Source: Alistipes indistinctus YIT 12060 (GTDB taxonomy: Bacteria; Bacteroidota; Bacteroidia; Bacteroidales; Rikenellaceae). From it: a stretch of 64,000 nucleotides of DNA. Positions 1-64,000 of the stretch are shown piece by piece. A program made the position numbers and the translations under genes. How positions within the stretch are numbered: position 1 is the first letter of the stretch; each line of letters begins with the position of its first letter. The stretch covers positions 1,054,001-1,118,000 of the forward strand of contig NZ_CP102250.1 in NCBI RefSeq assembly GCF_025144995.1. The letters run 5' to 3'. Below the pieces are notes generated by a model. It did not search any database. It saw only the letters and a list, made by a program, of their open reading frames with translations, and had not been told where the DNA came from.

Positions 1-970
1 CATCCTGCTGAACCTCGACTCGGAGGCGGAAGGCGAATTGTATGTCGGCTGCGCCGGAGGACTCGACCTGAACGTCTCGCTCACCTATAAGGAAGAGGCG
101 GTTCCGGCAGGGCTCAAGCCGGTGAAAATCGAGGTGAAAGGGCTGCTCGGAGGTCACTCAGGCATCGAGATCATCCTCGAACGCGGCAACGCGAATAAAA
201 TCATGGCCCGGCTTCTGTTGCATGCACAAAAAGAGTTCGGCCTGCGCCTCGCATCAATCGACGGAGGCGGGTTGCGCAATGCGATCCCGCGCGAAGCGAC
301 AGCCGTGGCGCTGATCCCGCAAGAAAAACTCCAGACCTTCGGGGAGATGGTTAAAACGTTCGACACGCTGATCCGCGCCGAGCTCAAAGGGGTCGATGAC
401 GGCGTTACGGTCACAGCCGGGGATACCTCTATGCCCGCATCGGTCATGGACACAGAAAGCCAGAACAGGTTGCTGAATGCCGTACAGGGCTGCCCCAACG
501 GGGTGATCCGCATGAGCCCCTCGATGCCCGGGCTGGTACAAACCTCGACCAACCTCGCACGCGTCGTATCGGAGAACGGTACGGTACGAATGCAGGCGTT
601 GCTTCGCAGTTCGGTAGACAGCGAGAAGGAGTACCTTGCTGAGACGATGACTTCGGTTTTCACGCTGGCCGGGGCAGTCGTCACGCCGAGCGGCGGTTAC
701 TCGGGCTGGAATCCCAATATGGATTCGCCGATCCTGAAAACGATGACAGAATCTTACGAGGCGCTTTACGGCCGCAAGCCGGCTGTCATGGCGATCCACG
801 CCGGACTGGAGTGCGGTATCCTGGGCGGCAAGTACCCGAACCTCGACATGATCTCGTTCGGACCTACGATCCGCTATCCGCACTCGCCGGATGAAAAGAC
901 CGAAATCGCATCGGTCGGCAAGTTCTGGGATTACCTGTTGCATACGCTCTCGCACGTACCGCAGCGCTAA
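1..970 (+). CDS. pepD: Cytosolic beta-alanyl/aminoacyl-histidine dipeptidase (M20C), 5'-truncated
   Basis: Only the C-terminal ~320 residues are in the window; the frame is already open at base 2 and reads LLNLDSEAEGELYVGCAGG, a PepD hallmark. About 150 N-terminal residues with the first zinc ligands lie upstream. PepD enzymes are zinc dipeptidases that split Xaa-His and other dipeptides in the cytosol. Visible signatures are the dimerisation-domain GGHSG motif, IHAGLECGIL with the metal-binding Glu, and RYPHSPDE with the last zinc-ligand His. A lipid kinase follows 18 bases later on the same strand, so the two may be cotranscribed, although they have no obvious functional link. Confidence 0.9.
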   Translation, partial: ILLNLDSEAEGELYVGCAGGLDLNVSLTYKEEAVPAGLKPVKIEVKGLLGGHSGIEIILERGNANKIMARLLLHAQKEFGLRLASIDGGGLRNAIPREATAVALIPQEKLQTFGEMVKTFDTLIRAELKGVDDGVTVTAGDTSMPASVMDTESQNRLLNAVQGCPNGVIRMSPSMPGLVQTSTNLARVVSENGTVRMQALLRSSVDSEKEYLAETMTSVFTLAGAVVTPSGGYSGWNPNMDSPILKTMTESYEALYGRKPAVMAIHAGLECGILGGKYPNLDMISFGPTIRYPHSPDEKTEIASVGKFWDYLLHTLSHVPQR

Positions 971-988
971 ACACAACTTCACAGGAAG

Positions 989-2020
989 ATGGAGAACGCC
1001 GACAAATGGTTTGCCATCGTCAACCCGGTCGCAGGCAGCGGCCGGGGACTGGCGGACTGGCCCCAAATCAGCAAACTGCTGCGCGACAACCATATCGTTC
1101 CGGAGTATGCCTTCACCGAGCGCAAGTACCATGCGATCGAACTGGCAGTCGAAGCGGTCAACAACGGTTTCCGCAAACTGATCGTCGTAGGCGGCGACGG
1201 CACGATCCACGAGGCCGTCAACGGCCTGTTCATCCAGAAAGCGGTGCCGACGCAGGACGTATTGCTGAGCGTAATCGCCGTAGGTACCGGCAACGACTGG
1301 ATCCGGATGTTCGGTATTCCGCGCAAATATTCCGAAGCGATCCGCGCGATCGTCGAGGGACACTCGTTCCTGCAGGACGTGGGAATGATCTCCTACTACC
1401 AGTCTTCCTACCGGCAAACCCGCTACATGGCCAACGTGGCGGGGGTGGGATTCGACGCAGCGGTCAACCGGCGCTACAACCACCTCAAGGAAGAGGGCAA
1501 ACGGGGTAAATGGCTCTACCTGTGGAGTACCCTCAAAGCGATCATGCGGTACAACTCCACCGGCGTAAAAGTTTACGTCGACGACCAACTGGTGGTTAAC
1601 GACCTGGTATACAGTGCCACGATCGGTATCGGCAAATACAACGGCGGCGGCATGCTGCAAACGCCGGACGCCGTGGCCGACGACGGACTGTTCGACCTGA
1701 CGGTGATCCGCCGGATGAACCCCTTGCAGGTGCTGTACAATTTCAAGGTCCTGTTCAACGGCCGCATCTACCGCCTGCACTCGACGAGCCTCAACCGGGG
1801 GCGTAAGATACACATCGAATCGTCACCCGAAATCGCCATAGAGGTGGACGGCGAAGCGCTCGGCTACTCACCTTTCGAGTTCGAGGTGATCGACCGGGCC
1901 GTACGGGTGGTCGTCTCCGAAAAGTTCATGCGCGAAGAGGCTGCCCGCCTGCAAGCCGTCTCCGCCGCCGGAACGGAAACGTCCCTGCAAACAGGAAATA
2001 CGCCGACGGTCCGTTCCTGA
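989..2020 (+). CDS. Diacylglycerol/lipid kinase, DAGK catalytic domain (YegS/DgkB type)
   Basis: Predicted to phosphorylate diacylglycerol or a related lipid with ATP, recycling lipid into phosphatidic acid at the inner membrane face. The 343-residue protein has the family order: VNPVAGSGRG at residues 11-20, the nucleotide-binding GGDGT at 68-72 followed by HEAVNG, and VGTGNDWIRMFGIP near 98-111. The C-terminal beta-sandwich ends in IEVDGEALG, also typical. No signal peptide or membrane segment is seen. The ATG at 989 is the first in frame and lies 18 bases after the pepD stop. The substrate cannot be read from the sequence, because the family also includes sphingosine and other lipid kinases. 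Confidence 0.9.
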   Translation: MENADKWFAIVNPVAGSGRGLADWPQISKLLRDNHIVPEYAFTERKYHAIELAVEAVNNGFRKLIVVGGDGTIHEAVNGLFIQKAVPTQDVLLSVIAVGTGNDWIRMFGIPRKYSEAIRAIVEGHSFLQDVGMISYYQSSYRQTRYMANVAGVGFDAAVNRRYNHLKEEGKRGKWLYLWSTLKAIMRYNSTGVKVYVDDQLVVNDLVYSATIGIGKYNGGGMLQTPDAVADDGLFDLTVIRRMNPLQVLYNFKVLFNGRIYRLHSTSLNRGRKIHIESSPEIAIEVDGEALGYSPFEFEVIDRAVRVVVSEKFMREEAARLQAVSAAGTETSLQTGNTPTVRS

Positions 2021-2048
2021 ACAACGGAAACAGGCCTAAGCAAACATA

Positions 2049-2074
2049 TTGGGATTGGGATTGGGATTGGGATT
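2049..2074. repeat. Hexamer tandem repeat (TTGGGA)x4 plus TT
   Basis: Four perfect head-to-tail copies of TTGGGA followed by TT sit between the convergent ends of the lipid kinase and acetyltransferase genes, 28 bases past the kinase stop. It is outside coding sequence on both strands. Such arrays are prone to slippage; no role is evident. Confidence 0.85.
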
Positions 2075-2214
2075 AAGATCAGGTCCGGATCGAACTCTTC
2101 ACGTAACTCGTTCTGCAAAAAACGGACAGGAGAGCCTCCAAACCGACCTGCAGACATTCTTCGACAGGAAGATACGACTTACATGCGCATGTCCGGATCC
2201 GCTGGTTACCGTCC

Positions 2215-2721
2215 TCAGAATTCACCGTCACCGGGGTTCAGCAGCAATTCATAATCCACCACGTCCAACCACCGCCCGAATTTTCGGCCCACCTGTTCAA
2301 AATGGGAAACTTGTTTGAACCCGAGTCCCGTATGCAACGCAATGCTGGCTTCGTTTCCCGCCGTAATGCAGGCTATCAACGCCCGGTAACCGTTCCGGCG
2401 GCACGCTTCGATCAACTCCCGCATCAACCGCTTGCCGATTCCCCGGCCAAGATAGTCCGGTGAAAGGTAAACCGTCGTTTCGAGCGTATACCGGTAAGCC
2501 GCTTTTGTTTTCCAGCCGTGTGCATAGCAGTAACCGGCCACTCTTCCCCCCTCCTCGCAGACAAGATAGGGAAAGCGTGCCGAGATGCCGGCGATCCGGG
2601 AACGCATCTCCGCTGTGCCGACCGGTTCGGTTTCGAATGTCGCCGAACCGCCCGTCACATACCCGTTGTAAATATCCGTAATAGCGTCGACATCCCGAAG
2701 TTCGACCGACCTGATGAGCAT
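2215..2721 (-). CDS. GNAT N-acetyltransferase, phosphinothricin acetyltransferase-like
   Basis: A 168-residue single-domain acetyl-CoA-dependent acetyltransferase. It opens with IRSVELRDVDAITDIYN, carries GSATFETEPVG and then the acetyl-CoA-binding stretch ETTVYLSPDYLGRGIGKRLM (Q/RxxGxG/A near residues 93-97), followed by TAGNEASIALHTGLGFKQV, all characteristic of the PAT/YncA branch that acetylates the amino group of phosphinothricin, methionine sulfoximine or similar amino acids. The physiological substrate here is unknown. Its start is 45 bases beyond the calcium ATPase stop on the same strand, so it could be the last gene of that long operon. Confidence 0.88.
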   Translation of the reverse strand: MLIRSVELRDVDAITDIYNGYVTGGSATFETEPVGTAEMRSRIAGISARFPYLVCEEGGRVAGYCYAHGWKTKAAYRYTLETTVYLSPDYLGRGIGKRLMRELIEACRRNGYRALIACITAGNEASIALHTGLGFKQVSHFEQVGRKFGRWLDVVDYELLLNPGDGEF

Positions 2722-2766
2722 ATTTATCCGGTATCAGTTTAGTCAATATTTCTTCCTGACTGTGGT

Positions 2767-5337
2767 TTATCCTCGTTTCCGGCTGAAATAGCGGATGGTG
2801 CGGGCGATTTCGCCGACCCACATCACCAACGACGTCGAACCGATAATCAACAGCCAGTCGTTCCAGGTCAACGGTACCGTGCGGAACACCTCCCCGCCCC
2901 AGGTCACGATAATGAACTGCCCTACCAGGATCAGCAACAGCACGGCAAAAAATGCATAACACCCTTTCCACGAGAAAATCAGCGGCTGGGTGGACGCGAA
3001 TCCCTTCGCATTGAACATGTTCCAGAACTGCAACATCACGAAGACGGTGAAGAAAGCCGACAATTCATACGGAGTGATCGCCTCGCCGAACCAGAAGAGC
3101 ATACCCAGCAGCACGACGATAAACAGCGCGGCCGTGCCGAGGATCGAACGGGACATCGCCGGAGTGATGATAAAATCGCTGCTCTTCCGCGGTTTCTCTT
3201 TCATCACGCTACGGCTGGGAGGCAGCGACGCGAGCGCCAGTGCGGCGAACGTATCCATAATCAGGTTGACCCACAGCATCTGCGTAACGGTCAGCGGCAA
3301 TTCGCTGCCGAAGACAGAACCCAACAGCACGATTACCACCGCTACAACATTGATTGTCAGCTGAAACAGCACGAAACGCTGGATGTTGCGGTAGAGCGAA
3401 CGGCCCCACATCACCGCCGTGGCGATACTGCTGAACGAATCGTCGAGCAACGTGATATCGCTCGCCTCTTTGGCTACGGAGGTACCGGTACCCATCGACA
3501 GGCCGACCTGCGCAAAATTGAGTGCCGGAGCGTCGTTCGTACCGTCACCGGTAACGGCAACCACTTCGCCGCGCTGCTGTAGCAGCCTCACCAGGCGCTG
3601 CTTATCGAGCGGCCGGGCACGCGACATGATCTTCAGCGCCTGTACGCGCTCCAGCAGTTCTTCATCGCTCAAAGCGGCGAAATCGGCCCCGGTAATGTGA
3701 TTGTAATCGGTATCTTCGGCCGTCCACAACCCGATCTGCCGTCCGATCTCCTTAGCCGTCGCAGGCGTATCGCCGGTCACGATTTTCACACCGATACCCG
3801 CATCAAGGCATTCGTGAACCGCCGCAGGCACATCGTCGCGCACCGGGTCGGAAATCGCGGCGATCCCGACAAACGTGAGCGGACAGCGTTCGAGGGCCTC
3901 CCCGCAGTCCTGCGCCCCGTCGCAACGGCCGTACGCAAAGCCCAGCGTACGCATCGCCATATTCTGGTAGGCCGCCAACTGCGCCTCAACGGCCGTCTTA
4001 TCCGGAAACGAAGCGCAACGATTCAGCACGATCTCCGGAGCACCCTTGATATAGAGGTAACGGCCGCCGAGCGGGGAATCGACCAGCGTGGCCATAAATT
4101 TTCGTTCGGTCGTAAAAGTGAGCTGGTCGACTACCTTGGCCCCACCGCGCAGTGCGGCATAATCGACCCCCTGGTCACGCAGCCACAACAACAACGCTCC
4201 TTCGGTCGGATTACCGATCACCTTGCCGTGCGTATCGAGGAATGCCGTGGAGTTCGCGGCAATCCCCTCGCGAATCAGGTCGTCGATCCCCTCCTGATAA
4301 AATTTCGTCTCGTGCACACGCATCTCATTGCGCGTCAGCGTACCGGTCTTATCCGTGCAGATCACCGTAATGGCCCCCATCGTTTCGCAGGCGTGCATCT
4401 TGCGCACGAGATTGTTCGTCTTGAGCATCCGGCGCATATTGACCGCCAGCGACAGCGTCACGCTCATCGGCAATCCTTCGGGAACCGCCACGACGATCAG
4501 CGTGACAGCCACCATAAAGTATTGCAGCACCCGTTCGGCAATCGTGATCCAGTCGGCTTCCAGCAGTCCTCCGAAAAGAAATCCTTTGACCAGCAACGCG
4601 ACGAACGTCAGCACGGCCAGCGAGATTCCCGCACGGCCGATCAGTTTCGACAACCGTCCCAACTGCAGGTTCAGCGGCGTCTCCTCCTCACTCTCGACCG
4701 TCGACTGTTCGGCCACCTTGCCGAACTCGGTAGCATCCCCCACCTTCTCTACGACCATCACCCCGTGACCTTCGATCACCGTCGTCCCCCGCAGCACCTC
4801 GTTCGACGGATAGGTCGCATCGTGGTGGAAATGGGCCGGATCGGTCGTCTTGTCGATCATCGGCTCGCCGGTCAGCGTCGATTCGTTGACTTTGAGCGAC
4901 ACGGCCTCATGCAGCCGTCCGTCGGCGGGAACCTCCTCTCCGCTCTGGAGAATCACCACATCCCCCACCACGACGTCCTGTTTGGGAATCTCCATCACCT
5001 CTCCGTCCCGGACAACCTTGACCGGCGTATCGTCGTTCGTGCTGTTGAGCAGGTCGAATTTGCGCATCGCATCGTATTCGAACCAAAAGGCGACGCCCGT
5101 TGCCAGGAAAATCGCACAGAAGATTCCGATCGTCTCGGCAAATTCATTGTGAATGAAACCGATCCCGAGCGACAGGAATGCCGCAACGAGTAAAATGCGG
5201 ATCACCGGATCGGAAAATTTCTCGAAGAAAAGCGCCCAAAGCGATTTGCGCTTGGCCGGAGTCAACAGGTTGCGGCCGTGCTGCTCACGGCTCCGGATCA
5301 CTTCTGCCTGCGTAAGGCCTTTGTGGAGGTCTGTCAT
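2767..5337 (-). CDS. Calcium-transporting P-type ATPase (P2, PMCA/SERCA-like)
   Basis: An ~856-residue P2-type pump that should expel Ca2+ from the cytoplasm. In order it shows a cation-ATPase N-terminal domain (HKGLTQAEVIRSREQHGRN), the actuator LTGEP loop, the TM4 ion-binding motif VPEGLPMSVTLSLA, the phosphorylation motif ICTDKTGTLTRNEM, the hinge VTGDGTNDAPAL, and six C-terminal membrane segments with LWVNLIMDT in TM6. The chosen ATG at 5337 lies 4 bases after the rodA stop; an upstream in-frame start would run into rodA. It is the seventh gene of the purH-mreBCD-mrdA-rodA block, an unusual place for a calcium pump. Confidence 0.93.
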   Translation of the reverse strand: MTDLHKGLTQAEVIRSREQHGRNLLTPAKRKSLWALFFEKFSDPVIRILLVAAFLSLGIGFIHNEFAETIGIFCAIFLATGVAFWFEYDAMRKFDLLNSTNDDTPVKVVRDGEVMEIPKQDVVVGDVVILQSGEEVPADGRLHEAVSLKVNESTLTGEPMIDKTTDPAHFHHDATYPSNEVLRGTTVIEGHGVMVVEKVGDATEFGKVAEQSTVESEEETPLNLQLGRLSKLIGRAGISLAVLTFVALLVKGFLFGGLLEADWITIAERVLQYFMVAVTLIVVAVPEGLPMSVTLSLAVNMRRMLKTNNLVRKMHACETMGAITVICTDKTGTLTRNEMRVHETKFYQEGIDDLIREGIAANSTAFLDTHGKVIGNPTEGALLLWLRDQGVDYAALRGGAKVVDQLTFTTERKFMATLVDSPLGGRYLYIKGAPEIVLNRCASFPDKTAVEAQLAAYQNMAMRTLGFAYGRCDGAQDCGEALERCPLTFVGIAAISDPVRDDVPAAVHECLDAGIGVKIVTGDTPATAKEIGRQIGLWTAEDTDYNHITGADFAALSDEELLERVQALKIMSRARPLDKQRLVRLLQQRGEVVAVTGDGTNDAPALNFAQVGLSMGTGTSVAKEASDITLLDDSFSSIATAVMWGRSLYRNIQRFVLFQLTINVVAVVIVLLGSVFGSELPLTVTQMLWVNLIMDTFAALALASLPPSRSVMKEKPRKSSDFIITPAMSRSILGTAALFIVVLLGMLFWFGEAITPYELSAFFTVFVMLQFWNMFNAKGFASTQPLIFSWKGCYAFFAVLLLILVGQFIIVTWGGEVFRTVPLTWNDWLLIIGSTSLVMWVGEIARTIRYFSRKRG

Positions 5338-5341
5338 AGGA

Positions 5342-6775
5342 TTATAGAGTAAGTTCGTTTTTAGCGGAATCGAGCCGTATCGCCACAAACAGCAGTACAG
5401 TAAACGCGATCATCGACGAGCCGCCGTAACTGAAAAACGGCAGCGGAATGCCGATCACCGGCATCAGTCCGATAGTCATGCCGATATTGACCAGTACGTG
5501 GAAAAAGAAGATCGATGCGACGCAATAACAATAAATCCGGCCGAAGGGCTCCATTTGCCGTTCGCCCATACGGACCAGCCGCAGGATCAGGATGCCGAAC
5601 AGCACGATGACCAGAGCACTGCCCAGGAATCCCCACTCCTCGCCCACCGTACAAAAAATGAAATCGGTGCTTTGCTCCGGCACGAAGTTGAATTTCGTTT
5701 GGGTCCCCTCGAGAAAGCCCTTGCCTGAGAAGCCTCCCGAACCGATCGCGATTTTCGACTGGTTCACGTTGTAACCCCACCCCTTCAGGTCGGACTCCAA
5801 CCCCAACAAATCGAGAATACGCTTCTGCTGATGGGTTTGCAGGATATTGTCGAAAGCGTAGTCGATCGAATAGGTAAACGCGAGCGATCCGAAAAAGAAG
5901 AGCACGAACATCAGGACGTTGCGCACTTTGTACCGGTAGGCATATGCCGCCACCAGCCCGAGCGACAACACCACGCCGACCAGAATCGCGGTATGCAGCG
6001 AGATCGATCCGCCCAGCATCGGAAGAAGCATATAGAGCAAAGCGACGAACAGCGTAAGCGCCGCAACATAGATCAGTTTACTGCGCCAGTATCCGTTAGT
6101 CAACCCCTCGCTGATCACACACACGAGCAACAGCACGATCAGCAATGCGGCCGGGTCGAGCAGGAACGAGAAGACAAAGAGTGAAACCACCATAATCAGC
6201 ACCACATAGACCCAGCGGTTGAATCCCTCGCGGTAGAACATGAACAGGAAAGAGCCGTAAACCAATGCCGATCCGGTATCGTTCTGCAACATCACGATCA
6301 GTACGGGCAGGCCGATAATCGCACCGACCCGCAGCAAATCGTGCGGCCGGTGGATATCGAACGTATAGGAGCTCATATACCGTGCGAGCGCGAGCGAGGT
6401 CGTAAACTTGACAAACTCGGTGGGCTGCAACGCCACCGGCCCGATCATGATCCACGACTTCGCCCCGTTGACCTCTTTACCGAAAAACAGCACGCCGACC
6501 AGGATCAGGATCGTTCCCCAATAGAGCGGATAGGCGAGGATATGGTAATATTTCGCATCGATCAGCAGGATCGAAACCGCCATAAAGGCCGACACGCCGA
6601 CCCACACCAGCTGCATGCCGTAACGTTGGCTCAGATCGAAGATACTCGCATGGCGATCGTCGTATACCGCCGCATAAATGTTCAGCCACCCCGCCAAAAC
6701 CAGTGCCGCATAAATCAGGATCGACCACCAGTCGACGCGCCCTACCGACAACCGGGGATTCAGGTCATTTTCCAT
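5342..6775 (-). CDS. rodA: Rod shape-determining protein RodA, SEDS peptidoglycan glycosyltransferase
   Basis: RodA polymerises lipid II glycan strands during lateral wall growth and works with PBP2. The protein (~477 residues) has the ten-helix SEDS layout. It shows GKEVNGAKSWI and LQPTEFVKF (SEDS hallmark near residue 125), LQNDTGSALVY, and the C-terminal IPLPFFSYGGSSM. A 90-residue insertion of extra hydrophobic segments in the middle makes it longer than E. coli RodA (370), as is common in Bacteroidota. The ATG at 6775 overlaps the last 11 bases of mrdA, indicating translational coupling. The in-frame ATG at 6808 would overlap mrdA further and adds a non-family N-terminus. Confidence 0.94.
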   Translation of the reverse strand: MENDLNPRLSVGRVDWWSILIYAALVLAGWLNIYAAVYDDRHASIFDLSQRYGMQLVWVGVSAFMAVSILLIDAKYYHILAYPLYWGTILILVGVLFFGKEVNGAKSWIMIGPVALQPTEFVKFTTSLALARYMSSYTFDIHRPHDLLRVGAIIGLPVLIVMLQNDTGSALVYGSFLFMFYREGFNRWVYVVLIMVVSLFVFSFLLDPAALLIVLLLVCVISEGLTNGYWRSKLIYVAALTLFVALLYMLLPMLGGSISLHTAILVGVVLSLGLVAAYAYRYKVRNVLMFVLFFFGSLAFTYSIDYAFDNILQTHQQKRILDLLGLESDLKGWGYNVNQSKIAIGSGGFSGKGFLEGTQTKFNFVPEQSTDFIFCTVGEEWGFLGSALVIVLFGILILRLVRMGERQMEPFGRIYCYCVASIFFFHVLVNIGMTIGLMPVIGIPLPFFSYGGSSMIAFTVLLFVAIRLDSAKNELTL

Positions 6776-8579
6776 AGTAGGGATAATTGATTTGCAGGTT
6801 TTTGACATATTCGACCAGCTGCGGACGGGTCACCGTATCGGTCAGATAGAGTTCGGTGAGCAGGCTCGCGATCGGCGCTGCTGCGATACCGCCCCAGCGG
6901 CCGTTTTCGACATAGACCGACACGGCGATTTTCGGATTGTTGCGCGGAGCGAAACACATGAAAGTACTGTGGTCCGCGCCATGCGGATTCTGCGCGGTAC
7001 CGGTCTTGCCGCAAATGTCGATTCCTTCGATACGGGCCATGCGGGCCGATCCCCCGTCCACATTCACCGCCCGGTACATGCCCTCGACAATCGGGTCGAA
7101 ATGTTTGGAATCGACCTTCGTATAGTGTTTTTCATAGAACCGGCCGTCGATCGAATCCCGGTCGTGAATGCGCTTGACCACATGGGGAATTTTGTAATAT
7201 CCCCGGTTCGCGATGGTAGCGGCGAAATTGGCCATCTGCAGCGGCGTGCAACCCAACTCGCCCTGCCCGATCGCCAGCGAAATAACCGTCAGGCCGTTCC
7301 AACGTCCACGGTAAGCCTTGTCGTAAAAAGACGAGGTCGGCACATTGCCGTTCAACTCGCCGGTGAAGTCCGAACCCAATTTACGCCCGAATCCGAAACT
7401 GCGCACATAATCGTCCCATACATCCAAACCCTGCTGGATGTTCCCGTATTTGCGGTTCTCGATGATATTGCGGAACACATAGCAGAAATAGGCGTTGCAG
7501 GAGGTCTGCACGGCTCCCATCAGGTCGATCGGCGACCAGTGATTGTGGCATTTCACACCCCGCCCGTAGGGATATCCCCCGTGGCAGGGATAGGTCTGCG
7601 ACGGAACGAGTACCCCCTCCTGCAGGCCGATCAGGCCGTTCACCGTTTTGAAAGTCGAACCCGGCGGGTAACTCGCCATCACGGCACGGTTGAACAAGGG
7701 ACGGCGGCGATCGTTCAACAGTTTCATGTAATTGTTCCCGCGTTCACGTCCCACCAGTTCGTCGGGATCGTACGTGGGGCTGCTCGCCATGACGAGTATC
7801 TCCCCCGTTTCGGGTTCGATCGCCACGACGCTGCCCACCTTACCGGCCATCAGCTCTTCGGCGAGCGCCTGCAACCGGGCGTCGATCGTACAGGTAATCG
7901 CCACGCCGGGTGAGGGCAGCGTATCGTACATACCGCCCGCATACGAGCCCTGCGGAATGCCGTGTACGTCGACCATCTCGATCTTTACGCCCTTTTCCCC
8001 GCGCAGGACATCTTCATAAGCCAGCTCTATCCCGCTGCGACCGATGTAATCGCCGCTGCGGTAATAGGAATTGCGCTCGATAATGCGGTCGTCCACCTCG
8101 CCGACATAACCCAGCAGGTTTCCCGCGATCTTGGTTGGATAAGAGCGGACGGTCCGGTAGACAGTGAAAAATCCGGGAAAATTGCGTTCGTCGAGCCGCA
8201 CCTTAACCTCTTTGGGCAATTGCTTGAACAGCACCGAAGCGCGGCGGCGAGAAAAACGGGAAGCCTTGTCCAATTCCTTGCGTATCTGTTCGACCGGCAC
8301 ACCGAGGATACGGCTCATCGCCGCCGTATCGAACGGGCCCACCTCCCGCGGAGTAGCCATCAGGTCGTACGCCTCCTTGCTCTGTACCAGGAACCTGCCG
8401 TTACGGTCGTATACTTCGCCGCGCGGAGGGAACTGCACCATGTACCGCAACGCATTATTATCCGCACGGGTTTTGTAACTGTCGTCGACCACCTGCAAAT
8501 AGAAGAGCCGCACCAGCAATACCAGCACGACACCGACCACGGTCAACTGCAATATTTTCACCCGCGACAGACTATTCAC
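6765..8579 (-). CDS. mrdA: Penicillin-binding protein 2 (elongasome transpeptidase)
   Basis: A class B PBP that crosslinks new peptidoglycan in the lateral wall alongside RodA and MreBCD. The 604-residue protein has one N-terminal membrane anchor (residues 8-28), the PBP dimerisation domain starting at PPRGEVYDRNG, and a transpeptidase domain with all three active-site motifs: STFK (Ser308), SCN in QTSCNAYF, and KTGTAQNP. The start codon is GTG at 8579, preceded by a CTCAGGA stretch; no ATG gives a sensible N-terminus. The 3' end overlaps rodA by 11 bases. Confidence 0.95.
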   Translation of the reverse strand: MNSLSRVKILQLTVVGVVLVLLVRLFYLQVVDDSYKTRADNNALRYMVQFPPRGEVYDRNGRFLVQSKEAYDLMATPREVGPFDTAAMSRILGVPVEQIRKELDKASRFSRRRASVLFKQLPKEVKVRLDERNFPGFFTVYRTVRSYPTKIAGNLLGYVGEVDDRIIERNSYYRSGDYIGRSGIELAYEDVLRGEKGVKIEMVDVHGIPQGSYAGGMYDTLPSPGVAITCTIDARLQALAEELMAGKVGSVVAIEPETGEILVMASSPTYDPDELVGRERGNNYMKLLNDRRRPLFNRAVMASYPPGSTFKTVNGLIGLQEGVLVPSQTYPCHGGYPYGRGVKCHNHWSPIDLMGAVQTSCNAYFCYVFRNIIENRKYGNIQQGLDVWDDYVRSFGFGRKLGSDFTGELNGNVPTSSFYDKAYRGRWNGLTVISLAIGQGELGCTPLQMANFAATIANRGYYKIPHVVKRIHDRDSIDGRFYEKHYTKVDSKHFDPIVEGMYRAVNVDGGSARMARIEGIDICGKTGTAQNPHGADHSTFMCFAPRNNPKIAVSVYVENGRWGGIAAAPIASLLTELYLTDTVTRPQLVEYVKNLQINYPYYGK

Positions 8580-8832
8580 TTTTCCTGAGATCCGATTGAA
8601 ATACCTATTGCTTCCACGCTACACCGCCTATTCCCTGTAATTCCGCGACACCGTAACTCTTGTTCCCCGCTCCTTCACGTTCCCTGCGACTCCAGGTATT
8701 TACGGCTAACGCACCTTGTTCGCATGGACCCTGCAGGCTCTTCGCCGCTACCCGCTTCCGGGATACATCCTGCTCCCGGCCATATGCATCCGGTGCCGAC
8801 AGCACCAATATCTCCCGAACTTATATCTGCAT

Positions 8833-9360
8833 TTATATTTCTCCGTACCCTCCCTGCCGGTTCACTGCAAAAAGTTTCTGGCAGAAATAGACCAACAATA
8901 AGGTTATGACCGAACTGCATATGATCCGTAACAAGGTCAGGTAAAAGAAACTCCAGGTCAGGGATTCCAGCACAAAAAACACCGTACCGTGCAACAGCAC
9001 GATCACACCGGCATAGCGCAAAAAACGCTTCAAGCCGATGCGGTTAACGTTCGGCACGCCCCCTTCCTTCACCTCGTCCTTGCCCACGAGCAACGTCAGA
9101 ACCGCCGGACGGCAAAAAGCGGCGAACAACGTCGCAATCGTGTTGATCCCGGCCGTTCCCATAAAAAAATCGACCGTCATGCCCAATACCATGCCCAGCA
9201 CCAACAGCAGGGCTCCGGCAATCTCCATCGGCAATAGGATGAGGAATGCGATATAGACCAACGGATTGACATAGATACTGATCCCGATGCGGCTGAAAAG
9301 AAACACCTGCAGGATCACCATCACGAAAAAAAGGATGCCGTATTCAAGTAAACGATACAT
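8833..9360 (-). CDS. mreD: Rod shape-determining protein MreD
   Basis: A 175-residue, very hydrophobic inner-membrane protein with five to six predicted helices, of the MreD family that links MreC and MreB to the elongation machinery. Identity rests on length, topology and position directly between mreC and mrdA, since MreD sequences are poorly conserved. FMGTAGINTIATLFAAFCRP around residues 68-87 is the most family-like stretch. The ATG at 9360 gives a start directly in the first helix. A 253-base spacer with no recognisable gene separates it from mrdA. Confidence 0.88.
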   Translation of the reverse strand: MYRLLEYGILFFVMVILQVFLFSRIGISIYVNPLVYIAFLILLPMEIAGALLLVLGMVLGMTVDFFMGTAGINTIATLFAAFCRPAVLTLLVGKDEVKEGGVPNVNRIGLKRFLRYAGVIVLLHGTVFFVLESLTWSFFYLTLLRIICSSVITLLLVYFCQKLFAVNRQGGYGEI

Positions 9361-9376
9361 GTGGCCGTATATTTTC

Positions 9377-9392
9377 GGGAGCTTCGGCTCCC
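9377..9392 (-). other. Intercistronic stem-loop between mreC and mreD
   Basis: A perfect 6-bp stem (GGGAGC/GCTCCC) closes a 4-base loop in the 87-base gap between mreC and mreD. There is no U-run after it on the minus strand, so it is more likely an mRNA-stabilising or processing hairpin than a terminator. Confidence 0.5.
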
Positions 9393-9447
9393 CCTGATAT
9401 TTTTTGCGAGCTGTATTTTGCGGGGCGCCCGGCCCCGTTGCGGCGAA

Positions 9448-10308
9448 TCAATAAATGCTCGGATTAGTAACGCTCTCTTCCAGCGCATTGCGTTCGCCGG
9501 CATCGAGGTATTTCACCGCCAACACATTGCCCAGTGCCGCGATATTACTGTGCAGTTTCACCTTGACGTTGTAAAAAGTCGCATTGTGCAGCGAAAAACT
9601 CTCGACCGTGCCGATGAGCACATCCGGGGGGAAAATCGTCGAATAATCGGTCGTTACGATCGTATCGCCCACCTGGAGCGGTGCATACTTCGGCACCTCG
9701 GAAAGCGTCACGTGCTCATAACTGCTGCCGTCCCAGAAAACCGAACCGAAATAGTCGGTTCCCTTGATCCGGCCGCTGGTCTTAAAATTGCGGTTCAGCA
9801 CCGACATGCAGACTGCAAAGTGGTCGGAGCATCCGAGCACGTAACCCACGATCCCGCCGTCGGAGATCAACGCCATGTCGGGCATCAGTCCGTCGTCGGC
9901 TCCGCGGTTCAGCGCGATGTAATTCTCCTGCCGTGTGATCGAATTATTGACCACCTTCGCACTGAAATACTCATACTGCCGTACGCCGCCATTAAAAATC
10001 ACGGAGGAATCGCCGGTAGCAAGGGCAGTCGAATCGGCCGCCGAAAGCGGAATCCGGATACCGTCCATCCGGTTGCGCAGCTCGGCCAGTTCCCGGGCGA
10101 GCGCCTGGTTCTCGCGGCGCAGGTGGAAATAGCTGTTCAGTCCGGCAATCTGCGAATAGATACCGCCCACAACATAGTTGGAGGCGGTAACCAGTTTTAC
10201 TTTTGTATAGCTCGTACTGTTCGCATAATAGTGGATGGCCAACGATTCCAGCAGGATGAACAGCAGCAGGAAATGAATTTTCTTTATGAACAGGAAAAAC
10301 TTGATCAT
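9448..10308 (-). CDS. mreC: Rod shape-determining protein MreC
   Basis: A bitopic inner-membrane protein whose periplasmic part scaffolds PBP2 and RodA. The 286 residues comprise an N-terminal membrane helix (about 8-27), a coiled coil (about 60-85, RRENQALARELAELRNRM) and the two-barrel MreC domain, including ITRQENYIALNRGADDGL and the DGGIVGYV signature (about 135-165). It lies 149 bases downstream of mreB and 87 bases upstream of mreD in the usual order. The ATG at 10308 is the only one that places the helix at the N-terminus. Confidence 0.94.
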   Translation of the reverse strand: MIKFFLFIKKIHFLLLFILLESLAIHYYANSTSYTKVKLVTASNYVVGGIYSQIAGLNSYFHLRRENQALARELAELRNRMDGIRIPLSAADSTALATGDSSVIFNGGVRQYEYFSAKVVNNSITRQENYIALNRGADDGLMPDMALISDGGIVGYVLGCSDHFAVCMSVLNRNFKTSGRIKGTDYFGSVFWDGSSYEHVTLSEVPKYAPLQVGDTIVTTDYSTIFPPDVLIGTVESFSLHNATFYNVKVKLHSNIAALGNVLAVKYLDAGERNALEESVTNPSIY

Positions 10309-10457
10309 CCGGCAAAATCTCTAAATTCTGTGACCTCGCACCGCCCCCGCACCAAACCCGCCGGGAGCGCTCCGTCCGTTCCGCATCCCCCATCCGAATA
10401 AAGTATCGGCCGAGACGACAATCCCCTCAGGGGCAGGGCGGACTTTTCCAAACGCGT

Positions 10458-11477
10458 TTATTTCATCAGGAACGAGAAACGGCCGATATTTTTCAGCGCG
10501 ATGCCCGTACCGCGCGCCACCGCCCGCAACGGGTCGTCAGCCACATGGAACGGAATGTTGGTTTTTTCATACAACCGGCGGTCGAGCCCTTTGAGCAGCG
10601 CACCGCCACCCGCGAGGTAAACGCCTTTCTTGGCGATGTCGGCATACAGTTCGGGAGGAATCATCTCCAATACCTTCATAATCGCGGCATCGATCTTCAC
10701 GAGCGACTTTTCAAGGGCATAGGCCATTTCGCTGTACGAGATTGACAGCACCGAAGGCAGCGAAGTGAGGATATTCGGCCCGGTCACTTCGAAATCTTCC
10801 GGCTCTTCGTCCAGTTCCGACAACGCTGCACCTACGGCGATCTTGATATCTTCGGCCGTCCGTTCGCCGATACGCATGTTATGCTGCTGGCGAATGTAGG
10901 TCTGGATATCTTCGGTAAAAACGTCGCCGGCCACGTTGATGCTTTCGCTGCAGACGATACCGCCCAGCGAAATACAGGCGATCTCGGTCGTACCGCCTCC
11001 GATATCCACCACCATGTGGCCCTCGGGAGCTTCGACGTCCAACCCGGCGCCCAGCGCCGCAGCCATCGGTTCGTAAATCATATAGACCTCGCGGCCGCCG
11101 GCATGCTCGGCCGAGTCGCGCACCGCGCGAATCTCGACGTTCGTGCTGCCCGACGGAATCGAAATAACCATCTTCAGCGACGGGCTGAAAAGCCGCCCAC
11201 TGCTTTTAACCATCTTGATCAGCCCACGGAGCATCAGTTCGGCGGCGTTGAAATCGGCGATCACGCCGTCTTTCAGCGGACGGATCGTACGGATGTTCTG
11301 ATGCGTCTTGCCATGCATCTGGCGCGCCTGCTTGCCGATAGCCACCAATTTGCCCGAATGCTGGTCGAGCGCTACGATCGAAGGCTCGTCAACGACGATC
11401 TTGCCGTTGTTTATGATAATCGTGTTGGCCGTACCCAAGTCGATAGCCAACTCCTGTGTCAGAGAAAACAGCCCCAT
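10458..11477 (-). CDS. mreB: Actin-like cell-shape protein MreB
   Basis: MreB forms ATP-dependent filaments under the membrane that direct lateral wall synthesis. At 339 residues it matches the family. It shows the phosphate-1 motif IDLGTANTII (15-24), GTSTNVEIRA-like ISIPSGSTNVE, the phosphate-2 motif VVDIGGGTTEIA, and the adenosine motif YLAGGGALLKGLD near 286-298. It begins 7 bases after the purH stop, so purH and the mre genes are probably one transcript. Confidence 0.97.
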   Translation of the reverse strand: MGLFSLTQELAIDLGTANTIIINNGKIVVDEPSIVALDQHSGKLVAIGKQARQMHGKTHQNIRTIRPLKDGVIADFNAAELMLRGLIKMVKSSGRLFSPSLKMVISIPSGSTNVEIRAVRDSAEHAGGREVYMIYEPMAAALGAGLDVEAPEGHMVVDIGGGTTEIACISLGGIVCSESINVAGDVFTEDIQTYIRQQHNMRIGERTAEDIKIAVGAALSELDEEPEDFEVTGPNILTSLPSVLSISYSEMAYALEKSLVKIDAAIMKVLEMIPPELYADIAKKGVYLAGGGALLKGLDRRLYEKTNIPFHVADDPLRAVARGTGIALKNIGRFSFLMK

Positions 11478-11484
11478 ATCGTTT

Positions 11485-13005
11485 CTAGTGTTTGAAATGT
11501 CTCAGTCCGGTAAATACCATCGCCATCCCGTTCGCATTGCAATAGTCGATGCTCTCCTGGTCGCGGATCGATCCGCCCGGAGCGATTACGGCATTCACAC
11601 CCGCCTCATGCGCCAGTTCGACACAATCCGAGAACGGGAAGAAAGCATCCGAAGCCATCACCGCACCCTTGAGGTCGAAGCCGAAACTGTGTGCCTTGGC
11701 CACCGCCTGCTTGAGGGCGTCCACACGGGAGGTCTGGCCGATACCGCTTGCCAGCAGCATGCCGTTTTTAGCGAAAACGATCGCGTTGCTCTTCGACTGC
11801 TTCACCAGCTTGTTGGCGAAGATCAGGTCGGCCATCTGTTCGTCGGTCACCTGCTTTTCGGTTACGCTGCGCACTTCGCCGTCGATGCCCCCGACCTTCA
11901 GGTCGCGGTCCTGCACGGCCACGCCGTTGAGCAGCGAACGGAACTGTTTGTTGCAACGGGTCGTATCCTTGAGCAGTAGGATAATCCGGTTCTTTTTGCT
12001 TTTCAGGATTTCGAGCGCTTCGGCGCTGTAAGCCGGGGCGAGGATCACCTCGAAGAAGAGCTTATTGATCTCTTCGGCCGTTGCCGCATCGACCTCGCGG
12101 TTGCAGATCAGCACTCCGCCGAATGCCGAAACGGGATCGCCGGAGAGCGCATCCTTCCAAGCCTCGAGCAGCGTCGGACGCGTAGCGACGCCGCAGGCGT
12201 TGTTGTGTTTGAGGATTGCGAAAGTGGGCTCGGTGAACTCTTCGATCAGGTTGATCGCAGCGTCTATATCGAGCATGTTGTTATAAGAGATATCCTTGCC
12301 GTTGAGTTTGTCGAACATCCGGTCGATGTCGCCGAAGAAAGTAGCGTTCTGGTGCGGATTCTCGCCGTAACGGAGCACGGTGCCGTTCGCAAAACTGCGC
12401 TTGAAGACGGACAACTGCTCCTGAAGGTTGAAATAGTTGAAGATCGCCGCATCGTAGTGCGAGCTGACGTTGAATGCGTAAGCGGCGAAACGGCGGCGCT
12501 GCTCGAGGGTCGTGGAGCACTGCTGTGAAGTGATGATCTCGAGCAATTCGGCATACTGGTCGACCGACGGAACGATCACCACGTCCTTAAAATTCTTGGC
12601 AGCCGCCCGGATCAGCGAAATGCCTCCGATGTCGATTTTCTCGATGATCGCCTGCTCTTCGGCTCCCGAAGCAACCGTCTGTTCGAACGGATAGAGGTCC
12701 ACGATCACCAGATCGATTTCCGGAATTTCGTACTGTCCCATCTGCTGGCCGTCCTGAGCGTTGTCCCGGCGCGCCAGAATACCGCCGAACACTTTGGGGT
12801 GAAGCGTCTTGACACGTCCGCCCAGGATCGATGGATAGCCCGTCAGGTCCTCCACGGCCGTGGCTGCGAGGCCCAGCCCCTCGATGAAAGAGAGGGTCCC
12901 CCCCGTCGAATATATTTTCACGCCGTCGGCGGCCAGCCGACGGACGATCGGTTCCAAACCATCCTTGTAATAGACTGAAATCAGCGCGCTTTTGATCTTT
13001 TTCAC
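11485..13005 (-). CDS. purH: Bifunctional AICAR formyltransferase/IMP cyclohydrolase
   Basis: Catalyses the last two steps of de novo purine synthesis: formylation of AICAR with 10-formyl-THF and closure of FAICAR to IMP. The 506-residue protein begins with the MGS-like cyclohydrolase domain (SALISVYYKDGLEPIVRRLA; KIYSTGGTLSFIE; RVKTLHPKVFGGILARRD) and continues into the AICARFT domain (LRYGENPHQNA; LKHNNACGVA; MASDAFFPFSD; APGGSIRDQE). It is the first gene of a seven-gene minus-strand run and is divergent from gpsA. A Bacteroidota -7 box lies 43 bases upstream of its ATG. Confidence 0.97.
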   Translation of the reverse strand: MKKIKSALISVYYKDGLEPIVRRLAADGVKIYSTGGTLSFIEGLGLAATAVEDLTGYPSILGGRVKTLHPKVFGGILARRDNAQDGQQMGQYEIPEIDLVIVDLYPFEQTVASGAEEQAIIEKIDIGGISLIRAAAKNFKDVVIVPSVDQYAELLEIITSQQCSTTLEQRRRFAAYAFNVSSHYDAAIFNYFNLQEQLSVFKRSFANGTVLRYGENPHQNATFFGDIDRMFDKLNGKDISYNNMLDIDAAINLIEEFTEPTFAILKHNNACGVATRPTLLEAWKDALSGDPVSAFGGVLICNREVDAATAEEINKLFFEVILAPAYSAEALEILKSKKNRIILLLKDTTRCNKQFRSLLNGVAVQDRDLKVGGIDGEVRSVTEKQVTDEQMADLIFANKLVKQSKSNAIVFAKNGMLLASGIGQTSRVDALKQAVAKAHSFGFDLKGAVMASDAFFPFSDCVELAHEAGVNAVIAPGGSIRDQESIDYCNANGMAMVFTGLRHFKH

Positions 13006-13048
13006 CTTCTGCGAATTTAAATTTGAATATACTTTTCCTAGTAAGCTA

Positions 13049-13056
13049 CAAAGATA
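13049..13056 (-). promoter_or_regulatory. purH: Putative -7 promoter box of purH-mre operon
   Basis: The minus strand reads TATCTTTG, an exact match to the Bacteroidota TAnnTTTG box, 43 bases before the purH start. No TTTG element is found 19-21 bases upstream, so only half of the consensus is present. Confidence 0.55.
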
Positions 13057-13237
13057 ACAAAAAAGAGATTTTCCCTAATGATTTTCCGCGACATTTCCCT
13101 CGATTTTTACGCAGGATCGGGTAACCGCCTCACAAATCGCTCCTCCGGGCACAGCGATCCACAGAAAACCGATCGTACCGCAACCCGGGAGCGGAAACAA
13201 TTTCAGGACAAAGCGCGGAATACTATTTAAAAATTCT

Positions 13238-13245
13238 TAAATTTG
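13238..13245 (+). promoter_or_regulatory. gpsA: Putative -7 promoter box of gpsA
   Basis: TAAATTTG matches TAnnTTTG and ends 21 bases before the gpsA ATG, which would give a very short leader. No TTTG box lies at the expected upstream distance. Confidence 0.5.
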
Positions 13246-13266
13246 TTTTTCGATTTCAATCCGGTT

Positions 13267-14274
13267 ATGACCTATAAAATTGACAGACAGGCGCGTTGCG
13301 CAGTAATTGGCTACGGCAGCTGGGCTACCGCGCTGGTCAAAATCCTCCTCGAGAACGAATCGGCCGTCGGCTGGTACATCCGCAACAACGAAGTGCTGGA
13401 GCATATCCGCCAGCACAAAACCAATCCGCGTTACCTGCGCGACGTGCATTTCTACACGAACAACCTGAAACTTTCGGACGACATCAACACGGTCGTTTCC
13501 GAAGCCGACGTGCTGATCCTGGCCGTGCCGTCCGTCTACCTGAAAACGACCCTCGAGCCGTTGACGGTATCGTTGCAGGACAAATTCGTCATCTCGGCGA
13601 TCAAAGGCATCGTGCCGGAGGATTACGTGACCGTCACCGAATACGTCAACCGCCGCTACGGCGTCCCGTTCGACCAACTGGGCATCATCAGCGGACCGTG
13701 CCACGCCGAAGAGGTGGCCCTCGAGCGGCTCTCTTACCTGACCGTGGTCTGCAAAGAGATGGAAAATTCGCTCTCCCTCGGTGAAAAGATCGGCACCTCG
13801 TACATCAACGTCAGCCATTCGACCGATATTTACGGTACGGAATATGCTTCGGTTCTGAAAAACATCTATGCCATCGCGGTAGGTATCTGCGTCGGCCTCA
13901 GTTACGGCGACAATTTCCTCGCGGTACTGATCGCCAACAGTGCCATGGAGATGTCTCGTTTTATGGAACAGACCTACCCGGCCGAGCGAAACACTTTCGC
14001 ATCGGCCTACCTGGGCGACCTGCTGGTAACTTCCTACTCCCAATTCAGCCGCAACCGCCGGTTCGGACTGATGATCGGCAAAGGCTACCCGGTACAATCG
14101 GCGCAGATGGAGATGAACATGGTAGCCGAAGGTTACTACGCGAGCGAATGCATCACACAGATCAACAAGAAATTCGACGTCGAGATGCCGATCGCCGAAA
14201 CGGTCCACCGCATTTTGTACGACAGCGAAAAACCGGGTCCGCTTATCGCGAAACTGACCGGACACCTGATTTAA
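13267..14274 (+). CDS. gpsA: NAD(P)H-dependent glycerol-3-phosphate dehydrogenase
   Basis: Reduces dihydroxyacetone phosphate to sn-glycerol-3-phosphate, the phospholipid backbone. The 335-residue protein has an N-terminal Rossmann fold whose loop reads GYGSWATAL, slightly different from the common GxGSWGTAL, then AVPSVYLKTTLEP, the catalytic-lysine region SAIKGI (Lys in IKGI), ISGPCHAEEVA, and VLKNIYAIAVGICVGLSYGDN in the C-terminal domain. The ATG at 13267 is chosen. A TTG at 13243 in the same frame overlaps the -7 promoter box. pgi follows 59 bases later and is probably cotranscribed. Confidence 0.94.
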   Translation: MTYKIDRQARCAVIGYGSWATALVKILLENESAVGWYIRNNEVLEHIRQHKTNPRYLRDVHFYTNNLKLSDDINTVVSEADVLILAVPSVYLKTTLEPLTVSLQDKFVISAIKGIVPEDYVTVTEYVNRRYGVPFDQLGIISGPCHAEEVALERLSYLTVVCKEMENSLSLGEKIGTSYINVSHSTDIYGTEYASVLKNIYAIAVGICVGLSYGDNFLAVLIANSAMEMSRFMEQTYPAERNTFASAYLGDLLVTSYSQFSRNRRFGLMIGKGYPVQSAQMEMNMVAEGYYASECITQINKKFDVEMPIAETVHRILYDSEKPGPLIAKLTGHLI

Positions 14275-14333
14275 TTAACCATCCAAAAGAACAAAAGGCA
14301 TCAACGTGCCTCCACGTATAAATTGTTAACGTT

Positions 14334-15677
14334 ATGAGTATTCTTTCGATCAACATCGACAAAATCTACGGCACCGTAAGCGCCGCCGATGTAGCCGCAC
14401 TGAAAGGCGAAATGGAACAGGGCAACCGCATGCTGCAGGACGGCAGCGGCAAAGGAAGCGACTTCTTGGGCTGGGTCAACCTGCCCGAATCGATCACCTC
14501 CGAAGAGTTGAAAACGATCCGCAAATGCGCGGACAATCTCGCTTCACTGGCCGACGTAATCCTCGTGATCGGTATCGGCGGTTCCTATCTCGGAGCCAAG
14601 GCCGTCCTCGAAGCGTTGAGCGATCCGTTCCAGCTGTTGCGCAACAAGCAGGAAAAACCGATCGTCCTGTTCGCCGGACAGAACCTGAGCGAAGACTACC
14701 TGTACGAGTTGCTCGAAGGCACCCGTTCCTACAAGATCGCCGCAATCGTCATTTCGAAATCGGGTACCACGACCGAACCGGCCGTCGCTTTCCGCCTGAT
14801 CAAAAACGAGATCGAGAGTCGTTACGGCGCCGAAGGCGCTGCCAAGCGCATCGTAGCCATTACGGACGCCGCACGCGGCGCACTACGGACGCTGGCGACC
14901 AACGAAGGCTATGAGACGTTCGTGATTCCCGACAATATCGGCGGCCGCTATTCGGTGCTGACTCCGGTCGGCTTGCTGCCGCTCGCTGCGGCAGGTATCA
15001 ATGTCGACGAGCTGGTACGCGGCGCCAGGGATATGGAGAAAGCCACGGGCACGGATGTCCCGTTTGAAAAGAATCCGGCGATGATCTACGCTGCCGCCCG
15101 TACCGCACTGTACCGTGCCGGCAAGAAGATCGAGATCCTGGCCAGCTACGATCCGAAACTGCTTTACGTGGCCGAATGGTGGAAACAGCTTTACGGCGAA
15201 AGCGAAGGCAAAGACGGCAAGGGTATCTTCCCGGCCAGCGTCACGCTGACCGCCGACCTGCACTCGATGGGCCAATATATCCAGCAGGGCGAACGCACGC
15301 TGATGGAGACGGTTATCAGCGTCACGAAGCCCAAGCACAAAGTGGTGATCGAAAAAGACAAGGACAACCTCGACGGGCTGAATTTCCTCGCGGGCAAACG
15401 CATCAGCGAAGTGAACCGGATGGCCGAGATGGGAACCCTGCTCGCCCACTTCGACGGCGGCGTACCCAACATCCGCATCGAAATTCCTGAAATCAACGAA
15501 TACTACATCGGCGGCCTGCTCTACTTCTTCGAGAAAGCCTGCGGCATCAGCGGTTATGCACTCGGCGTCAATCCGTTCGACCAACCGGGCGTAGAGGCTT
15601 ACAAGAAAAATATGTTCGCGCTGCTGGGCAAACCCGGTTACGAAGAGGCCGGCGAAGAGTTGCGCAAACGGCTGTAA
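14334..15677 (+). CDS. pgi: Glucose-6-phosphate isomerase
   Basis: Interconverts glucose-6-phosphate and fructose-6-phosphate in glycolysis. At 447 residues it belongs to the shorter bacterial PGI form found in Bacteroidota and Firmicutes. Visible signatures are [13 protein letters not shown] (sugar-phosphate loop, about 80-92), [15 protein letters not shown] (SIS domain), [14 protein letters not shown] (PGI signature 1, about 203-216), and [16 protein letters not shown] (signature 2) near the C-terminus. An intrinsic terminator follows 45 bases after the stop, so gpsA-pgi forms a two-gene unit. Confidence 0.97.
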
Positions 15678-15721
15678 ACATTGGGCGTGTCAAAATTCCG
15701 GACACCTACCTGAACGAACAG

Positions 15722-15754
15722 AAAAGCTGGATGGGAGACCCCGTCCAGCTTTTT
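15722..15754 (+). terminator. Intrinsic terminator after pgi
   Basis: A perfect 10-bp stem (AAAAGCTGGA/TCCAGCTTTT) encloses a GGG/CCC-containing loop and runs into TTTTT. The A-tract on the other side suggests it can also stop transcripts coming from the converging membrane-protein gene. Confidence 0.85.
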
Positions 15755-15878
15755 CATATCGTCGAAAATGAACCGGTGACCTTTATTGACACACACCTTC
15801 CCCCGCCTATCCTCTTTTCTTATTTTCTTGCCGACCGTTTGCTTCACGGGGAAAGCTTCACGGCATACAAAAACGCGA

Positions 15879-16193
15879 TCAGATTGCCGATACCGCAGCG
15901 GCGGCGAACAAGCCGGCAAACACAAATAGCAACAAGATGACGCCCAGCAAAGAGATGATCAGTCCCGCAATAGCCAGTCCTTTCGGTGTCCGGAACACAC
16001 CGACGCAGGAAAAAATCAGGCCCAATACCCACAAGATCCAGCCGACTACCGGAACCCAACCGAGAAACAGGGCCAGCAGGGCTAATACGAACCCGGCCGT
16101 CCCCATTCCGTTCGACTTGGGAACAGGCTGATTGACAATAATGGTCGGATTACCCGAAGTTGTCGGTTCGTTGTTGGGTTGAATGACTTCCAT
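15879..16193 (-). CDS. Small DUF4190-like membrane protein
   Basis: A 104-residue protein of unknown function. It has a polar, Pro/Asn-rich N-terminus (about 30 residues) followed by hydrophobic segments: GFVLALLALFLGWVPVVGWI, LWVLGLIFSCVGVF and LAIAGLIISLLGVILLLFVF. The spacing of Gly-rich helices with the FRTPKGLAIAG link resembles DUF4190 proteins. The ATG at 16193 is chosen because the ATG at 16232 would add a hydrophobic, out-of-character stretch. It stands alone on the minus strand, converging with pgi. Confidence 0.75.
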   Translation of the reverse strand: MEVIQPNNEPTTSGNPTIIVNQPVPKSNGMGTAGFVLALLALFLGWVPVVGWILWVLGLIFSCVGVFRTPKGLAIAGLIISLLGVILLLFVFAGLFAAAAVSAI

Positions 16194-16567
16194 AATCAGA
16201 AAATTTAAGTAGGACAATACCCAAAACAGCAAGCAACCGTATCGCTTGCATCACAATAAGCGGGAGACTTTCCCGTAATATAAGAACTAAAATAAACATA
16301 TCGACTGAAAAATCCAACACATCGGGTCTGTTTCTTGCGAAAATAGAACGTGATTCGTCGCAAACCGTTTTCTGCATACAAAAAAAACGGCTCGTTTGTT
16401 CGACTTCAATGTCAGGTTTTCTATATTTGCGGACTTCCCGATCCGCAAACCAGACACCGGGTCGACGCTCCGGGGGAACAGTTGCAGTTGCCCTCACGAA
16501 CCGTTTTCGATCGCAACGGGACAGGCTTCGTTCCGTCGGGGATCGTCTGTAGCGAAACACAGTCGTT
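16194..16567. other. Divergent intergenic region before araJ-like gene
   Basis: This holds the 5' regions of the small membrane protein and the exporter. The plus strand has TATATTTG at 16422-16429, an exact TAnnTTTG box, with TTTG at 16395-16398; the spacing is 23 bases against the usual 19-21. That would give the exporter a leader of ~130 bases in which I see no leader peptide or terminator. Confidence 0.5.
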
Positions 16568-17716
16568 ATGAAGAAAAGTTTGCTCGCTTTGGCATTCGGG
16601 ACTTTGGGATTAGGAATCGCCGAATTCGTCATGATGGGAATCCTGCCTGATGTCGCCGCAAACCTGCACATCAGCATCGAACAGGCGGGACATTTTATCT
16701 CGGCTTACGCATTGGGTGTTTGCTGCGGCGCACCTGCACTTATTCTCGCCCGGCGTTTCCCATTGAAACACATACTGCTGGCCCTGGTCAGCGTAGTAAT
16801 CGCAGGAAATCTATTTGCAACCGCAGCATCCGGTTATTGGACTCTACTCTCCGCACGCTTTATTTCGGGCTTACCCCACGGGGCCTATTTCGGAGTCGCA
16901 TCCATAGTAGCTGAAAAACTGGCCGACAAAGGGAAAGGTTCCGAGGCCGTCTCGATCATGATTGCCGGAATGACCGTCGCCAACCTTTTCGGAGTTCCAC
17001 TGGGTACTTCGCTCAGTGCGATGATCTCCTGGCGCGTGACATTCCTGATCGTCGGTTGCTGGGGTTTGGTCATGCTCTACTACATCTGGCGATGGGTTCC
17101 CCACGTAAAGGGAGTTAAGGATACCGGGTTCAAAGGGCAATTCCGGTTCCTGAGAAAGCCCGCTCCATGGCTAATCCTGGGTGCCACGGCACTCGGAAAC
17201 GGAGGCGTCTTCTGTTGGTACAGCTATGTAACGCCGATGCTGATCCATATTTCCGGCTTTTCTCCGGCCAGTATGACGGCATTGATGATGCTGGCCGGCT
17301 TCGGGATGGTCGTCGGGAATTTGACGAGCGGACGCCTCTCCGATCGCTATACGCCCGGCAGGGTCGGAGCAACGGTACAAGGCATGATCTGCATCATTCT
17401 ATTACTGATTTTTTTCCTGGCGCCGCATCCCTGGTGCGCCGCGTTATTGATGGCCTCCTGTACAGCCTGCCTGTTCGCCGTGTCGAGTCCGGAACAGGTC
17501 TCCATCATCCGGGTTGCGGCAGGGGGAGAAATGTTCGGAGCTGCCTGCGTACAGGTCGCCTTCAACCTCGGAAACGCTATCGGAGCCTACTGCGGAGGAA
17601 AGGTTCTGCACTGGGGGTATCAATACCCCGCCCTGATAGGGGTACCCTTTGCCTTGGTCAGTTTTATCCTCCTTACACGATACTATAAGAAATACGAATC
17701 GCAATATCATTCATAA
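16568..17716 (+). CDS. araJ: MFS sugar/drug efflux transporter, AraJ-like
   Basis: A 382-residue 12-helix major facilitator (DHA1 group). It closely matches E. coli AraJ in key stretches I recall: MKKSLLALAFGTLGLGIAEF at the start, ISAYALGVCCGAPALIL, the HGAYFGVASIV stretch, ISGFSPASMTALMMLAG and GAACVQVAFNLGNAIGAYC. AraJ is an arabinose-inducible exporter of uncertain substrate; sugar efflux is the usual guess. There is no adjacent regulator or sugar gene, so the substrate here cannot be inferred. It stands alone between the small membrane protein and the rRNA operon. Confidence 0.88.
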   Translation: MKKSLLALAFGTLGLGIAEFVMMGILPDVAANLHISIEQAGHFISAYALGVCCGAPALILARRFPLKHILLALVSVVIAGNLFATAASGYWTLLSARFISGLPHGAYFGVASIVAEKLADKGKGSEAVSIMIAGMTVANLFGVPLGTSLSAMISWRVTFLIVGCWGLVMLYYIWRWVPHVKGVKDTGFKGQFRFLRKPAPWLILGATALGNGGVFCWYSYVTPMLIHISGFSPASMTALMMLAGFGMVVGNLTSGRLSDRYTPGRVGATVQGMICIILLLIFFLAPHPWCAALLMASCTACLFAVSSPEQVSIIRVAAGGEMFGAACVQVAFNLGNAIGAYCGGKVLHWGYQYPALIGVPFALVSFILLTRYYKKYESQYHS

Positions 17717-17981
17717 ATACGCTGCCGGCAGCACTCCGCCTATTTTTATTCACAACATTCACGCTCATCTCATAACACGGTATTTCGTCCTGTGCCTGTA
17801 CAGTCTTGACGTTTGCACTACTATCCCCTTGTTTCACACAGCATGAGATCTACAGATATGCGCTGCTTTTGAGTATACATCAGAAGAGGAATGCGCCATC
17901 CGGCCTCCTCCTTCGGAACGTGAAGTCGATTACTCCAGTCTGCTACGAGCCTTCAAGATTACCTTTTCGTTTAATCCAAAC
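17717..17981. other. Intergenic, no gene seen
   Basis: The 265 bases between the exporter and the rRNA terminator contain no convincing reading frame, hairpin or promoter box. Confidence 0.6.
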
Positions 17982-18013
17982 AAAAAAGGAGCGATTCGAA
18001 AGAATCGCTCCTT
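17982..18013 (-). terminator. rRNA operon terminator
   Basis: Directly after 5S, the minus strand forms a perfect 12-bp stem (AAGGAGCGATTC/GAATCGCTCCTT) with a TTTC loop, and the stem runs into TTTTTTG. This is a textbook factor-independent terminator. Confidence 0.93.
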
Positions 18014-18016
18014 AAA

Positions 18017-18124
<108 letters not shown>

Positions 18125-18162
18125 AAATCTATACCAGATCACTCTGATTTATCGTAAAGTTC

Positions 18163-18201
18163 CTGACTCAAATACCGCTAACGGTATTTGACGATTCAGG
18201 A
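18163..18201 (-). other. Processing stem in 23S-5S spacer
   Basis: A perfect 9-bp inverted repeat (CAAATACCG/CGGTATTTG, loop CTAA, 18169-18190) is flanked by outer complementary arms (CCTGA/TCAGG). A long helix in the 23S-5S spacer is a plausible RNase III-type processing site. Confidence 0.6.
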
Positions 18202-18219
18202 TGAGAAAAGGGCCCTCTT

Positions 18220-21091
<2,872 letters not shown>

Positions 21092-21295
21092 CTTGTGTCC
21101 CCCCAAACCGGCTCGTTACCGCCCGGGGGAACCCCCTTTCTCATCCTTAAATCTGTCAAAGAACTTCAGGTCGCATTGACCGTGACAGTATTGCGGTTTC
21201 GCTCCGCTACCGCTTTGTGTGTGAACACAAACGGATACTGTTATAAAAAAAGTCTTTGAAGTATAAAGCAGCTATACCTTATGAATAAGCTCCAG
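21092..21295 (-). other. 16S-23S spacer lacking tRNA genes
   Basis: The ~204-base spacer contains neither tRNA-Ile nor tRNA-Ala: no T-loop GTTCGAATC-type sequence and no cloverleaf is found. It holds short inverted repeats, for example GTAGCGGAGCGAAACCGC near 21190-21212, probably processing structures. Confidence 0.8.
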
Positions 21296-22824
<1,529 letters not shown>

Positions 22825-22994
22825 AAAAAATGTTTTGTTAAATATCTTGGCTATACTCAAAGGTATTGTTATTTCTATCACCACCGAAGTGATGATGGAT
22901 AAACTTTGCTGCTTCAATACTTCAAAGAACTTTAATTCTAAAAATTACAGAACTTTCGTTTCTAAACCTCTAAGACTTAACCTCTTAGCGGGTG

Positions 22995-23026
22995 CAAAGA
23001 TAAGTGGAGTTTTTCAAACTTCCAAA
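22995..23026 (-). promoter_or_regulatory. rRNA promoter 1 (proximal)
   Basis: On the minus strand TTTG (23026-23023), 20 bases, then TATCTTTG (23002-22995): a full match to the Bacteroidota housekeeping consensus TTTG-N19-21-TAnnTTTG. It lies about 170 bases upstream of 16S. Confidence 0.85.
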
Positions 23027-23090
23027 TCTTTTCGTCAATTTTTTTCAACCTTTTTACACCCTCTCGAAAATCTGAGAGCGAAACGGGTTG

Positions 23091-23122
23091 CAAAGATAAG
23101 AACGATTTTTGGAACCACCAAA
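23091..23122 (-). promoter_or_regulatory. rRNA promoter 2 (middle)
   Basis: TTTG (23122-23119), a 20-base spacer, then TATCTTTG (23098-23091). It shares flanking sequence with promoter 1 (CGAAAAGATTTGG before the box), so the two look like a duplicated unit 96 bases apart. Confidence 0.85.
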
Positions 23123-23196
23123 TCTTTTCGTTAAAAACTTTTCGTTACCGTAAAGAACCTGTCGCTATCGATAGTGTTTCTCTCGTTTAGCGGGTG

Positions 23197-23229
23197 CAAA
23201 TATATGGACTTTTATCGGTTACTTCCAAA
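23197..23229 (-). promoter_or_regulatory. rRNA promoter 3 (distal)
   Basis: TTTG (23229-23226), a 21-base spacer, then TATATTTG (23204-23197) followed by CACCCGCTAAA, the same downstream bases as in promoter 1. This is the third tandem rRNA promoter, 106 bases upstream of promoter 2. The remaining sequence to 23461 contains no gene I can support. Confidence 0.85.
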
Positions 23230-23461
23230 CATTCTGCAAACTATTTTTCCAATATTTTCCAGCGATCACGATAACCAACTACTTAACAAGGGCTTACCGT
23301 TCCATGTTTTTCCGCAGCCTCTTCCGCCGCATGTGCCAGAGAAGAACGCAATCATATTTTACTTTATTGCCAAACGGACAAAGATTTTTTAAAATATTCT
23401 TAAATTCGGTTCATTACCAGCTGAATTTAGCGGTAAAAAATCTGGCGACGGGCATCCCCGA

Positions 23462-24847
23462 CTACAGTAATTTGCCGCCGAGAAAGAGCGCGGCGATGGT
23501 AAAATAGATGATCAGACCGGTTACATCGACCAGCGTAGCGACAAACGGTGCCGAAGCCGTGGCCGGGTCGAGCCCTACTTTTTTAAGCAGGAACGGAATC
23601 ATCGATCCAGAGAGTGTTCCCCACAGCACGATAAATATCAACGACACCGAGACGCTCAGGCCGATCCACACCCAATACTCCCCGTAATCATAAAGGCCGG
23701 CCTCCTGCCACACCCATATCCGGACAAAACCGATAATCCCGAGGATCGCCCCCAACAGCACGCCGGAAAACAGCTCTTTGCGCATCACATACCACCAGTT
23801 ACGCATCTTCAGTTCCCCGAGGGCCAGCGCGCGGATGATGAGACTCGCCGCCTGGGAACCGGAGTTGCCCCCGCTCGAGATGATCAGCGGAACGAACAGC
23901 GCGAGCACTACCGCTTTCGAAATTTCTTCGTCGAAATGCCCCATCGCCGAAGCGGTCAGCATTTCGCTCAGGAACAGGATCACGAGCCAGCCGGCCCGCT
24001 TTTTCACCAGTTCGGCCAGCGACGTCTTCGTATAAGAGAGGTCCAGCCCCTCCGTACCGCCGAATTTCTGGAAGTCCTCGGTGTTCTCCTCCTGTACCAC
24101 ATCCATCACATCGTCGATCGTCACGATGCCGAGCAGCGTCCCGGCGGAGTCGGTTACCGGAAGCGCCACCCGGTCCAGGTTGCGGAACAGCTCTCCGGCC
24201 ACCTCCTGGTCGTCATAAGCGTTCAGCGCGATGAAACGACTGTCGATCAAGTCGGCTATGATCTGGTCCGGAGAAGCCAGCAGAATTTCCCGGATGTGGA
24301 TGTCGTCGACCAACTTCCAACTGTCGTCCACCACATAAATCACATTGAGCGTCTCGGAATCACGCCCGAAACGGCGGATGTGCTCCAGCGCCTGCGCCAC
24401 GGTATAATAAGGTTTCACGGCAACGTATTCCGGCGTCATCAGCCGACCGATACTATCTTTGGGGTAGCCTAACAGCCGCGTGGCGATTTCACGTTCTTCT
24501 GCCGACAACATCTGTACGAGTCGTTGGCTCACTTTACCCGGCAACTCCTCGAAAAATGCGGTACGGTCGTCCGGATCGAGATCGTTGAGCAGGCCGATCA
24601 CGTTATCCACATTGGCTGCCAGCCCTTCGATAATTTCTTCCTGCTCGTCGTACGAAAGGTGTTTGAAAGTCTCTTTGGCCGATTCACGTGACAAAAGCCT
24701 GAACAGAAGTATCCGGTCGGGTTTCGAGAGTGCGCCGATAATTTCGGCTATCTGGAACGGTTCCAGCGTAGCCAGTTCCTGCTTGGCAATTTTCCAGCTC
24801 CGTGATTCGATGAGCTGTTCAAAACGATTGGTGATTTCATTCATCAT
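23462..24847 (-). CDS. mgtE: Magnesium transporter MgtE
   Basis: A Mg2+-gated Mg2+ channel. The 461-residue protein shows the full order: MgtE N domain (about 1-130, with LLNDLDPDDRTAFFEELP), two CBS domains (about 135-255, IGRLMTPEYVAV and LLGIVTIDDVMDVV), the connecting helix and five membrane helices (about 285-461) with the pore signature SSGGNSGSQAASLIIRALALGE. Two adjacent start codons exist (24847 and 24844). The gene stands alone, after a leader with a strong AAGGAG ribosome-binding site that can be hidden in a hairpin. Confidence 0.96.
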   Translation of the reverse strand: MMNEITNRFEQLIESRSWKIAKQELATLEPFQIAEIIGALSKPDRILLFRLLSRESAKETFKHLSYDEQEEIIEGLAANVDNVIGLLNDLDPDDRTAFFEELPGKVSQRLVQMLSAEEREIATRLLGYPKDSIGRLMTPEYVAVKPYYTVAQALEHIRRFGRDSETLNVIYVVDDSWKLVDDIHIREILLASPDQIIADLIDSRFIALNAYDDQEVAGELFRNLDRVALPVTDSAGTLLGIVTIDDVMDVVQEENTEDFQKFGGTEGLDLSYTKTSLAELVKKRAGWLVILFLSEMLTASAMGHFDEEISKAVVLALFVPLIISSGGNSGSQAASLIIRALALGELKMRNWWYVMRKELFSGVLLGAILGIIGFVRIWVWQEAGLYDYGEYWVWIGLSVSVSLIFIVLWGTLSGSMIPFLLKKVGLDPATASAPFVATLVDVTGLIIYFTIAALFLGGKLL

Positions 24848-24852
24848 GCAAT

Positions 24853-24887
24853 CTCCTTGTAGTTTATCCCTGCAAGGAGACCGCAGG
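24853..24887 (-). promoter_or_regulatory. mgtE: mgtE leader with alternative hairpins over the ribosome-binding site
   Basis: Just before the mgtE ATG the minus-strand RNA can form two competing stems. Stem A is CCCUGC/GCAGGG (24887-24882 with 24873-24868), whose loop contains CUCCUU. Stem B is CUCCUUG/CAAGGAG (24879-24873 with 24859-24853), which buries the AAGGAG Shine-Dalgarno 5 bases before the start. The two share bases and exclude each other. No known Mg2+ riboswitch fold is recognised. Confidence 0.5.
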
Positions 24888-25190
24888 GCCCCTTACAGAG
24901 AGGTGAATAATACTTTTCCTCTGCAACTCGGATAAGGGCCTTCGTCCATGATAACTGAATTTTGAGTTCGACTGAGAAATGCGGGATCATCCGATCCCAC
25001 GTTCGATTGCTGCAAAAATAGCGCTTTTCCGGAAAAATCCGGCAAAAAAGGATCCTGAAATGCATGAATCCTCCGGGGAGACTCCCTCACGGGCTTTTTG
25101 AACAAAATAACCAAGATCGAAAAGTTTATTCGAAATTTCCCGCCGCCGGAATCTATACAGCCCACAAACGGGCCAAACATGAGAGTTATA
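24888..25190. other. Intergenic between mgtE and leuB terminator
   Basis: About 300 bases upstream of mgtE. No reading frame on either strand looks like a gene, and no full promoter consensus was found. Confidence 0.5.
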
Positions 25191-25222
25191 AAAACGCATC
25201 CCTGCCGGATGGCGGGGATGCG
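25191..25222 (-). terminator. Intrinsic terminator after leuB
   Basis: On the minus strand an 8-bp stem (CGCATCCC/GGGATGCG), with further pairing GCC/GGC inside the loop, is followed by TTTTTATAA. It ends the leuB transcript 71 bases after the stop codon. Confidence 0.85.
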
Positions 25223-25292
25223 CTACACTTATATTATATATGTATGCCTGAATAAATAATACGACTTAGTACCATAACAGTCCCGGACGGAC

Positions 25293-26357
25293 TCAGGCAA
25301 TATGGCCTGCAACAAAATCTCCCACTTCCGTCGTCGAGCAGGCTTTCGCCCCGGCAGCTGCCAGGTCCTCGGTCACGACACCGGCTTCGATAGCTTGATT
25401 CACCGCATCGCGCACCGCTTTGCCCTCCTGCTGCAGCCCGACGTGCTCCAGCAGCATCGCCGCCGACAGGATCGTCGCCATCGGATTGGCGATATTCTTT
25501 CCCGCAGCCTGCGGATAACTGCCGTGGATCGGCTCGAACAGCGCGACTTTCGCTCCGACCGACGCGGACGGCAACATGCCCAGCGAACCGCTGATAACGC
25601 TCGCTTCGTCGGTGAGGATGTCGCCGAACAGGTTCTCGGTAACGATCACATCGAAATGCGTCGGGCGCTGAATGATCTGCATCGCGGCATTGTCCACGAA
25701 CATATATTCCAGTTCGACATCGGGATACTGCGGGGCGAGCTCGCCGCCGATCTGGCGCCACAGCCGGGAGGTGGCAATCACATTGGCTTTATCCACCAGC
25801 GTCAGTTTTTTGCGGCGTCCCCGGGCCAGCCCGAAAGCCAGGTGCAGGATACGCTCGATCTCCTCGCGCGTATAGACACAGGTATCGTACGCCGTATTGC
25901 CGTCTTCGCTGCGTCCTTGCGGACGGCCGAAATACATGCCGCCGGTCAGCTCACGCACGCAAATGAAATCGGCCCCCTTGACAATTTCGGTCTTGAGCGG
26001 AGAACGCCCGGCCAGCGAATCGAACACCGCCAGCGGACGAAGGTTCGCAAAAAGTCCGAGCGACTTGCGCATACGGAGCAATCCCTGTTCGGGACGCACC
26101 TTCGCCGCAGGATTGTTATCGTATTTGGGATCGCCGATGGCACCGAACAGGACCACATCCGACGCTTCGCACACGGCGTGCGTTTCGGCCGGATACGGGT
26201 CGCCCGTCGCGTCGATCGCACAAGCGCCGACCAACGCCTTGCTGTATTCGAACTGATGGCCGTACTTGGCAGCGACGCTGTCGAGCACCTTCACCGCCTC
26301 GCCCACGATCTCGGGGCCGATGCCGTCTCCCGGCAAAAGAGCAATCTTCAATTTCAT
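25293..26357 (-). CDS. leuB: 3-isopropylmalate dehydrogenase
   Basis: Oxidises and decarboxylates 3-isopropylmalate to 2-ketoisocaproate in leucine synthesis, with NAD+ and Mg2+/Mn2+. The 354-residue protein has ALLPGDGIGPEIV at the start, RPEQGLLRMRKSLGLFANLRP (substrate-binding Arg residues), ELTGGMYFGRPQGR, DKANVIATSRLWR, VTENLFGDILTDEASVISGSLGMLPSA and FEPIHGSYPQAAGKNIANP, all family signatures. No other leu gene is adjacent. It follows argB after a 284-base gap with structured RNA and has its own terminator. Confidence 0.97.
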   Translation of the reverse strand: MKLKIALLPGDGIGPEIVGEAVKVLDSVAAKYGHQFEYSKALVGACAIDATGDPYPAETHAVCEASDVVLFGAIGDPKYDNNPAAKVRPEQGLLRMRKSLGLFANLRPLAVFDSLAGRSPLKTEIVKGADFICVRELTGGMYFGRPQGRSEDGNTAYDTCVYTREEIERILHLAFGLARGRRKKLTLVDKANVIATSRLWRQIGGELAPQYPDVELEYMFVDNAAMQIIQRPTHFDVIVTENLFGDILTDEASVISGSLGMLPSASVGAKVALFEPIHGSYPQAAGKNIANPMATILSAAMLLEHVGLQQEGKAVRDAVNQAIEAGVVTEDLAAAGAKACSTTEVGDFVAGHIA

Positions 26358-26376
26358 CTCCTCAATGATTTTAAAT

Positions 26377-26400
26377 AAGGCACCCCATCAGGGGTGCCTT
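26377..26400 (-). terminator. Strong hairpin in the leuB leader, possible attenuator or argB terminator
   Basis: A perfect 10-bp stem (AAGGCACCCC/GGGGTGCCTT) with a 4-base loop lies 19 bases before the leuB ATG. On the minus strand it is followed only by ATTTAAAATC, a weak tail. It could end readthrough from argB or act as a leader switch. A small open frame stops inside its loop. Confidence 0.55.
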
Positions 26401-26543
26401 ACTCCATTTACATTAATTTCTGTACGTTCGGGTTTGTGCCGGAGAGCTGCCATCAAACCCCATAATCCGAAATCCGCTAAAATCCGGCCGGTTTCCGCCC
26501 AAGTCGGGGTACCGGTTCCGAAACCGGAACACTTCATTTCCAT
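26388..26543 (-). CDS. Possible 51-codon leader ORF upstream of leuB
   Basis: An open frame starting at ATG 26543 (a second ATG at 26537, a third at 26453) ends with TGA in the loop of the hairpin before leuB. Four Leu codons, including the locally rare TTA (twice) and TTG, lie in a 13-residue stretch around residues 22-34. A further stem (GGGTTTG/CAAACCC, 26430-26460) lies inside it. I do not recognise the peptide, and expression is unproven. Confidence 0.25.
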   Translation of the reverse strand: MEMKCSGFGTGTPTWAETGRILADFGLWGLMAALRHKPERTEINVNGVRHP

Positions 26544-26641
26544 GCAAGGTCCATGACGCGGCACATCCCTATACCTCCGCAGTACCTTTTTACGCTTATA
26601 CCTGCCTACTTATACTTGCCCGCACCCGGACTCCCATCCCG

Positions 26642-27421
26642 TCACCGGCACAACCGGGTTCCGCCGTAGCCCGGTTCCGTCAGCGCCTCGGCACTGCAAA
26701 TCACCACGCTGCGAACTCCGTTGTCAATGGCCCGGAACGCATTTTCAAGCTTCGGCAGCATGCCGTCGGCCACAACTCCCGCCGCTTTCAATTCGGCAAA
26801 ACGCTGCGGCGTAATCTCAGGAATAACGCTGTTGTCGTCGTCGACATCCATCAACACGCCCCGCTTCTCGAAGCAGTAGACCAGTTCCGTGTCATAAACG
26901 CCGGACATGCCGACGGCAATCGTCTGTGCGACCGTGTCGGCATTGGTATTGAGCAATCCTTCGCCCGCAGCGTCGAGCGTAATCGGAGCGGCCACGACCG
27001 TATAACCCGCATCGATCAGCGTACGGGCCATCGGTAGGCCGAAGCGATCCGGCAACGGATCGCCCACCCAGCCGTAATCGACCGGCACCGGATTACGACG
27101 CTGCGAACGGATGAATCCGCCGTCCGCGCCGCTCAATCCCACCGCGTTACAACCAGCCTGCTGCAACTTACTGACAATCGTTTTGTTGATAAGTCCGGCA
27201 TACACCATCGTCACAACCTTAAGCGTCTCGGCATCGGTTACCCGGCGGCCGCCGACCATTTGTGTCTCGATCCCAAGGGCTTTCGCAACGGTCGTAGCCA
27301 CTTTTCCGCCCCCGTGAACCAGAATCTTCGGTTCGGGCAGCGATGCGAAATCGACTAGGAACCGATCGAGTTTCTCCGGGTTATCGACAATGTTTCCACC
27401 GATCTTAACGACTTTCAACAT
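26642..27421 (-). CDS. argB: N-acylglutamate (acetyl/succinylglutamate) kinase
   Basis: Phosphorylates the gamma-carboxyl of N-acylglutamate in arginine synthesis. In Bacteroidota the acyl group is often succinyl, not acetyl, and the sequence alone does not decide it. The 259-residue amino-acid-kinase fold shows VVKIGGNIVDN (Lys of the P-loop), LVHGGGKVATTVAKALG, GLSGADGGFIRSQRR and NTNADTVAQTIAVGM. There is no N-terminal extension of the arginine-inhibited type, so feedback inhibition is less likely. It is last of the argG-argC-argD-argB series. Confidence 0.93.
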   Translation of the reverse strand: MLKVVKIGGNIVDNPEKLDRFLVDFASLPEPKILVHGGGKVATTVAKALGIETQMVGGRRVTDAETLKVVTMVYAGLINKTIVSKLQQAGCNAVGLSGADGGFIRSQRRNPVPVDYGWVGDPLPDRFGLPMARTLIDAGYTVVAAPITLDAAGEGLLNTNADTVAQTIAVGMSGVYDTELVYCFEKRGVLMDVDDDNSVIPEITPQRFAELKAAGVVADGMLPKLENAFRAIDNGVRSVVICSAEALTEPGYGGTRLCR

Positions 27422-27509
27422 ACTGGAATTACAATTATTTCAACGGTTTACAAAGAGCTGAATCGCCAAACCGACCGGTTACGAACAATCCGTTTCCCTG
27501 TTCCGGGTA

Positions 27510-28646
27510 TTAAACTGTCAATAACTTGCGCAACGAGGTGAGCAACTGATCGGCATGCGCCTGCGTGATGTTCAGCGCGGGCAGCAACCGGAATACGTTC
27601 TTATTGCCCGACGAACCGACAAAAATATGCTCGTCGTAGATCAGTTTCTTGCGCAACGGAGCCGCATCCTCGAACAGTTCGATACCGATCATCAGGCCCC
27701 GGCCGCGCACCTCTTTAATATTGGGAAGCTTGCGCAACTCGGCGATCAGGTAGTCGCCCATCTTTTTCGCATTGTCGATCAGATTCTCCTGCTCGATTAC
27801 GTCGGCCACGGCAATGGCTGCGGCACAGGCCAGGTGGTTGCCGCCGAAGGTGGTCCCGAGCATGCCGTATTTCGGCGCGATGCGCGGCGAGATCGAAATG
27901 GCTCCCATCGGGAAACCGTTGCCGATCCCCTTGGCCATCGAATAGATGTCGGCAGACACTCCGGCCCAGTCGTGCGAATAGTACTGTCCGCTCCGGGCGC
28001 AGCCGCACTGCACGCTGTCGGCGATGTACACGGCATCGTGCTGGTCACACAGCGAACGGATTTTCCACAGGAACGAACGGCTCGCCTCGCGAATACCGCC
28101 CACACCCTGAATGCCCTCCAAAATCACCGAAGAGATTTCGCCCTTGTTGGCCAGGAACGCCTCTTCGAGCGCCTGCTCATCGTTCAGCGGAACGAAAATC
28201 ACGTTGTCCGTCTGGTTAACCGGAGCGACGATGTTCGGATTGTCGGTCGCTGCGACCGCCAATGAAGTCCGGCCATGGAACGAGCCTTTCATCGCAATCA
28301 CCTTCTTCTTGCCGTTGAAGAACGAAGCCAGTTTCAGTGCGTTTTCATTCGCCTCGGCTCCCGAGTTACACAGGAACAACTGGTAATCGCTTTTGCCCGA
28401 CAGGCGGCCGAGTTTTTCGGCCAGCTCCTTCTGCTGCGCAATGATTACGGAATTGGAATAAAATCCGATATTTTTCAGCTGGTTGGTCACCATCTCCACA
28501 TAATGCGGATGGGTGTGGCCGATCGAAATCACGGCGTGACCGCCGTACATATCGAGGTATTTCGTCCCCTTGTCGTCCCACACGTAGGAGCCTTCGGCCC
28601 GCACAATGTTGATATCGTACAAGGGATATACATCAAACATTTTCAT
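27510..28646 (-). CDS. argD: N-acylornithine aminotransferase
   Basis: PLP-dependent class III transaminase that converts N-acylglutamate semialdehyde to N-acylornithine. The 378-residue sequence has NSGAEANENALKLA (phosphate loop), KGSFHGRTSLAVAAT, VILEGIQGVGGI, the cofactor Asp in IADSVQCGCARSG, and the Schiff-base Lys in SMAKGIGNGFPMGA. The usual DEVQ motif reads DSVQ here; the Asp is kept. It lies 95 bases after argC and 88 bases before argB on the same strand. Confidence 0.94.
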   Translation of the reverse strand: MKMFDVYPLYDINIVRAEGSYVWDDKGTKYLDMYGGHAVISIGHTHPHYVEMVTNQLKNIGFYSNSVIIAQQKELAEKLGRLSGKSDYQLFLCNSGAEANENALKLASFFNGKKKVIAMKGSFHGRTSLAVAATDNPNIVAPVNQTDNVIFVPLNDEQALEEAFLANKGEISSVILEGIQGVGGIREASRSFLWKIRSLCDQHDAVYIADSVQCGCARSGQYYSHDWAGVSADIYSMAKGIGNGFPMGAISISPRIAPKYGMLGTTFGGNHLACAAAIAVADVIEQENLIDNAKKMGDYLIAELRKLPNIKEVRGRGLMIGIELFEDAAPLRKKLIYDEHIFVGSSGNKNVFRLLPALNITQAHADQLLTSLRKLLTV

Positions 28647-28741
28647 AGTACTCTGTTTTTATAGGAGAAAACCGGGTATTTCTTTTCTCGCCAGCGCGGG
28701 AGACTTTCCGATGCAGCCTACCCTGTCACACAGACGCAGGT

Positions 28742-29728
28742 TTAGAACGCAGCCGCTTTCAATCGCAAGCCGGCGCGCTGATCCAAACCAAACATCAGAT
28801 TCATGTTCTGCACCGCCTGTCCCGACGCACCTTTGAGCAGGTTGTCGATCGCGCTCACCACCAGCAGCTTGTCGCCGTGCTTTTCCAGCGAGATCAGGCA
28901 TTTGTTGGTGTTGACGACCTGTTTGAGATTGATATTCTTATCGCTCACAAACGTAAAGGCGGCATCTTTGTAATACTCCTTATACAGCGCGGCCATCTCC
29001 TCGAGCGGCCTATCGCAGTCGGTATAGATCGACGCGAGAATCCCGCGCGTAAAGTCGCCGCGATACGGAATGAAGTCGATTGCACTGTCGAAAGCTGGCA
29101 TCAACGAGCGGATGCTTTCGCCGATCTCACGCAGGTGCTGGTGCTCGAATGCCTTATAGACAGACAGGTTATTGGCCCGCCAGCTGAAATGCGACGTGGC
29201 GGCCAGCTTCTGCCCAGCCCCGGTCGAACCGGTAGCGGCCGAAATGTGCACATCACTGCGGAGCAACCCGGCTGCGGCCAGCGGCAGCAGTCCCAGTTGC
29301 AGGCAGGTAGCGAAACAACCCGGATTTGCGATGTTGCACGCCTCGCGTATTTTTTCACGGTTCATCTCGGGCAGGCCGTACACGAATGTCCGCTCCCCGA
29401 GCACTGCGCCCGCAGCCAGGCGGAAATCCTGGCTCAGGTCGATCACCCGCACCGAAGCCGGAACAGGATTCGCTTCCAGGAACTTACGGGCATCGCCGTG
29501 ACCGACGCAGAGGAAAATCACATCGACGCCCGAAAAATCGAGCTCTCCGGTGAAACGCATATCCGTATCGCCCAACAGATCGGCATGCACGTCACTGAGC
29601 AGATTGCCCGCATTGGAGTTGCTGTGCACGAACACCAGTTCCACCCCGTCGTGATTGACGAGAATACGGATAGCTTCGCCACCCGTATATCCCGCACCTC
29701 CTATGATGCCTACTTTAACTCTCTTCAT
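28742..29728 (-). CDS. argC: N-acyl-gamma-glutamyl-phosphate reductase
   Basis: NADPH-dependent reduction of N-acylglutamyl phosphate to the semialdehyde. The 328-residue protein opens with VGIIGGAGYTGGEAIRIL (nucleotide loop). It has the catalytic Cys in NIANPGCFATCLQLGLLPLA, then GSTGAGQ and HQHLREI with conserved His residues. The last residues, VVSAIDNLLKGASGQAVQNMN, are highly typical. Between argG (31 bases) and argD (95 bases), it forms part of a single arginine operon. Confidence 0.96.
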   Translation of the reverse strand: MKRVKVGIIGGAGYTGGEAIRILVNHDGVELVFVHSNSNAGNLLSDVHADLLGDTDMRFTGELDFSGVDVIFLCVGHGDARKFLEANPVPASVRVIDLSQDFRLAAGAVLGERTFVYGLPEMNREKIREACNIANPGCFATCLQLGLLPLAAAGLLRSDVHISAATGSTGAGQKLAATSHFSWRANNLSVYKAFEHQHLREIGESIRSLMPAFDSAIDFIPYRGDFTRGILASIYTDCDRPLEEMAALYKEYYKDAAFTFVSDKNINLKQVVNTNKCLISLEKHGDKLLVVSAIDNLLKGASGQAVQNMNLMFGLDQRAGLRLKAAAF

Positions 29729-29759
29729 GCGTATACTTTAAAGTATAGGGATGATTTAC

Positions 29760-30959
29760 CTATTTCATTCCTTTGTTGACCTTGTACCAAATTTTGTTCT
29801 GGTTGCCGAAAATCTTACCGAAACCTTTGACGTCATCGCTGGTCCAGTCGCTCATCGTTTCGCCGTAAGCACCGAACGCATTGCTCATCAGGTCGTGCTC
29901 GCTCTTAATGCCGACCACCACGAAACGGTAAGGATGCAGATCGACGTACACGTCGCCGCTCACCGTGCGCTGGCTGCTCTCGAGCATGGCCTCCATGTCT
30001 CGCATCACCGGATCGTAGTACTGCCCCTCGTGCAGGTAATTGCCGTAGAAAGCGGCGATCTGGTCTTTCCAGAAGAGCTGCCATTTGGTCAGCGTATGTT
30101 TCTCGAGCATGTGATGCGCTTTGATGATAATCATCGGGGCGGCAGCCTCGAAACCTACACGGCCTTTGATACCGATGATGGTATCGCCCACATGCATGTC
30201 ACGGCCGATCGCATAGGGAGCGGCCACGGCCTGCAAGGCCTGGATCGCCGCGATACGATCGTCGAAACGTTTGCCGTCGAGACCGACGAACTCCCCTTTC
30301 TCGAAAGTCAGCGTAATGCGGCGCGATTTGCTCTCCTTGAGCTGCGAGGGGTAAGCCTCTTCGGGCAGCGTCTCGCTCGAAGTGAGCGTCTCCTTGCCGC
30401 CTACCGACGTGCCCCAAATGCCTTGGTTGATCGAATATTCCGCCTTTTTAAAGTCGAAATCGACGCCGTGCGAGCGCAGGTAGCTGATCTCCTCTTCGCG
30501 GCTGAGGCGTTTCTCGCGGATCAGCGCGATCACTTCAATCTCCGGTGCGATGATGTTGAACACCATATCGAAACGCACCTGGTCGTTACCGGCGCCCGTA
30601 CTGCCGTGGCAAAGGTAATCGGCTCCGATCTGCTCGGCATATTTGGCAATGGCCGTCGCCTGCGACATACGCTCGGAGCTGACCGAAATCGGATAAGTGG
30701 CATTTTTCAGCACATTGCCGAAGATCATGTATTTGATTGCCGTATTGTAATAGTCCTGCGTCACATCGAGCGCTACGTAGCTCTTCACGCCCAGATCGTA
30801 GGCGCGTTTCTCGATTTTCGCGAGTTCCTCGGCCGAAAAGCCGCCGGTGTTGGCCAGTGCGGCATGAACCTCGAGGCCCATCTCCTTGGCCAGATATATT
30901 GCGCAGTAGGACGTGTCGAGCCCACCGCTAAATGCCAATACAACTTTTTTCTTTTCCAT
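29760..30959 (-). CDS. argG: Argininosuccinate synthase
   Basis: Joins citrulline and aspartate at the cost of ATP to argininosuccinate. The 399-residue protein has the N-type ATP pyrophosphatase loop AFSGGLDTSYCAIYLA and later GSTGAGNDQVRFD and SINQGIWGTSVGGKET. The last two are signatures of the argG branch common in Bacteroidota. The 3' part contains VGFEAAAPMIIIKAHHMLEKHTLTKWQ. It follows the GNAT gene by 125 bases, the conserved order in Bacteroides-type arginine clusters. Confidence 0.96.
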   Translation of the reverse strand: MEKKKVVLAFSGGLDTSYCAIYLAKEMGLEVHAALANTGGFSAEELAKIEKRAYDLGVKSYVALDVTQDYYNTAIKYMIFGNVLKNATYPISVSSERMSQATAIAKYAEQIGADYLCHGSTGAGNDQVRFDMVFNIIAPEIEVIALIREKRLSREEEISYLRSHGVDFDFKKAEYSINQGIWGTSVGGKETLTSSETLPEEAYPSQLKESKSRRITLTFEKGEFVGLDGKRFDDRIAAIQALQAVAAPYAIGRDMHVGDTIIGIKGRVGFEAAAPMIIIKAHHMLEKHTLTKWQLFWKDQIAAFYGNYLHEGQYYDPVMRDMEAMLESSQRTVSGDVYVDLHPYRFVVVGIKSEHDLMSNAFGAYGETMSDWTSDDVKGFGKIFGNQNKIWYKVNKGMK

Positions 30960-31084
30960 TTTCGTTACTTTTTGTCTTACTAACTTGTCCTGCTAATTTT
31001 TAAATCAAGAGGTCCTCCTTCTCACAGCCTGCATCCCGGCCGCAACATGCGAACCGGAAGGCTTCCGATCTCCAGCGGTGAAGG

Positions 31085-31669
31085 CTACTCCTCCTCGAAC
31101 CCTGCGGGCCGGGGAACTTTCACTTCATCGTGGGCGGGATCAAAAAGCATGGCTGTGCAGAGGCAATTTCGTCGTTGTTTGCTTTGCAGGATCGGATAGT
31201 TCACGCAGCTTTCGCAGCCTTTCCAGAACTGGTCGTCATCGGTCAGCTCCGAGAAAGTTACGGGGCGGTACCCCAGTTCGTTGTTGATTTTCATCACGGC
31301 CAAACCGGTGGTCAGACCGAACAGCTTAGCACCTTTGAACATCTTGAGCGACAGGAAAAATGTCGCGGTCTTGATGGCTTTGGCCAAACCCAGCTTGCGG
31401 AATTTCGGATTGATAATCAAACCCGAATTGGCGACATAGTCGCCATGTCCCCAGGACTCGATGTAACTGAAACCGGCCCAGGTTCCGTCTTTGTGAAAGG
31501 CAATCACCGCCTTGCCGGCACGCATCTTGTTCGCTACATACTCGGGAGTACGTTTGGCGATACCAGTGCCGCGGGCTTTGGCGGATTCGGCCATTTCATC
31601 GCAGATAGCCTGCGCGAAGGGAGTGTGCTCCTCCGTGGCTACCAACACATTGAAATCTTCGATACTCAT
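31085..31669 (-). CDS. GNAT acetyltransferase of the arginine cluster, candidate N-acylglutamate synthase
   Basis: A 194-residue GNAT-fold protein with the acyl-CoA region GLIINPKFRKLGLAKAIKTAT and an unusual Cys-containing tail (CESCVNYPILQSKQRRNCLC). In Bacteroidota a GNAT of this type precedes argG, and such proteins have been proposed as the enzyme that makes N-acetyl- or N-succinylglutamate, the first committed arginine step. No argA or argJ is present here, which fits that role, but substrate and activity are inference. A TACTTTTG promoter box lies 84 bases upstream. It is the first gene of the arginine run. Confidence 0.8.
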   Translation of the reverse strand: MSIEDFNVLVATEEHTPFAQAICDEMAESAKARGTGIAKRTPEYVANKMRAGKAVIAFHKDGTWAGFSYIESWGHGDYVANSGLIINPKFRKLGLAKAIKTATFFLSLKMFKGAKLFGLTTGLAVMKINNELGYRPVTFSELTDDDQFWKGCESCVNYPILQSKQRRNCLCTAMLFDPAHDEVKVPRPAGFEEE

Positions 31670-31752
31670 TCTAACACTCTAAATTTAAACGACGAAATTG
31701 TTTATGTACGGACGGCAGCGGCTCCTTGTCGCTGTTCGGCACGTACGAACTG

Positions 31753-31760
31753 CAAAAGTA
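31753..31760 (-). promoter_or_regulatory. Putative -7 box of arginine operon
   Basis: The minus strand reads TACTTTTG (TAnnTTTG). The ~80-base leader to the GNAT gene contains an imperfect inverted repeat (about 31708-31747, CAGCG/CGCTG core). No TTTG box sits at the right distance, and no Arg-rich leader peptide was found. Confidence 0.45.
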
Positions 31761-31982
31761 TGAAAAAAAGCTCAGAATAGGTCATAAGGGCGGGTTAAAT
31801 TAAATTTTAAACAACTTCACCCTTTCGTGTCAGGATTCAATCGGCAATCCGACAAAACTTTCCCCGGAAGATCAACAATCGGAGAGGAATGGTATGGAAA
31901 TTGTTCTCTGATTGAAACAATCCCCAATAAAAACGAATCCGCTATGAATTCATTATTATTAATCATTAATACGCTGTTAATC
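31761..31982. other. Divergent spacer between arginine genes and sod
   Basis: Together with the arginine leader this makes a 313-base gap. It is AT-rich and has no gene I can support. No exact TAnnTTTG box was found for sod. Confidence 0.45.
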
Positions 31983-32564
31983 ATGACACACACACTTCCT
32001 CCCCTCCCCTACGCCATGGACGCTCTCGCTCCGAAGATGAGTAAAGAGACTCTCGAATACCACTACGGCAAGCATTTGCAAACCTATATCGATAACCTCA
32101 ACAACCTGATCAAAGGGACGCCTTACGAGAATATGACCCTGGAAGAGATCAGCGTGAAGGCCGACGGCCCGATTTACAACAACGGTGCGCAGGCCTGGAA
32201 CCACGCATTCTTCTTCAACAGCTTCTCCCCGACGCCGAAATCGGCGCCCGAAGGAGCGTTGGCCGAAGCGATCAAACGTGATTTCGGTTCGTTCGACGCC
32301 TTCAAAGAGCAGTTCGGCAAAGCCGCCATCGGCCTGTTCGGATCGGGTTGGACCTGGCTGGCCGCAGATAAAGACGGCAAACTGGTTATCGTATCGGAAT
32401 CGAATGCCGGCAATCCGTTGAAAAAAGGGCTGATCCCGCTGTTGGGCATCGACGTATGGGAGCACTCCTATTACATCGACTACCGCAACCGCCGGGCCGA
32501 CTATGTAAAGAACTTCTGGGACATCGTCGACTGGAAGGTGATCGAAAAACGCTTCAAAAAATAG
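31983..32564 (+). CDS. sodB: Iron (possibly cambialistic) superoxide dismutase
   Basis: Dismutates superoxide to O2 and H2O2 in the cytosol. The 193-residue protein carries the metal ligands His in EYHYGKHLQTY, His in QAWNHAFFF, and Asp/His in DVWEHSYYIDY. Gln before WNH (AQAWNH) and SNAGNPL are iron-type features, though Bacteroidota enzymes of this kind often work with Fe or Mn. The start at 31983 gives the family N-terminus (THTLPPLPYAMDAL). An in-frame ATG at 31944 would add 13 hydrophobic residues and cannot be excluded. The gene is monocistronic with its own terminator. Confidence 0.94.
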   Translation: MTHTLPPLPYAMDALAPKMSKETLEYHYGKHLQTYIDNLNNLIKGTPYENMTLEEISVKADGPIYNNGAQAWNHAFFFNSFSPTPKSAPEGALAEAIKRDFGSFDAFKEQFGKAAIGLFGSGWTWLAADKDGKLVIVSESNAGNPLKKGLIPLLGIDVWEHSYYIDYRNRRADYVKNFWDIVDWKVIEKRFKK

Positions 32565-32571
32565 CTCAATA

Positions 32572-32634
32572 GCGTGGCCCGTTCAGGGGGCCGCAACCCC
32601 TTGTGTCCGAAACCTGAACACACAGTGGCCACGC
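32572..32634 (+). other. Nested inverted repeats after sod, structured RNA candidate
   Basis: Three stems nest within 63 bases starting 7 bases after the sod stop: GCGTGGCC/GGCCACGC (32572-32579 with 32627-32634), GTTCAGG/CCTGAAC (32581-32587 with 32613-32619) and GGGG/CCCC (32587-32590 with 32597-32600, sharing one G). It does not resemble a tRNA or a simple terminator, and a separate terminator follows. Confidence 0.6.
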
Positions 32635-32644
32635 GACGAATGCC

Positions 32645-32670
32645 AAGAGGCGCTCAATCGAGCGCCTCTT
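32645..32670 (+). terminator. Terminator-like hairpin after sod
   Basis: A perfect 11-bp stem (AAGAGGCGCTC/GAGCGCCTCTT) with loop AATC. The U-tail after it is weak (CATGTTT). It may also serve the converging DUF4491 transcript. The rest of the gap to 32907 contains nothing I can call. Confidence 0.7.
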
Positions 32671-32907
32671 CATGTTTCACATCAGCCCTGGTCAGACTGC
32701 CTCGAATTATTGCAGGAAGACATAATATACGGCAACGCAGGCAATACCCGGTTCATCGTTGCGGGAAACAGCAAGAAAAATTCCGTCAAACTACAACCCC
32801 TACAGCATTCTGATCAGGATACCCCCATAAATACAAGATTTAGGAAGGGGCTCTCTCACCGCGAAAATTTGCTCCGGTGCAGTTTACCAGGTCTTGTTGT
32901 ATAGCAG

Positions 32908-33216
32908 CTATTTCACCGGACGTTTCGGATTGCGGGGAAACCAACCTTTGCGCACGCGCTCTTTCTGCTCGAAAAGCTCTTTGATCGTCCACAACGATGA
33001 AAAAGCGAATACGCCAGCCAGCGCAGCGACCAGCACGTTGTCGGTGCAAAGCGACCAGACGATACCACCGATGCCCAATAACAGGAAAATCCACCAGCAT
33101 CCGGTGCCCCAGTAATATTCGGCTTTCACTACAACCGGATGAAACAGGCCGATGATCAGAAATGTCGCGATCCCGATCACGAGACCCAACAAGTGGTATT
33201 GCATCAGAAATTCCAT
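32908..33216 (-). CDS. DUF4491 family membrane protein
   Basis: A 102-residue protein with three hydrophobic segments (LGLVIGIATFLIIGLF, WWIFLLLGIGGIVWSLC, VLVAALAGVFAFSSLWTI) and a basic tail ending in ELFEQKERVRKGWFPRNPKR. The tail and the HPVVVKAEYYWG segment match DUF4491, a Bacteroidota-rich family of unknown function, as I recall it. It begins 12 bases after the dipeptidyl peptidase stop and is probably cotranscribed with it. Confidence 0.85.
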   Translation of the reverse strand: MEFLMQYHLLGLVIGIATFLIIGLFHPVVVKAEYYWGTGCWWIFLLLGIGGIVWSLCTDNVLVAALAGVFAFSSLWTIKELFEQKERVRKGWFPRNPKRPVK

Positions 33217-33228
33217 TGCTTTTCCTGT

Positions 33229-35421
33229 TTAGAGGTTCCGGTGGACAAATTCGATGCAACGTTCCATCAGGTGATTCCGGTAATTGCCCATCGAATGGTT
33301 CCGGTCGGGATAGATATACATCTCGAACGGTTTATCGTGCTGTACCAGACGCGCGACCATTTCGTACGTATTCTGGATATGCACATTGTCGTCGGCCGTG
33401 CCATGCGCGATCAATAGTTTGCCCTTGAGCCGGTCGGCAAAGTTGATCGGCGAGTTGTCGTCGTAACCCGACGGATTTTCATTCGGGTCACCGTTGTAGA
33501 TTTCGGTATAAATCGTATCGTAAAAGCGCCAGGAGGTGACCGGAGCAACCGCAATCGCCATCTTGAACACGTCGTTGCCCTTCAAAATACAGTTCAGCGC
33601 CATAAAACCGCCGTAACTCCATCCGAAAATCCCGATCCGATCCGAATCGATGTAAGGGAGCGCACCCAAATAACGCGCTGCGGCGATCTGGTCTTCCACC
33701 TCATATTTGCCGAGCTGCTTGTACGTGCACTTCTTGAATTCGGATCCGCGAAAACCGGTCCCGCGCCCATCCACACAGGCGACGATATAGCCCTGCTGCA
33801 CAAGTACGTCCTCCCAGCCCATACTCCAGCTGTCGGCCACACGCTGCGAGCCGGGCCCGCTGTACTGCACCATAAAAAGCGGATAGCTCCGGGTCGAATC
33901 GAAATCGGCCGGACGGATCATGTATCCATTGAACTCGATCCCCTCCGGGTTCCGGAATGTAAAAAACTCCTTTTCCGGCACATTCAGTTTCGAAAGCGTA
34001 TTCCTCAACGCAACGTTATCCTCGAGGGTACGCACCAACTTGCCGTCGGCTGCGTGCAGCGTCACGCGGTTCGGCGTCGAGACATTCGAAAAATAGCTGA
34101 TAAAATAACGGAACCCGCGCGAGGGAGCGACCGAGTAGGTACCGCTGCCGTCCGTCAGCCGGCGTTTATCCTTGCCGTTGAGCCTGATGCTGTAAAGGTC
34201 CCGCTTCAAGGGCGAAGTTTCGGTCGAAAGGTAATAGACCCGGTCGCCTTCGATCCCGGCCAGAGCGGTAACCTCCCAATCACCGGAAGTGATCCGGTTC
34301 AGGAATCCTGTCTCCGCACTATATAAATAAAGGTGCGTAAACCCGTCTTTTTCGCTGCGCACCACGAACCGCTCCCCATCGGGAAGGAATGTAACGCACT
34401 CGTCATCGACCCGCTCGACATACCGCGGATCACGCTCATCGTAAATCACCCGGGCAGATACGACTCCGGCATCCGTCCCCGCACCTGCTGCCAGGGCCGC
34501 CGCATCGCACAGCAACAGTTCGAAATGGTTTTGCGAACGGTTCAGCCGGTAGACGAGCAAACCTCCGGCGGGCGTCCATTTGACCCGCGGAATATACTGG
34601 TCGGTCTCTTTCCCGGTGTCGATGCGGCTGCGCCGGCCGCTTTCCAGATTGTAGTTGTATACTTCGACGATCGAATTTTGTTCGCCCGCCTTGGGATATT
34701 TGAACGAATAGTTCTCCGGATACAAGTCCCCTTCGAAACGGTTCATGTTGTACTCCCTGACCCGGCTCTCGTCGAACCGCATCCACGCCAGGTTCTTTCC
34801 GTCGGGAGACCAGGCGAATGCGCGTGAAAAGCCGAACTCCTCTTCGTATACCCAGTCCGGAATGCCGTTGATGATGTGGTTGAACAGACCGTCCGAGGTA
34901 ATTTGCCGCTCGGATCCGGTAGCCAGATCGACCACGTACAGATTATTCCCACGCACAAATGCGAGGCGCGTGGCATCGGGCGAAAATTGCGCCACCTGCT
35001 GCGGCCCGCCCGCCGAAAGCCGGATCAACCGGTCTTCTTCCCGGTCGTAGATCCAATACTCGGCAGTAAACGACCGGCGGTAGATCGGTTTTACCTCCGT
35101 AGTCAGCAAAATACGGCGTTCATCCGAACTGAATGCATAATCGGTGAACGGCAATACCGGTTGCTGTTGTTTGCTGTCGAACACCACAGCGGTCTGCTCT
35201 CCGGTCCCATAGCTGAATTCGAGGATTTTCCCGTCGCTCATGGTCGTGTAATGCTCTCCGTCGTTCATGCTGCGTACGCCCTGTACGGTGCGGGGTACGA
35301 AAATCCCCTGCTTCATGTCGTCGTAACCGAACCGTCCCGCTCCGGCAACGGGAGCCGCCGAGGAGCAGGTAACCGCCGAACAGAGGGTGAGCGCCATAGC
35401 CATCGTTTTTATGTTTTTCAT
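33229..35421 (-). CDS. Dipeptidyl peptidase IV, S9 serine protease
   Basis: Removes Xaa-Pro (or Xaa-Ala) dipeptides from peptide N-termini, probably in the periplasm. The ~730-residue protein has an N-terminal signal peptide (MKNIKTMAMALTLCSAVTCSSA), a beta-propeller (about 60-470) containing DWVYEEEFGF with the substrate-amine-binding Glu pair, and an alpha/beta-hydrolase domain with Ser in FGWSYGGFM, Asp in HGTADDNVH and His in PDRNHSMG. The start at 35421 was chosen over 35445 because the signal peptide begins there. nadC lies 44 bases upstream on the same strand. Confidence 0.95.
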   Translation of the reverse strand: MKNIKTMAMALTLCSAVTCSSAAPVAGAGRFGYDDMKQGIFVPRTVQGVRSMNDGEHYTTMSDGKILEFSYGTGEQTAVVFDSKQQQPVLPFTDYAFSSDERRILLTTEVKPIYRRSFTAEYWIYDREEDRLIRLSAGGPQQVAQFSPDATRLAFVRGNNLYVVDLATGSERQITSDGLFNHIINGIPDWVYEEEFGFSRAFAWSPDGKNLAWMRFDESRVREYNMNRFEGDLYPENYSFKYPKAGEQNSIVEVYNYNLESGRRSRIDTGKETDQYIPRVKWTPAGGLLVYRLNRSQNHFELLLCDAAALAAGAGTDAGVVSARVIYDERDPRYVERVDDECVTFLPDGERFVVRSEKDGFTHLYLYSAETGFLNRITSGDWEVTALAGIEGDRVYYLSTETSPLKRDLYSIRLNGKDKRRLTDGSGTYSVAPSRGFRYFISYFSNVSTPNRVTLHAADGKLVRTLEDNVALRNTLSKLNVPEKEFFTFRNPEGIEFNGYMIRPADFDSTRSYPLFMVQYSGPGSQRVADSWSMGWEDVLVQQGYIVACVDGRGTGFRGSEFKKCTYKQLGKYEVEDQIAAARYLGALPYIDSDRIGIFGWSYGGFMALNCILKGNDVFKMAIAVAPVTSWRFYDTIYTEIYNGDPNENPSGYDDNSPINFADRLKGKLLIAHGTADDNVHIQNTYEMVARLVQHDKPFEMYIYPDRNHSMGNYRNHLMERCIEFVHRNL

Positions 35422-35465
35422 ACCGTCGTTTCGATCTTGATCCATGCATTACCCCTTCAGGAATC

Positions 35466-36326
35466 CTAACACGCCTTCAGGCTCAGGTCGAGGCTTTTGA
35501 TCTGGTGCGTCAGCGCGCCAACCGAGATAAAATCAACGCCGCACTCGGCGTACTCACGCAGATTCTTAAGCGTAATTCCCCCGGACGATTCGATCTCGGC
35601 CCGGCCGCCGATCAGTTTTACCGCTTCACGCGTCAATTCAGGGGTGAAATTGTCCAACATGATCCGGTCGCAACCGCCCGCAGCGAACACGTCGCGGATA
35701 TCGTCCAGCGAACGGACCTCCACCTCGATCGGAATATCCTTGCCTTTCTCCTTCAGATATTCGCGCGTCAGCGGGATCGCCTTGAGGATACCACCGGCAA
35801 AGTCGATATGATTATCCTTAAGGATCACCATGTCGAACAGACCCATGCGGTGGTTTTCGCCTCCGCCCAACTTGACAGCGATCTTATCCAACACACGCAT
35901 CCCCGGCGTCGTTTTGCGCGTATCGAGCACTTTGGTCTTCAACCCCTCGAGCTCTTTCACATAAACGGCCGTCTGTGTCGCCACGCCGCTCATACGTTGC
36001 ATGATGTTGAGCAAGATCCGTTCAGCCTGCAGCAGCGAGATCAATCGTCCCTCGACGTAAAAGGCAATATCTCCGGGTTTGATCCGGGTCCCGTCCTCCA
36101 GGAGCTGCTCGAATTTCACCTCAGGATCCAGGCGCCGCAGCACCCGCCGGGCGACTTCAACGCCGGCCAAAATACCGTCCTGTTTCACCAGCAGTTTCAT
36201 CCGTCCGCGCTGGTCATGCGGAATACAGGCCAGCGACGAATGGTCGCCGTCGCCGATATCCTCCCGGATCGCCAGCTCAATCAATTCATCGACGAAGGGA
36301 ATATACTCTTCTTTCATAATGCTCAT
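35466..36326 (-). CDS. nadC: Quinolinate phosphoribosyltransferase
   Basis: Converts quinolinate and PRPP to nicotinate mononucleotide in NAD synthesis. At 286 residues the length is normal. Features: REDIGDGDHSSLA at the N-terminus, ERILLNIMQRMSGVAT, LDTRKTTPGMRVLDKIAVKLGGGENHRMGLFDMVILKDNHI (PRPP and quinolinate site), EVEVRSLDD, MLDNFTPE and ESSGGITLKNLREYAECGVDFISVGALTH. An alternative ATG at 36317 is equally plausible. A promoter box lies 49 bases upstream. nadA and nadB are not in the window. Confidence 0.96.
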   Translation of the reverse strand: MSIMKEEYIPFVDELIELAIREDIGDGDHSSLACIPHDQRGRMKLLVKQDGILAGVEVARRVLRRLDPEVKFEQLLEDGTRIKPGDIAFYVEGRLISLLQAERILLNIMQRMSGVATQTAVYVKELEGLKTKVLDTRKTTPGMRVLDKIAVKLGGGENHRMGLFDMVILKDNHIDFAGGILKAIPLTREYLKEKGKDIPIEVEVRSLDDIRDVFAAGGCDRIMLDNFTPELTREAVKLIGGRAEIESSGGITLKNLREYAECGVDFISVGALTHQIKSLDLSLKAC

Positions 36327-36374
36327 GTTTTAACCGGACAGCGCATACTGTCGCAATTACAATCGAATTTCGTA

Positions 36375-36404
36375 CAAAGTTAAACAAAGTGGCGGCAATT
36401 CAAA
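36375..36404 (-). promoter_or_regulatory. nadC: Putative nadC promoter
   Basis: The minus strand reads TTTG (36404-36401), 18 bases, then TAACTTTG (36382-36375). The spacer is one base shorter than the usual 19-21. Confidence 0.6.
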
Positions 36405-36742
36405 AGCAGGACTTTCCGATTTGCACGCCTTACAATCCGGCAGTTCATACAAGTTTTTGCTTACAATTTACAACACATATTCTTTTCCCCACTTACGATT
36501 AGCTTACAAACCGCTTAAATTTGCATATTTTCAAGCATAATTTGTACTTTTACAGAGAATTTTTAACATCAATTACAAATCGGATTACTTTTGTCATTGT
36601 GTTTAAAACAAATATAAACAACTGACACACAATAATAAAAGTGCAACCTTAAAAGTTTGAGCATCATAGGTACCCGAAAAACTTTCATTCTATCAGCTGC
36701 TATCCCGATTTATTTTGTAAAAAAAGAACCGAACCACACGAC
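36405..36742. other. AT-rich divergent region between nadC and ilvD
   Basis: A long AT-rich spacer unlike the surrounding GC-rich genes. On the plus strand it has two exact TAnnTTTG boxes, TAAATTTG at 36516-36523 and TACTTTTG at 36586-36593, either of which could start ilvD transcription. Neither has a TTTG at the consensus distance. The predicted leader is 140-210 bases, without a terminator hairpin. Confidence 0.5.
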
Positions 36743-38554
36743 ATGAAACCACTCAGAAGCGATATAACCACCCGGGGCCGCCGCATGGCCGGGGCCCGCA
36801 GTCTTTGGAGGGCGAACGGCATGAAGGACGAGCAGATGGGTCGTCCGGTCATTGCGATCGTCAATTCGTTCACGCAATTCGTCCCGGGACACGTCCACCT
36901 GCATGAAATCGGCCAGCAAATTAAGGAGTGGATCGCCGAAGAGGGTTGCTTCGCCGCAGAGTTCAATACGATCGCCATCGACGACGGAATCGCGATGGGC
37001 CACGACGGGATGCTCTATTCGCTCCCTTCACGCGAACTGATCGCGGACAGCGTCGAGTACATGTGCAACGCACACAAAGCCGACGCAATGATCTGCATCT
37101 CGAACTGCGACAAAATCACCCCCGGCATGCTGATGGCAGCCATGCGGCTCAACATCCCGGCAGTATTCGTCTCCGGAGGACCGATGGAGGCCGGACGTAC
37201 AGCGGGAAAAGCCTACGACCTGATCGACGCAATGGTCAAGGGGGCCGACGATACAGTTTCCGAACAGGAATTAGCCGCGGTCGAGCATTCCGCCTGCCCG
37301 ACCTGCGGCTCCTGTTCAGGAATGTTCACGGCCAATTCGATGAACTGCCTGACCGAAGCGCTCGGCCTTTCGCTGCCCGGCAACGGAACGATCCTCGCCA
37401 CGCATGCGGCTCGTACCGACCTGTTCCGCAAAGCGGCCAAACTGATCGTCAAAAACGCGAACGAATACTATTTCAACGATAACGACGCCGTACTGCCCCG
37501 TTCGATCGCCACGCGGAAAGCATTCCTGAACGCCATGTCGATGGACATCGCGATGGGCGGTTCGTCGAACACGGTTCTGCACCTGCTGGCCATAGCGCAG
37601 GAGGCGGGCGTGGAATTCACGATGAAAGACATCGACGCGCTCTCGCGCCGGGTGCCGGTCATCTGCAAGGTCGCGCCGAATTCCCACCACCACATCGAAG
37701 ACGTAAACCGTGCGGGAGGGATTATGGCGATCCTCGGCGAACTCGACCGCGCGGGACTGCTCGACACCTCGGTGCACCGAATCGATTATCCCGACCTGAA
37801 AAGTGCAATCGCCGCAAACGACATCCTCTCGGCTACTGCGTCGGAGGAGGCCAAAGCACGCGCGCTGGCAGCGCCCGGCGGCAAATTCAACCTGGAACTC
37901 GGTTCGCAGGACAATACCTACCCCGAGGCCGATACCGACCGTAAACAGGGCTGCATCCGCGACATGGAGCACCCCTATCTCAAGGACGGGGGGTTGGCCG
38001 TGCTGTTCGGCAACTTGGCCGAAGACGGCTGCATCGTCAAAACGGCCGGCGTAGACGCATCGATCCTCCGTTTCGAGGGCAAAGCCCGCGTATTCGAATC
38101 ACAGGAAGAAGCATGCGAAGGAATCCTCTCAGGCAAGGTTAAAGCCGGCGACGTGGTGATTATCCGCTACGAAGGCCCCAAAGGGGGCCCCGGTATGCAG
38201 GAGATGCTCTACCCCACCTCCTACCTGAAAAGCATCAAAATCGACAAGCAGTGCGCACTGGTGACCGACGGCCGTTTCTCGGGAGGCACCTCGGGCTTGT
38301 CGATCGGACACGTATCGCCGGAAGCAGCCGCCGGAGGCAACATCGCACTTGTCCGCAACGATGATCCCATCCTGATCGACATTCCCAACCGCACGATCCG
38401 CATCGACCTTCCGGACAAAGAGTTGCTACAGCGCCGCAAAGAAATTGTCCGCTTCGAACCCGAAGGACGCGAACGAGTCGTCAGCAAGGCCCTAAGGGCC
38501 TACGCTAGCCAGGTCACTTCGGCCGACCGCGGCGGCGTCCGGGAAATTCGCTGA
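36743..38554 (+). CDS. ilvD: Dihydroxy-acid dehydratase
   Basis: Fe-S dehydratase making the 2-keto acid precursors of valine and isoleucine. The 603-residue protein has [34 protein letters not shown] and [19 protein letters not shown], with Cys residues for cluster binding. Further along are [16 protein letters not shown], the C-terminal [12 protein letters not shown] and [23 protein letters not shown]. It is the first gene of ilvD-ilvB-ilvN-ilvC. A 216-base spacer without any gene separates it from ilvB. Confidence 0.97.
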
Positions 38555-38770
38555 GCGCTTCACACCTGCGGGCTACTCCCCTCCCGTCCCCGGAAACACT
38601 CCGAAAACTTACCGGTACAAATTACAGCCAAGCCGTCCCGGTTGGTGCTAAAGGTATTTTGCCACTGTCCCGGACCTGCCAGACTGGCTGTCCAAACACC
38701 CTGAAGCCGGAACTCTCCCAGAGCTGAAAAGTTGTACGGAAAAGATTAGAATAAAAAGGAGATCAACATT

Positions 38771-40489
38771 TTGAAACAGTATGCAGATATGTCGAACCCA
38801 CACAAGGTAAAAGGAGCGGAAGCTCTGCTGTTATCGCTGTTGGCCGAAGGCACCGATACGCTCTTCGGCTACCCCGGAGGTGCCATCATTCCGGTATACG
38901 ATCACCTCTACGGCTATACCGACCGGCTGCACCATATCCTGACGCGCCACGAGCAGGGTGCGGTACATGCCGCGCAAGGTTACGCACGGGCTACGGGCCG
39001 GGTCGGTGTCTGCATGGCCACTTCGGGCCCCGGCGCCACGAACCTGGTCACCGGCATTGCCGACGCCATGATCGATTCGACGCCGCTGGTCTGCATTACG
39101 GCCCAGGTCGCAGCCGCTGCATTGGGTTCCGACGCTTTCCAGGAAGCCGACATCATCAGCATGACCATGCCCGTCACGAAATGGAATTTCCAGATTACCC
39201 GTGCGGAAGAGATTCCGGGAGCGATCGCCAAAGCCTTTTACATCGCCCGGTCAGGCCGTCCCGGCCCCGTAGTGATCGATTTCACGAAAAATGCGCAGAA
39301 CGAAGATATGGTTTTCAGTTACACGCCCTGCGACTACCTGCGCAGCTACCAGCCGACGCCACCGCTGCAAGCCGCTGACATCACGCAGGCGGTAGAGATG
39401 GTCAATGCGGCTGAAAAACCCTTGCTGCTGGTCGGACAGGGAGTCAAACTCTCCGGCGGGGAACGGGCCGTGATCGCACTGGCCGAAAAAGGGGGAATCC
39501 CGATGGCGGAAACACTGATGGGCATTTCAGCGGTACCCAACGCCCATCCGCTTTTCGTCGGCAACCTAGGCATGCACGGCAACCTAGCTGCCAACGAAAT
39601 GACCCAGCAAAGCGACCTGATCGTCGCCGTGGGCATGCGTTTCAGCGACCGCGTGACGGGAGACGTCAAGAGTTATGCTCCCCATGCCCGGATCATACAT
39701 ATCGACATCGATCCGGCGGAACTGAATAAAAACATTCCTGTCGCGCTGGCCGTCCATGCCGATGCGAAAGAAGCCCTCGAGGCCATGCTGCCCGGCATCC
39801 GGTACAAAGAACGCACGCAGTGGCTCGCCCTCGCAACCGCCAAACGGCGCGAGGAAGACGATACGGTCGTTCGCCATGACATGCACCCCCGGGGCGACGG
39901 CATCACGATGTGCCAGGCCGTGAGCGCACTGGCCGACGCCGAACACGGCGATGCCGTCATTGTCACCGACGTGGGGCAAAACCAAATGTTCGGGGCACGC
40001 TACTCGCGCTTCAACTCCACGCGCAGCTTCATCACCTCGGGTGGCCTCGGCACGATGGGGTTCGGGCTGCCCGCAGCCATCGGGGCAAAGCTCGGCATGC
40101 CCGGGCGGGAGGTGGTGGCCATCCTCGGCGACGGAGGTTTCCAGATGACGATACAGGAGTTGGGGACGATCAAACAGGAACAATTGGGCCTGAAAATCGT
40201 CGTGCTGAACAACTCCTATCTGGGTATGGTCCGTCAGTGGCAGCAACTTTTCCATGACCGCCGCTATTCGTTCACCCCGATGGACAATCCGGATTTCACG
40301 ATGATCGCGTCGGCTTACGGCATTCCCGCCGACCGGGTCAGCGACCCGGCGGAACTCCCGGGCGCAATGCGCAAACTGGCCGACGCTCCGGGCCCCTATT
40401 TCCTCGAAGTGGTCGTCCGCCCCGAAGAGAACGTATTCCCGATGGTACCCGCAGGAGAATCGCTGTCAAACGTCATGTGCAAAGAGTAA
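38771..40489 (+). CDS. ilvB: Acetolactate synthase, large catalytic subunit
   Basis: ThDP-dependent condensation of pyruvate to acetolactate or acetohydroxybutyrate. The 572-residue protein has the catalytic Glu region RHEQGAVHAAQGYARATGRVG, the FAD-type middle domain, and the ThDP motif GDGGFQMTIQELGTIKQE ending in NN. The start is TTG at 38771, chosen because AAGGAG sits 8 bases before it. An in-frame ATG at 38789 lacks such a site but gives a more usual N-terminus (SNPHKVKGAEALL), so either is possible. The regulatory subunit follows 4 bases after the stop. Confidence 0.95.
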   Translation: MKQYADMSNPHKVKGAEALLLSLLAEGTDTLFGYPGGAIIPVYDHLYGYTDRLHHILTRHEQGAVHAAQGYARATGRVGVCMATSGPGATNLVTGIADAMIDSTPLVCITAQVAAAALGSDAFQEADIISMTMPVTKWNFQITRAEEIPGAIAKAFYIARSGRPGPVVIDFTKNAQNEDMVFSYTPCDYLRSYQPTPPLQAADITQAVEMVNAAEKPLLLVGQGVKLSGGERAVIALAEKGGIPMAETLMGISAVPNAHPLFVGNLGMHGNLAANEMTQQSDLIVAVGMRFSDRVTGDVKSYAPHARIIHIDIDPAELNKNIPVALAVHADAKEALEAMLPGIRYKERTQWLALATAKRREEDDTVVRHDMHPRGDGITMCQAVSALADAEHGDAVIVTDVGQNQMFGARYSRFNSTRSFITSGGLGTMGFGLPAAIGAKLGMPGREVVAILGDGGFQMTIQELGTIKQEQLGLKIVVLNNSYLGMVRQWQQLFHDRRYSFTPMDNPDFTMIASAYGIPADRVSDPAELPGAMRKLADAPGPYFLEVVVRPEENVFPMVPAGESLSNVMCKE

Positions 40490-40493
40490 AGTT

Positions 40494-41009
40494 ATGGAAC
40501 AGGAATATATCGTCATCGCTTTCACGGAGAATCAAATCGGTGTACTGAACCGCATCACGGGGCTTTACCTGCGCCGCAAAATCAACATCGAGAGCCTGAA
40601 AGTCTCGGAAAGCTCGATCAAGGGGATTAGTATGTTCGTTATTTCGGCTTTCACGACCCACGAGATCATCGAACGGCTCGTCAAGCAACTGCGCAATATT
40701 ATCGACGTCATTCAGGTGGAGTTCTATTCCAACGAAGAGTTGATCACCCAGGAAATCGCCCTGTATAAAATCTCGGCTGAAATTCTGCGGCAAAGCGACA
40801 CGGTAGACCGAATCATCCGGCAATGGAACGCCCGTTTCATCGAAATCAATCCCGCATACGTGGTGGTCGAGAAAACCGGGACGCGCGAAGAGATCGACCG
40901 CATGAGGGAAACGCTCGCAGAGGAGAAGCTGCTCGACGAATTCACACGCTCGGGCAGCGTCGTGCTGCACCGCGAATCGGTGGAAGAGAAACTGCAGGGG
41001 AAAATATAG
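40494..41009 (+). CDS. ilvN: Acetolactate synthase, small regulatory subunit
   Basis: Binds valine through an ACT domain and activates the large subunit. The 171-residue protein begins with YIVIAFTENQIGVLNRITGLYLRRKINIESL, the ACT beta-alpha-beta unit, and continues with the ALS_SS C-terminal domain. The 4-base gap to ilvB suggests translational coupling and one-to-one supply of subunits. Family alternatives are remote. Confidence 0.95.
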   Translation: MEQEYIVIAFTENQIGVLNRITGLYLRRKINIESLKVSESSIKGISMFVISAFTTHEIIERLVKQLRNIIDVIQVEFYSNEELITQEIALYKISAEILRQSDTVDRIIRQWNARFIEINPAYVVVEKTGTREEIDRMRETLAEEKLLDEFTRSGSVVLHRESVEEKLQGKI

Positions 41010-41172
41010 GATATACAAACCCGGCAAGAGTGCACACCGATTCGATCCGGTATCTCCGGCTGCTTGCAAACGGATGCCGCTGCGTTTCCGGCAAGCAGAC
41101 AGGGGAACGGGACCATTTAAAGTCTGGACAAACAAAGAAATAAACCAACTGTAAGATTAAATCTGAAAAATC

Positions 41173-42222
41173 ATGGCAAAAATGAATTTCGGCGGCGTCG
41201 AGGAGAACGTTGTCACCCGCGAAGAGTTTCCGTTGAGCAAAGCGCTCGAAGTGCTTAAGGGCGAGACCATCGCCGTCATCGGCTACGGCGTTCAGGGACC
41301 GGGACAGTCGCTGAACCTGAAGGATAACGGTTTCAATGTGATCGTCGGCCAGCGCAAAAATTCGAAAACCTGGGACAAAGCTATCGCAGACGGCTGGGTT
41401 CCCGGGGAAACGCTTTTCGAAATCGAAGAGGCCTGCCAGCGGGCTACCATCATTCAATACCTGCTGTCGGACGCTGCCCAGATCGCCGTATGGCCTACTA
41501 TCAAAAAGCACCTGACCGCCGGGAAAGCGCTCTATTTTTCACACGGCTTCGGCGCTACCTACTCCGAACGCACCGGCATCATCCCGCCGAAAGATATCGA
41601 TGTCATCATGATCGCCCCGAAAGGTTCGGGTACCTCGCTGCGCCGGCTCTTCCTCGAAGGGCGCGGGCTGAACTCCAGCTATGCGATCCTGCAGGACGCT
41701 ACCGGCAAAGCCTGGGATCGTGTCATCGCATTGGGTATCGGCGTAGGGTCGGGGTACCTGTTCGAAACTACGTTCAAAAAAGAAGTTTACTCCGACCTGA
41801 CCGGTGAACGCGGTACGCTGATGGGCGCTATTCAGGGGATTTTCGCGGCACAATACCAAGTACTGCGCGAAAACGGACACACTCCTTCCGAAGCGTTCAA
41901 CGAAACAGTCGAAGAGCTCACCCAGAGCCTGATGCCGCTGGTTGCTGAAAACGGTATGGACTGGATGTATGCGAACTGCTCGACTACTGCACAGCGCGGG
42001 GCGCTCGACTGGTGGAAACCGTTCCGCGATGCAACGTTGCCGGTATTCAAAAAGCTATACGCCGAAGTGGCTGCCGGCAATGAAGCCCAGCGTTCGATCG
42101 ACAGCAACAGCAAGACAGACTACCGCGAAAAACTCGATGCCGAACTCAAAGAGATGCGTGAAAGCGAAATGTGGCAGGCCGGTGCGACGGTGCGCAACCT
42201 GCGTCCCGAACGCAACAAGTAA
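41173..42222 (+). CDS. ilvC: Ketol-acid reductoisomerase
   Basis: NADPH-dependent isomerisation and reduction of acetolactate to dihydroxyisovalerate. The 349-residue class I enzyme has the Rossmann loop VIGYGVQGPGQSLNLKDNG, IVGQRKNSKTWDKA (NADPH phosphate site), KGSGTSLRRLFLEGRG, GVGSGYLFETTFKKEVYSDLTGERGTLMG (acidic Mg2+ ligands) and a C-terminal knotted domain. It is the last gene of the ilv operon, 163 bases after ilvN. A strong terminator follows. Confidence 0.97.
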   Translation: MAKMNFGGVEENVVTREEFPLSKALEVLKGETIAVIGYGVQGPGQSLNLKDNGFNVIVGQRKNSKTWDKAIADGWVPGETLFEIEEACQRATIIQYLLSDAAQIAVWPTIKKHLTAGKALYFSHGFGATYSERTGIIPPKDIDVIMIAPKGSGTSLRRLFLEGRGLNSSYAILQDATGKAWDRVIALGIGVGSGYLFETTFKKEVYSDLTGERGTLMGAIQGIFAAQYQVLRENGHTPSEAFNETVEELTQSLMPLVAENGMDWMYANCSTTAQRGALDWWKPFRDATLPVFKKLYAEVAAGNEAQRSIDSNSKTDYREKLDAELKEMRESEMWQAGATVRNLRPERNK

Positions 42223-42243
42223 CCTTACCAGGCATCTTCATGT

Positions 42244-42288
42244 AAAAACATCAAAGCCTGCCCGGATGAGCAGGTTTTGATGTTTTTA
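42244..42288 (+). terminator. Terminator of ilv operon
   Basis: A long stem of about 17 bp (AAAAACATCAAAGCCTGC against GCAGGTTTTGATGTTTTT, one G-U pair) with an 8-base loop runs into TTTTT and ATTATT. Confidence 0.9.
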
Positions 42289-42357
42289 TTATTCGATGTA
42301 TCTATAAATAGAGACGATCGACAAAAAAGAAAATCGACCGGAAGCTAAAACCCTCCT

Positions 42358-43269
42358 TCAGGTTCCCAGCCGGAAAAAACACAGTAACCTGCGTACCATA
42401 CGGTTATGCAAACCTATCCGGGAAGAGTGGAAATCGGAATTTTCTCCTTGATGCAAGGCGGCCTGGCCTGCTCCCATGGAAGCGGCTATGATCGGGTTCC
42501 AGAAGCGGGCCCGCCGTCGCCTGTTGAATCCATGGCAGCCAAACGGGACATGCCCTCCGTTCAACTGATAGCAAAGCCAAGGGTAGGTATCGAATGAAAA
42601 GTGCGCCGCCACTTCAACCGGAGGAATACTGAAATTCGGCTCCAGTTTGGGAGCTTCCACGGCAAAAAACACATCCTCATAATAGCGGGATTCGGCGACA
42701 CGCTCCTTATAGTAAGCTACCCGGTCGGCATGGTCGGTCAGCAAACGATAGATCGTCCCGGTACGCCTGAGCGACAAACCGCCGTTGCCTACCTTATTCC
42801 GGACAATGTGCCTTTGATAATGGTTCTTTCCGCTCAACAGGCTTTTCAGCCGGGAACATACTTTATAAACCGGATTGGCATAAAGCGGACGGGAAGGCCA
42901 GGGGGCACCGATATAATCATATCCCCGGGCACACCACTGCGCCAGTTCGTCCCGGAAGACAAAAGCATCCGTCTGGTAAATCAGGATATATTCCCAATTC
43001 AGAAAACGCCGGTAAAATTCGGCCGACAGCATCAAGTGGTTGTAGCCGTAGCGTCCCGCAAAAAAAGAGGGATCGAAACTCTCTATCCTGCAAAACGGAA
43101 AACGCATCATGACCGGAGTCATATCGAGCCCTTCGGGAATCACAAACGTAATCGGATAGCCGCCCAACACAGCGAAACACCGCTCCAGCGACAACCATTC
43201 GTCAGGATTCAGTGCAGTGCGGTAAAGCGGAACAACCACATTCACGGGAGGGAGAGTCTGTTGCTTCAA
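42358..43269 (-). CDS. DUF5672 protein, glycosyltransferase-like
   Basis: A 303-residue cytosolic-looking protein with DUF5672-type motifs as I recall them: NVVVPLYRTALNPDEW, LIYQTDAFVFRDELAQWC, GYDYIGAPWPSR, GNGGLSLRRTG, YYEDVFFAV and PFGCHGFNR. The YQTD and EDVFF acidic residues recall nucleotide-sugar and metal binding of GT-A folds, so a glycosyltransferase role is likely but the substrate is unknown. The TTG start at 43269 lies 11 bases after the diadenylate cyclase stop, so it is the second gene of that operon. Confidence 0.78.
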   Translation of the reverse strand: MKQQTLPPVNVVVPLYRTALNPDEWLSLERCFAVLGGYPITFVIPEGLDMTPVMMRFPFCRIESFDPSFFAGRYGYNHLMLSAEFYRRFLNWEYILIYQTDAFVFRDELAQWCARGYDYIGAPWPSRPLYANPVYKVCSRLKSLLSGKNHYQRHIVRNKVGNGGLSLRRTGTIYRLLTDHADRVAYYKERVAESRYYEDVFFAVEAPKLEPNFSIPPVEVAAHFSFDTYPWLCYQLNGGHVPFGCHGFNRRRRARFWNPIIAASMGAGQAALHQGENSDFHSSRIGLHNRMVRRLLCFFRLGT

Positions 43270-43280
43270 GTGCTGGAAAT

Positions 43281-44063
43281 TTAGGATAACGACAATACTT
43301 TACTCAGATGAGCGTGCAACTGGATCGGAGTCAGGTTCTGCCGAATGTGCCCTTTCCGGGCCACGGAAATCGTCCCGCGCTCTTCCGAAACGGCGATCAC
43401 CAACGCATCGGTCACCTCGGAAGCGCCGAGTGCCGCCCGGTGCCGCATCCCGAATTCCGAAGGCACAACTTCACGCTCGGTTGAAGGGAGCACACACCGT
43501 GCCGCAGCGATCCTTCCGTTCGCAATCACGATCGCTCCGTCATGCAACGGTGAATTTTTGAAAAATATTGTTTTAATCAGGGCCGACGACACCCTGGCAT
43601 CAATCGGTTCACCCCGCTCGATCAACGGATCGAGACTGATGCTGCGCCCGATCACAATCAGTGCGCCGGTCTTCGAAGCGGCCATATCCGCACAAGCATT
43701 CACGATCGGATCGATCCATTCCAACGCCCGGTCGATCGACTGGCGCGATTTGAACCACCTGCCGAAAAGCGTATTTTTTCGGTGTGAATACTGCGTTCCG
43801 AGCAACAACAGGAACCGCCGGATTTCCTGTTGGAACACCACGATCAGCGCGATCACGCCGACCCCGATGATCTGTCCCAGGATCATACTCAGCAACTCCA
43901 TTTTCAACACTCTGACCACAATCCATAGCAGATATACGATCAGGATGCCGACCACGATCCTCAATGCGTTCGTACCCCGTGTAAGCCGGTAGATCTGGAA
44001 CATGATCAGCGCGACCACGAGGATATCGATGATGTCGATCAGCGTTATGTCGATAAAGCCCAT
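43281..44063 (-). CDS. cdaA: Diadenylate cyclase CdaA (c-di-AMP synthase)
   Basis: Makes cyclic di-AMP from two ATP at the membrane. The 260-residue protein has three N-terminal helices (about 12-80), a short coiled linker and the DAC domain (about 100-235) with LHDGAIVIANGRIAAARCVLPST and FGMRHRAALGASEVTDALVIAVSEE, which include the catalytic DGA and RHRAA motifs. It has its own TATCTTTG box and is separated from secDF by a terminator. No cdaR or glmM is adjacent, unlike the Firmicutes arrangement. Confidence 0.95.
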   Translation of the reverse strand: MGFIDITLIDIIDILVVALIMFQIYRLTRGTNALRIVVGILIVYLLWIVVRVLKMELLSMILGQIIGVGVIALIVVFQQEIRRFLLLLGTQYSHRKNTLFGRWFKSRQSIDRALEWIDPIVNACADMAASKTGALIVIGRSISLDPLIERGEPIDARVSSALIKTIFFKNSPLHDGAIVIANGRIAAARCVLPSTEREVVPSEFGMRHRAALGASEVTDALVIAVSEERGTISVARKGHIRQNLTPIQLHAHLSKVLSLS

Positions 44064-44070
44064 ACGGGAA

Positions 44071-44078
44071 CAAAGATA
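44071..44078 (-). promoter_or_regulatory. cdaA: Putative -7 box of cdaA operon
   Basis: The minus strand reads TATCTTTG 8 bases before the cdaA start, allowing only an almost leaderless mRNA. No TTTG partner is seen. It sits directly after the secDF terminator, which supports an independent transcript. Confidence 0.5.
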
Positions 44079-44092
44079 ATAAAGTAATCATA

Positions 44093-44124
44093 AAAACGGC
44101 AACTGTTTTCACAATTGCCGTTTT
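44093..44124 (-). terminator. Terminator of secDF
   Basis: A perfect 10-bp stem (AAAACGGCAA/TTGCCGTTTT) with a 12-base loop, followed on the minus strand by TTTTTATGA, 32 bases after the secDF stop. Confidence 0.87.
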
Positions 44125-44155
44125 GGTATGAAAATCGGACAGGTAACGAAAATCC

Positions 44156-47100
44156 CTACCCGCGTTGTTTCCGGTTGATCATGTCGTACGCGACCGGTGT
44201 GGCCACGAATACCGACGAGAAGGTACCCATCACGATACCGAACATCAGCGCGAAGATAAAGCCGCGGATCACCTCGCCGCCGAACAGGAAGATCGCCAAC
44301 AGCACGACGAAAGTGGTTCCCGCCGTATTGACCGTACGGGCCAACGTACTGTTGATAGCGTTGTTGATGTTATCGCGTACGCTCCGTTTCGGATAGAGTT
44401 CCTGATACTCGCGAATACGGTCGAAGATTACCACCGTGTCGTTGATCGAGTAACCGATAATCGTCAGGATCGCAGCGATGAACGACTGGTCGATCTCCAT
44501 ATTGAAAGGCAACAGCCCATGCAGCATCGAGAAAATACCGATCGTGATGATCGCGTCGTGGGCCAGCGAGATCACACCGCCCATACCCCACTGCCAGCGT
44601 TTGAAACGCAGCATGATATAAATTCCGATGGCCAACAAGCTGAACAATACGGCGATAAACGAATTTACCGTAATATCGTGCGCCACGCTCGGGCCGACCT
44701 TGTCGGAACTGATGATGCCGTACGGACTGGTCTGGGTCGTCTGGAACTCGGATTCGGTCAATTTTTGGGTCATCAGCGGCGAAAGCGACTGGTAAAGCAT
44801 CGATTCGATTTCGGCGGTCACATTGTCGCCCGCGTCGTCATACTTGTACTGCGTTACGATACGCATCTGGTTCTCCTTACCGAACTGCTTCACCTCGTAG
44901 CTCGAACCTTCGAAAACGGGCTGCAATGCTTCGCGCACCTCGTTGGCGGTCACGGGACGGTCAAAGCGCACGACGAAAGCACGTCCGCCGGAGAAATCGA
45001 CGCCGTAACTCAGACCTCGGGTCGCCAGCGATACGACAGTCGCTACAACCAATGCAATGGAAATAATATAAGTGATGTGACGCAGTTTGATAAAGTCGAT
45101 ATGCGTATGGGCCAGGAAATTCTCCGTATACTTGTTCGAGAAGCGGATCTTCCAACCCTTGTTGAGCATTCCGGTAAAGATCAGGCGCGTGATGAAGATT
45201 GCGCAGAAGAGCGAGGTCAGGATACCGATGATCAGCGTCGTGGCAAAACCCTGAACAGGTCCCGTACCGAAAATGAACAGCACAATACCGGTAATCAGCG
45301 TGGTCAGGTTACCGTCGATAATGGCAGACATGGCGTTCTTGAAACCCTCTTTGAGCGACAGGGCCAAGCCTTTGCCCGCCCGGAGTTCCTCTTTCACGCG
45401 TTCATAGATGATCACGTTCGCATCGACGGCCATACCCATCGTCAATACGATACCGGCGATACCCGGCAGTGTCAGTACGGCTCCGAACGACACCAATACG
45501 CCCAGCAAGAAGAACAGGTTGCATATCAATGCAATACCGGCAACAAGGCCCGCCGTATTGTAATAGAAGATCATGTAAATCAGAACCAGGATGAACGCGA
45601 GGATAAACGACATCATACCGGCGTTGATCGACTCCTGTCCCAGCGACGGGCCGACCACGGTATCCTGGATAATCCGGGCAGGCGCGGGCAGTTTACCCGA
45701 CTTGAGGACGTTGGCCAAGTCTTTCGCCTCCTGGATCGTAAAATTGCCGGTGATCGAAGAACGGCCGCCTTCGATCTCCTGGTTCACACGCGGAGCCGAG
45801 TAGACATAACCATCAAGGACGATCGCGACGCTGCGGCCGATGTTGTCGGCGGTCAGGCGAGCCCACGAACGGGCGCCGGCAGCGTTCATCACCATACTAA
45901 CCTCTGCCGATGCACCGTGCTGCGAATATTCCTCGCGCGCCTCGGTTACGACACCGCCGTCGAGCGGAGCTTTGCCGTCGCGCGTATTGGCTTTGATCGC
46001 ATAAAGATCGAAAATCGTTTCACCCGGATCGGAAGCCTTGATGCCCCACAGCAGTTTCACATCGCGCGGCAACAGCGCCTTCACCTGCGGCAGGTTCAGG
46101 TAACGGTTCACCGTAGCGGTATCGAACGACAATGCACGGCCCACTACCGGACCTGCACCGAGCTGCCCCTGCTGGTCAACGATCGGCTGCAGTTTTGCAA
46201 AAAGCGGGTATTGTGCACTCATCGCCGAAGTGTCATGCACCTCTGCGGCGGGTTTGTTCTGGGGTGCGAGGCTGTCCAGTTCTTTGAGCAGCGACGATTC
46301 CTCTTTGGCCTCTGTTTTGGCTACAGTGGAATCGGCGGCCAAAATGGCCTCCGCTGTCGTTTTGGCAACGCTATCCGTTGCACCGGCCAGGCTGCCGGCA
46401 GCCTGCAGGTCGCGGATCAGCGCATTGGCCTGTTCGAGGGCGGGATAAATCTCGTTGTTTTCGTAAGTGGCCCAGAATTCGAGGCTGGCCGTTCCCTGCA
46501 GCAACTTGCGGACACGCTCCGGCTCCTTGACGCCGGGCAATTCCACCAGAATACGGCCGGAATTTTCGAGGCGCTGGATATTGGGCTGTGCCACACCGAA
46601 ACGGTCGATACGGTTGCGCAGCACGTTGAACGAGTTGGCAATGGCACCTTCTGCCTGCTCGCGCAGTACGCGGATCACCTGTTCGTTGGTACTGGCCGGG
46701 GTAATCACCTCGCGCAACTCGGGCGTATTGAAAATGTAGCACAGCTTGCCGCCGTCCGACACCTTCTCATAAGCCGAGGCGAAGAGCGTAATATAGTCGC
46801 TGGTGCTGCTTTTCTGGGCCTCCCGGGCCTGGGCGAGCGCCTGGTTGAACACCGGGTCCTTGCTGTCGTTGGACAGTGCGCGCACGACGTCTTCAACCGA
46901 AATCTCGAGCATGACGTTCATACCGCCGCGCAGGTCGAGACCGAGGTTGATCTCTTTCTCCTTGCACTCCTTGTAGTTGAACTTCACGAACCCGAGGTTA
47001 TACACGGGCTGCGACTTGACGGAGTCCAGATAATTCTGCTCCTTGACCGGATCCCCGGCGGCATAACGGGCGGCTTGCTTCTCGACATGGCGCGTCACAA

Positions 47101-47176
47101 ACGTGAACGAAAGCTGGTACGCGCAGGCTATTGCAAGAACAATCGCCAGAAATTTTAGTGCACCTTTATTCTGCAT
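44156..47176 (-). CDS. secDF: Protein translocase SecDF fusion
   Basis: A 1006-residue fusion of SecD and SecF, the RND-type accessory of Sec that uses proton motive force to pull exported proteins. The SecD half has GLDLRGGMNVMLEI and RNRIDRFGVAQPNIQRL, a long periplasmic P1 region (about 120-430) with a Bacteroidota-type Ala/Lys/Glu insertion, then six helices including GIAGIVLTMGMAVDANVIIYERVKEEL. The SecF half begins near residue 700 with GLSYGVDFSGGRAFVVRF and ends in NDTVVIFDRIREY and TTFVVLLAIFLFGG. It is monocistronic. Confidence 0.97.
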   Translation of the reverse strand: MQNKGALKFLAIVLAIACAYQLSFTFVTRHVEKQAARYAAGDPVKEQNYLDSVKSQPVYNLGFVKFNYKECKEKEINLGLDLRGGMNVMLEISVEDVVRALSNDSKDPVFNQALAQAREAQKSSTSDYITLFASAYEKVSDGGKLCYIFNTPELREVITPASTNEQVIRVLREQAEGAIANSFNVLRNRIDRFGVAQPNIQRLENSGRILVELPGVKEPERVRKLLQGTASLEFWATYENNEIYPALEQANALIRDLQAAGSLAGATDSVAKTTAEAILAADSTVAKTEAKEESSLLKELDSLAPQNKPAAEVHDTSAMSAQYPLFAKLQPIVDQQGQLGAGPVVGRALSFDTATVNRYLNLPQVKALLPRDVKLLWGIKASDPGETIFDLYAIKANTRDGKAPLDGGVVTEAREEYSQHGASAEVSMVMNAAGARSWARLTADNIGRSVAIVLDGYVYSAPRVNQEIEGGRSSITGNFTIQEAKDLANVLKSGKLPAPARIIQDTVVGPSLGQESINAGMMSFILAFILVLIYMIFYYNTAGLVAGIALICNLFFLLGVLVSFGAVLTLPGIAGIVLTMGMAVDANVIIYERVKEELRAGKGLALSLKEGFKNAMSAIIDGNLTTLITGIVLFIFGTGPVQGFATTLIIGILTSLFCAIFITRLIFTGMLNKGWKIRFSNKYTENFLAHTHIDFIKLRHITYIISIALVVATVVSLATRGLSYGVDFSGGRAFVVRFDRPVTANEVREALQPVFEGSSYEVKQFGKENQMRIVTQYKYDDAGDNVTAEIESMLYQSLSPLMTQKLTESEFQTTQTSPYGIISSDKVGPSVAHDITVNSFIAVLFSLLAIGIYIMLRFKRWQWGMGGVISLAHDAIITIGIFSMLHGLLPFNMEIDQSFIAAILTIIGYSINDTVVIFDRIREYQELYPKRSVRDNINNAINSTLARTVNTAGTTFVVLLAIFLFGGEVIRGFIFALMFGIVMGTFSSVFVATPVAYDMINRKQRG

Positions 47177-47239
47177 GTTGTTTGGATTTATATACTTTAA
47201 ATGTTAACTCGTTCATTCACACAATGTGCATTTGGAGTG

Positions 47240-47247
47240 CAAATCTA
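47240..47247 (-). promoter_or_regulatory. secDF: Putative -7 box of secDF
   Basis: The minus strand reads TAGATTTG, 63 bases before the secDF start. TTTG boxes occur 13 and 23 bases further upstream, neither at consensus distance. Confidence 0.5.
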
Positions 47248-47344
47248 CACATTTTTTCATCAAATACAACCAAAAGGAAGCTTTTCAGCCGGTGAATTTT
47301 GCGCACCCGGAAGTACCGGGGCGGCGGGAACCGGGGAAATATGC

Positions 47345-47352
47345 TATATTTG
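47345..47352 (+). promoter_or_regulatory. Putative -7 box of the MscS-type channel
   Basis: TATATTTG, an exact TAnnTTTG, 48 bases before the channel ATG. No TTTG is found 19-21 bases upstream. Confidence 0.5.
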
Positions 47353-47400
47353 TCAGGCACCATCTTTGCGCGAACCAAAGTAACCTAACCTTGACCGGAT

Positions 47401-48705
47401 ATGGAATTCGAGACCGTTCCCCGTTTTTTTGTCCTGCAATGGATCGAGAAGTACCTGTTTCAGTGGGGCTTCTCGGACGCCGCAGCCGACCTGATCACTT
47501 TTCTGGTAGCCTGCGGACTGGCCGTGCTGCTGCTCTGGCTGCTGAACTTCATCGGGACCTGGATACTGACCCATATCGTCGCACTGGCCGTACACCGCAG
47601 CCGCACGCTGTGGGACGATTTCCTGATGCGCCGCCATTTTTTCAACCGCATCATCAAGTGCCTCACCGGGGCTTTATTGCTCTTTTCGGCCCGAATCATC
47701 TTCGCAGGTTACAACCCGGCGGTCATCACCGGTATCGAAGTAACCGCGCGCGTCTTCATCACCGTTATGGGTGCACTGGCCTGCGGATCGTTCCTCGATG
47801 CGCTGAACGACGTCTATAACTCGAAACCGATCGCCAAGCAGAAATCGATCAAAGGGATCGTCCAAACGGCCAAACTGGTGATCTACATCATCGCAGGCAT
47901 TATCGGCATCGCAATCCTGCTGCGCAAGGACCCGACCCAGCTGCTCGTCGGACTGGGTGCCTCGGCGGCCATCATGTCGCTCGTGTTCAAGGATACTATC
48001 CTGGGCTTCGTCGCATCGATCCAGATTTCGGCACAGGACATGATCCATCCCGGCGACTGGATCGAAATGCCGTCGAAAGGGGCCGACGGTGTCGTGACGG
48101 ATATCAACGTAAGCAATGTAAAGGTGCGCAACTGGAACAATACGATCACCATGATCCCGATCTACTCGCTCGTCTCGGAAGCTTTCACCAACTGGCGCAG
48201 CATGGAAGAGAGCGCGGGCAGACAGTTCCGTCGACCGTTGTACTTCGACGTGACCAGCCTCGGCGAACTGACCCCGCAACAGGTAGAGGCCATCGAAAAA
48301 CATCCGGCCGTCACGGCCGTTGCAATCAAGATGCAGCAAATTTTCAGGGAGACCAATACGGGACACGCCGTGCTGAATCTCGCCCTGTTCCGGTGCTATG
48401 CGCAAGCATACCTGAGCCAGCACCCGCAGATCGCCGCAGATCAGACGCTGATCGTACGCTACCTGCCTTTCGACGAAAACGGAATTAAACTCGAGCTGTA
48501 CGGCTACTCTGCCGAAAAGCGATTCGCTTTCTACGAGGCGATCGTGGCGGATATAATCAACCACCTGTTCATCGCTGCGCCGGTCTTCGGGCTGAAATTC
48601 TACCAACGTCCGTCGGCATCGCAAAGCGCCGTACTGCTTGCCGGGACCGATGACACGGACAGGAACGATAGCCATGACACGCTCTTGTCCGGCAGTGCGC
48701 ACTAA
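47401..48705 (+). CDS. MscS-type mechanosensitive channel, YbdG-like
   Basis: A 434-residue inner-membrane channel that should open on membrane tension during osmotic downshift. Four to five helices cover about 20-190, ending in the MscS pore helix LLVGLGASAAIMSLVFKDTILGFVASIQIS, followed by the beta domain with HPGDWIEMPSKGADGVVTDINVSNVKVRNWNNTITMIP, and an extended C-terminal cytoplasmic domain. Length and the insertion in the beta domain fit the YbdG (MscM) branch. It is divergent from secDF and monocistronic. Confidence 0.9.
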   Translation: MEFETVPRFFVLQWIEKYLFQWGFSDAAADLITFLVACGLAVLLLWLLNFIGTWILTHIVALAVHRSRTLWDDFLMRRHFFNRIIKCLTGALLLFSARIIFAGYNPAVITGIEVTARVFITVMGALACGSFLDALNDVYNSKPIAKQKSIKGIVQTAKLVIYIIAGIIGIAILLRKDPTQLLVGLGASAAIMSLVFKDTILGFVASIQISAQDMIHPGDWIEMPSKGADGVVTDINVSNVKVRNWNNTITMIPIYSLVSEAFTNWRSMEESAGRQFRRPLYFDVTSLGELTPQQVEAIEKHPAVTAVAIKMQQIFRETNTGHAVLNLALFRCYAQAYLSQHPQIAADQTLIVRYLPFDENGIKLELYGYSAEKRFAFYEAIVADIINHLFIAAPVFGLKFYQRPSASQSAVLLAGTDDTDRNDSHDTLLSGSAH

Positions 48706-48736
48706 AAACAGGCAATCGGTATATATAAAAACATTC

Positions 48737-48764
48737 AAGGGGGCGCAACCGCACCCCCTCTCTT
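48737..48764 (+). terminator. Probable bidirectional terminator between channel and DNA-binding protein genes
   Basis: GGGGG and CCCCC arms enclose a partly paired GC-rich loop. T-rich sequence follows on both strands, although no perfect U-run is present. The flanking genes converge here. Confidence 0.55.
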
Positions 48765-48805
48765 ATTTACGATCCGACGAACGGGATCAGAACAGACAAA
48801 CCAGT

Positions 48806-49066
48806 CTACACCGCTTTGGCATCATTCTCGGCGATGATACGCAGTGCACATTCAAGAATGCAGGAATCGTCGAGCGTTACCACGCCGCCGTCCGGTCCCT
48901 TCTCGATATGGATTCCGACGGGAGCGCCCGCCCCATCGAAATGCCTGCCTCCAAAATAATTCCTTACTTCATCCACACTCACTCCCACTTCCTCTGCAAT
49001 GCGCTGCGAACTGCCACTGGGCAATTTGTCTTTGATCCTACGCAGCTCGTTGAATGTAATTACCAT
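48806..49066 (-). CDS. Small conserved DNA-binding-like protein
   Basis: An 86-residue protein of a type often labelled DNA-binding in Bacteroidota. Residues 1-40 (TFNELRRIKDKLPSGSSQRI then AEEVGVSVDEVRNYFGG) look like a helix-turn-helix with the recognition helix at VSVDEVRNYFG. The second half contains GIHIEKGPDGGVVTLDD and a helix with Cys residues. There is no sigma or receiver domain. The target is unknown. It is divergent from dnaK, with 330 bases between the starts, and stands alone on its strand. Confidence 0.78.
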   Translation of the reverse strand: MVITFNELRRIKDKLPSGSSQRIAEEVGVSVDEVRNYFGGRHFDGAGAPVGIHIEKGPDGGVVTLDDSCILECALRIIAENDAKAV

Positions 49067-49396
49067 GATCCGTGAAGTTTTAGTTTATATTATGACCGCT
49101 CTGCGGTACCTTGTTGACTGTGTTTAAAAATACATGAAATAAAAATTAATTCAAAATATTTCACGATAAAAAACCGCTTCGGGACGAAATTCCGTGCCGT
49201 GTCGGACGATTTGTCAGGTGCAAATGTCATGCCTTCTGCCAAAGGCAGTCTCTCTGACAGTAAAACGGATGAAATGCCCCGTAATTGCCTCTTGGCACAA
49301 ACATTGTTAAAAATTACGGCAAACTGAGCAACATACGATCAGATACGAGATAACACTAATATAGAGAAATAATAACTAATAAACCTGAGAAATATT
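49067..49396. other. dnaK upstream region with inverted repeats
   Basis: A 330-base spacer. It contains a TGTCAG/CTGACA pair (about 49210-49260) around a small CTGCC/GGCAG hairpin, and CCGTAATT (49279-49286) paired with AATTACGG (49312-49319). No CIRCE element and no exact TAnnTTTG box were found on the plus strand near dnaK, so heat-shock control, if present, uses another route. Confidence 0.45.
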
Positions 49397-51334
49397 ATGG
49401 GAAAGATTATCGGAATTGACCTCGGAACCACGAACTCCTGCGTTGCCGTTATGGAAGGCAACGAGCCCGTTGTGATTCCCAACAGTGAAGGACACCGCAC
49501 GACGCCGTCGATCGTGGCATTCGTGGACAATAACGAACGGAAAGTGGGCGATCCGGCCAAACGTCAGGCCATCACGAACCCCAAACGCACGATCACCTCG
49601 ATCAAGCGTTTCATGGGCGAGACTTACGACCAGGTATCCAAGGAGATCGGCCGCGTAACCTATCCCGTCGTCAAAGGCGACAACAACACGCCCCGCGTAG
49701 AAATCGAAGGGCGCAAATACACGCCGCAGGAGATCTCGGCGATCATCCTGCAAAAGATGAAAAAAACCGCGGAGGACTACCTGGGCACCGAGGTGAGCGA
49801 AGCCGTCATCACGGTTCCGGCTTACTTCTCCGACTCGCAGCGCCAGGCTACCAAAGAGGCCGGCGAAATCGCGGGCCTGAAAGTACGCCGCATCATCAAC
49901 GAGCCGACTGCCGCAGCACTGGCCTACGGCTTGGACAAAGCGCACAAGGACATGAAAATCGCCGTATACGACCTCGGTGGCGGTACGTTCGATATTTCGA
50001 TCCTCGAACTGGGCGACGGCGTTTTCGAAGTGAAATCGACCAACGGCGATACCCACTTGGGCGGTGACGACTTCGACCACGTAATCATCGACTGGATGGC
50101 CGAAGAGTTCCAGAAACAGCACAACATCGACCTGCGCAAGGATCCGATGGCGATGCAGCGCCTGAAAGAGGCCGCAGAGAAGGCTAAGATCGAACTTTCG
50201 AGCGCCACCTCGACCGAGATCAACCTGCCGTATATCATGCCGGTGGACGGTATTCCGCAGCACTTGGTGATGACCCTTACCCGCTCGAAATTCGAACAAC
50301 TGGCCGACAAGCTGATCCGCGACACCATCGAACCCTGTAAAAAGGCCCTCGCCGATGCAGGCCTCACGACCAGCGACATCAACGAGGTGATCCTCGTGGG
50401 CGGCTCGACCCGTATCCCGGCCATCCAGAAGGTAGTAGAGGATTTCTTCGGCAAAACTCCGTCAAAGGGCGTGAACCCGGACGAAGTGGTGGCCGTAGGC
50501 GCTGCGATCCAGGGCGGTGTGCTGACGGGGGAGGTAAAAGACGTGCTGCTGTTGGACGTCACCCCGCTGTCACTGGGTATCGAGACGATGGGCGGCGTGT
50601 TCACGCGCCTGATCGACTCCAACACGACGATCCCGACCCGCAAGAGCGAAGTTTTCTCGACCGCCTCGGACAACCAGCCGTCGGTAGAGATCCACATCCT
50701 GCAGGGTGAACGCCAGATGGCACGCGACAACAAAACGATCGGCCGTTTCCACCTCGACGGTATTCCCGCTGCACCGAGGGGTGTGCCCCAGATCGAAGTG
50801 ACCTTCGATATCGATGCGAACGGCATCCTCAACGTATCGGCCAAGGATAAAGGTACGGGCAAGGAGCAGAAAATCCGCATCGAGGCTTCTTCGGGCCTGA
50901 CCGAGCAGGAGATCCAGCGCATGCGCGACGAAGCGAAAGCCAACGAAGCGAAGGACAAAGAGGAGCGCGAGCGTGTCGACAAGGTAAATGCCGCCGACAG
51001 CATGATCTTCTCGACCGAGAAACAGCTCAAGGAGTACGGCGACAAACTGCCGTCGGACAAGAAGAGCGCGATCGAATCGGCTCTCGGGAAACTCAAAGAG
51101 GCCCACAAAGCCCAGAACCTCGCCGACATCGACAAGTACACCACCGAACTGAACAACGCTTGGCAGGCTGCTTCGCAGGACATTTACAATGCCCAGAATG
51201 CGGCGGGCAGCCAGGCCCAAGGTGCGGCCGACAGCGGAAACGCAGGTGCAGGTTCGGCAGGAAATGCCTCGGCAGGCAGCGGTTCGGCCAGCGGCGACAA
51301 CGTAACCGACGTGGAATTCGAGGAGGTAAAATAA
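49397..51334 (+). CDS. dnaK: Molecular chaperone DnaK (Hsp70)
   Basis: ATP-driven folding chaperone. The 645-residue protein has the nucleotide-binding domain (1-380) with [40 protein letters not shown] and [14 protein letters not shown], then the linker [20 protein letters not shown] and the substrate domain, ending in a lid with a Gly/Ala/Ser-rich tail and the final DVEFEEVK motif. The insertion typical of Gram-negative DnaK is present. grpE and dnaJ are not adjacent. A perfect terminator follows. Confidence 0.98.
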
Positions 51335-51355
51335 CCCCGGACATACAACGACGAC

Positions 51356-51386
51356 AAGAGGAACCTAAAAAGGTTCCTCTTTTTTA
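51356..51386 (+). terminator. Terminator of dnaK
   Basis: A perfect 11-bp stem (AAGAGGAACCT/AGGTTCCTCTT) with an AAAA loop and a TTTTT tail, 21 bases after the dnaK stop. Confidence 0.92.
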
Positions 51387-51455
51387 TTGCTGGCCGGCCT
51401 GCGCAGTTATCCCGGAGCGATAAGCCGAGAGACACCGGAGACACTCATACACATC

Positions 51456-52952
51456 TCACGTACATACCTCACGGCCCTGCATATCGATCCGCAACGGGCG
51501 GCCCTGGAGTGTAACCTGCGCGAGCGAATCGTTCCCGAAATCGAAGGCATCCTCATACTGCAACGGAATCGCCACTTCGCCCGAATGGCGGATATAGCCG
51601 CAAAGACCGTCCTTGCGAACCAGCAGCAATTCCGACTCGCGCACATCGCCCATCCAGTCGTAAACCGGAGTGACCCGTTCGTCTCCGTTCCGGTCGTACA
51701 ATCCGATCTTACCGTCGTAAGAGACACACGCGACTCCATGCCGGCAATCCCAGTCGATCGATTCATAAATGGGCGGCAATACTTCGCGCCCCTCTTTGTC
51801 GATCAGCCCGAACTGCCCGCCGACACAAACCACCGCGCGGCCCTCGAGGAAATCGTCGGCCCAATCGTACTGCAAAGGAATGGCGATCTCACCACTGCTG
51901 TGCAGATATCCCCATTTGGTTCCCTGCTGCACGCAGATCAATGCTTCCGCCATCGGCCCGGCCCAGTCATACGCCGAGAGATCGGTCGGACCCGGCACTG
52001 CGGGAATTTCAGTTTCGGCCGACAATGTTCCAACGGAGCCGACCGGTTCGGATGAAACACGAATCCGTTCCATTAACCTTGGCGGCAAGACAATCTCCGT
52101 GGGATCATCGGCCAAAGCCTCGAGTATCGCCGACAAATCCTCTCCCTGTGGCGGCGTATACCGGCTTTGCTGCAGCATTTGCGTAAGCTGCCGCATCGGG
52201 CCGCAACCCGGCTGGCGCGCCAGGTCGTCAAACAGGTGCAGCAGCGAGGAACGGAGCACCGGAGTACGGAAAACCGAATTGCCGTTGAGTGCGCGATAGG
52301 CCTCCGGCGATGCACTCAGCACGGTCAGTCCCAGCGCCAGGTTGGCCAATGCCACACGATCATCAGCCGCATGCTCCGCATAGTCGTCCATCTGCGGAAC
52401 GCACATCGCTTCGTAATTGACAAGCCGGATCGCACCGCCGGGCATAACGATGATATTGGCGGGCTTCAACGCGCCATGCACGAGCGGTGTCCGCAACAAC
52501 CAGGCTGCCATCCGGCAAAACTCCTTCCTCAGCGCCACAAGCGACGCCCTCTCCCCCCGGTCGCACACGCCTGCGAGAAAATCGCCGAGAAGCACCCCTT
52601 GCGGCCGCTCTGCCAGTACCATATCGACATAATGAAAGCGCTCCGACGCATCGAACAGCAGCATCTCCCCACCCCGGAACAAATATTCGGCGAGGTAAGG
52701 CGCACGCACCTGCTGCAGGTAAGCGGCCCGCTGCCGCGCCTGCACATTCCGGCGTTCATAATCTTTCAACGGAAATCGCAACTCATACGGGCGGCTGTTC
52801 CACCACACCCGGAAAACGGCAACCGCGCCGCCGCAGTGCAGGCTGTAATGCGGCTCCCCGTTTTCACTTTCAAGGTGAATCCCTTCCAGCGTTTTGAAGC
52901 GTCCCTCGGGATTGGCGAGGGTTTCGAGCAACTGATCGATTGAGGCTATCAT
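51456..52952 (-). CDS. Pseudokinase with C-terminal WG repeats
   Basis: A 498-residue protein, paralogous in layout to the kinase-WG gene two genes upstream. Both open with the same pattern, here LLETLANPEGRFKTL. The kinase-like domain spans about 40-260. All three catalytic residues are replaced: the VAIK Lys by Arg59 (YELRF), the HxD Asp by Ala161 (HGALKPANI), and the DFG Asp by Asn179 (LVNYEAM). Residues ~360-498 hold about four WG-type repeats (KWGYLHSSGEIAIPLQYD, QFGLIDKEGREVLPPIYE, KIGLYDRNGDERVTPVYD, LCGYIRHSGEVAIPLQYE). No signal peptide. ATG 52952 lies 5 bases after the vWA stop; an earlier start at 53060 would overlap vWA. It is likely a catalytically dead scaffold or sensor. Confidence 0.85.
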   Translation of the reverse strand: MIASIDQLLETLANPEGRFKTLEGIHLESENGEPHYSLHCGGAVAVFRVWWNSRPYELRFPLKDYERRNVQARQRAAYLQQVRAPYLAEYLFRGGEMLLFDASERFHYVDMVLAERPQGVLLGDFLAGVCDRGERASLVALRKEFCRMAAWLLRTPLVHGALKPANIIVMPGGAIRLVNYEAMCVPQMDDYAEHAADDRVALANLALGLTVLSASPEAYRALNGNSVFRTPVLRSSLLHLFDDLARQPGCGPMRQLTQMLQQSRYTPPQGEDLSAILEALADDPTEIVLPPRLMERIRVSSEPVGSVGTLSAETEIPAVPGPTDLSAYDWAGPMAEALICVQQGTKWGYLHSSGEIAIPLQYDWADDFLEGRAVVCVGGQFGLIDKEGREVLPPIYESIDWDCRHGVACVSYDGKIGLYDRNGDERVTPVYDWMGDVRESELLLVRKDGLCGYIRHSGEVAIPLQYEDAFDFGNDSLAQVTLQGRPLRIDMQGREVCT

Positions 52953-52957
52953 AATTC

Positions 52958-53815
52958 CTAATCCATTAACGTGACTGAAACCGAACCGATATTCATCATG
53001 CCGATCAGGTCGGTCATCGACGCATTGTAACTGACGCCCCGGAACGTACCGGGCGCACAACCGCGCAACGCAGTGATATTTTCGTTATAGAGCGGGGGCA
53101 TGACACTCGACATCCGGTACAGCAAACGGGCGTACCGCTGTTCCGGCAGTTCTTCTTCCGAAGCGGCGAAGACCACAGGGGTTTTGGTCAGGTCCGAAGA
53201 GATATGAATATTCATCAGCAGTGCATTGCCGTCGTCGGTACCCGTCCCGCGAATGCGCGCGGCGAGTTCGGACAACCCTTCCTCGTCGCTGTCCGACGCT
53301 TCGCCGTCGGTGATATTGAAAATCGCAGGCGGGTAACATTCGCGGTGATCCCGCACCGCACACCAGTCCCGGACCAGTTCGTACGCATGCAGCAGCGCGG
53401 CGTACATCGGTGTCTGTCCTTCGGCAAACGGCGCGATCCACTCCCGCTGTTCGACCACCGAAAAGAGCGTCCGCCCGTCGGGAAGCCGCCGCTCCCGTTG
53501 CACCTGCCGGCACGGAGTGTCGCGTTCATACAGTTCCGAAGGTTTGACGACCAAACGCTTTCCTTTGGACAGTAACGGCTCGACCCGCTCGCCGTGATAC
53601 CCCAGCACCGCAATGTCGAAATAGTCGCGGTAACCCTCTTCGCGTCGGCTGCGATGCAGCAGCTCGCCGAGGAGCATATTAACGGTAGCGGCGACCGCCT
53701 CGGCTTTGGAAACCGTACGGCCGTACAGCGAGGTCGGCTCTTCCATCGAGCCGGACTGGTCGATCAAAATAACGAACAGCGCAGGGGATTTCCTGCTGAT
53801 TCGGGCGGAATACAT
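52958..53815 (-). CDS. von Willebrand factor A domain protein (TerY-like)
   Basis: A 285-residue soluble protein made mainly of one vWA domain. It has an intact metal-ion-dependent adhesion site: D19-x-S21-x-S23 in LIDQSGSM, Thr135 in GQTPMYAAL, and Asp170 in FNITDGEASD. There is no signal peptide or membrane helix, so it acts inside the cell. The layout recalls TerY, whose gene is usually next to a kinase and a PP2C phosphatase; here a kinase precedes it and a pseudokinase follows. It lies 122 bases after the kinase gene and 5 before the pseudokinase gene. Partner binding via Mg2+ at the MIDAS is expected; the ligand is unknown. Confidence 0.88.
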   Translation of the reverse strand: MYSARISRKSPALFVILIDQSGSMEEPTSLYGRTVSKAEAVAATVNMLLGELLHRSRREEGYRDYFDIAVLGYHGERVEPLLSKGKRLVVKPSELYERDTPCRQVQRERRLPDGRTLFSVVEQREWIAPFAEGQTPMYAALLHAYELVRDWCAVRDHRECYPPAIFNITDGEASDSDEEGLSELAARIRGTGTDDGNALLMNIHISSDLTKTPVVFAASEEELPEQRYARLLYRMSSVMPPLYNENITALRGCAPGTFRGVSYNASMTDLIGMMNIGSVSVTLMD

Positions 53816-53837
53816 AACAGTGAGGGTAAAATTTTGA

Positions 53838-53852
53838 TTTGTAAGTTACAAA
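53838..53852 (-). promoter_or_regulatory. Palindrome upstream of vWA gene
   Basis: TTTGTAA-G-TTACAAA, a perfect 7-bp inverted repeat around one base, 22 bases before the vWA start in an AT-rich gap. It could be an operator or a short hairpin. No TAnnTTTG box is beside it. Confidence 0.4.
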
Positions 53853-53937
53853 ATTTCCCCGAATCATTATTCCGTTTAGTCCGGAAATTCACAAGATTTA
53901 ACTGAAAAACATACAACATTCGGACACAAAATACGCC

Positions 53938-55302
53938 TTACCCCCCGATTTTGCATCCGTCGCGGTCTATATAAAAATAATCTTCCTGCAACCGCACCTT
54001 GGCCCGGCCTTCACGAAAAGCTCCGGCAAAAGGATAAACGGGCGCCACCGATTCACGGCCGTCGGCATCGATAAAACCGTACAGCCCCTCGCGGCAAATC
54101 CGGGCACGCCCCTCGCGCAACGGCATCACCTCGGTGTATTCCGGGAAACGGCTCAGTATACGCCCGGTTACATCGATCGCCCGCCAGCATCCGCCGCCGC
54201 GTACCATGGCAATGCCTTCGGAGCAGGGCTGAGCCTCCTCCCAAAGCGGATACACAGTCCAGACGCCGCGATCGAGGTCGGCGTAACCGTACCGCCCGCC
54301 GTGACAGATCAACGCGCATGCCCGGTCACCATCTTCCACCACGTCGTACCCTGCCAGCAGTTCCAGTGCCCGGTCGCCGGTCAACGCCCGGAAAACGGCT
54401 CTGAGCCCCGCCACGGCCGGGACCGGAGCGTGCAACGCGCGCCACAAGGCCGCCAATTCGCCCTCCCCCGCATCAATCCAGTTCCGTCCCTGTTCCGCAA
54501 ACAGTCCGGATGTACCGGCAGCCACTTCGGCGGCATTGAGGATCAGGTTCTCCCGATCGTTATACCGGTCATAAAGCCCGGGAGCGGCAGCAAGCGCATG
54601 CAGGCTGAGCGACAGGATCGCCAACGGATAGTCGTCGATATCCCGGTCGAAACAACGCTCGTCGCGCAGGGGATGCTGACAGGTCGGAGATCCGAGCACG
54701 ACACTGCGTTCCCCGGCAAACTGCGGCAGGAACATGCCGTCCAGGTCGATCAGCCGCAGCTCTCCCGACGGCTCGACCAGAATGTTATCGGGTTTGATAT
54801 CCCCGTGCGCATACGGTTGCTGCAACAGCCACAGGGCCATGCGGTCGAAACGTCCGGCCAGCAGGGAGAGCGCCTCCCGGTCCCCTGCCCCGCAAAGCCG
54901 GGCGACATGCCGTCCCAGCGTTTCGCCTTCGACCCACTCCGAAAGGACGGCCGGGAAATAGGCACCCCGCCCGTATTCATCGTATACGTAAAGTTCTTCC
55001 GGCAAATAACGGCACCGAACCAGATAGGGCACATCCAACGCTCCAACCGCGGCGCAAACCCGCCCGATCCGGCCACAGGGACGCGTATAACACTTCAGGG
55101 CATAATGGCCCATCCCTGTCATTCCCGAAAGAGCTTTTTCCTGAACCGGCAGTCCGACCTTGAATACCACGGAAAAATTCCCTGCGTGGAGCCGCAATTC
55201 ACCATAAGGATTCCGCAACGGCACAACGTCCCGCAACGTACGGAACAGGCCCTGCGGATTGGCCAGGCTTTCGATGTATTGACCTACGGTGGGAAAACGC
55301 AT
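53938..55302 (-). CDS. Protein kinase with C-terminal WG repeats
   Basis: A 454-residue Ser/Thr-type kinase-like protein that starts with IESLANPQGLFRTL, as in its paralogue downstream. The kinase domain (about 35-260) retains a glycine-rich loop (GNFSVVFKV, 41-49), the VAIK Lys70 (YALKCY), HGDIKPDN (Asp168, Lys170, Asn173) and the metal Asp186 in LIDLDGM, so it looks active. The HGD/DLDGM form is that of bacterial kinases linked to vWA proteins. Residues ~320-454 contain WG-like repeats (RYGYADLDRGVWTVYPLW, LYGFIDADGRESVAPVYPF). First gene of a three-gene minus-strand unit. The target is unknown. Confidence 0.85.
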   Translation of the reverse strand: MRFPTVGQYIESLANPQGLFRTLRDVVPLRNPYGELRLHAGNFSVVFKVGLPVQEKALSGMTGMGHYALKCYTRPCGRIGRVCAAVGALDVPYLVRCRYLPEELYVYDEYGRGAYFPAVLSEWVEGETLGRHVARLCGAGDREALSLLAGRFDRMALWLLQQPYAHGDIKPDNILVEPSGELRLIDLDGMFLPQFAGERSVVLGSPTCQHPLRDERCFDRDIDDYPLAILSLSLHALAAAPGLYDRYNDRENLILNAAEVAAGTSGLFAEQGRNWIDAGEGELAALWRALHAPVPAVAGLRAVFRALTGDRALELLAGYDVVEDGDRACALICHGGRYGYADLDRGVWTVYPLWEEAQPCSEGIAMVRGGGCWRAIDVTGRILSRFPEYTEVMPLREGRARICREGLYGFIDADGRESVAPVYPFAGAFREGRAKVRLQEDYFYIDRDGCKIGG

Positions 55303-55522
55303 GAAAAAAACTTGAATGACCTACTATACGGTAAACAAAAAAATATGGAACGCCGCCGGGACGTTTCATAAAGGTAATGAATTTGCCGGTTCCGGCAACT
55401 TTTTCTGCGATCACATGCCTGCTACAGAAATACCCTGCGTTCTGCACTCCGTAGTGCAGCGTGCTCTATATCCTGCACACCCTGCGCCGCATACCGTGAA
55501 CCCGGTACAAGAACAGAAAAAA

Positions 55523-56584
55523 CTACTCGTTCATGATCTTGTTCTGCAGGTTGATGCTCTCGAGGTGGATCGCTTCCATAATCGTCTTGAGGAATTCCGC
55601 ACTCAAACCGAGCTGTGGAGCCTGGGCCATCGCTTTATCCAGGATACTGCTCCAGCGACCGCCCTGCAGTACCGCCACATTATTCTGTTTTTTGACGCGC
55701 CCGATCTGCTCGGAGACCCGCATCCGGTTGCTGAGCAACTCAAACAGTTCGGCGTCGATCTGGTCGATCTGACGGCGCAAACCGGCCAACGCATCATGGA
55801 ACTCGGGCGTATCGGCCGTCGACTGCCTCCAGACGATACTACGCAACAGCGTTTCGAGATCCGACGGCGTCACCTGCTGCGAAGCGTCGCTCCAGGCCTT
55901 GGCCGGACAGATATGGCTTTCGAGAATCAGTCCGTCGTAGTAAAGGTCCGCACTTTTCTGAGCCACCTCCTGCAAGTAGGTACGGTTGCCGCAAATGTGC
56001 GACGGATCGCAGATCATCGGCAACTCCGGCATGCGGCTGCGCATCTCGATGGCAAGGTGCCACATCGGGTTGTTGCGGTAGAGCGAAGCCCCGTAAGCCG
56101 AAAACCCGCGGTGGATCAACCCGACGTTTTTGATACCCGCATTCCGGATACGCGTCACAGCGCCTACCCACAAGTCGAGATCGGGCGTCATCGGGTTCTT
56201 GACCAACACCGTGATATCGGTTCCCTTCAGCGCATCGGCAATCTCCTGAACACTGAACGGATTGCCCGTGCTACGCGCACCGATCCAGAGCATGTCGGCC
56301 CCGAATTCGAGCGCTGCCTCGACATGCTTGGCCGTAGCTACCTCCAGACCGAACGGCAGCCCCGTCTCCTTGCGCGCTTCGCTCATCCAGGCGAGCCCCT
56401 TAAGGCCCACGCCTTCGAACGATCCGGGTTTCGTACGCGGTTTCCAGATGCCGGCCCGAAGCACGTCCACCATGCCGGTAGCGGCGATTTGCTTACAAGT
56501 TTCTATGGTTTGTTCCTCGGTTTCCGCACTGCACGGCCCCGATATGATCAGCGGCCGTTTTGCCTTTAAATCAAATGTTTTCAT
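55523..56584 (-). CDS. aroF: DAHP synthase fused to chorismate mutase
   Basis: Combines the first shikimate-pathway reaction (PEP + erythrose-4-phosphate to DAHP) with the first Phe/Tyr-specific step (chorismate to prephenate). The 353-residue protein has an N-terminal DAHP synthase domain (1-250; SGPCSAE, WKPRTKPGSFEG, CDPSHICGN) and a C-terminal AroQ chorismate mutase (about 265-350; LRRQIDQIDAELFELLSNRM). No ACT domain is present, so feedback control must come from the mutase partner or from transcription. It is the last gene of the pheA operon, 163 bases after tyrA. Confidence 0.94.
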   Translation of the reverse strand: MKTFDLKAKRPLIISGPCSAETEEQTIETCKQIAATGMVDVLRAGIWKPRTKPGSFEGVGLKGLAWMSEARKETGLPFGLEVATAKHVEAALEFGADMLWIGARSTGNPFSVQEIADALKGTDITVLVKNPMTPDLDLWVGAVTRIRNAGIKNVGLIHRGFSAYGASLYRNNPMWHLAIEMRSRMPELPMICDPSHICGNRTYLQEVAQKSADLYYDGLILESHICPAKAWSDASQQVTPSDLETLLRSIVWRQSTADTPEFHDALAGLRRQIDQIDAELFELLSNRMRVSEQIGRVKKQNNVAVLQGGRWSSILDKAMAQAPQLGLSAEFLKTIMEAIHLESINLQNKIMNE

Positions 56585-56747
56585 CGTCTCTGTTTTATCT
56601 CTGTCCTAATTGTTCCCTGAAAGTTTTTCCGCCGCTCTACGCAACCCCGTTCACCAGACCGGAGTCCCGTCCGCCGTGGCTTATCCGTTTATCTCAGCCA
56701 TTTACCGCAACCGGGTTTGCGTATCCGGCCAGCGCCCCACGAAGTGG

Positions 56748-57602
56748 TTACGGCAATATCCGTTTGATCGAATTGGCACGCACCATCAGGCTGCGCAATC
56801 CTTCGACATCGTCCTTCTCGATCATGCGGCGGAAAATCTGCAACTGGTGGATATGCTCCCGCAACACGTCGAGGATATTGTATTTGTTTTGCATGAAAAT
56901 CGGAATCCATGTCGCAGGCGAACTCTTGGCCAGACGCACCGTGCTTTCGAAACCGCCGCCCGCCAAATCGAAAATATGCTCTTCCTCGCGCTCCTTCTCC
57001 AAAACGGTCAGCGCCAACGCGAACGATGTGATGTGCGAGATATGGCTCACATAAGCGGTATGCGTATCCTGTTCCTCGGCGCTCATGTATTTAACCGGCA
57101 TCCCAATCTCGGCATAGATGCGTTCGACCGATTCTAATGCATCGGGATCGCTCGCCTCGCGGTCGCAAATCACGACCGTGCGACCGGCAAAAGCCCCGTG
57201 CACGGCCGCCTCGGGACCGCTGAACTCGGTACCCCACATCGGGTGCGTCGCCACAAAGCGGCCCCGGCGCGGGTGTTGTGCGATCACCTCACAAAGCTCC
57301 TGCTTGGTCGATCCCATATCGATCACCACCTGGCTATCGTCCACCAAATTCAGCACTTTGACCGCCAGCAGCGGGATCGAACTGACCGGAGTGGCCAATA
57401 CGATCAGGTCCGCCCCGGCCACTGCCGCGGGTAACTCTTCGAAACGGTCGACCAATCCGAGTTCCAACGCCTTGTTGCGGTTCGGTTCCGAATTATCCAC
57501 GCCGACCACTTCGGCTGCGAGCCCCTTCTCTTTGAGTGTAAGTGCGAACGATCCGCCAATCAGCCCTACGCCGACCACGGCGATCTTCATCTGTTTATCC
57601 AT
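56748..57602 (-). CDS. tyrA: Prephenate dehydrogenase
   Basis: NAD(P)-dependent oxidative decarboxylation of prephenate to 4-hydroxyphenylpyruvate on the way to tyrosine. The ~284-residue protein starts with KIAVVGVGLIGGSFALTLKEKG (Rossmann) and contains ATPVSSIPLLAVKVL, DMGSTKQELCEVIAQ, FVATHPMWGTEFSGPEAA and the catalytic-His region DTHTAYVSHISHITSFALA. Starts at 57644, 57602 and 57590 are possible. I chose 57602 because AAAGGG precedes it. It is third in the pheA-aminotransferase-tyrA-aroF operon. Confidence 0.93.
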   Translation of the reverse strand: MDKQMKIAVVGVGLIGGSFALTLKEKGLAAEVVGVDNSEPNRNKALELGLVDRFEELPAAVAGADLIVLATPVSSIPLLAVKVLNLVDDSQVVIDMGSTKQELCEVIAQHPRRGRFVATHPMWGTEFSGPEAAVHGAFAGRTVVICDREASDPDALESVERIYAEIGMPVKYMSAEEQDTHTAYVSHISHITSFALALTVLEKEREEEHIFDLAGGGFESTVRLAKSSPATWIPIFMQNKYNILDVLREHIHQLQIFRRMIEKDDVEGLRSLMVRANSIKRILP

Positions 57603-57669
57603 TTTTCCCTTTTCCATCGTCTGCCAGAGGTTCTGCACCTCCATTACAACCTAACTCCAAGCTGAACTC

Positions 57670-58845
57670 TTACATTTTCTCCCGAATGCGCTGTTTGGCC
57701 CGTTCGAGCACTTCGACCGGCGAACAGAGGCTGATGCGGATATAATTGTTACCCTCCGAACCGAAGATGCCTCCCGGGGTGATAAAAACGCCGCAACCGT
57801 AGAGCAACTTGTCCGAAAACTCGAAACAATCGCCCGCGCCTTCGGGCAGGCGTCCCCAGACGAACAATCCCGACTGGGGCTTGGCATAGCTACAACCGAT
57901 CAGATCGAGCAGTTCGAAACCTTTCACCTCGCGTTCGCGGTAAACCGCGTTCAGCGAACGGTACCACTCCTCGTCCAGGTCGAGCGCCTCGGCCGCCGCA
58001 GCCTGCATCGGATAAAACATGCCCGAATCCATATTGCTTTTGAAACGGATCACTTCGTCTATCCGCTCAGGAGCCCCGGCCAGCATCCCGATTCGCCAGC
58101 CGGCCATGCTGTGGCTCTTGCTCAGCGAATTGAGCTCTAGGGCCACCTCTTTCGCACCGTCCGTCGCCAACAGGCTTTCCGGATGCTCGTTACGGATAAA
58201 GCTGTACGGATTGTCATGCAGCAACAGGATATTATGCTTACGGGCAAAAGCGACCAGGTCGCGGAACAATCCTTCACGCGGTGCGGCACCGGTAGGCATG
58301 TGCGGAAAATTCACGATCATGATCTTCACGCCGTCGAGCCCGCCGCATTCGATCTCAGCGAAATCGGGCATCCAGCCGTTCTGCTCGCGAAGCAGGTAAT
58401 CGACACAAACGCCTCCCGAAATCGTTGCGGCGGAGCGATAGGTCGGATAACCGGGATTGGGGATCAGCACCTTATCGCCGGGGTTCAGGTAAGTCATACA
58501 AACATGCATGATACCCTCTTTCGAACCGATTAGCGGCAGGACTTCGGTCACCGGATCGAGCGTCACGCCGTAAAAGCGGTTGTACCACCGGGCAAAGGCC
58601 TCGCGCAGGATTGCCGTGCCTTTGTACGGCTGGTAAGCGTGCGTCCCGGGCTTGGCGGATTCGGCCGCCAGCCGTGCGATCACCTTCGGATGCGGAGGTT
58701 GGTCGGGACCGCCCACGCCGAGGCTGATAATATCCTGTCCCGCTGCGCGCATCTGGTCGATCTCCCGTAATTTTTTCGAAAAATAATATTCGCCTACCCC
58801 TGAAAGGCGTCCGGCTAACGCTATCTGTATCGGTTTGTTTTCCAT
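57670..58845 (-). CDS. Class I aminotransferase (aromatic/aspartate type)
   Basis: A 391-residue PLP enzyme of the aspartate aminotransferase fold. The cofactor Lys is in NSLSKSHSMAGWRIGM, with LIPNPGYPTYRSAATISGG, NFPHMPTGAAP and the C-terminal Arg in YIRISLC. Its place between pheA and tyrA implies it makes Phe and Tyr from phenylpyruvate and 4-hydroxyphenylpyruvate (or works on prephenate). Its own specificity is not decided by sequence, and diaminopimelate-type (DapL-like) enzymes share this fold. ATG 58845 was chosen over 58893. Confidence 0.88.
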   Translation of the reverse strand: MENKPIQIALAGRLSGVGEYYFSKKLREIDQMRAAGQDIISLGVGGPDQPPHPKVIARLAAESAKPGTHAYQPYKGTAILREAFARWYNRFYGVTLDPVTEVLPLIGSKEGIMHVCMTYLNPGDKVLIPNPGYPTYRSAATISGGVCVDYLLREQNGWMPDFAEIECGGLDGVKIMIVNFPHMPTGAAPREGLFRDLVAFARKHNILLLHDNPYSFIRNEHPESLLATDGAKEVALELNSLSKSHSMAGWRIGMLAGAPERIDEVIRFKSNMDSGMFYPMQAAAAEALDLDEEWYRSLNAVYREREVKGFELLDLIGCSYAKPQSGLFVWGRLPEGAGDCFEFSDKLLYGCGVFITPGGIFGSEGNNYIRISLCSPVEVLERAKQRIREKM

Positions 58846-58945
58846 GATCGGAACTTTTATTCGCTTTCGTATCTCTTTATTAATGCTAATCATTCAGGCA
58901 CCGCATGCGTATCCATGCATCTGCCCGGCAACGCCCGTCCCGGGA

Positions 58946-59782
58946 TCAGGAGTGTGTCGAAATTCCCCTTTTATACACACCGTAAACATGCAACTGCTGT
59001 GAATTACGCTCCATATCGGCCAACACCCGGTCGTACTCCTCCATACTGTCGAACTCCATATCGATATGGAACATGTAATGCCAAGGTTCGCTGGGAATCG
59101 GCGACGACTGCAGCTTGGTCATGTTGATCGTACTGTTTTCGATCGCGCGCAGCACACGCATCAACGAACCGTGCTCGTGATCGGTCTTGAAACAGAGCGA
59201 AGCTTTGTCGGCCCTGGACGGAAGCGGCTGGCCCGCAGGACGCAGCAGCAAAAAACGGGTGTAGTTGTTCTTGATCGAATGAATGTCGGGCACAACGATT
59301 TCGAGCCCGAACAACTCTGCGGCCAGATCGCCTGCGATGGCAGCCGCATTGCGTAATTTATGCTCGGCGATATGCCTGGCGCTAAGGGCCGTATCTTCGG
59401 TTTCGACCAGTTTCCAGCGGTGTGCGTCGAGGAAATCGACGCATTGCAACAGCGCCATCGGGTGCGACTGGACCTCTACGATATCCCCCAACTCCACGCC
59501 GGGGAGTACCATCAGGTTCTGGCGGATATGCAGGTAATATTCGCCCACGATCTGCACGCGGGCGTTATGCAGGATACCCAGGTTCGGCAGGATGGTGCCG
59601 GCGATCGAGTTCTCGACGGCCATCACGCCGTAATCGGCCTCACCGGTCTCGACCTGGCGCGCCACTTCGCGAAACGTCGCGCAGGGATGGATCGCGATAT
59701 CCGTTCCGAGGCAGCGGTGCGCCACAATGTGGTGGAAAGATCCTTCGTACCCCTGTATAGCGACTTTAAGTTGTCCTTTCAT
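58946..59782 (-). CDS. pheA: Prephenate dehydratase with ACT domain
   Basis: Converts prephenate to phenylpyruvate for phenylalanine. The 278-residue protein has a PDT domain (1-190; AIQGYEGSFHHIVAHRCLG, NSIAGTILPNLGIL, NNYTRFLLLRP with the catalytic TRF) and a C-terminal ACT domain (about 200-275). The usual ESRP Phe-binding motif reads MTKLQSSPIPSEPWHYMF, so feedback by Phe may be altered. There is no chorismate mutase here; that activity sits in the fourth gene of the operon. ATG 59782 is chosen. It is the first gene after the attenuator. Confidence 0.95.
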   Translation of the reverse strand: MKGQLKVAIQGYEGSFHHIVAHRCLGTDIAIHPCATFREVARQVETGEADYGVMAVENSIAGTILPNLGILHNARVQIVGEYYLHIRQNLMVLPGVELGDIVEVQSHPMALLQCVDFLDAHRWKLVETEDTALSARHIAEHKLRNAAAIAGDLAAELFGLEIVVPDIHSIKNNYTRFLLLRPAGQPLPSRADKASLCFKTDHEHGSLMRVLRAIENSTINMTKLQSSPIPSEPWHYMFHIDMEFDSMEEYDRVLADMERNSQQLHVYGVYKRGISTHS

Positions 59783-59833
59783 CTTGTTTTTCCCTTTGTC
59801 ATCGGTCGGTCCTCCGCCCGGGCCGTACCCCAC

Positions 59834-59865
59834 AAAAAATCCCGGCCTTGGGTAAGGACCGGGAT
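59834..59865 (-). terminator. Attenuator terminator of pheA operon
   Basis: On the minus strand ATCCCGG(T)CCTT pairs with AAGGCCGGGAT around an ACCC loop, with one bulged base. It is followed by six T residues, 52 bases before the pheA start. Its 5' arm (59865-59856) is also complementary to the antiterminator arm inside the leader ORF. Confidence 0.9.
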
Positions 59866-59918
59866 CGATATAGTTTCATCAAATGATTCGTTCGCTATTA
59901 ACAATGCAATCCCAGTCC
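59856..59918 (-). promoter_or_regulatory. Antiterminator pairing in pheA leader
   Basis: GGACTGGGAT (59918-59909, codons 20-23 of the leader peptide) pairs with ATCCCGGTCC (59865-59856), nine Watson-Crick pairs and one G-U. This is mutually exclusive with the terminator. CCAGT at 59970-59966 (leader codons 2-4) can pair with ACTGG in the same arm as a pause hairpin. Confidence 0.85.
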
Positions 59919-59975
59919 GCTTTTGGTAAAGTAGAAATAAAAATAATAACCAAAAAAAGGCGAATACTGGCCCAT
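59898..59975 (-). CDS. pheL: Phe/Tyr-rich leader peptide of pheA operon
   Basis: A 25-codon open frame, ATG 59975 to TAA 59898. It has Phe at residues 7, 8, 12, 14, 16 and Tyr at 4, 10, 11, 13, 15: ten aromatic codons in the first 16. It sits between a TAnnTTTG promoter box and the antiterminator/terminator pair, the exact position of an attenuation leader. If ribosomes stall at these codons for lack of charged tRNA-Phe or tRNA-Tyr, the antiterminator forms. If they reach the stop, the arm is covered and transcription ends. The gene symbol is by analogy. Confidence 0.88.
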   Translation of the reverse strand: MGQYSPFFGYYFYFYFTKSGLGLHC

Positions 59976-60005
59976 CGTTAATTCGTTACATGGTTTTCAA
60001 CTGCG

Positions 60006-60013
60006 CAAATGTA
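60006..60013 (-). promoter_or_regulatory. Putative -7 box of pheA operon
   Basis: The minus strand reads TACATTTG, 30 bases before the leader-peptide ATG. ATTG (one mismatch to TTTG) lies 18 bases upstream. The position would start transcription just before the leader. Confidence 0.65.
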
Positions 60014-60072
60014 CATAAAAATGGATAAAAACAATCTTTTTTCTAAAAAAATTACATCCGTAGACCTCGAAG

Positions 60073-61392
60073 CTACTCCCCGTCCGGTCCATCCGCGTCA
60101 TAATCCTCCAGTTGGGCCGGAAGCGATTTGGAAGCCTTCACCTGCAATTCGCGCAGTCTCTCGGCACGTCGTATCAGGTTTCCGCGCCCGGTTTTGAGTT
60201 GGTTCATCGCCTGTTCATACTTGCCCGTAGCCGCACCGAGGCTGCGGCCCAGATCGAGCAGCGTTTCCGAGAAGCCGACGAACTTGTCGTACAGGTTAGC
60301 CCCTTCAGTGGCAATCGCCAGCGCATTTTTGCTCTGCCCGTCACGTTTCCACAGGTCGTCCACGATCTTCAGCAGTGCGAACAGGTTCGTCGGGCTGCTG
60401 ATAATCACCTTACGGTTGTAGGCATCGCTCCACAGCGCGCTGTCCTGCTGCATCGCCAGCAGGAAGGCAGGTTCGTTGGGAATGAACATGATGACAAAAT
60501 CGGGCGACACGCTTTTATTTTGGCCGTTGAGCAGTGTCTGGTACGATTTGCCCGCCAATTCGGCAATGTGGCTGCGCACCGAACGGACATGCTCCTTCAC
60601 CGCACGCTGCTGCGCTTCGGGTGCATCGGTTTCGCTGTAAGTCACATAAGCCGTCAGCGACACTTTCGAATCGATAACGATCTGCTTGCCCTCGGGCAGG
60701 TTCAGAATCACGTCGGGCCGTAAATTGGCTCCGGTCTCATTATCCTTGATATTCTCCTGGGTCTGATAATGCACCCCTTTGATCAGGTTCGAACTGTCGA
60801 GGATCGTCTCGAGTATCATTTCGCCCCAGTCGCCCTGCACTTTCGAATTACCTTTGAGCGCGGCGGTCAGGTTATTGGCCTCCTGGCTCATGCGCAGGTT
60901 CATCTCGTTGAGGTGCCGGATCTCCTCTTTGAGCGAAAAGCGCTGCTGCGCCTCTTTTTCGTACACCTCCTCGACTTTTTTGCGGAACCCCTCTATATTG
61001 TCGCGGAACGGCTTAAGCAACAGCTCCAGCGATTCGCGGTTCGTCTGCTTGAACTGGTTACTCTTCTCCTCGAGTATCTCGGCGGCGAGATTCTTGAACT
61101 CCACGCGCTGCCGCTCCTGCAGGGCCGTCAACTCCTCTTTCTGGCGTGCAAGCGCCTCGTCGCGCGCCGCGAGTTTCTCCGCCAGGGTAGCCTGGCGTAC
61201 CGCCGCTTCGGTCAGTTGCACCGCCTGCCCGGAGAGCTGGTCACGCAACGTCCCGACCTGCTCTTCACGCTGAGCCGCCTCCTGCCGCAATGTTTCGCGT
61301 TCGAGAGAGAACCGCCGCAAAACCGGACGGTAAGCCAACACCGCCCCGGCCGCCCCTACGAGCAACCCTATCAATACCCACAATACCGTCAT
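60073..61392 (-). CDS. rmuC: DNA recombination protein RmuC
   Basis: RmuC limits inversions and other rearrangements; a nuclease-like fold is predicted. The 439-residue protein has one N-terminal membrane helix (residues 2-22, TVLWVLIGLLVGAAGAVLA), a long coiled coil (about 30-150), then the RmuC domain with QGDWGEMILETIL, LRPDVILNLPEGKQIVIDSKVSL and FIPNEPAFLLAM. The ATG at 61392 is preferred to one at 61548, which would add 52 residues unlike the family. It stands alone, divergent from rpe. Confidence 0.93.
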   Translation of the reverse strand: MTVLWVLIGLLVGAAGAVLAYRPVLRRFSLERETLRQEAAQREEQVGTLRDQLSGQAVQLTEAAVRQATLAEKLAARDEALARQKEELTALQERQRVEFKNLAAEILEEKSNQFKQTNRESLELLLKPFRDNIEGFRKKVEEVYEKEAQQRFSLKEEIRHLNEMNLRMSQEANNLTAALKGNSKVQGDWGEMILETILDSSNLIKGVHYQTQENIKDNETGANLRPDVILNLPEGKQIVIDSKVSLTAYVTYSETDAPEAQQRAVKEHVRSVRSHIAELAGKSYQTLLNGQNKSVSPDFVIMFIPNEPAFLLAMQQDSALWSDAYNRKVIISSPTNLFALLKIVDDLWKRDGQSKNALAIATEGANLYDKFVGFSETLLDLGRSLGAATGKYEQAMNQLKTGRGNLIRRAERLRELQVKASKSLPAQLEDYDADGPDGE

Positions 61393-61466
61393 ATGATCTC
61401 TGTTGAATCGGCAGCCCAATTGCCCATACCTTTTACAAAAATAGTGAATTTTGCCGATTTTTGATG

Positions 61467-61474
61467 TACCTTTG
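61467..61474 (+). promoter_or_regulatory. rpe: Putative -7 box of rpe
   Basis: TACCTTTG matches TAnnTTTG, 67 bases before the rpe start at 61542. TTTG at 61450-61453 is too close to be its partner, so support is partial. Confidence 0.4.
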
Positions 61475-61541
61475 CCGATACCCTGAATTATATGGATAAA
61501 ACCCCGCAGCGCCGGACGTTGCGGTACAAATGTTAGGCAAT

Positions 61542-62192
61542 ATGTCAAGAATCATATCACCTTCGGTCCTGTCGGCCGATTTTCTCCACCTGGGCCGCGA
61601 CACCGAAATGCTCAACCGCAGCGAAGCGGAATGGATCCACATCGACGTGATGGACGGCGTGTTCGTCCCGAACCTTTCGTTCGGATTTCCCGTGCTCTCG
61701 GCCATCCGCAAGGTCACCACGAAAGTGCTCGACACGCACCTGATGATCGTTGAACCGGAACGCTACATCGAACGCTTTGCAAAAGCGGGCGCCGACATCA
61801 TCACGATCCACATCGAAGCGACCGAAGACCTTCCGGCAGCCATCCGCACGATCAAGACCTGCGGCGTGAAAGCCGGCGTCTCGATCAAGCCGAAAACGCC
61901 TGTTTCAGCCATCGTGCCCTACCTAGACGATCTCGACCTGGTGCTCATCATGAGCGTCGAACCCGGTTTCGGCGGTCAGTCGTTCATCGAAGGTTCGACC
62001 GAGAAGGTGGCCGAGCTACGCCGTGAAATCGACCGTTGCGGTTCCGATACCGTGATCGAAATAGACGGCGGCATCACGCTTGGAAATGCAGGGGAGCAGT
62101 TCACCGCCGGATGCGACGTACTGGTGGCCGGCAATACGATTTTCGGCTCGGACGATCCGACACGAACCATCCACGACCTGCTGCGGGCCTGA
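61542..62192 (+). CDS. rpe: Ribulose-5-phosphate 3-epimerase
   Basis: Interconverts ribulose-5-phosphate and xylulose-5-phosphate in the pentose phosphate pathway. The 216-residue TIM barrel has ISPSVLSADFLHLG, WIHIDVMDGVFVPNLSFG, THLMIVEPERYIERFAKAG, IMSVEPGFGGQSFIEG and IEIDGGI with catalytic Asp residues, plus VLVAGNTIFG. ATG 61542 starts the family N-terminus; an ATG at 61530 adds four residues. The ABC-F gene follows 110 bases later. Confidence 0.97.
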   Translation: MSRIISPSVLSADFLHLGRDTEMLNRSEAEWIHIDVMDGVFVPNLSFGFPVLSAIRKVTTKVLDTHLMIVEPERYIERFAKAGADIITIHIEATEDLPAAIRTIKTCGVKAGVSIKPKTPVSAIVPYLDDLDLVLIMSVEPGFGGQSFIEGSTEKVAELRREIDRCGSDTVIEIDGGITLGNAGEQFTAGCDVLVAGNTIFGSDDPTRTIHDLLRA

Positions 62193-62302
62193 AACAGGAA
62201 TTTCCATCGGGGCGGGATTGCCATCGGAAAGGCCGGATCAATACGTAACGCCCGACCGGGCTCCGCCCCTCATGTTGTACCCCATAACCACGCTATATAT
62301 CC

Positions 62303-64000
62303 ATGATTTCAGTAGACAACCTCACCGTCAGCTTCGGCGGCTGGGATCTGTTCAAAGACATATCGTTCCTGATCAATCCGAAAGACCGTATCGGCCTGGT
62401 CGGCAAAAACGGCGCGGGCAAATCGACGATGCTCAAGGTGCTCACCGGCGAACAGCCGCCCTCTTCGGGAGGCGTCTCGCGTAACGGTGACTGCACGATC
62501 GGTTACCTGCCCCAGCAGATGAAAGTGGCCGACACGACCACGCTGTACGCCGAAACCGAAGCGGCTTTCGGCGAGGTGATCGACCTCGAAAAGGAGATCG
62601 CCCACCTGACCGAGCAGATTACCGTACGTACCGACTACGAGAGCAAGGAGTACGAGACACTGCTGCACCGGCTCAACGACTGCAACGACCGCTTCCAGAT
62701 TCTCGGCGGCCTGAACCGCGAAGCCGAAATCGAGAAGACGCTGCTCGGGCTGGGTTTCAAACGCAGTGATTTCACACGTGCGACAAGCGAATTCAGCGGC
62801 GGCTGGCGCATGCGCATCGAGTTGGCGAAACTGCTGCTGCGCCGTCCGTCGCTCTTCCTGCTCGACGAGCCGACCAACCATCTCGACATCGAAAGTATCG
62901 AATGGCTCGAAAGCTACCTCAAAGAGTATAACGGCGCGGTGGTACTGATCTCGCACGACCGCGCGTTCCTCGACAACGTCACCACGCGCACGATCGAAAT
63001 TTCGCTCGGCAAGGCCACCGACTACAAAGTGCCTTACAGCCGCTATGTGGAACTGCGCAACGAACGCCGCCAGCAGCAGATGGCCGCCTACCTCAACCAG
63101 CAGAAGATGATCGAGCAGACCGAAGATTTCATCGAGCGCTTCCGCTATAAGCCGACCAAATCGAACCAGGTGCAGTCGCGCATCAAGCAACTCGAGAAGA
63201 TCGAGCGCATCGAGATCGAAGAGGAAGACCTCGCCACGCTGAACATCAAATTTCCGCCCGCTCCGCGCTCGGGACAGGTGGTCGTCGAGGCGAAAGAGGC
63301 CGGCAAGAGTTTCGGGGAAAAGCACGTCTTTTCGGATGCGACCTTCACCATCGAAAGGGGAGAAAAAGTGGCGCTCGTCGGCCGCAACGGGGAAGGCAAG
63401 ACGACCTTCGCCCGGCTCGTGATCGGCGAGAGCGAACCCTCGCGCGGAGTGGTACGCGTCGGACACAACGTACATATCGGCTACTATGCGCAGAACCAGG
63501 ACGACCTGATGAACGGCGACTTCACAGTTTTCGACACGCTGGACCGCGTCGCGGTAGGCGACGTACGGACAAAATTGCGCGACATTCTCGGGGCATTCCT
63601 GTTCCGCGGCGAAGACATCGACAAGAAGGTGAAGGTGCTTTCGGGCGGCGAGCGGGCCCGGCTAGCGATGGCACGGCTGATGCTCGAGCCCTACAACCTG
63701 CTGGTACTCGACGAGCCAACCAACCACATGGACATGCGCTCGAAGGACATCCTCAAAAACGCCCTGCAGAAATACAACGGCACGGTGATCGTCGTTTCGC
63801 ACGACCGCGAGTTCCTCGACGGACTGGTCGATAAGGTCTACGAGTTCCGCGACGGCCGGGTAAAAGAGCATCTGGGCGGCATCTACGACTTCCTGCGCGA
63901 CCGCCAGCTGGAATCGATGCGCGAACTCGACCGGGCCAATTCGTCCGCTGCGGTAGCCGCCCAGAGTTCCGGACCGGGAACGAATCCGGTTCCTGGCAAC
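62303..64000 (+). CDS. ABC-F family ATPase, 3'-truncated
   Basis: A soluble twin-cassette ATPase that in related proteins acts on the ribosome, relieving stalled translation. The window ends after 566 codons without a stop; family members are usually ~620-660 residues. The first cassette has GKNGAGKST (Walker A), FSGGWRMRIELAKLL (signature) and LLDEPTNHLD (Walker B). The linker includes the RYKPTKSNQVQSRIKQLEKIERIE helix. The second cassette has GRNGEGKTT, LSGGERARLAMARLML and VLDEPTNHMD. No membrane segment. It could be an EttA/Uup-like housekeeping factor or a resistance factor; the context does not decide. Confidence 0.93.
   Translation, partial: MISVDNLTVSFGGWDLFKDISFLINPKDRIGLVGKNGAGKSTMLKVLTGEQPPSSGGVSRNGDCTIGYLPQQMKVADTTTLYAETEAAFGEVIDLEKEIAHLTEQITVRTDYESKEYETLLHRLNDCNDRFQILGGLNREAEIEKTLLGLGFKRSDFTRATSEFSGGWRMRIELAKLLLRRPSLFLLDEPTNHLDIESIEWLESYLKEYNGAVVLISHDRAFLDNVTTRTIEISLGKATDYKVPYSRYVELRNERRQQQMAAYLNQQKMIEQTEDFIERFRYKPTKSNQVQSRIKQLEKIERIEIEEEDLATLNIKFPPAPRSGQVVVEAKEAGKSFGEKHVFSDATFTIERGEKVALVGRNGEGKTTFARLVIGESEPSRGVVRVGHNVHIGYYAQNQDDLMNGDFTVFDTLDRVAVGDVRTKLRDILGAFLFRGEDIDKKVKVLSGGERARLAMARLMLEPYNLLVLDEPTNHMDMRSKDILKNALQKYNGTVIVVSHDREFLDGLVDKVYEFRDGRVKEHLGGIYDFLRDRQLESMRELDRANSSAAVAAQSSGPGTNPVPGN

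Follow-up and report, generated by a model that had tools for sequence, protein, structure and literature searches.

The operon pheA-aminotransferase-tyrA-DAHP synthase/chorismate mutase of Alistipes indistinctus YIT 12060 is preceded by what appears to be a ribosome-mediated transcription attenuator that would sense the charging of both tRNA-Phe and tRNA-Tyr. On the strength of the sequence and the models built on it, we put the probability of this reading at about 0.92. The anatomy, conservation, covariation and register of the leader were established by reading the sequence and by computation. The proposed attenuator is familiar in mechanism and unusual in breadth and sharpness. All positions refer to the window, the whole stretch of 64,000 nt that was analyzed. 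The host genome is a single contig of 2.86 Mb, and its nearest named relatives are Alistipes and other Rikenellaceae.

Anatomy of the leader and its operon

The leader lies on the minus strand. A putative promoter -7 box, TACATTTG (60006-60013), which we take to be of the Bacteroidota TAnnTTTG type, precedes a leader-peptide ORF of 25 codons plus TAA (59898-59975). The encoded peptide, MGQYSPFFGYYFYFYFTKSGLGLHC, contains five Phe and five Tyr residues. The regulatory run FFGYYFYFYF occupies codons 7-16 (59928-59957), as located by sequence and codon scan. Region 1 (CCAGTATTCGC, 59960-59970), assigned by folding and the swap test described below, is the predicted partner of region 2 when the leader is free of ribosomes. 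Region 2 (GGACTGGGATTG, 59907-59918) is the 5′ arm of the predicted antiterminator and was assigned from folds, swap test, register, codon scan and simulation. Within it, GGACTGGGAT (59918-59909) falls in leader codons 20-23. The terminator hairpin GATCCCGGTCCTTACCCAAGGCCGGGATT (59838-59866) was assigned from sequence, fold and relatives. Its 5′ arm is region 3, which also serves as the 3′ arm of the antiterminator. A U tract of six T occupies 59834-59839. This predicted intrinsic terminator (59866-59834), with its covarying helix, thus stands between the leader ORF and the first gene, about 50 nt upstream of the pheA start at 59782.

The original prediction had listed the promoter box, the 25-codon ORF with its five Phe and five Tyr codons, the antiterminator arm, the terminator and the six U residues, and all were found at the places given. 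The 10-bp complementarity that it described between GGACTGGGAT and the terminator arm is present, as nine Watson-Crick pairs and one G-U. The 1:2 pause pairing, proposed as CCAGT/ACTGG, is longer than proposed and can be extended to CCAGTatTCGC/GCGgACTGG. A consensus scanner called neither a terminator nor a promoter at the pheA leader, probably as an effect of rules that admit neither a bulged stem nor a promoter other than sigma-70. Of the 138 loci that carry the leader by the criterion given below, 116 have TAnnTTTG in the 110 nt before the leader ATG, against 5 of 137 in the 110 nt before that. An ATGTAA start-stop pair is also present in the 5′ UTR (59986-59991, minus strand), 10 nt before the leader ATG, and may be due to chance.

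The leader is followed, on the same strand, by pheA (prephenate dehydratase, PF00800 by domain match, 58946-59782), a class I/II aminotransferase (57670-58857, start approximate; the ORF opens at 58893), tyrA (prephenate dehydrogenase, 56748-57644) and an aroF-type DAHP synthase with a C-terminal chorismate mutase domain (DAHPS/CM, 55523-56584). A seven-codon ORF, MTKGKTR (59779-59802, minus strand), overlaps the pheA start with its stop codon (ATGA), possibly for translational coupling.

Conservation among relatives

PheA relatives were taken from 80 named loci, from the genus (9 genomes), from a phylum sample (148 genomes, 128 with PheA) and from an order sample (99 genomes, 43 with PheA). 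A locus was scored as positive on two features. One was an ORF with an ATG start and no more than 45 codons, in which a stretch of 12 codons included 6 or more F/Y. The other was a hairpin at -8 kcal/mol or below, followed by T, at a distance of up to about 115 nt from the stop codon. The input was 196 loci, and 195 were tested after exclusion of L015, which has 27 nt upstream. Second copies were omitted (L082-L084 and L086-L088 from named genomes, L261 from the genome of L103), and L245-L248 are mere extensions of four misses. The order sample comprised 42 PheA genomes besides the own one, and G161 and G197, with partial PheA matches, were left out.

An F/Y leader ORF with a terminator was found before pheA in 138 of 154 testable loci (own genome, genus, named loci, class sample and order sample). 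The Phe/Tyr run is therefore conserved in related genomes, which had been set as a test of the original prediction. By group, the counts were 1/1 for the own genome, 2/2 for the genus, 27/32 for the class sample and 36/40 for the order sample. They were 30/35 for named Rikenellaceae and 42/44 for the other named loci, all named loci being the best matches to the window PheA and hence a sample biased towards it. The other named loci are mostly Chitinophagaceae, and one (L078) is labelled Ignavibacteriales. The class, order and named samples may overlap in species. Among the controls, 2/195 reverse complements, 1/195 stretches with reversed letters and 0/17 stretches upstream of hisG or ilvD in the genus were positive (8 hisG and 9 ilvD, L215 having been omitted from the nine hisG loci).

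Outside the class, a single locus (L183 in G022) among 41 was positive; these 41 come from 95 PheA genomes and form an uneven sample, with 13 from one family (f16). One of them (L096) has a frame open throughout the stretch, and its gene start was possibly not reached. L183 may reflect either transfer or a wider ancestry of the attenuator.

Sixteen of the 154 loci failed. Twelve had no F/Y leader by the criterion, two (L056 and L070) had the ORF with no hairpin found, and two (L142 and L173) showed leader and hairpin in the survey of 188 loci but start with GTG. Five of the 12 leaderless loci belong to Rikenellaceae (L018, L019, L021, L022 and L025) and are apparent losses of the leader; L018 and L019 are also without tyrA downstream. 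By eye, a TAnnTTTG-like box is seen near pheA in some of these five. In L161 and L170, pheA lies close behind another gene, which looks like aroA, and in L104 and L166 close behind an ORF.

Nine loci (L122, L130, L134, L137, L141, L147, L154, L160 and L256) carry two tandem F/Y leaders, each with its own hairpin of -8 kcal/mol or lower. They are candidate double attenuators before pheA, and L140 is probably a tenth.

Codon content of the leaders

A census was made of the codons of 133 leaders, with L104 and L184 excluded. At least two F and at least two Y were present in 130 of the 133. The means per leader were 5.4 F, 3.9 Y and 0.2 W, and 29 leaders had at least one Trp. In the 80 named loci, pheA is followed by a relative of the aminotransferase in 79, of tyrA in 75 and of DAHPS/CM in 47, the last count being limited because the flank was at most 3 kb. 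L059 has an F/Y attenuator but no tyrA relative within 3.8 kb from pheA on. As is expected of an attenuator, the leader ORF is short and rich in codons for the products of its own operon (5 F and 5 Y of 25 in the window), and this holds across the positive loci. Since the operon makes Phe and Tyr, joint reading of both amino acids fits, as had been suggested from the window alone.

Pairing of region 2 with its own terminator arm

In a swap test, we paired the sequence that follows the last F/Y codon with the terminator 5′ arm of its own locus and with that of every other locus. The set was 123 of 188 surveyed loci, with a leader score of at least 6, a terminator found and second copies removed. 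Two of its loci come from outside the class; of these, L183 looks genuine and L184 spurious. Region 2 paired with its own region 3 at a mean of -17.1 kcal/mol, compared with -11.8 kcal/mol for swapped arms. None of 20,000 permutations reached the own sum, either overall or within Rikenellaceae (30 loci), other named loci (40), the order sample (24) or the rest (29). When region 2 was shuffled 100 times, no more than 1% of the shuffles paired as well in 103 of the 123 loci. The own pairing was among the best 5% of swaps in just 40 of the 123 loci, because the arms have a common core among relatives. Matching changes in the two arms can be seen directly: GGACTGGGAT/ATCCCGGTCC in the window, GCGGTCAGGAT/ATCCTGACCGC in L027 and GGGCGGG/CCCGCCC in L030. 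Region 2 thus prefers its own terminator arm, and the antiterminator/terminator pairing claimed at the outset is conserved.

The 1:2 duplex behaved likewise, with an own mean of -16.3 kcal/mol against -12.1 kcal/mol for swaps (0/10,000 permutations, 123 loci). Folded up to the hairpin, the leader had the terminator in its lowest-energy structure in 109 of the 123 loci. In 29 Rikenellaceae sequences, 6 of the 9 pairs of the terminator helix show changes on both sides (5/500 shuffles reach 6), and such changes fill 28 alignment cells in all (0/500 shuffles). On a MAFFT alignment, some rows had lost the register of the 2:3 helix, and a higher score was obtained with a slide of -1. Formal counting of 2:3 pairs on this alignment was unsatisfactory because of compensated length changes, and the swap test was used instead.

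These results bear on another origin of the hairpin, in which it is the terminator of the upstream gene, the pheA promoter lies downstream of it, and the F/Y ORF is a chance product of T-rich DNA. The upstream ORF (60073-61548) is indeed on the same strand and ends at 60073, and the spacer between it and the leader is T-rich. However, a relative of this gene lies upstream in only 3 of the 66 named attenuator loci with more than 1200 nt of upstream sequence. An F/Y ORF with terminator also recurs far beyond the reversed controls (at most 2/195), and region 2, which lies inside the ORF, goes with its own terminator arm. An upstream-gene terminator was rejected because relatives seldom share this upstream gene, and we give this origin next to no probability. 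Translation-mediated attenuation, the interpretation first offered for the window, is supported by both the relatives and the own-arm pairing.

Folding and ribosome register

At -42.1 kcal/mol, the full leader of the window adopts a fold with the terminator and a 1:2 hairpin, the latter enclosing the F/Y codons. When the 5′ part is removed, the leader forms a 12-bp antiterminator and the terminator is gone. In each case 5 of 200 shuffles were as good. These single-sequence folds thus surpass shuffles by no more than about 2 sd, and it is the relatives that carry the case. A 1:2 protector hairpin is predicted for the untranslated leader both by the full-leader fold and by the swap test in 123 loci.

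In a codon scan, the assumed ribosome footprint reached from 18 nt upstream of the first base of the A-site codon to 12 nt downstream of it, and the RNA behind the ribosome was kept unpaired. With the A site at codons 4-16 (codon 16 being the last Phe), the probability of the antiterminator in the window was 0.69-1.00. From codon 17 onward it was at most 0.08. The probability of the terminator was 1.00 both at the stop codon and with no ribosome. The assumed footprint puts the switch exactly behind the last Phe codon of the window leader. The 2:3 antiterminator and the 3:4 terminator are mutually exclusive according to the folds, the swap test and the codon scan.

The same register is seen in the relatives. 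The antiterminator core starts at a median of 9 nt past the last F/Y codon (IQR 8-11), and at 7-12 nt in 104 of 123 loci. We simulated the nascent RNA with the transcript cut before the 3′ arm of the terminator, and 137 of 138 loci had the antiterminator on when the ribosome stood at the last F/Y codon. The mean probability of 2:3 pairing was 0.99 at this codon, 0.60 two codons on and 0.27 four codons on, compared with 0.72, 0.72 and 0.69 for shuffled linkers. Since pairing at the last F/Y codon is also frequent with shuffled linkers, what is informative is how sharply it is lost thereafter. A change from on at the last F/Y codon to off four codons on was seen in 107/138 real loci and in 76/690 linker-shuffled cases. 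If the off state is asked for only at the stop codon, the counts are 111/138 and 188/690, so that 27/138 real loci fail. The switch moves by about one codon when the footprint is assumed to reach 10, 12 or 14 nt ahead of the A site. The folding prediction under this assumption, therefore, is that region 2 is free when the ribosome stalls at the regulatory codons and covered when it reaches the stop.

At equilibrium with the terminator complete and a ribosome at the last F/Y codon, the probability of the antiterminator was above 0.5 in only 35 of 138 loci, and that of the terminator in 112. In most loci, therefore, the prediction depends on the antiterminator forming first as the RNA emerges.

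That the full leader at equilibrium already favors the terminator, and that it has alternative structures, would also suit a riboswitch or a protein-bound RNA in which the ORF is incidental. Yet the most constant feature of the leaders is an F/Y run at a near-fixed distance before region 2, which is readable only by translation. None of the Rfam 15 covariance models matched the pheA leader at the gathering score, and at E≤5 there was one chance-level match, with 12.6 bits against a cut-off of 55. A riboswitch, T-box or other Rfam family was accordingly rejected, and regulation by a ligand- or protein-bound RNA is extremely unlikely.

An arrest peptide is the other way in which a translated leader could act. 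TnaC is the known comparison; here the nascent peptide would bind free Phe or Tyr in the exit tunnel instead of metering tRNA charging. The aromatic run is conserved, as this would demand, and the leader is translated under either model. Against it, only 2 of 32 columns are invariant in an alignment of nine leaders (chosen from the 138), F and Y swap with each other, and the length of the run varies. What is conserved is the distance of the run to region 2. Moreover, stalling at high amino acid would invert the logic of the switch. We consider an arrest peptide very unlikely.

Proposed mechanism

For the preferred reading, attenuation by tRNA charging, we infer the transcription start, leader translation, its coupling to transcription, and termination with its response. 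Transcription would start just downstream of TACATTTG, and a ribosome would begin the leader ORF while RNA polymerase proceeds. When charged tRNA-Phe and tRNA-Tyr are plentiful, the ribosome would reach the stop codon and cover region 2, and the terminator would form. When charging of either tRNA is scarce, the ribosome would stall in the interdigitated F/Y run, its front edge ending just before region 2. The free region 2 could then pair with region 3 as it emerges, which would block the terminator and allow the operon to be transcribed. With no ribosome on the leader, region 1 would sequester region 2 and the terminator would form. The switch would thus follow an OR logic, with a shortage of Phe or of Tyr opening the operon.

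Comparison with known systems

In E. coli pheL-pheA, a leader ORF with cognate codons and alternative 1:2, 2:3 and 3:4 structures precedes a terminator before pheA. The window leader has in common with it the short leader ORF, the alternative structures and the intrinsic terminator before pheA. E. coli pheL reads Phe only, whereas the window leader interdigitates Phe and Tyr, its operon also contains tyrA and DAHP synthase/CM, and its promoter is of the Bacteroidota type. The enterobacterial thr and ilv attenuators have leaders that read more than one amino acid. Reading of several amino acids is thus common to them and the window leader, but the amino acids and the phylum differ. Some attenuators in Bacteroidetes/Chlorobi were reportedly predicted by Vitreschak et al. 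in 2004 (FEMS Microbiol Lett).

The original prediction had hinted that such an attenuator would be new in Bacteroidota, and this part held only to a degree. The available portion of a 2021 study of Flavobacterium psychrophilum (PMC9723704) gives strong clues for leader-peptide attenuation before amino-acid operons, and describes structured 5′ elements without Rfam hits before pheA and hisG in other Flavobacteriaceae. That pheA element concerns the same gene and phylum as the window attenuator. As far as that portion goes, it was reported within one family; the present leaders extend to Bacteroidales, Chitinophagaceae and a class-wide sample, with codons, covariation and register. The Bacteroid-trp RNA (RF01692), a cis-regulatory RNA of Bacteroidetes, was listed in 2010 (PMC2864571) and has been likened to the E. 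coli trp leader (PMC6414381), and such attenuators have been modelled (PMC1183508). Bacteroid-trp belongs to the trp operon and has Trp codons, in contrast to the F/Y codons of the pheA leader, and RF01692 did not match the pheA leader at the gathering score or at E≤5. Among the papers listed by full-text searches of openly licensed literature, we recognized none on a Phe/Tyr leader attenuator across Bacteroidales or the class, and none is described in the accessible parts of PMC4833913, PMC8305728 and PMC7366714. The kind of attenuator is already known; the additions are its broad distribution, the combination of Phe and Tyr codons, the covariation and the register. The pheA leader, for which we found no model in Rfam, is a candidate RNA family.

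We think it likely, though less so than attenuation in the window itself, that the aromatic operon of Bacteroidia was ancestrally, and is still widely, controlled by a joint Phe-plus-Tyr attenuator, which is tandem-duplicated in some Bacteroidales. If this is true, and with the parallel his and trp leaders described below, tightly coupled transcription and translation would be a main means by which the phylum senses amino acids. Attenuation by translation requires a ribosome that keeps up with RNA polymerase. Bacteroidota are usually described as not relying on Shine-Dalgarno sites. An antiterminator about 9 nt past the last regulatory codon would offer a natural probe of coupling and of the ribosome front edge in this phylum. 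The model also proposes how Phe and Tyr synthesis may be controlled in common gut bacteria, by one switch that reads both tRNAs.

Other amino-acid leaders

A run of six F/Y codons (six consecutive TWY) occurs at three further places in the own genome, of which one lies within a reading frame of 721 codons. On visual inspection, no leader with a terminator was apparent at any of these places, and they were rejected as further F/Y leaders.

Before hisG, an ORF with a His run, followed by a terminator as judged by eye, is present in all nine genomes of the genus (L213-L221, L220 being the own genome). The hisG leader of the genus is a candidate second attenuator. In these leaders, an arm resembling GGTAGGC was seen by eye over the stop codon of the His-run ORF.

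RF01692 matched in 4 of the 9 genus genomes at E≤0.001, with one match above the cut-off and none in the own genome. All four matches show, by eye, a Trp-run ORF and then a terminator. The own genome has a WWW leader with a terminator, again by eye, about 2 kb before a trpE match. This stretch (L244, about 970-1250) carries the leader MNRIALNSNFWWWRSQLTSREC... and the terminator arm CTCACGACAG, and is Bacteroid-trp-like with no RF01692 match at E≤0.001.

The window also contains ilvD (PF00920) around 36842 on the plus strand. A scan for an Ile/Leu/Val-rich leader before ilvD gave none in the nine genus genomes. Genes for 16S, 23S and 5S rRNA lie at 18015-22824 on the minus strand of the window.
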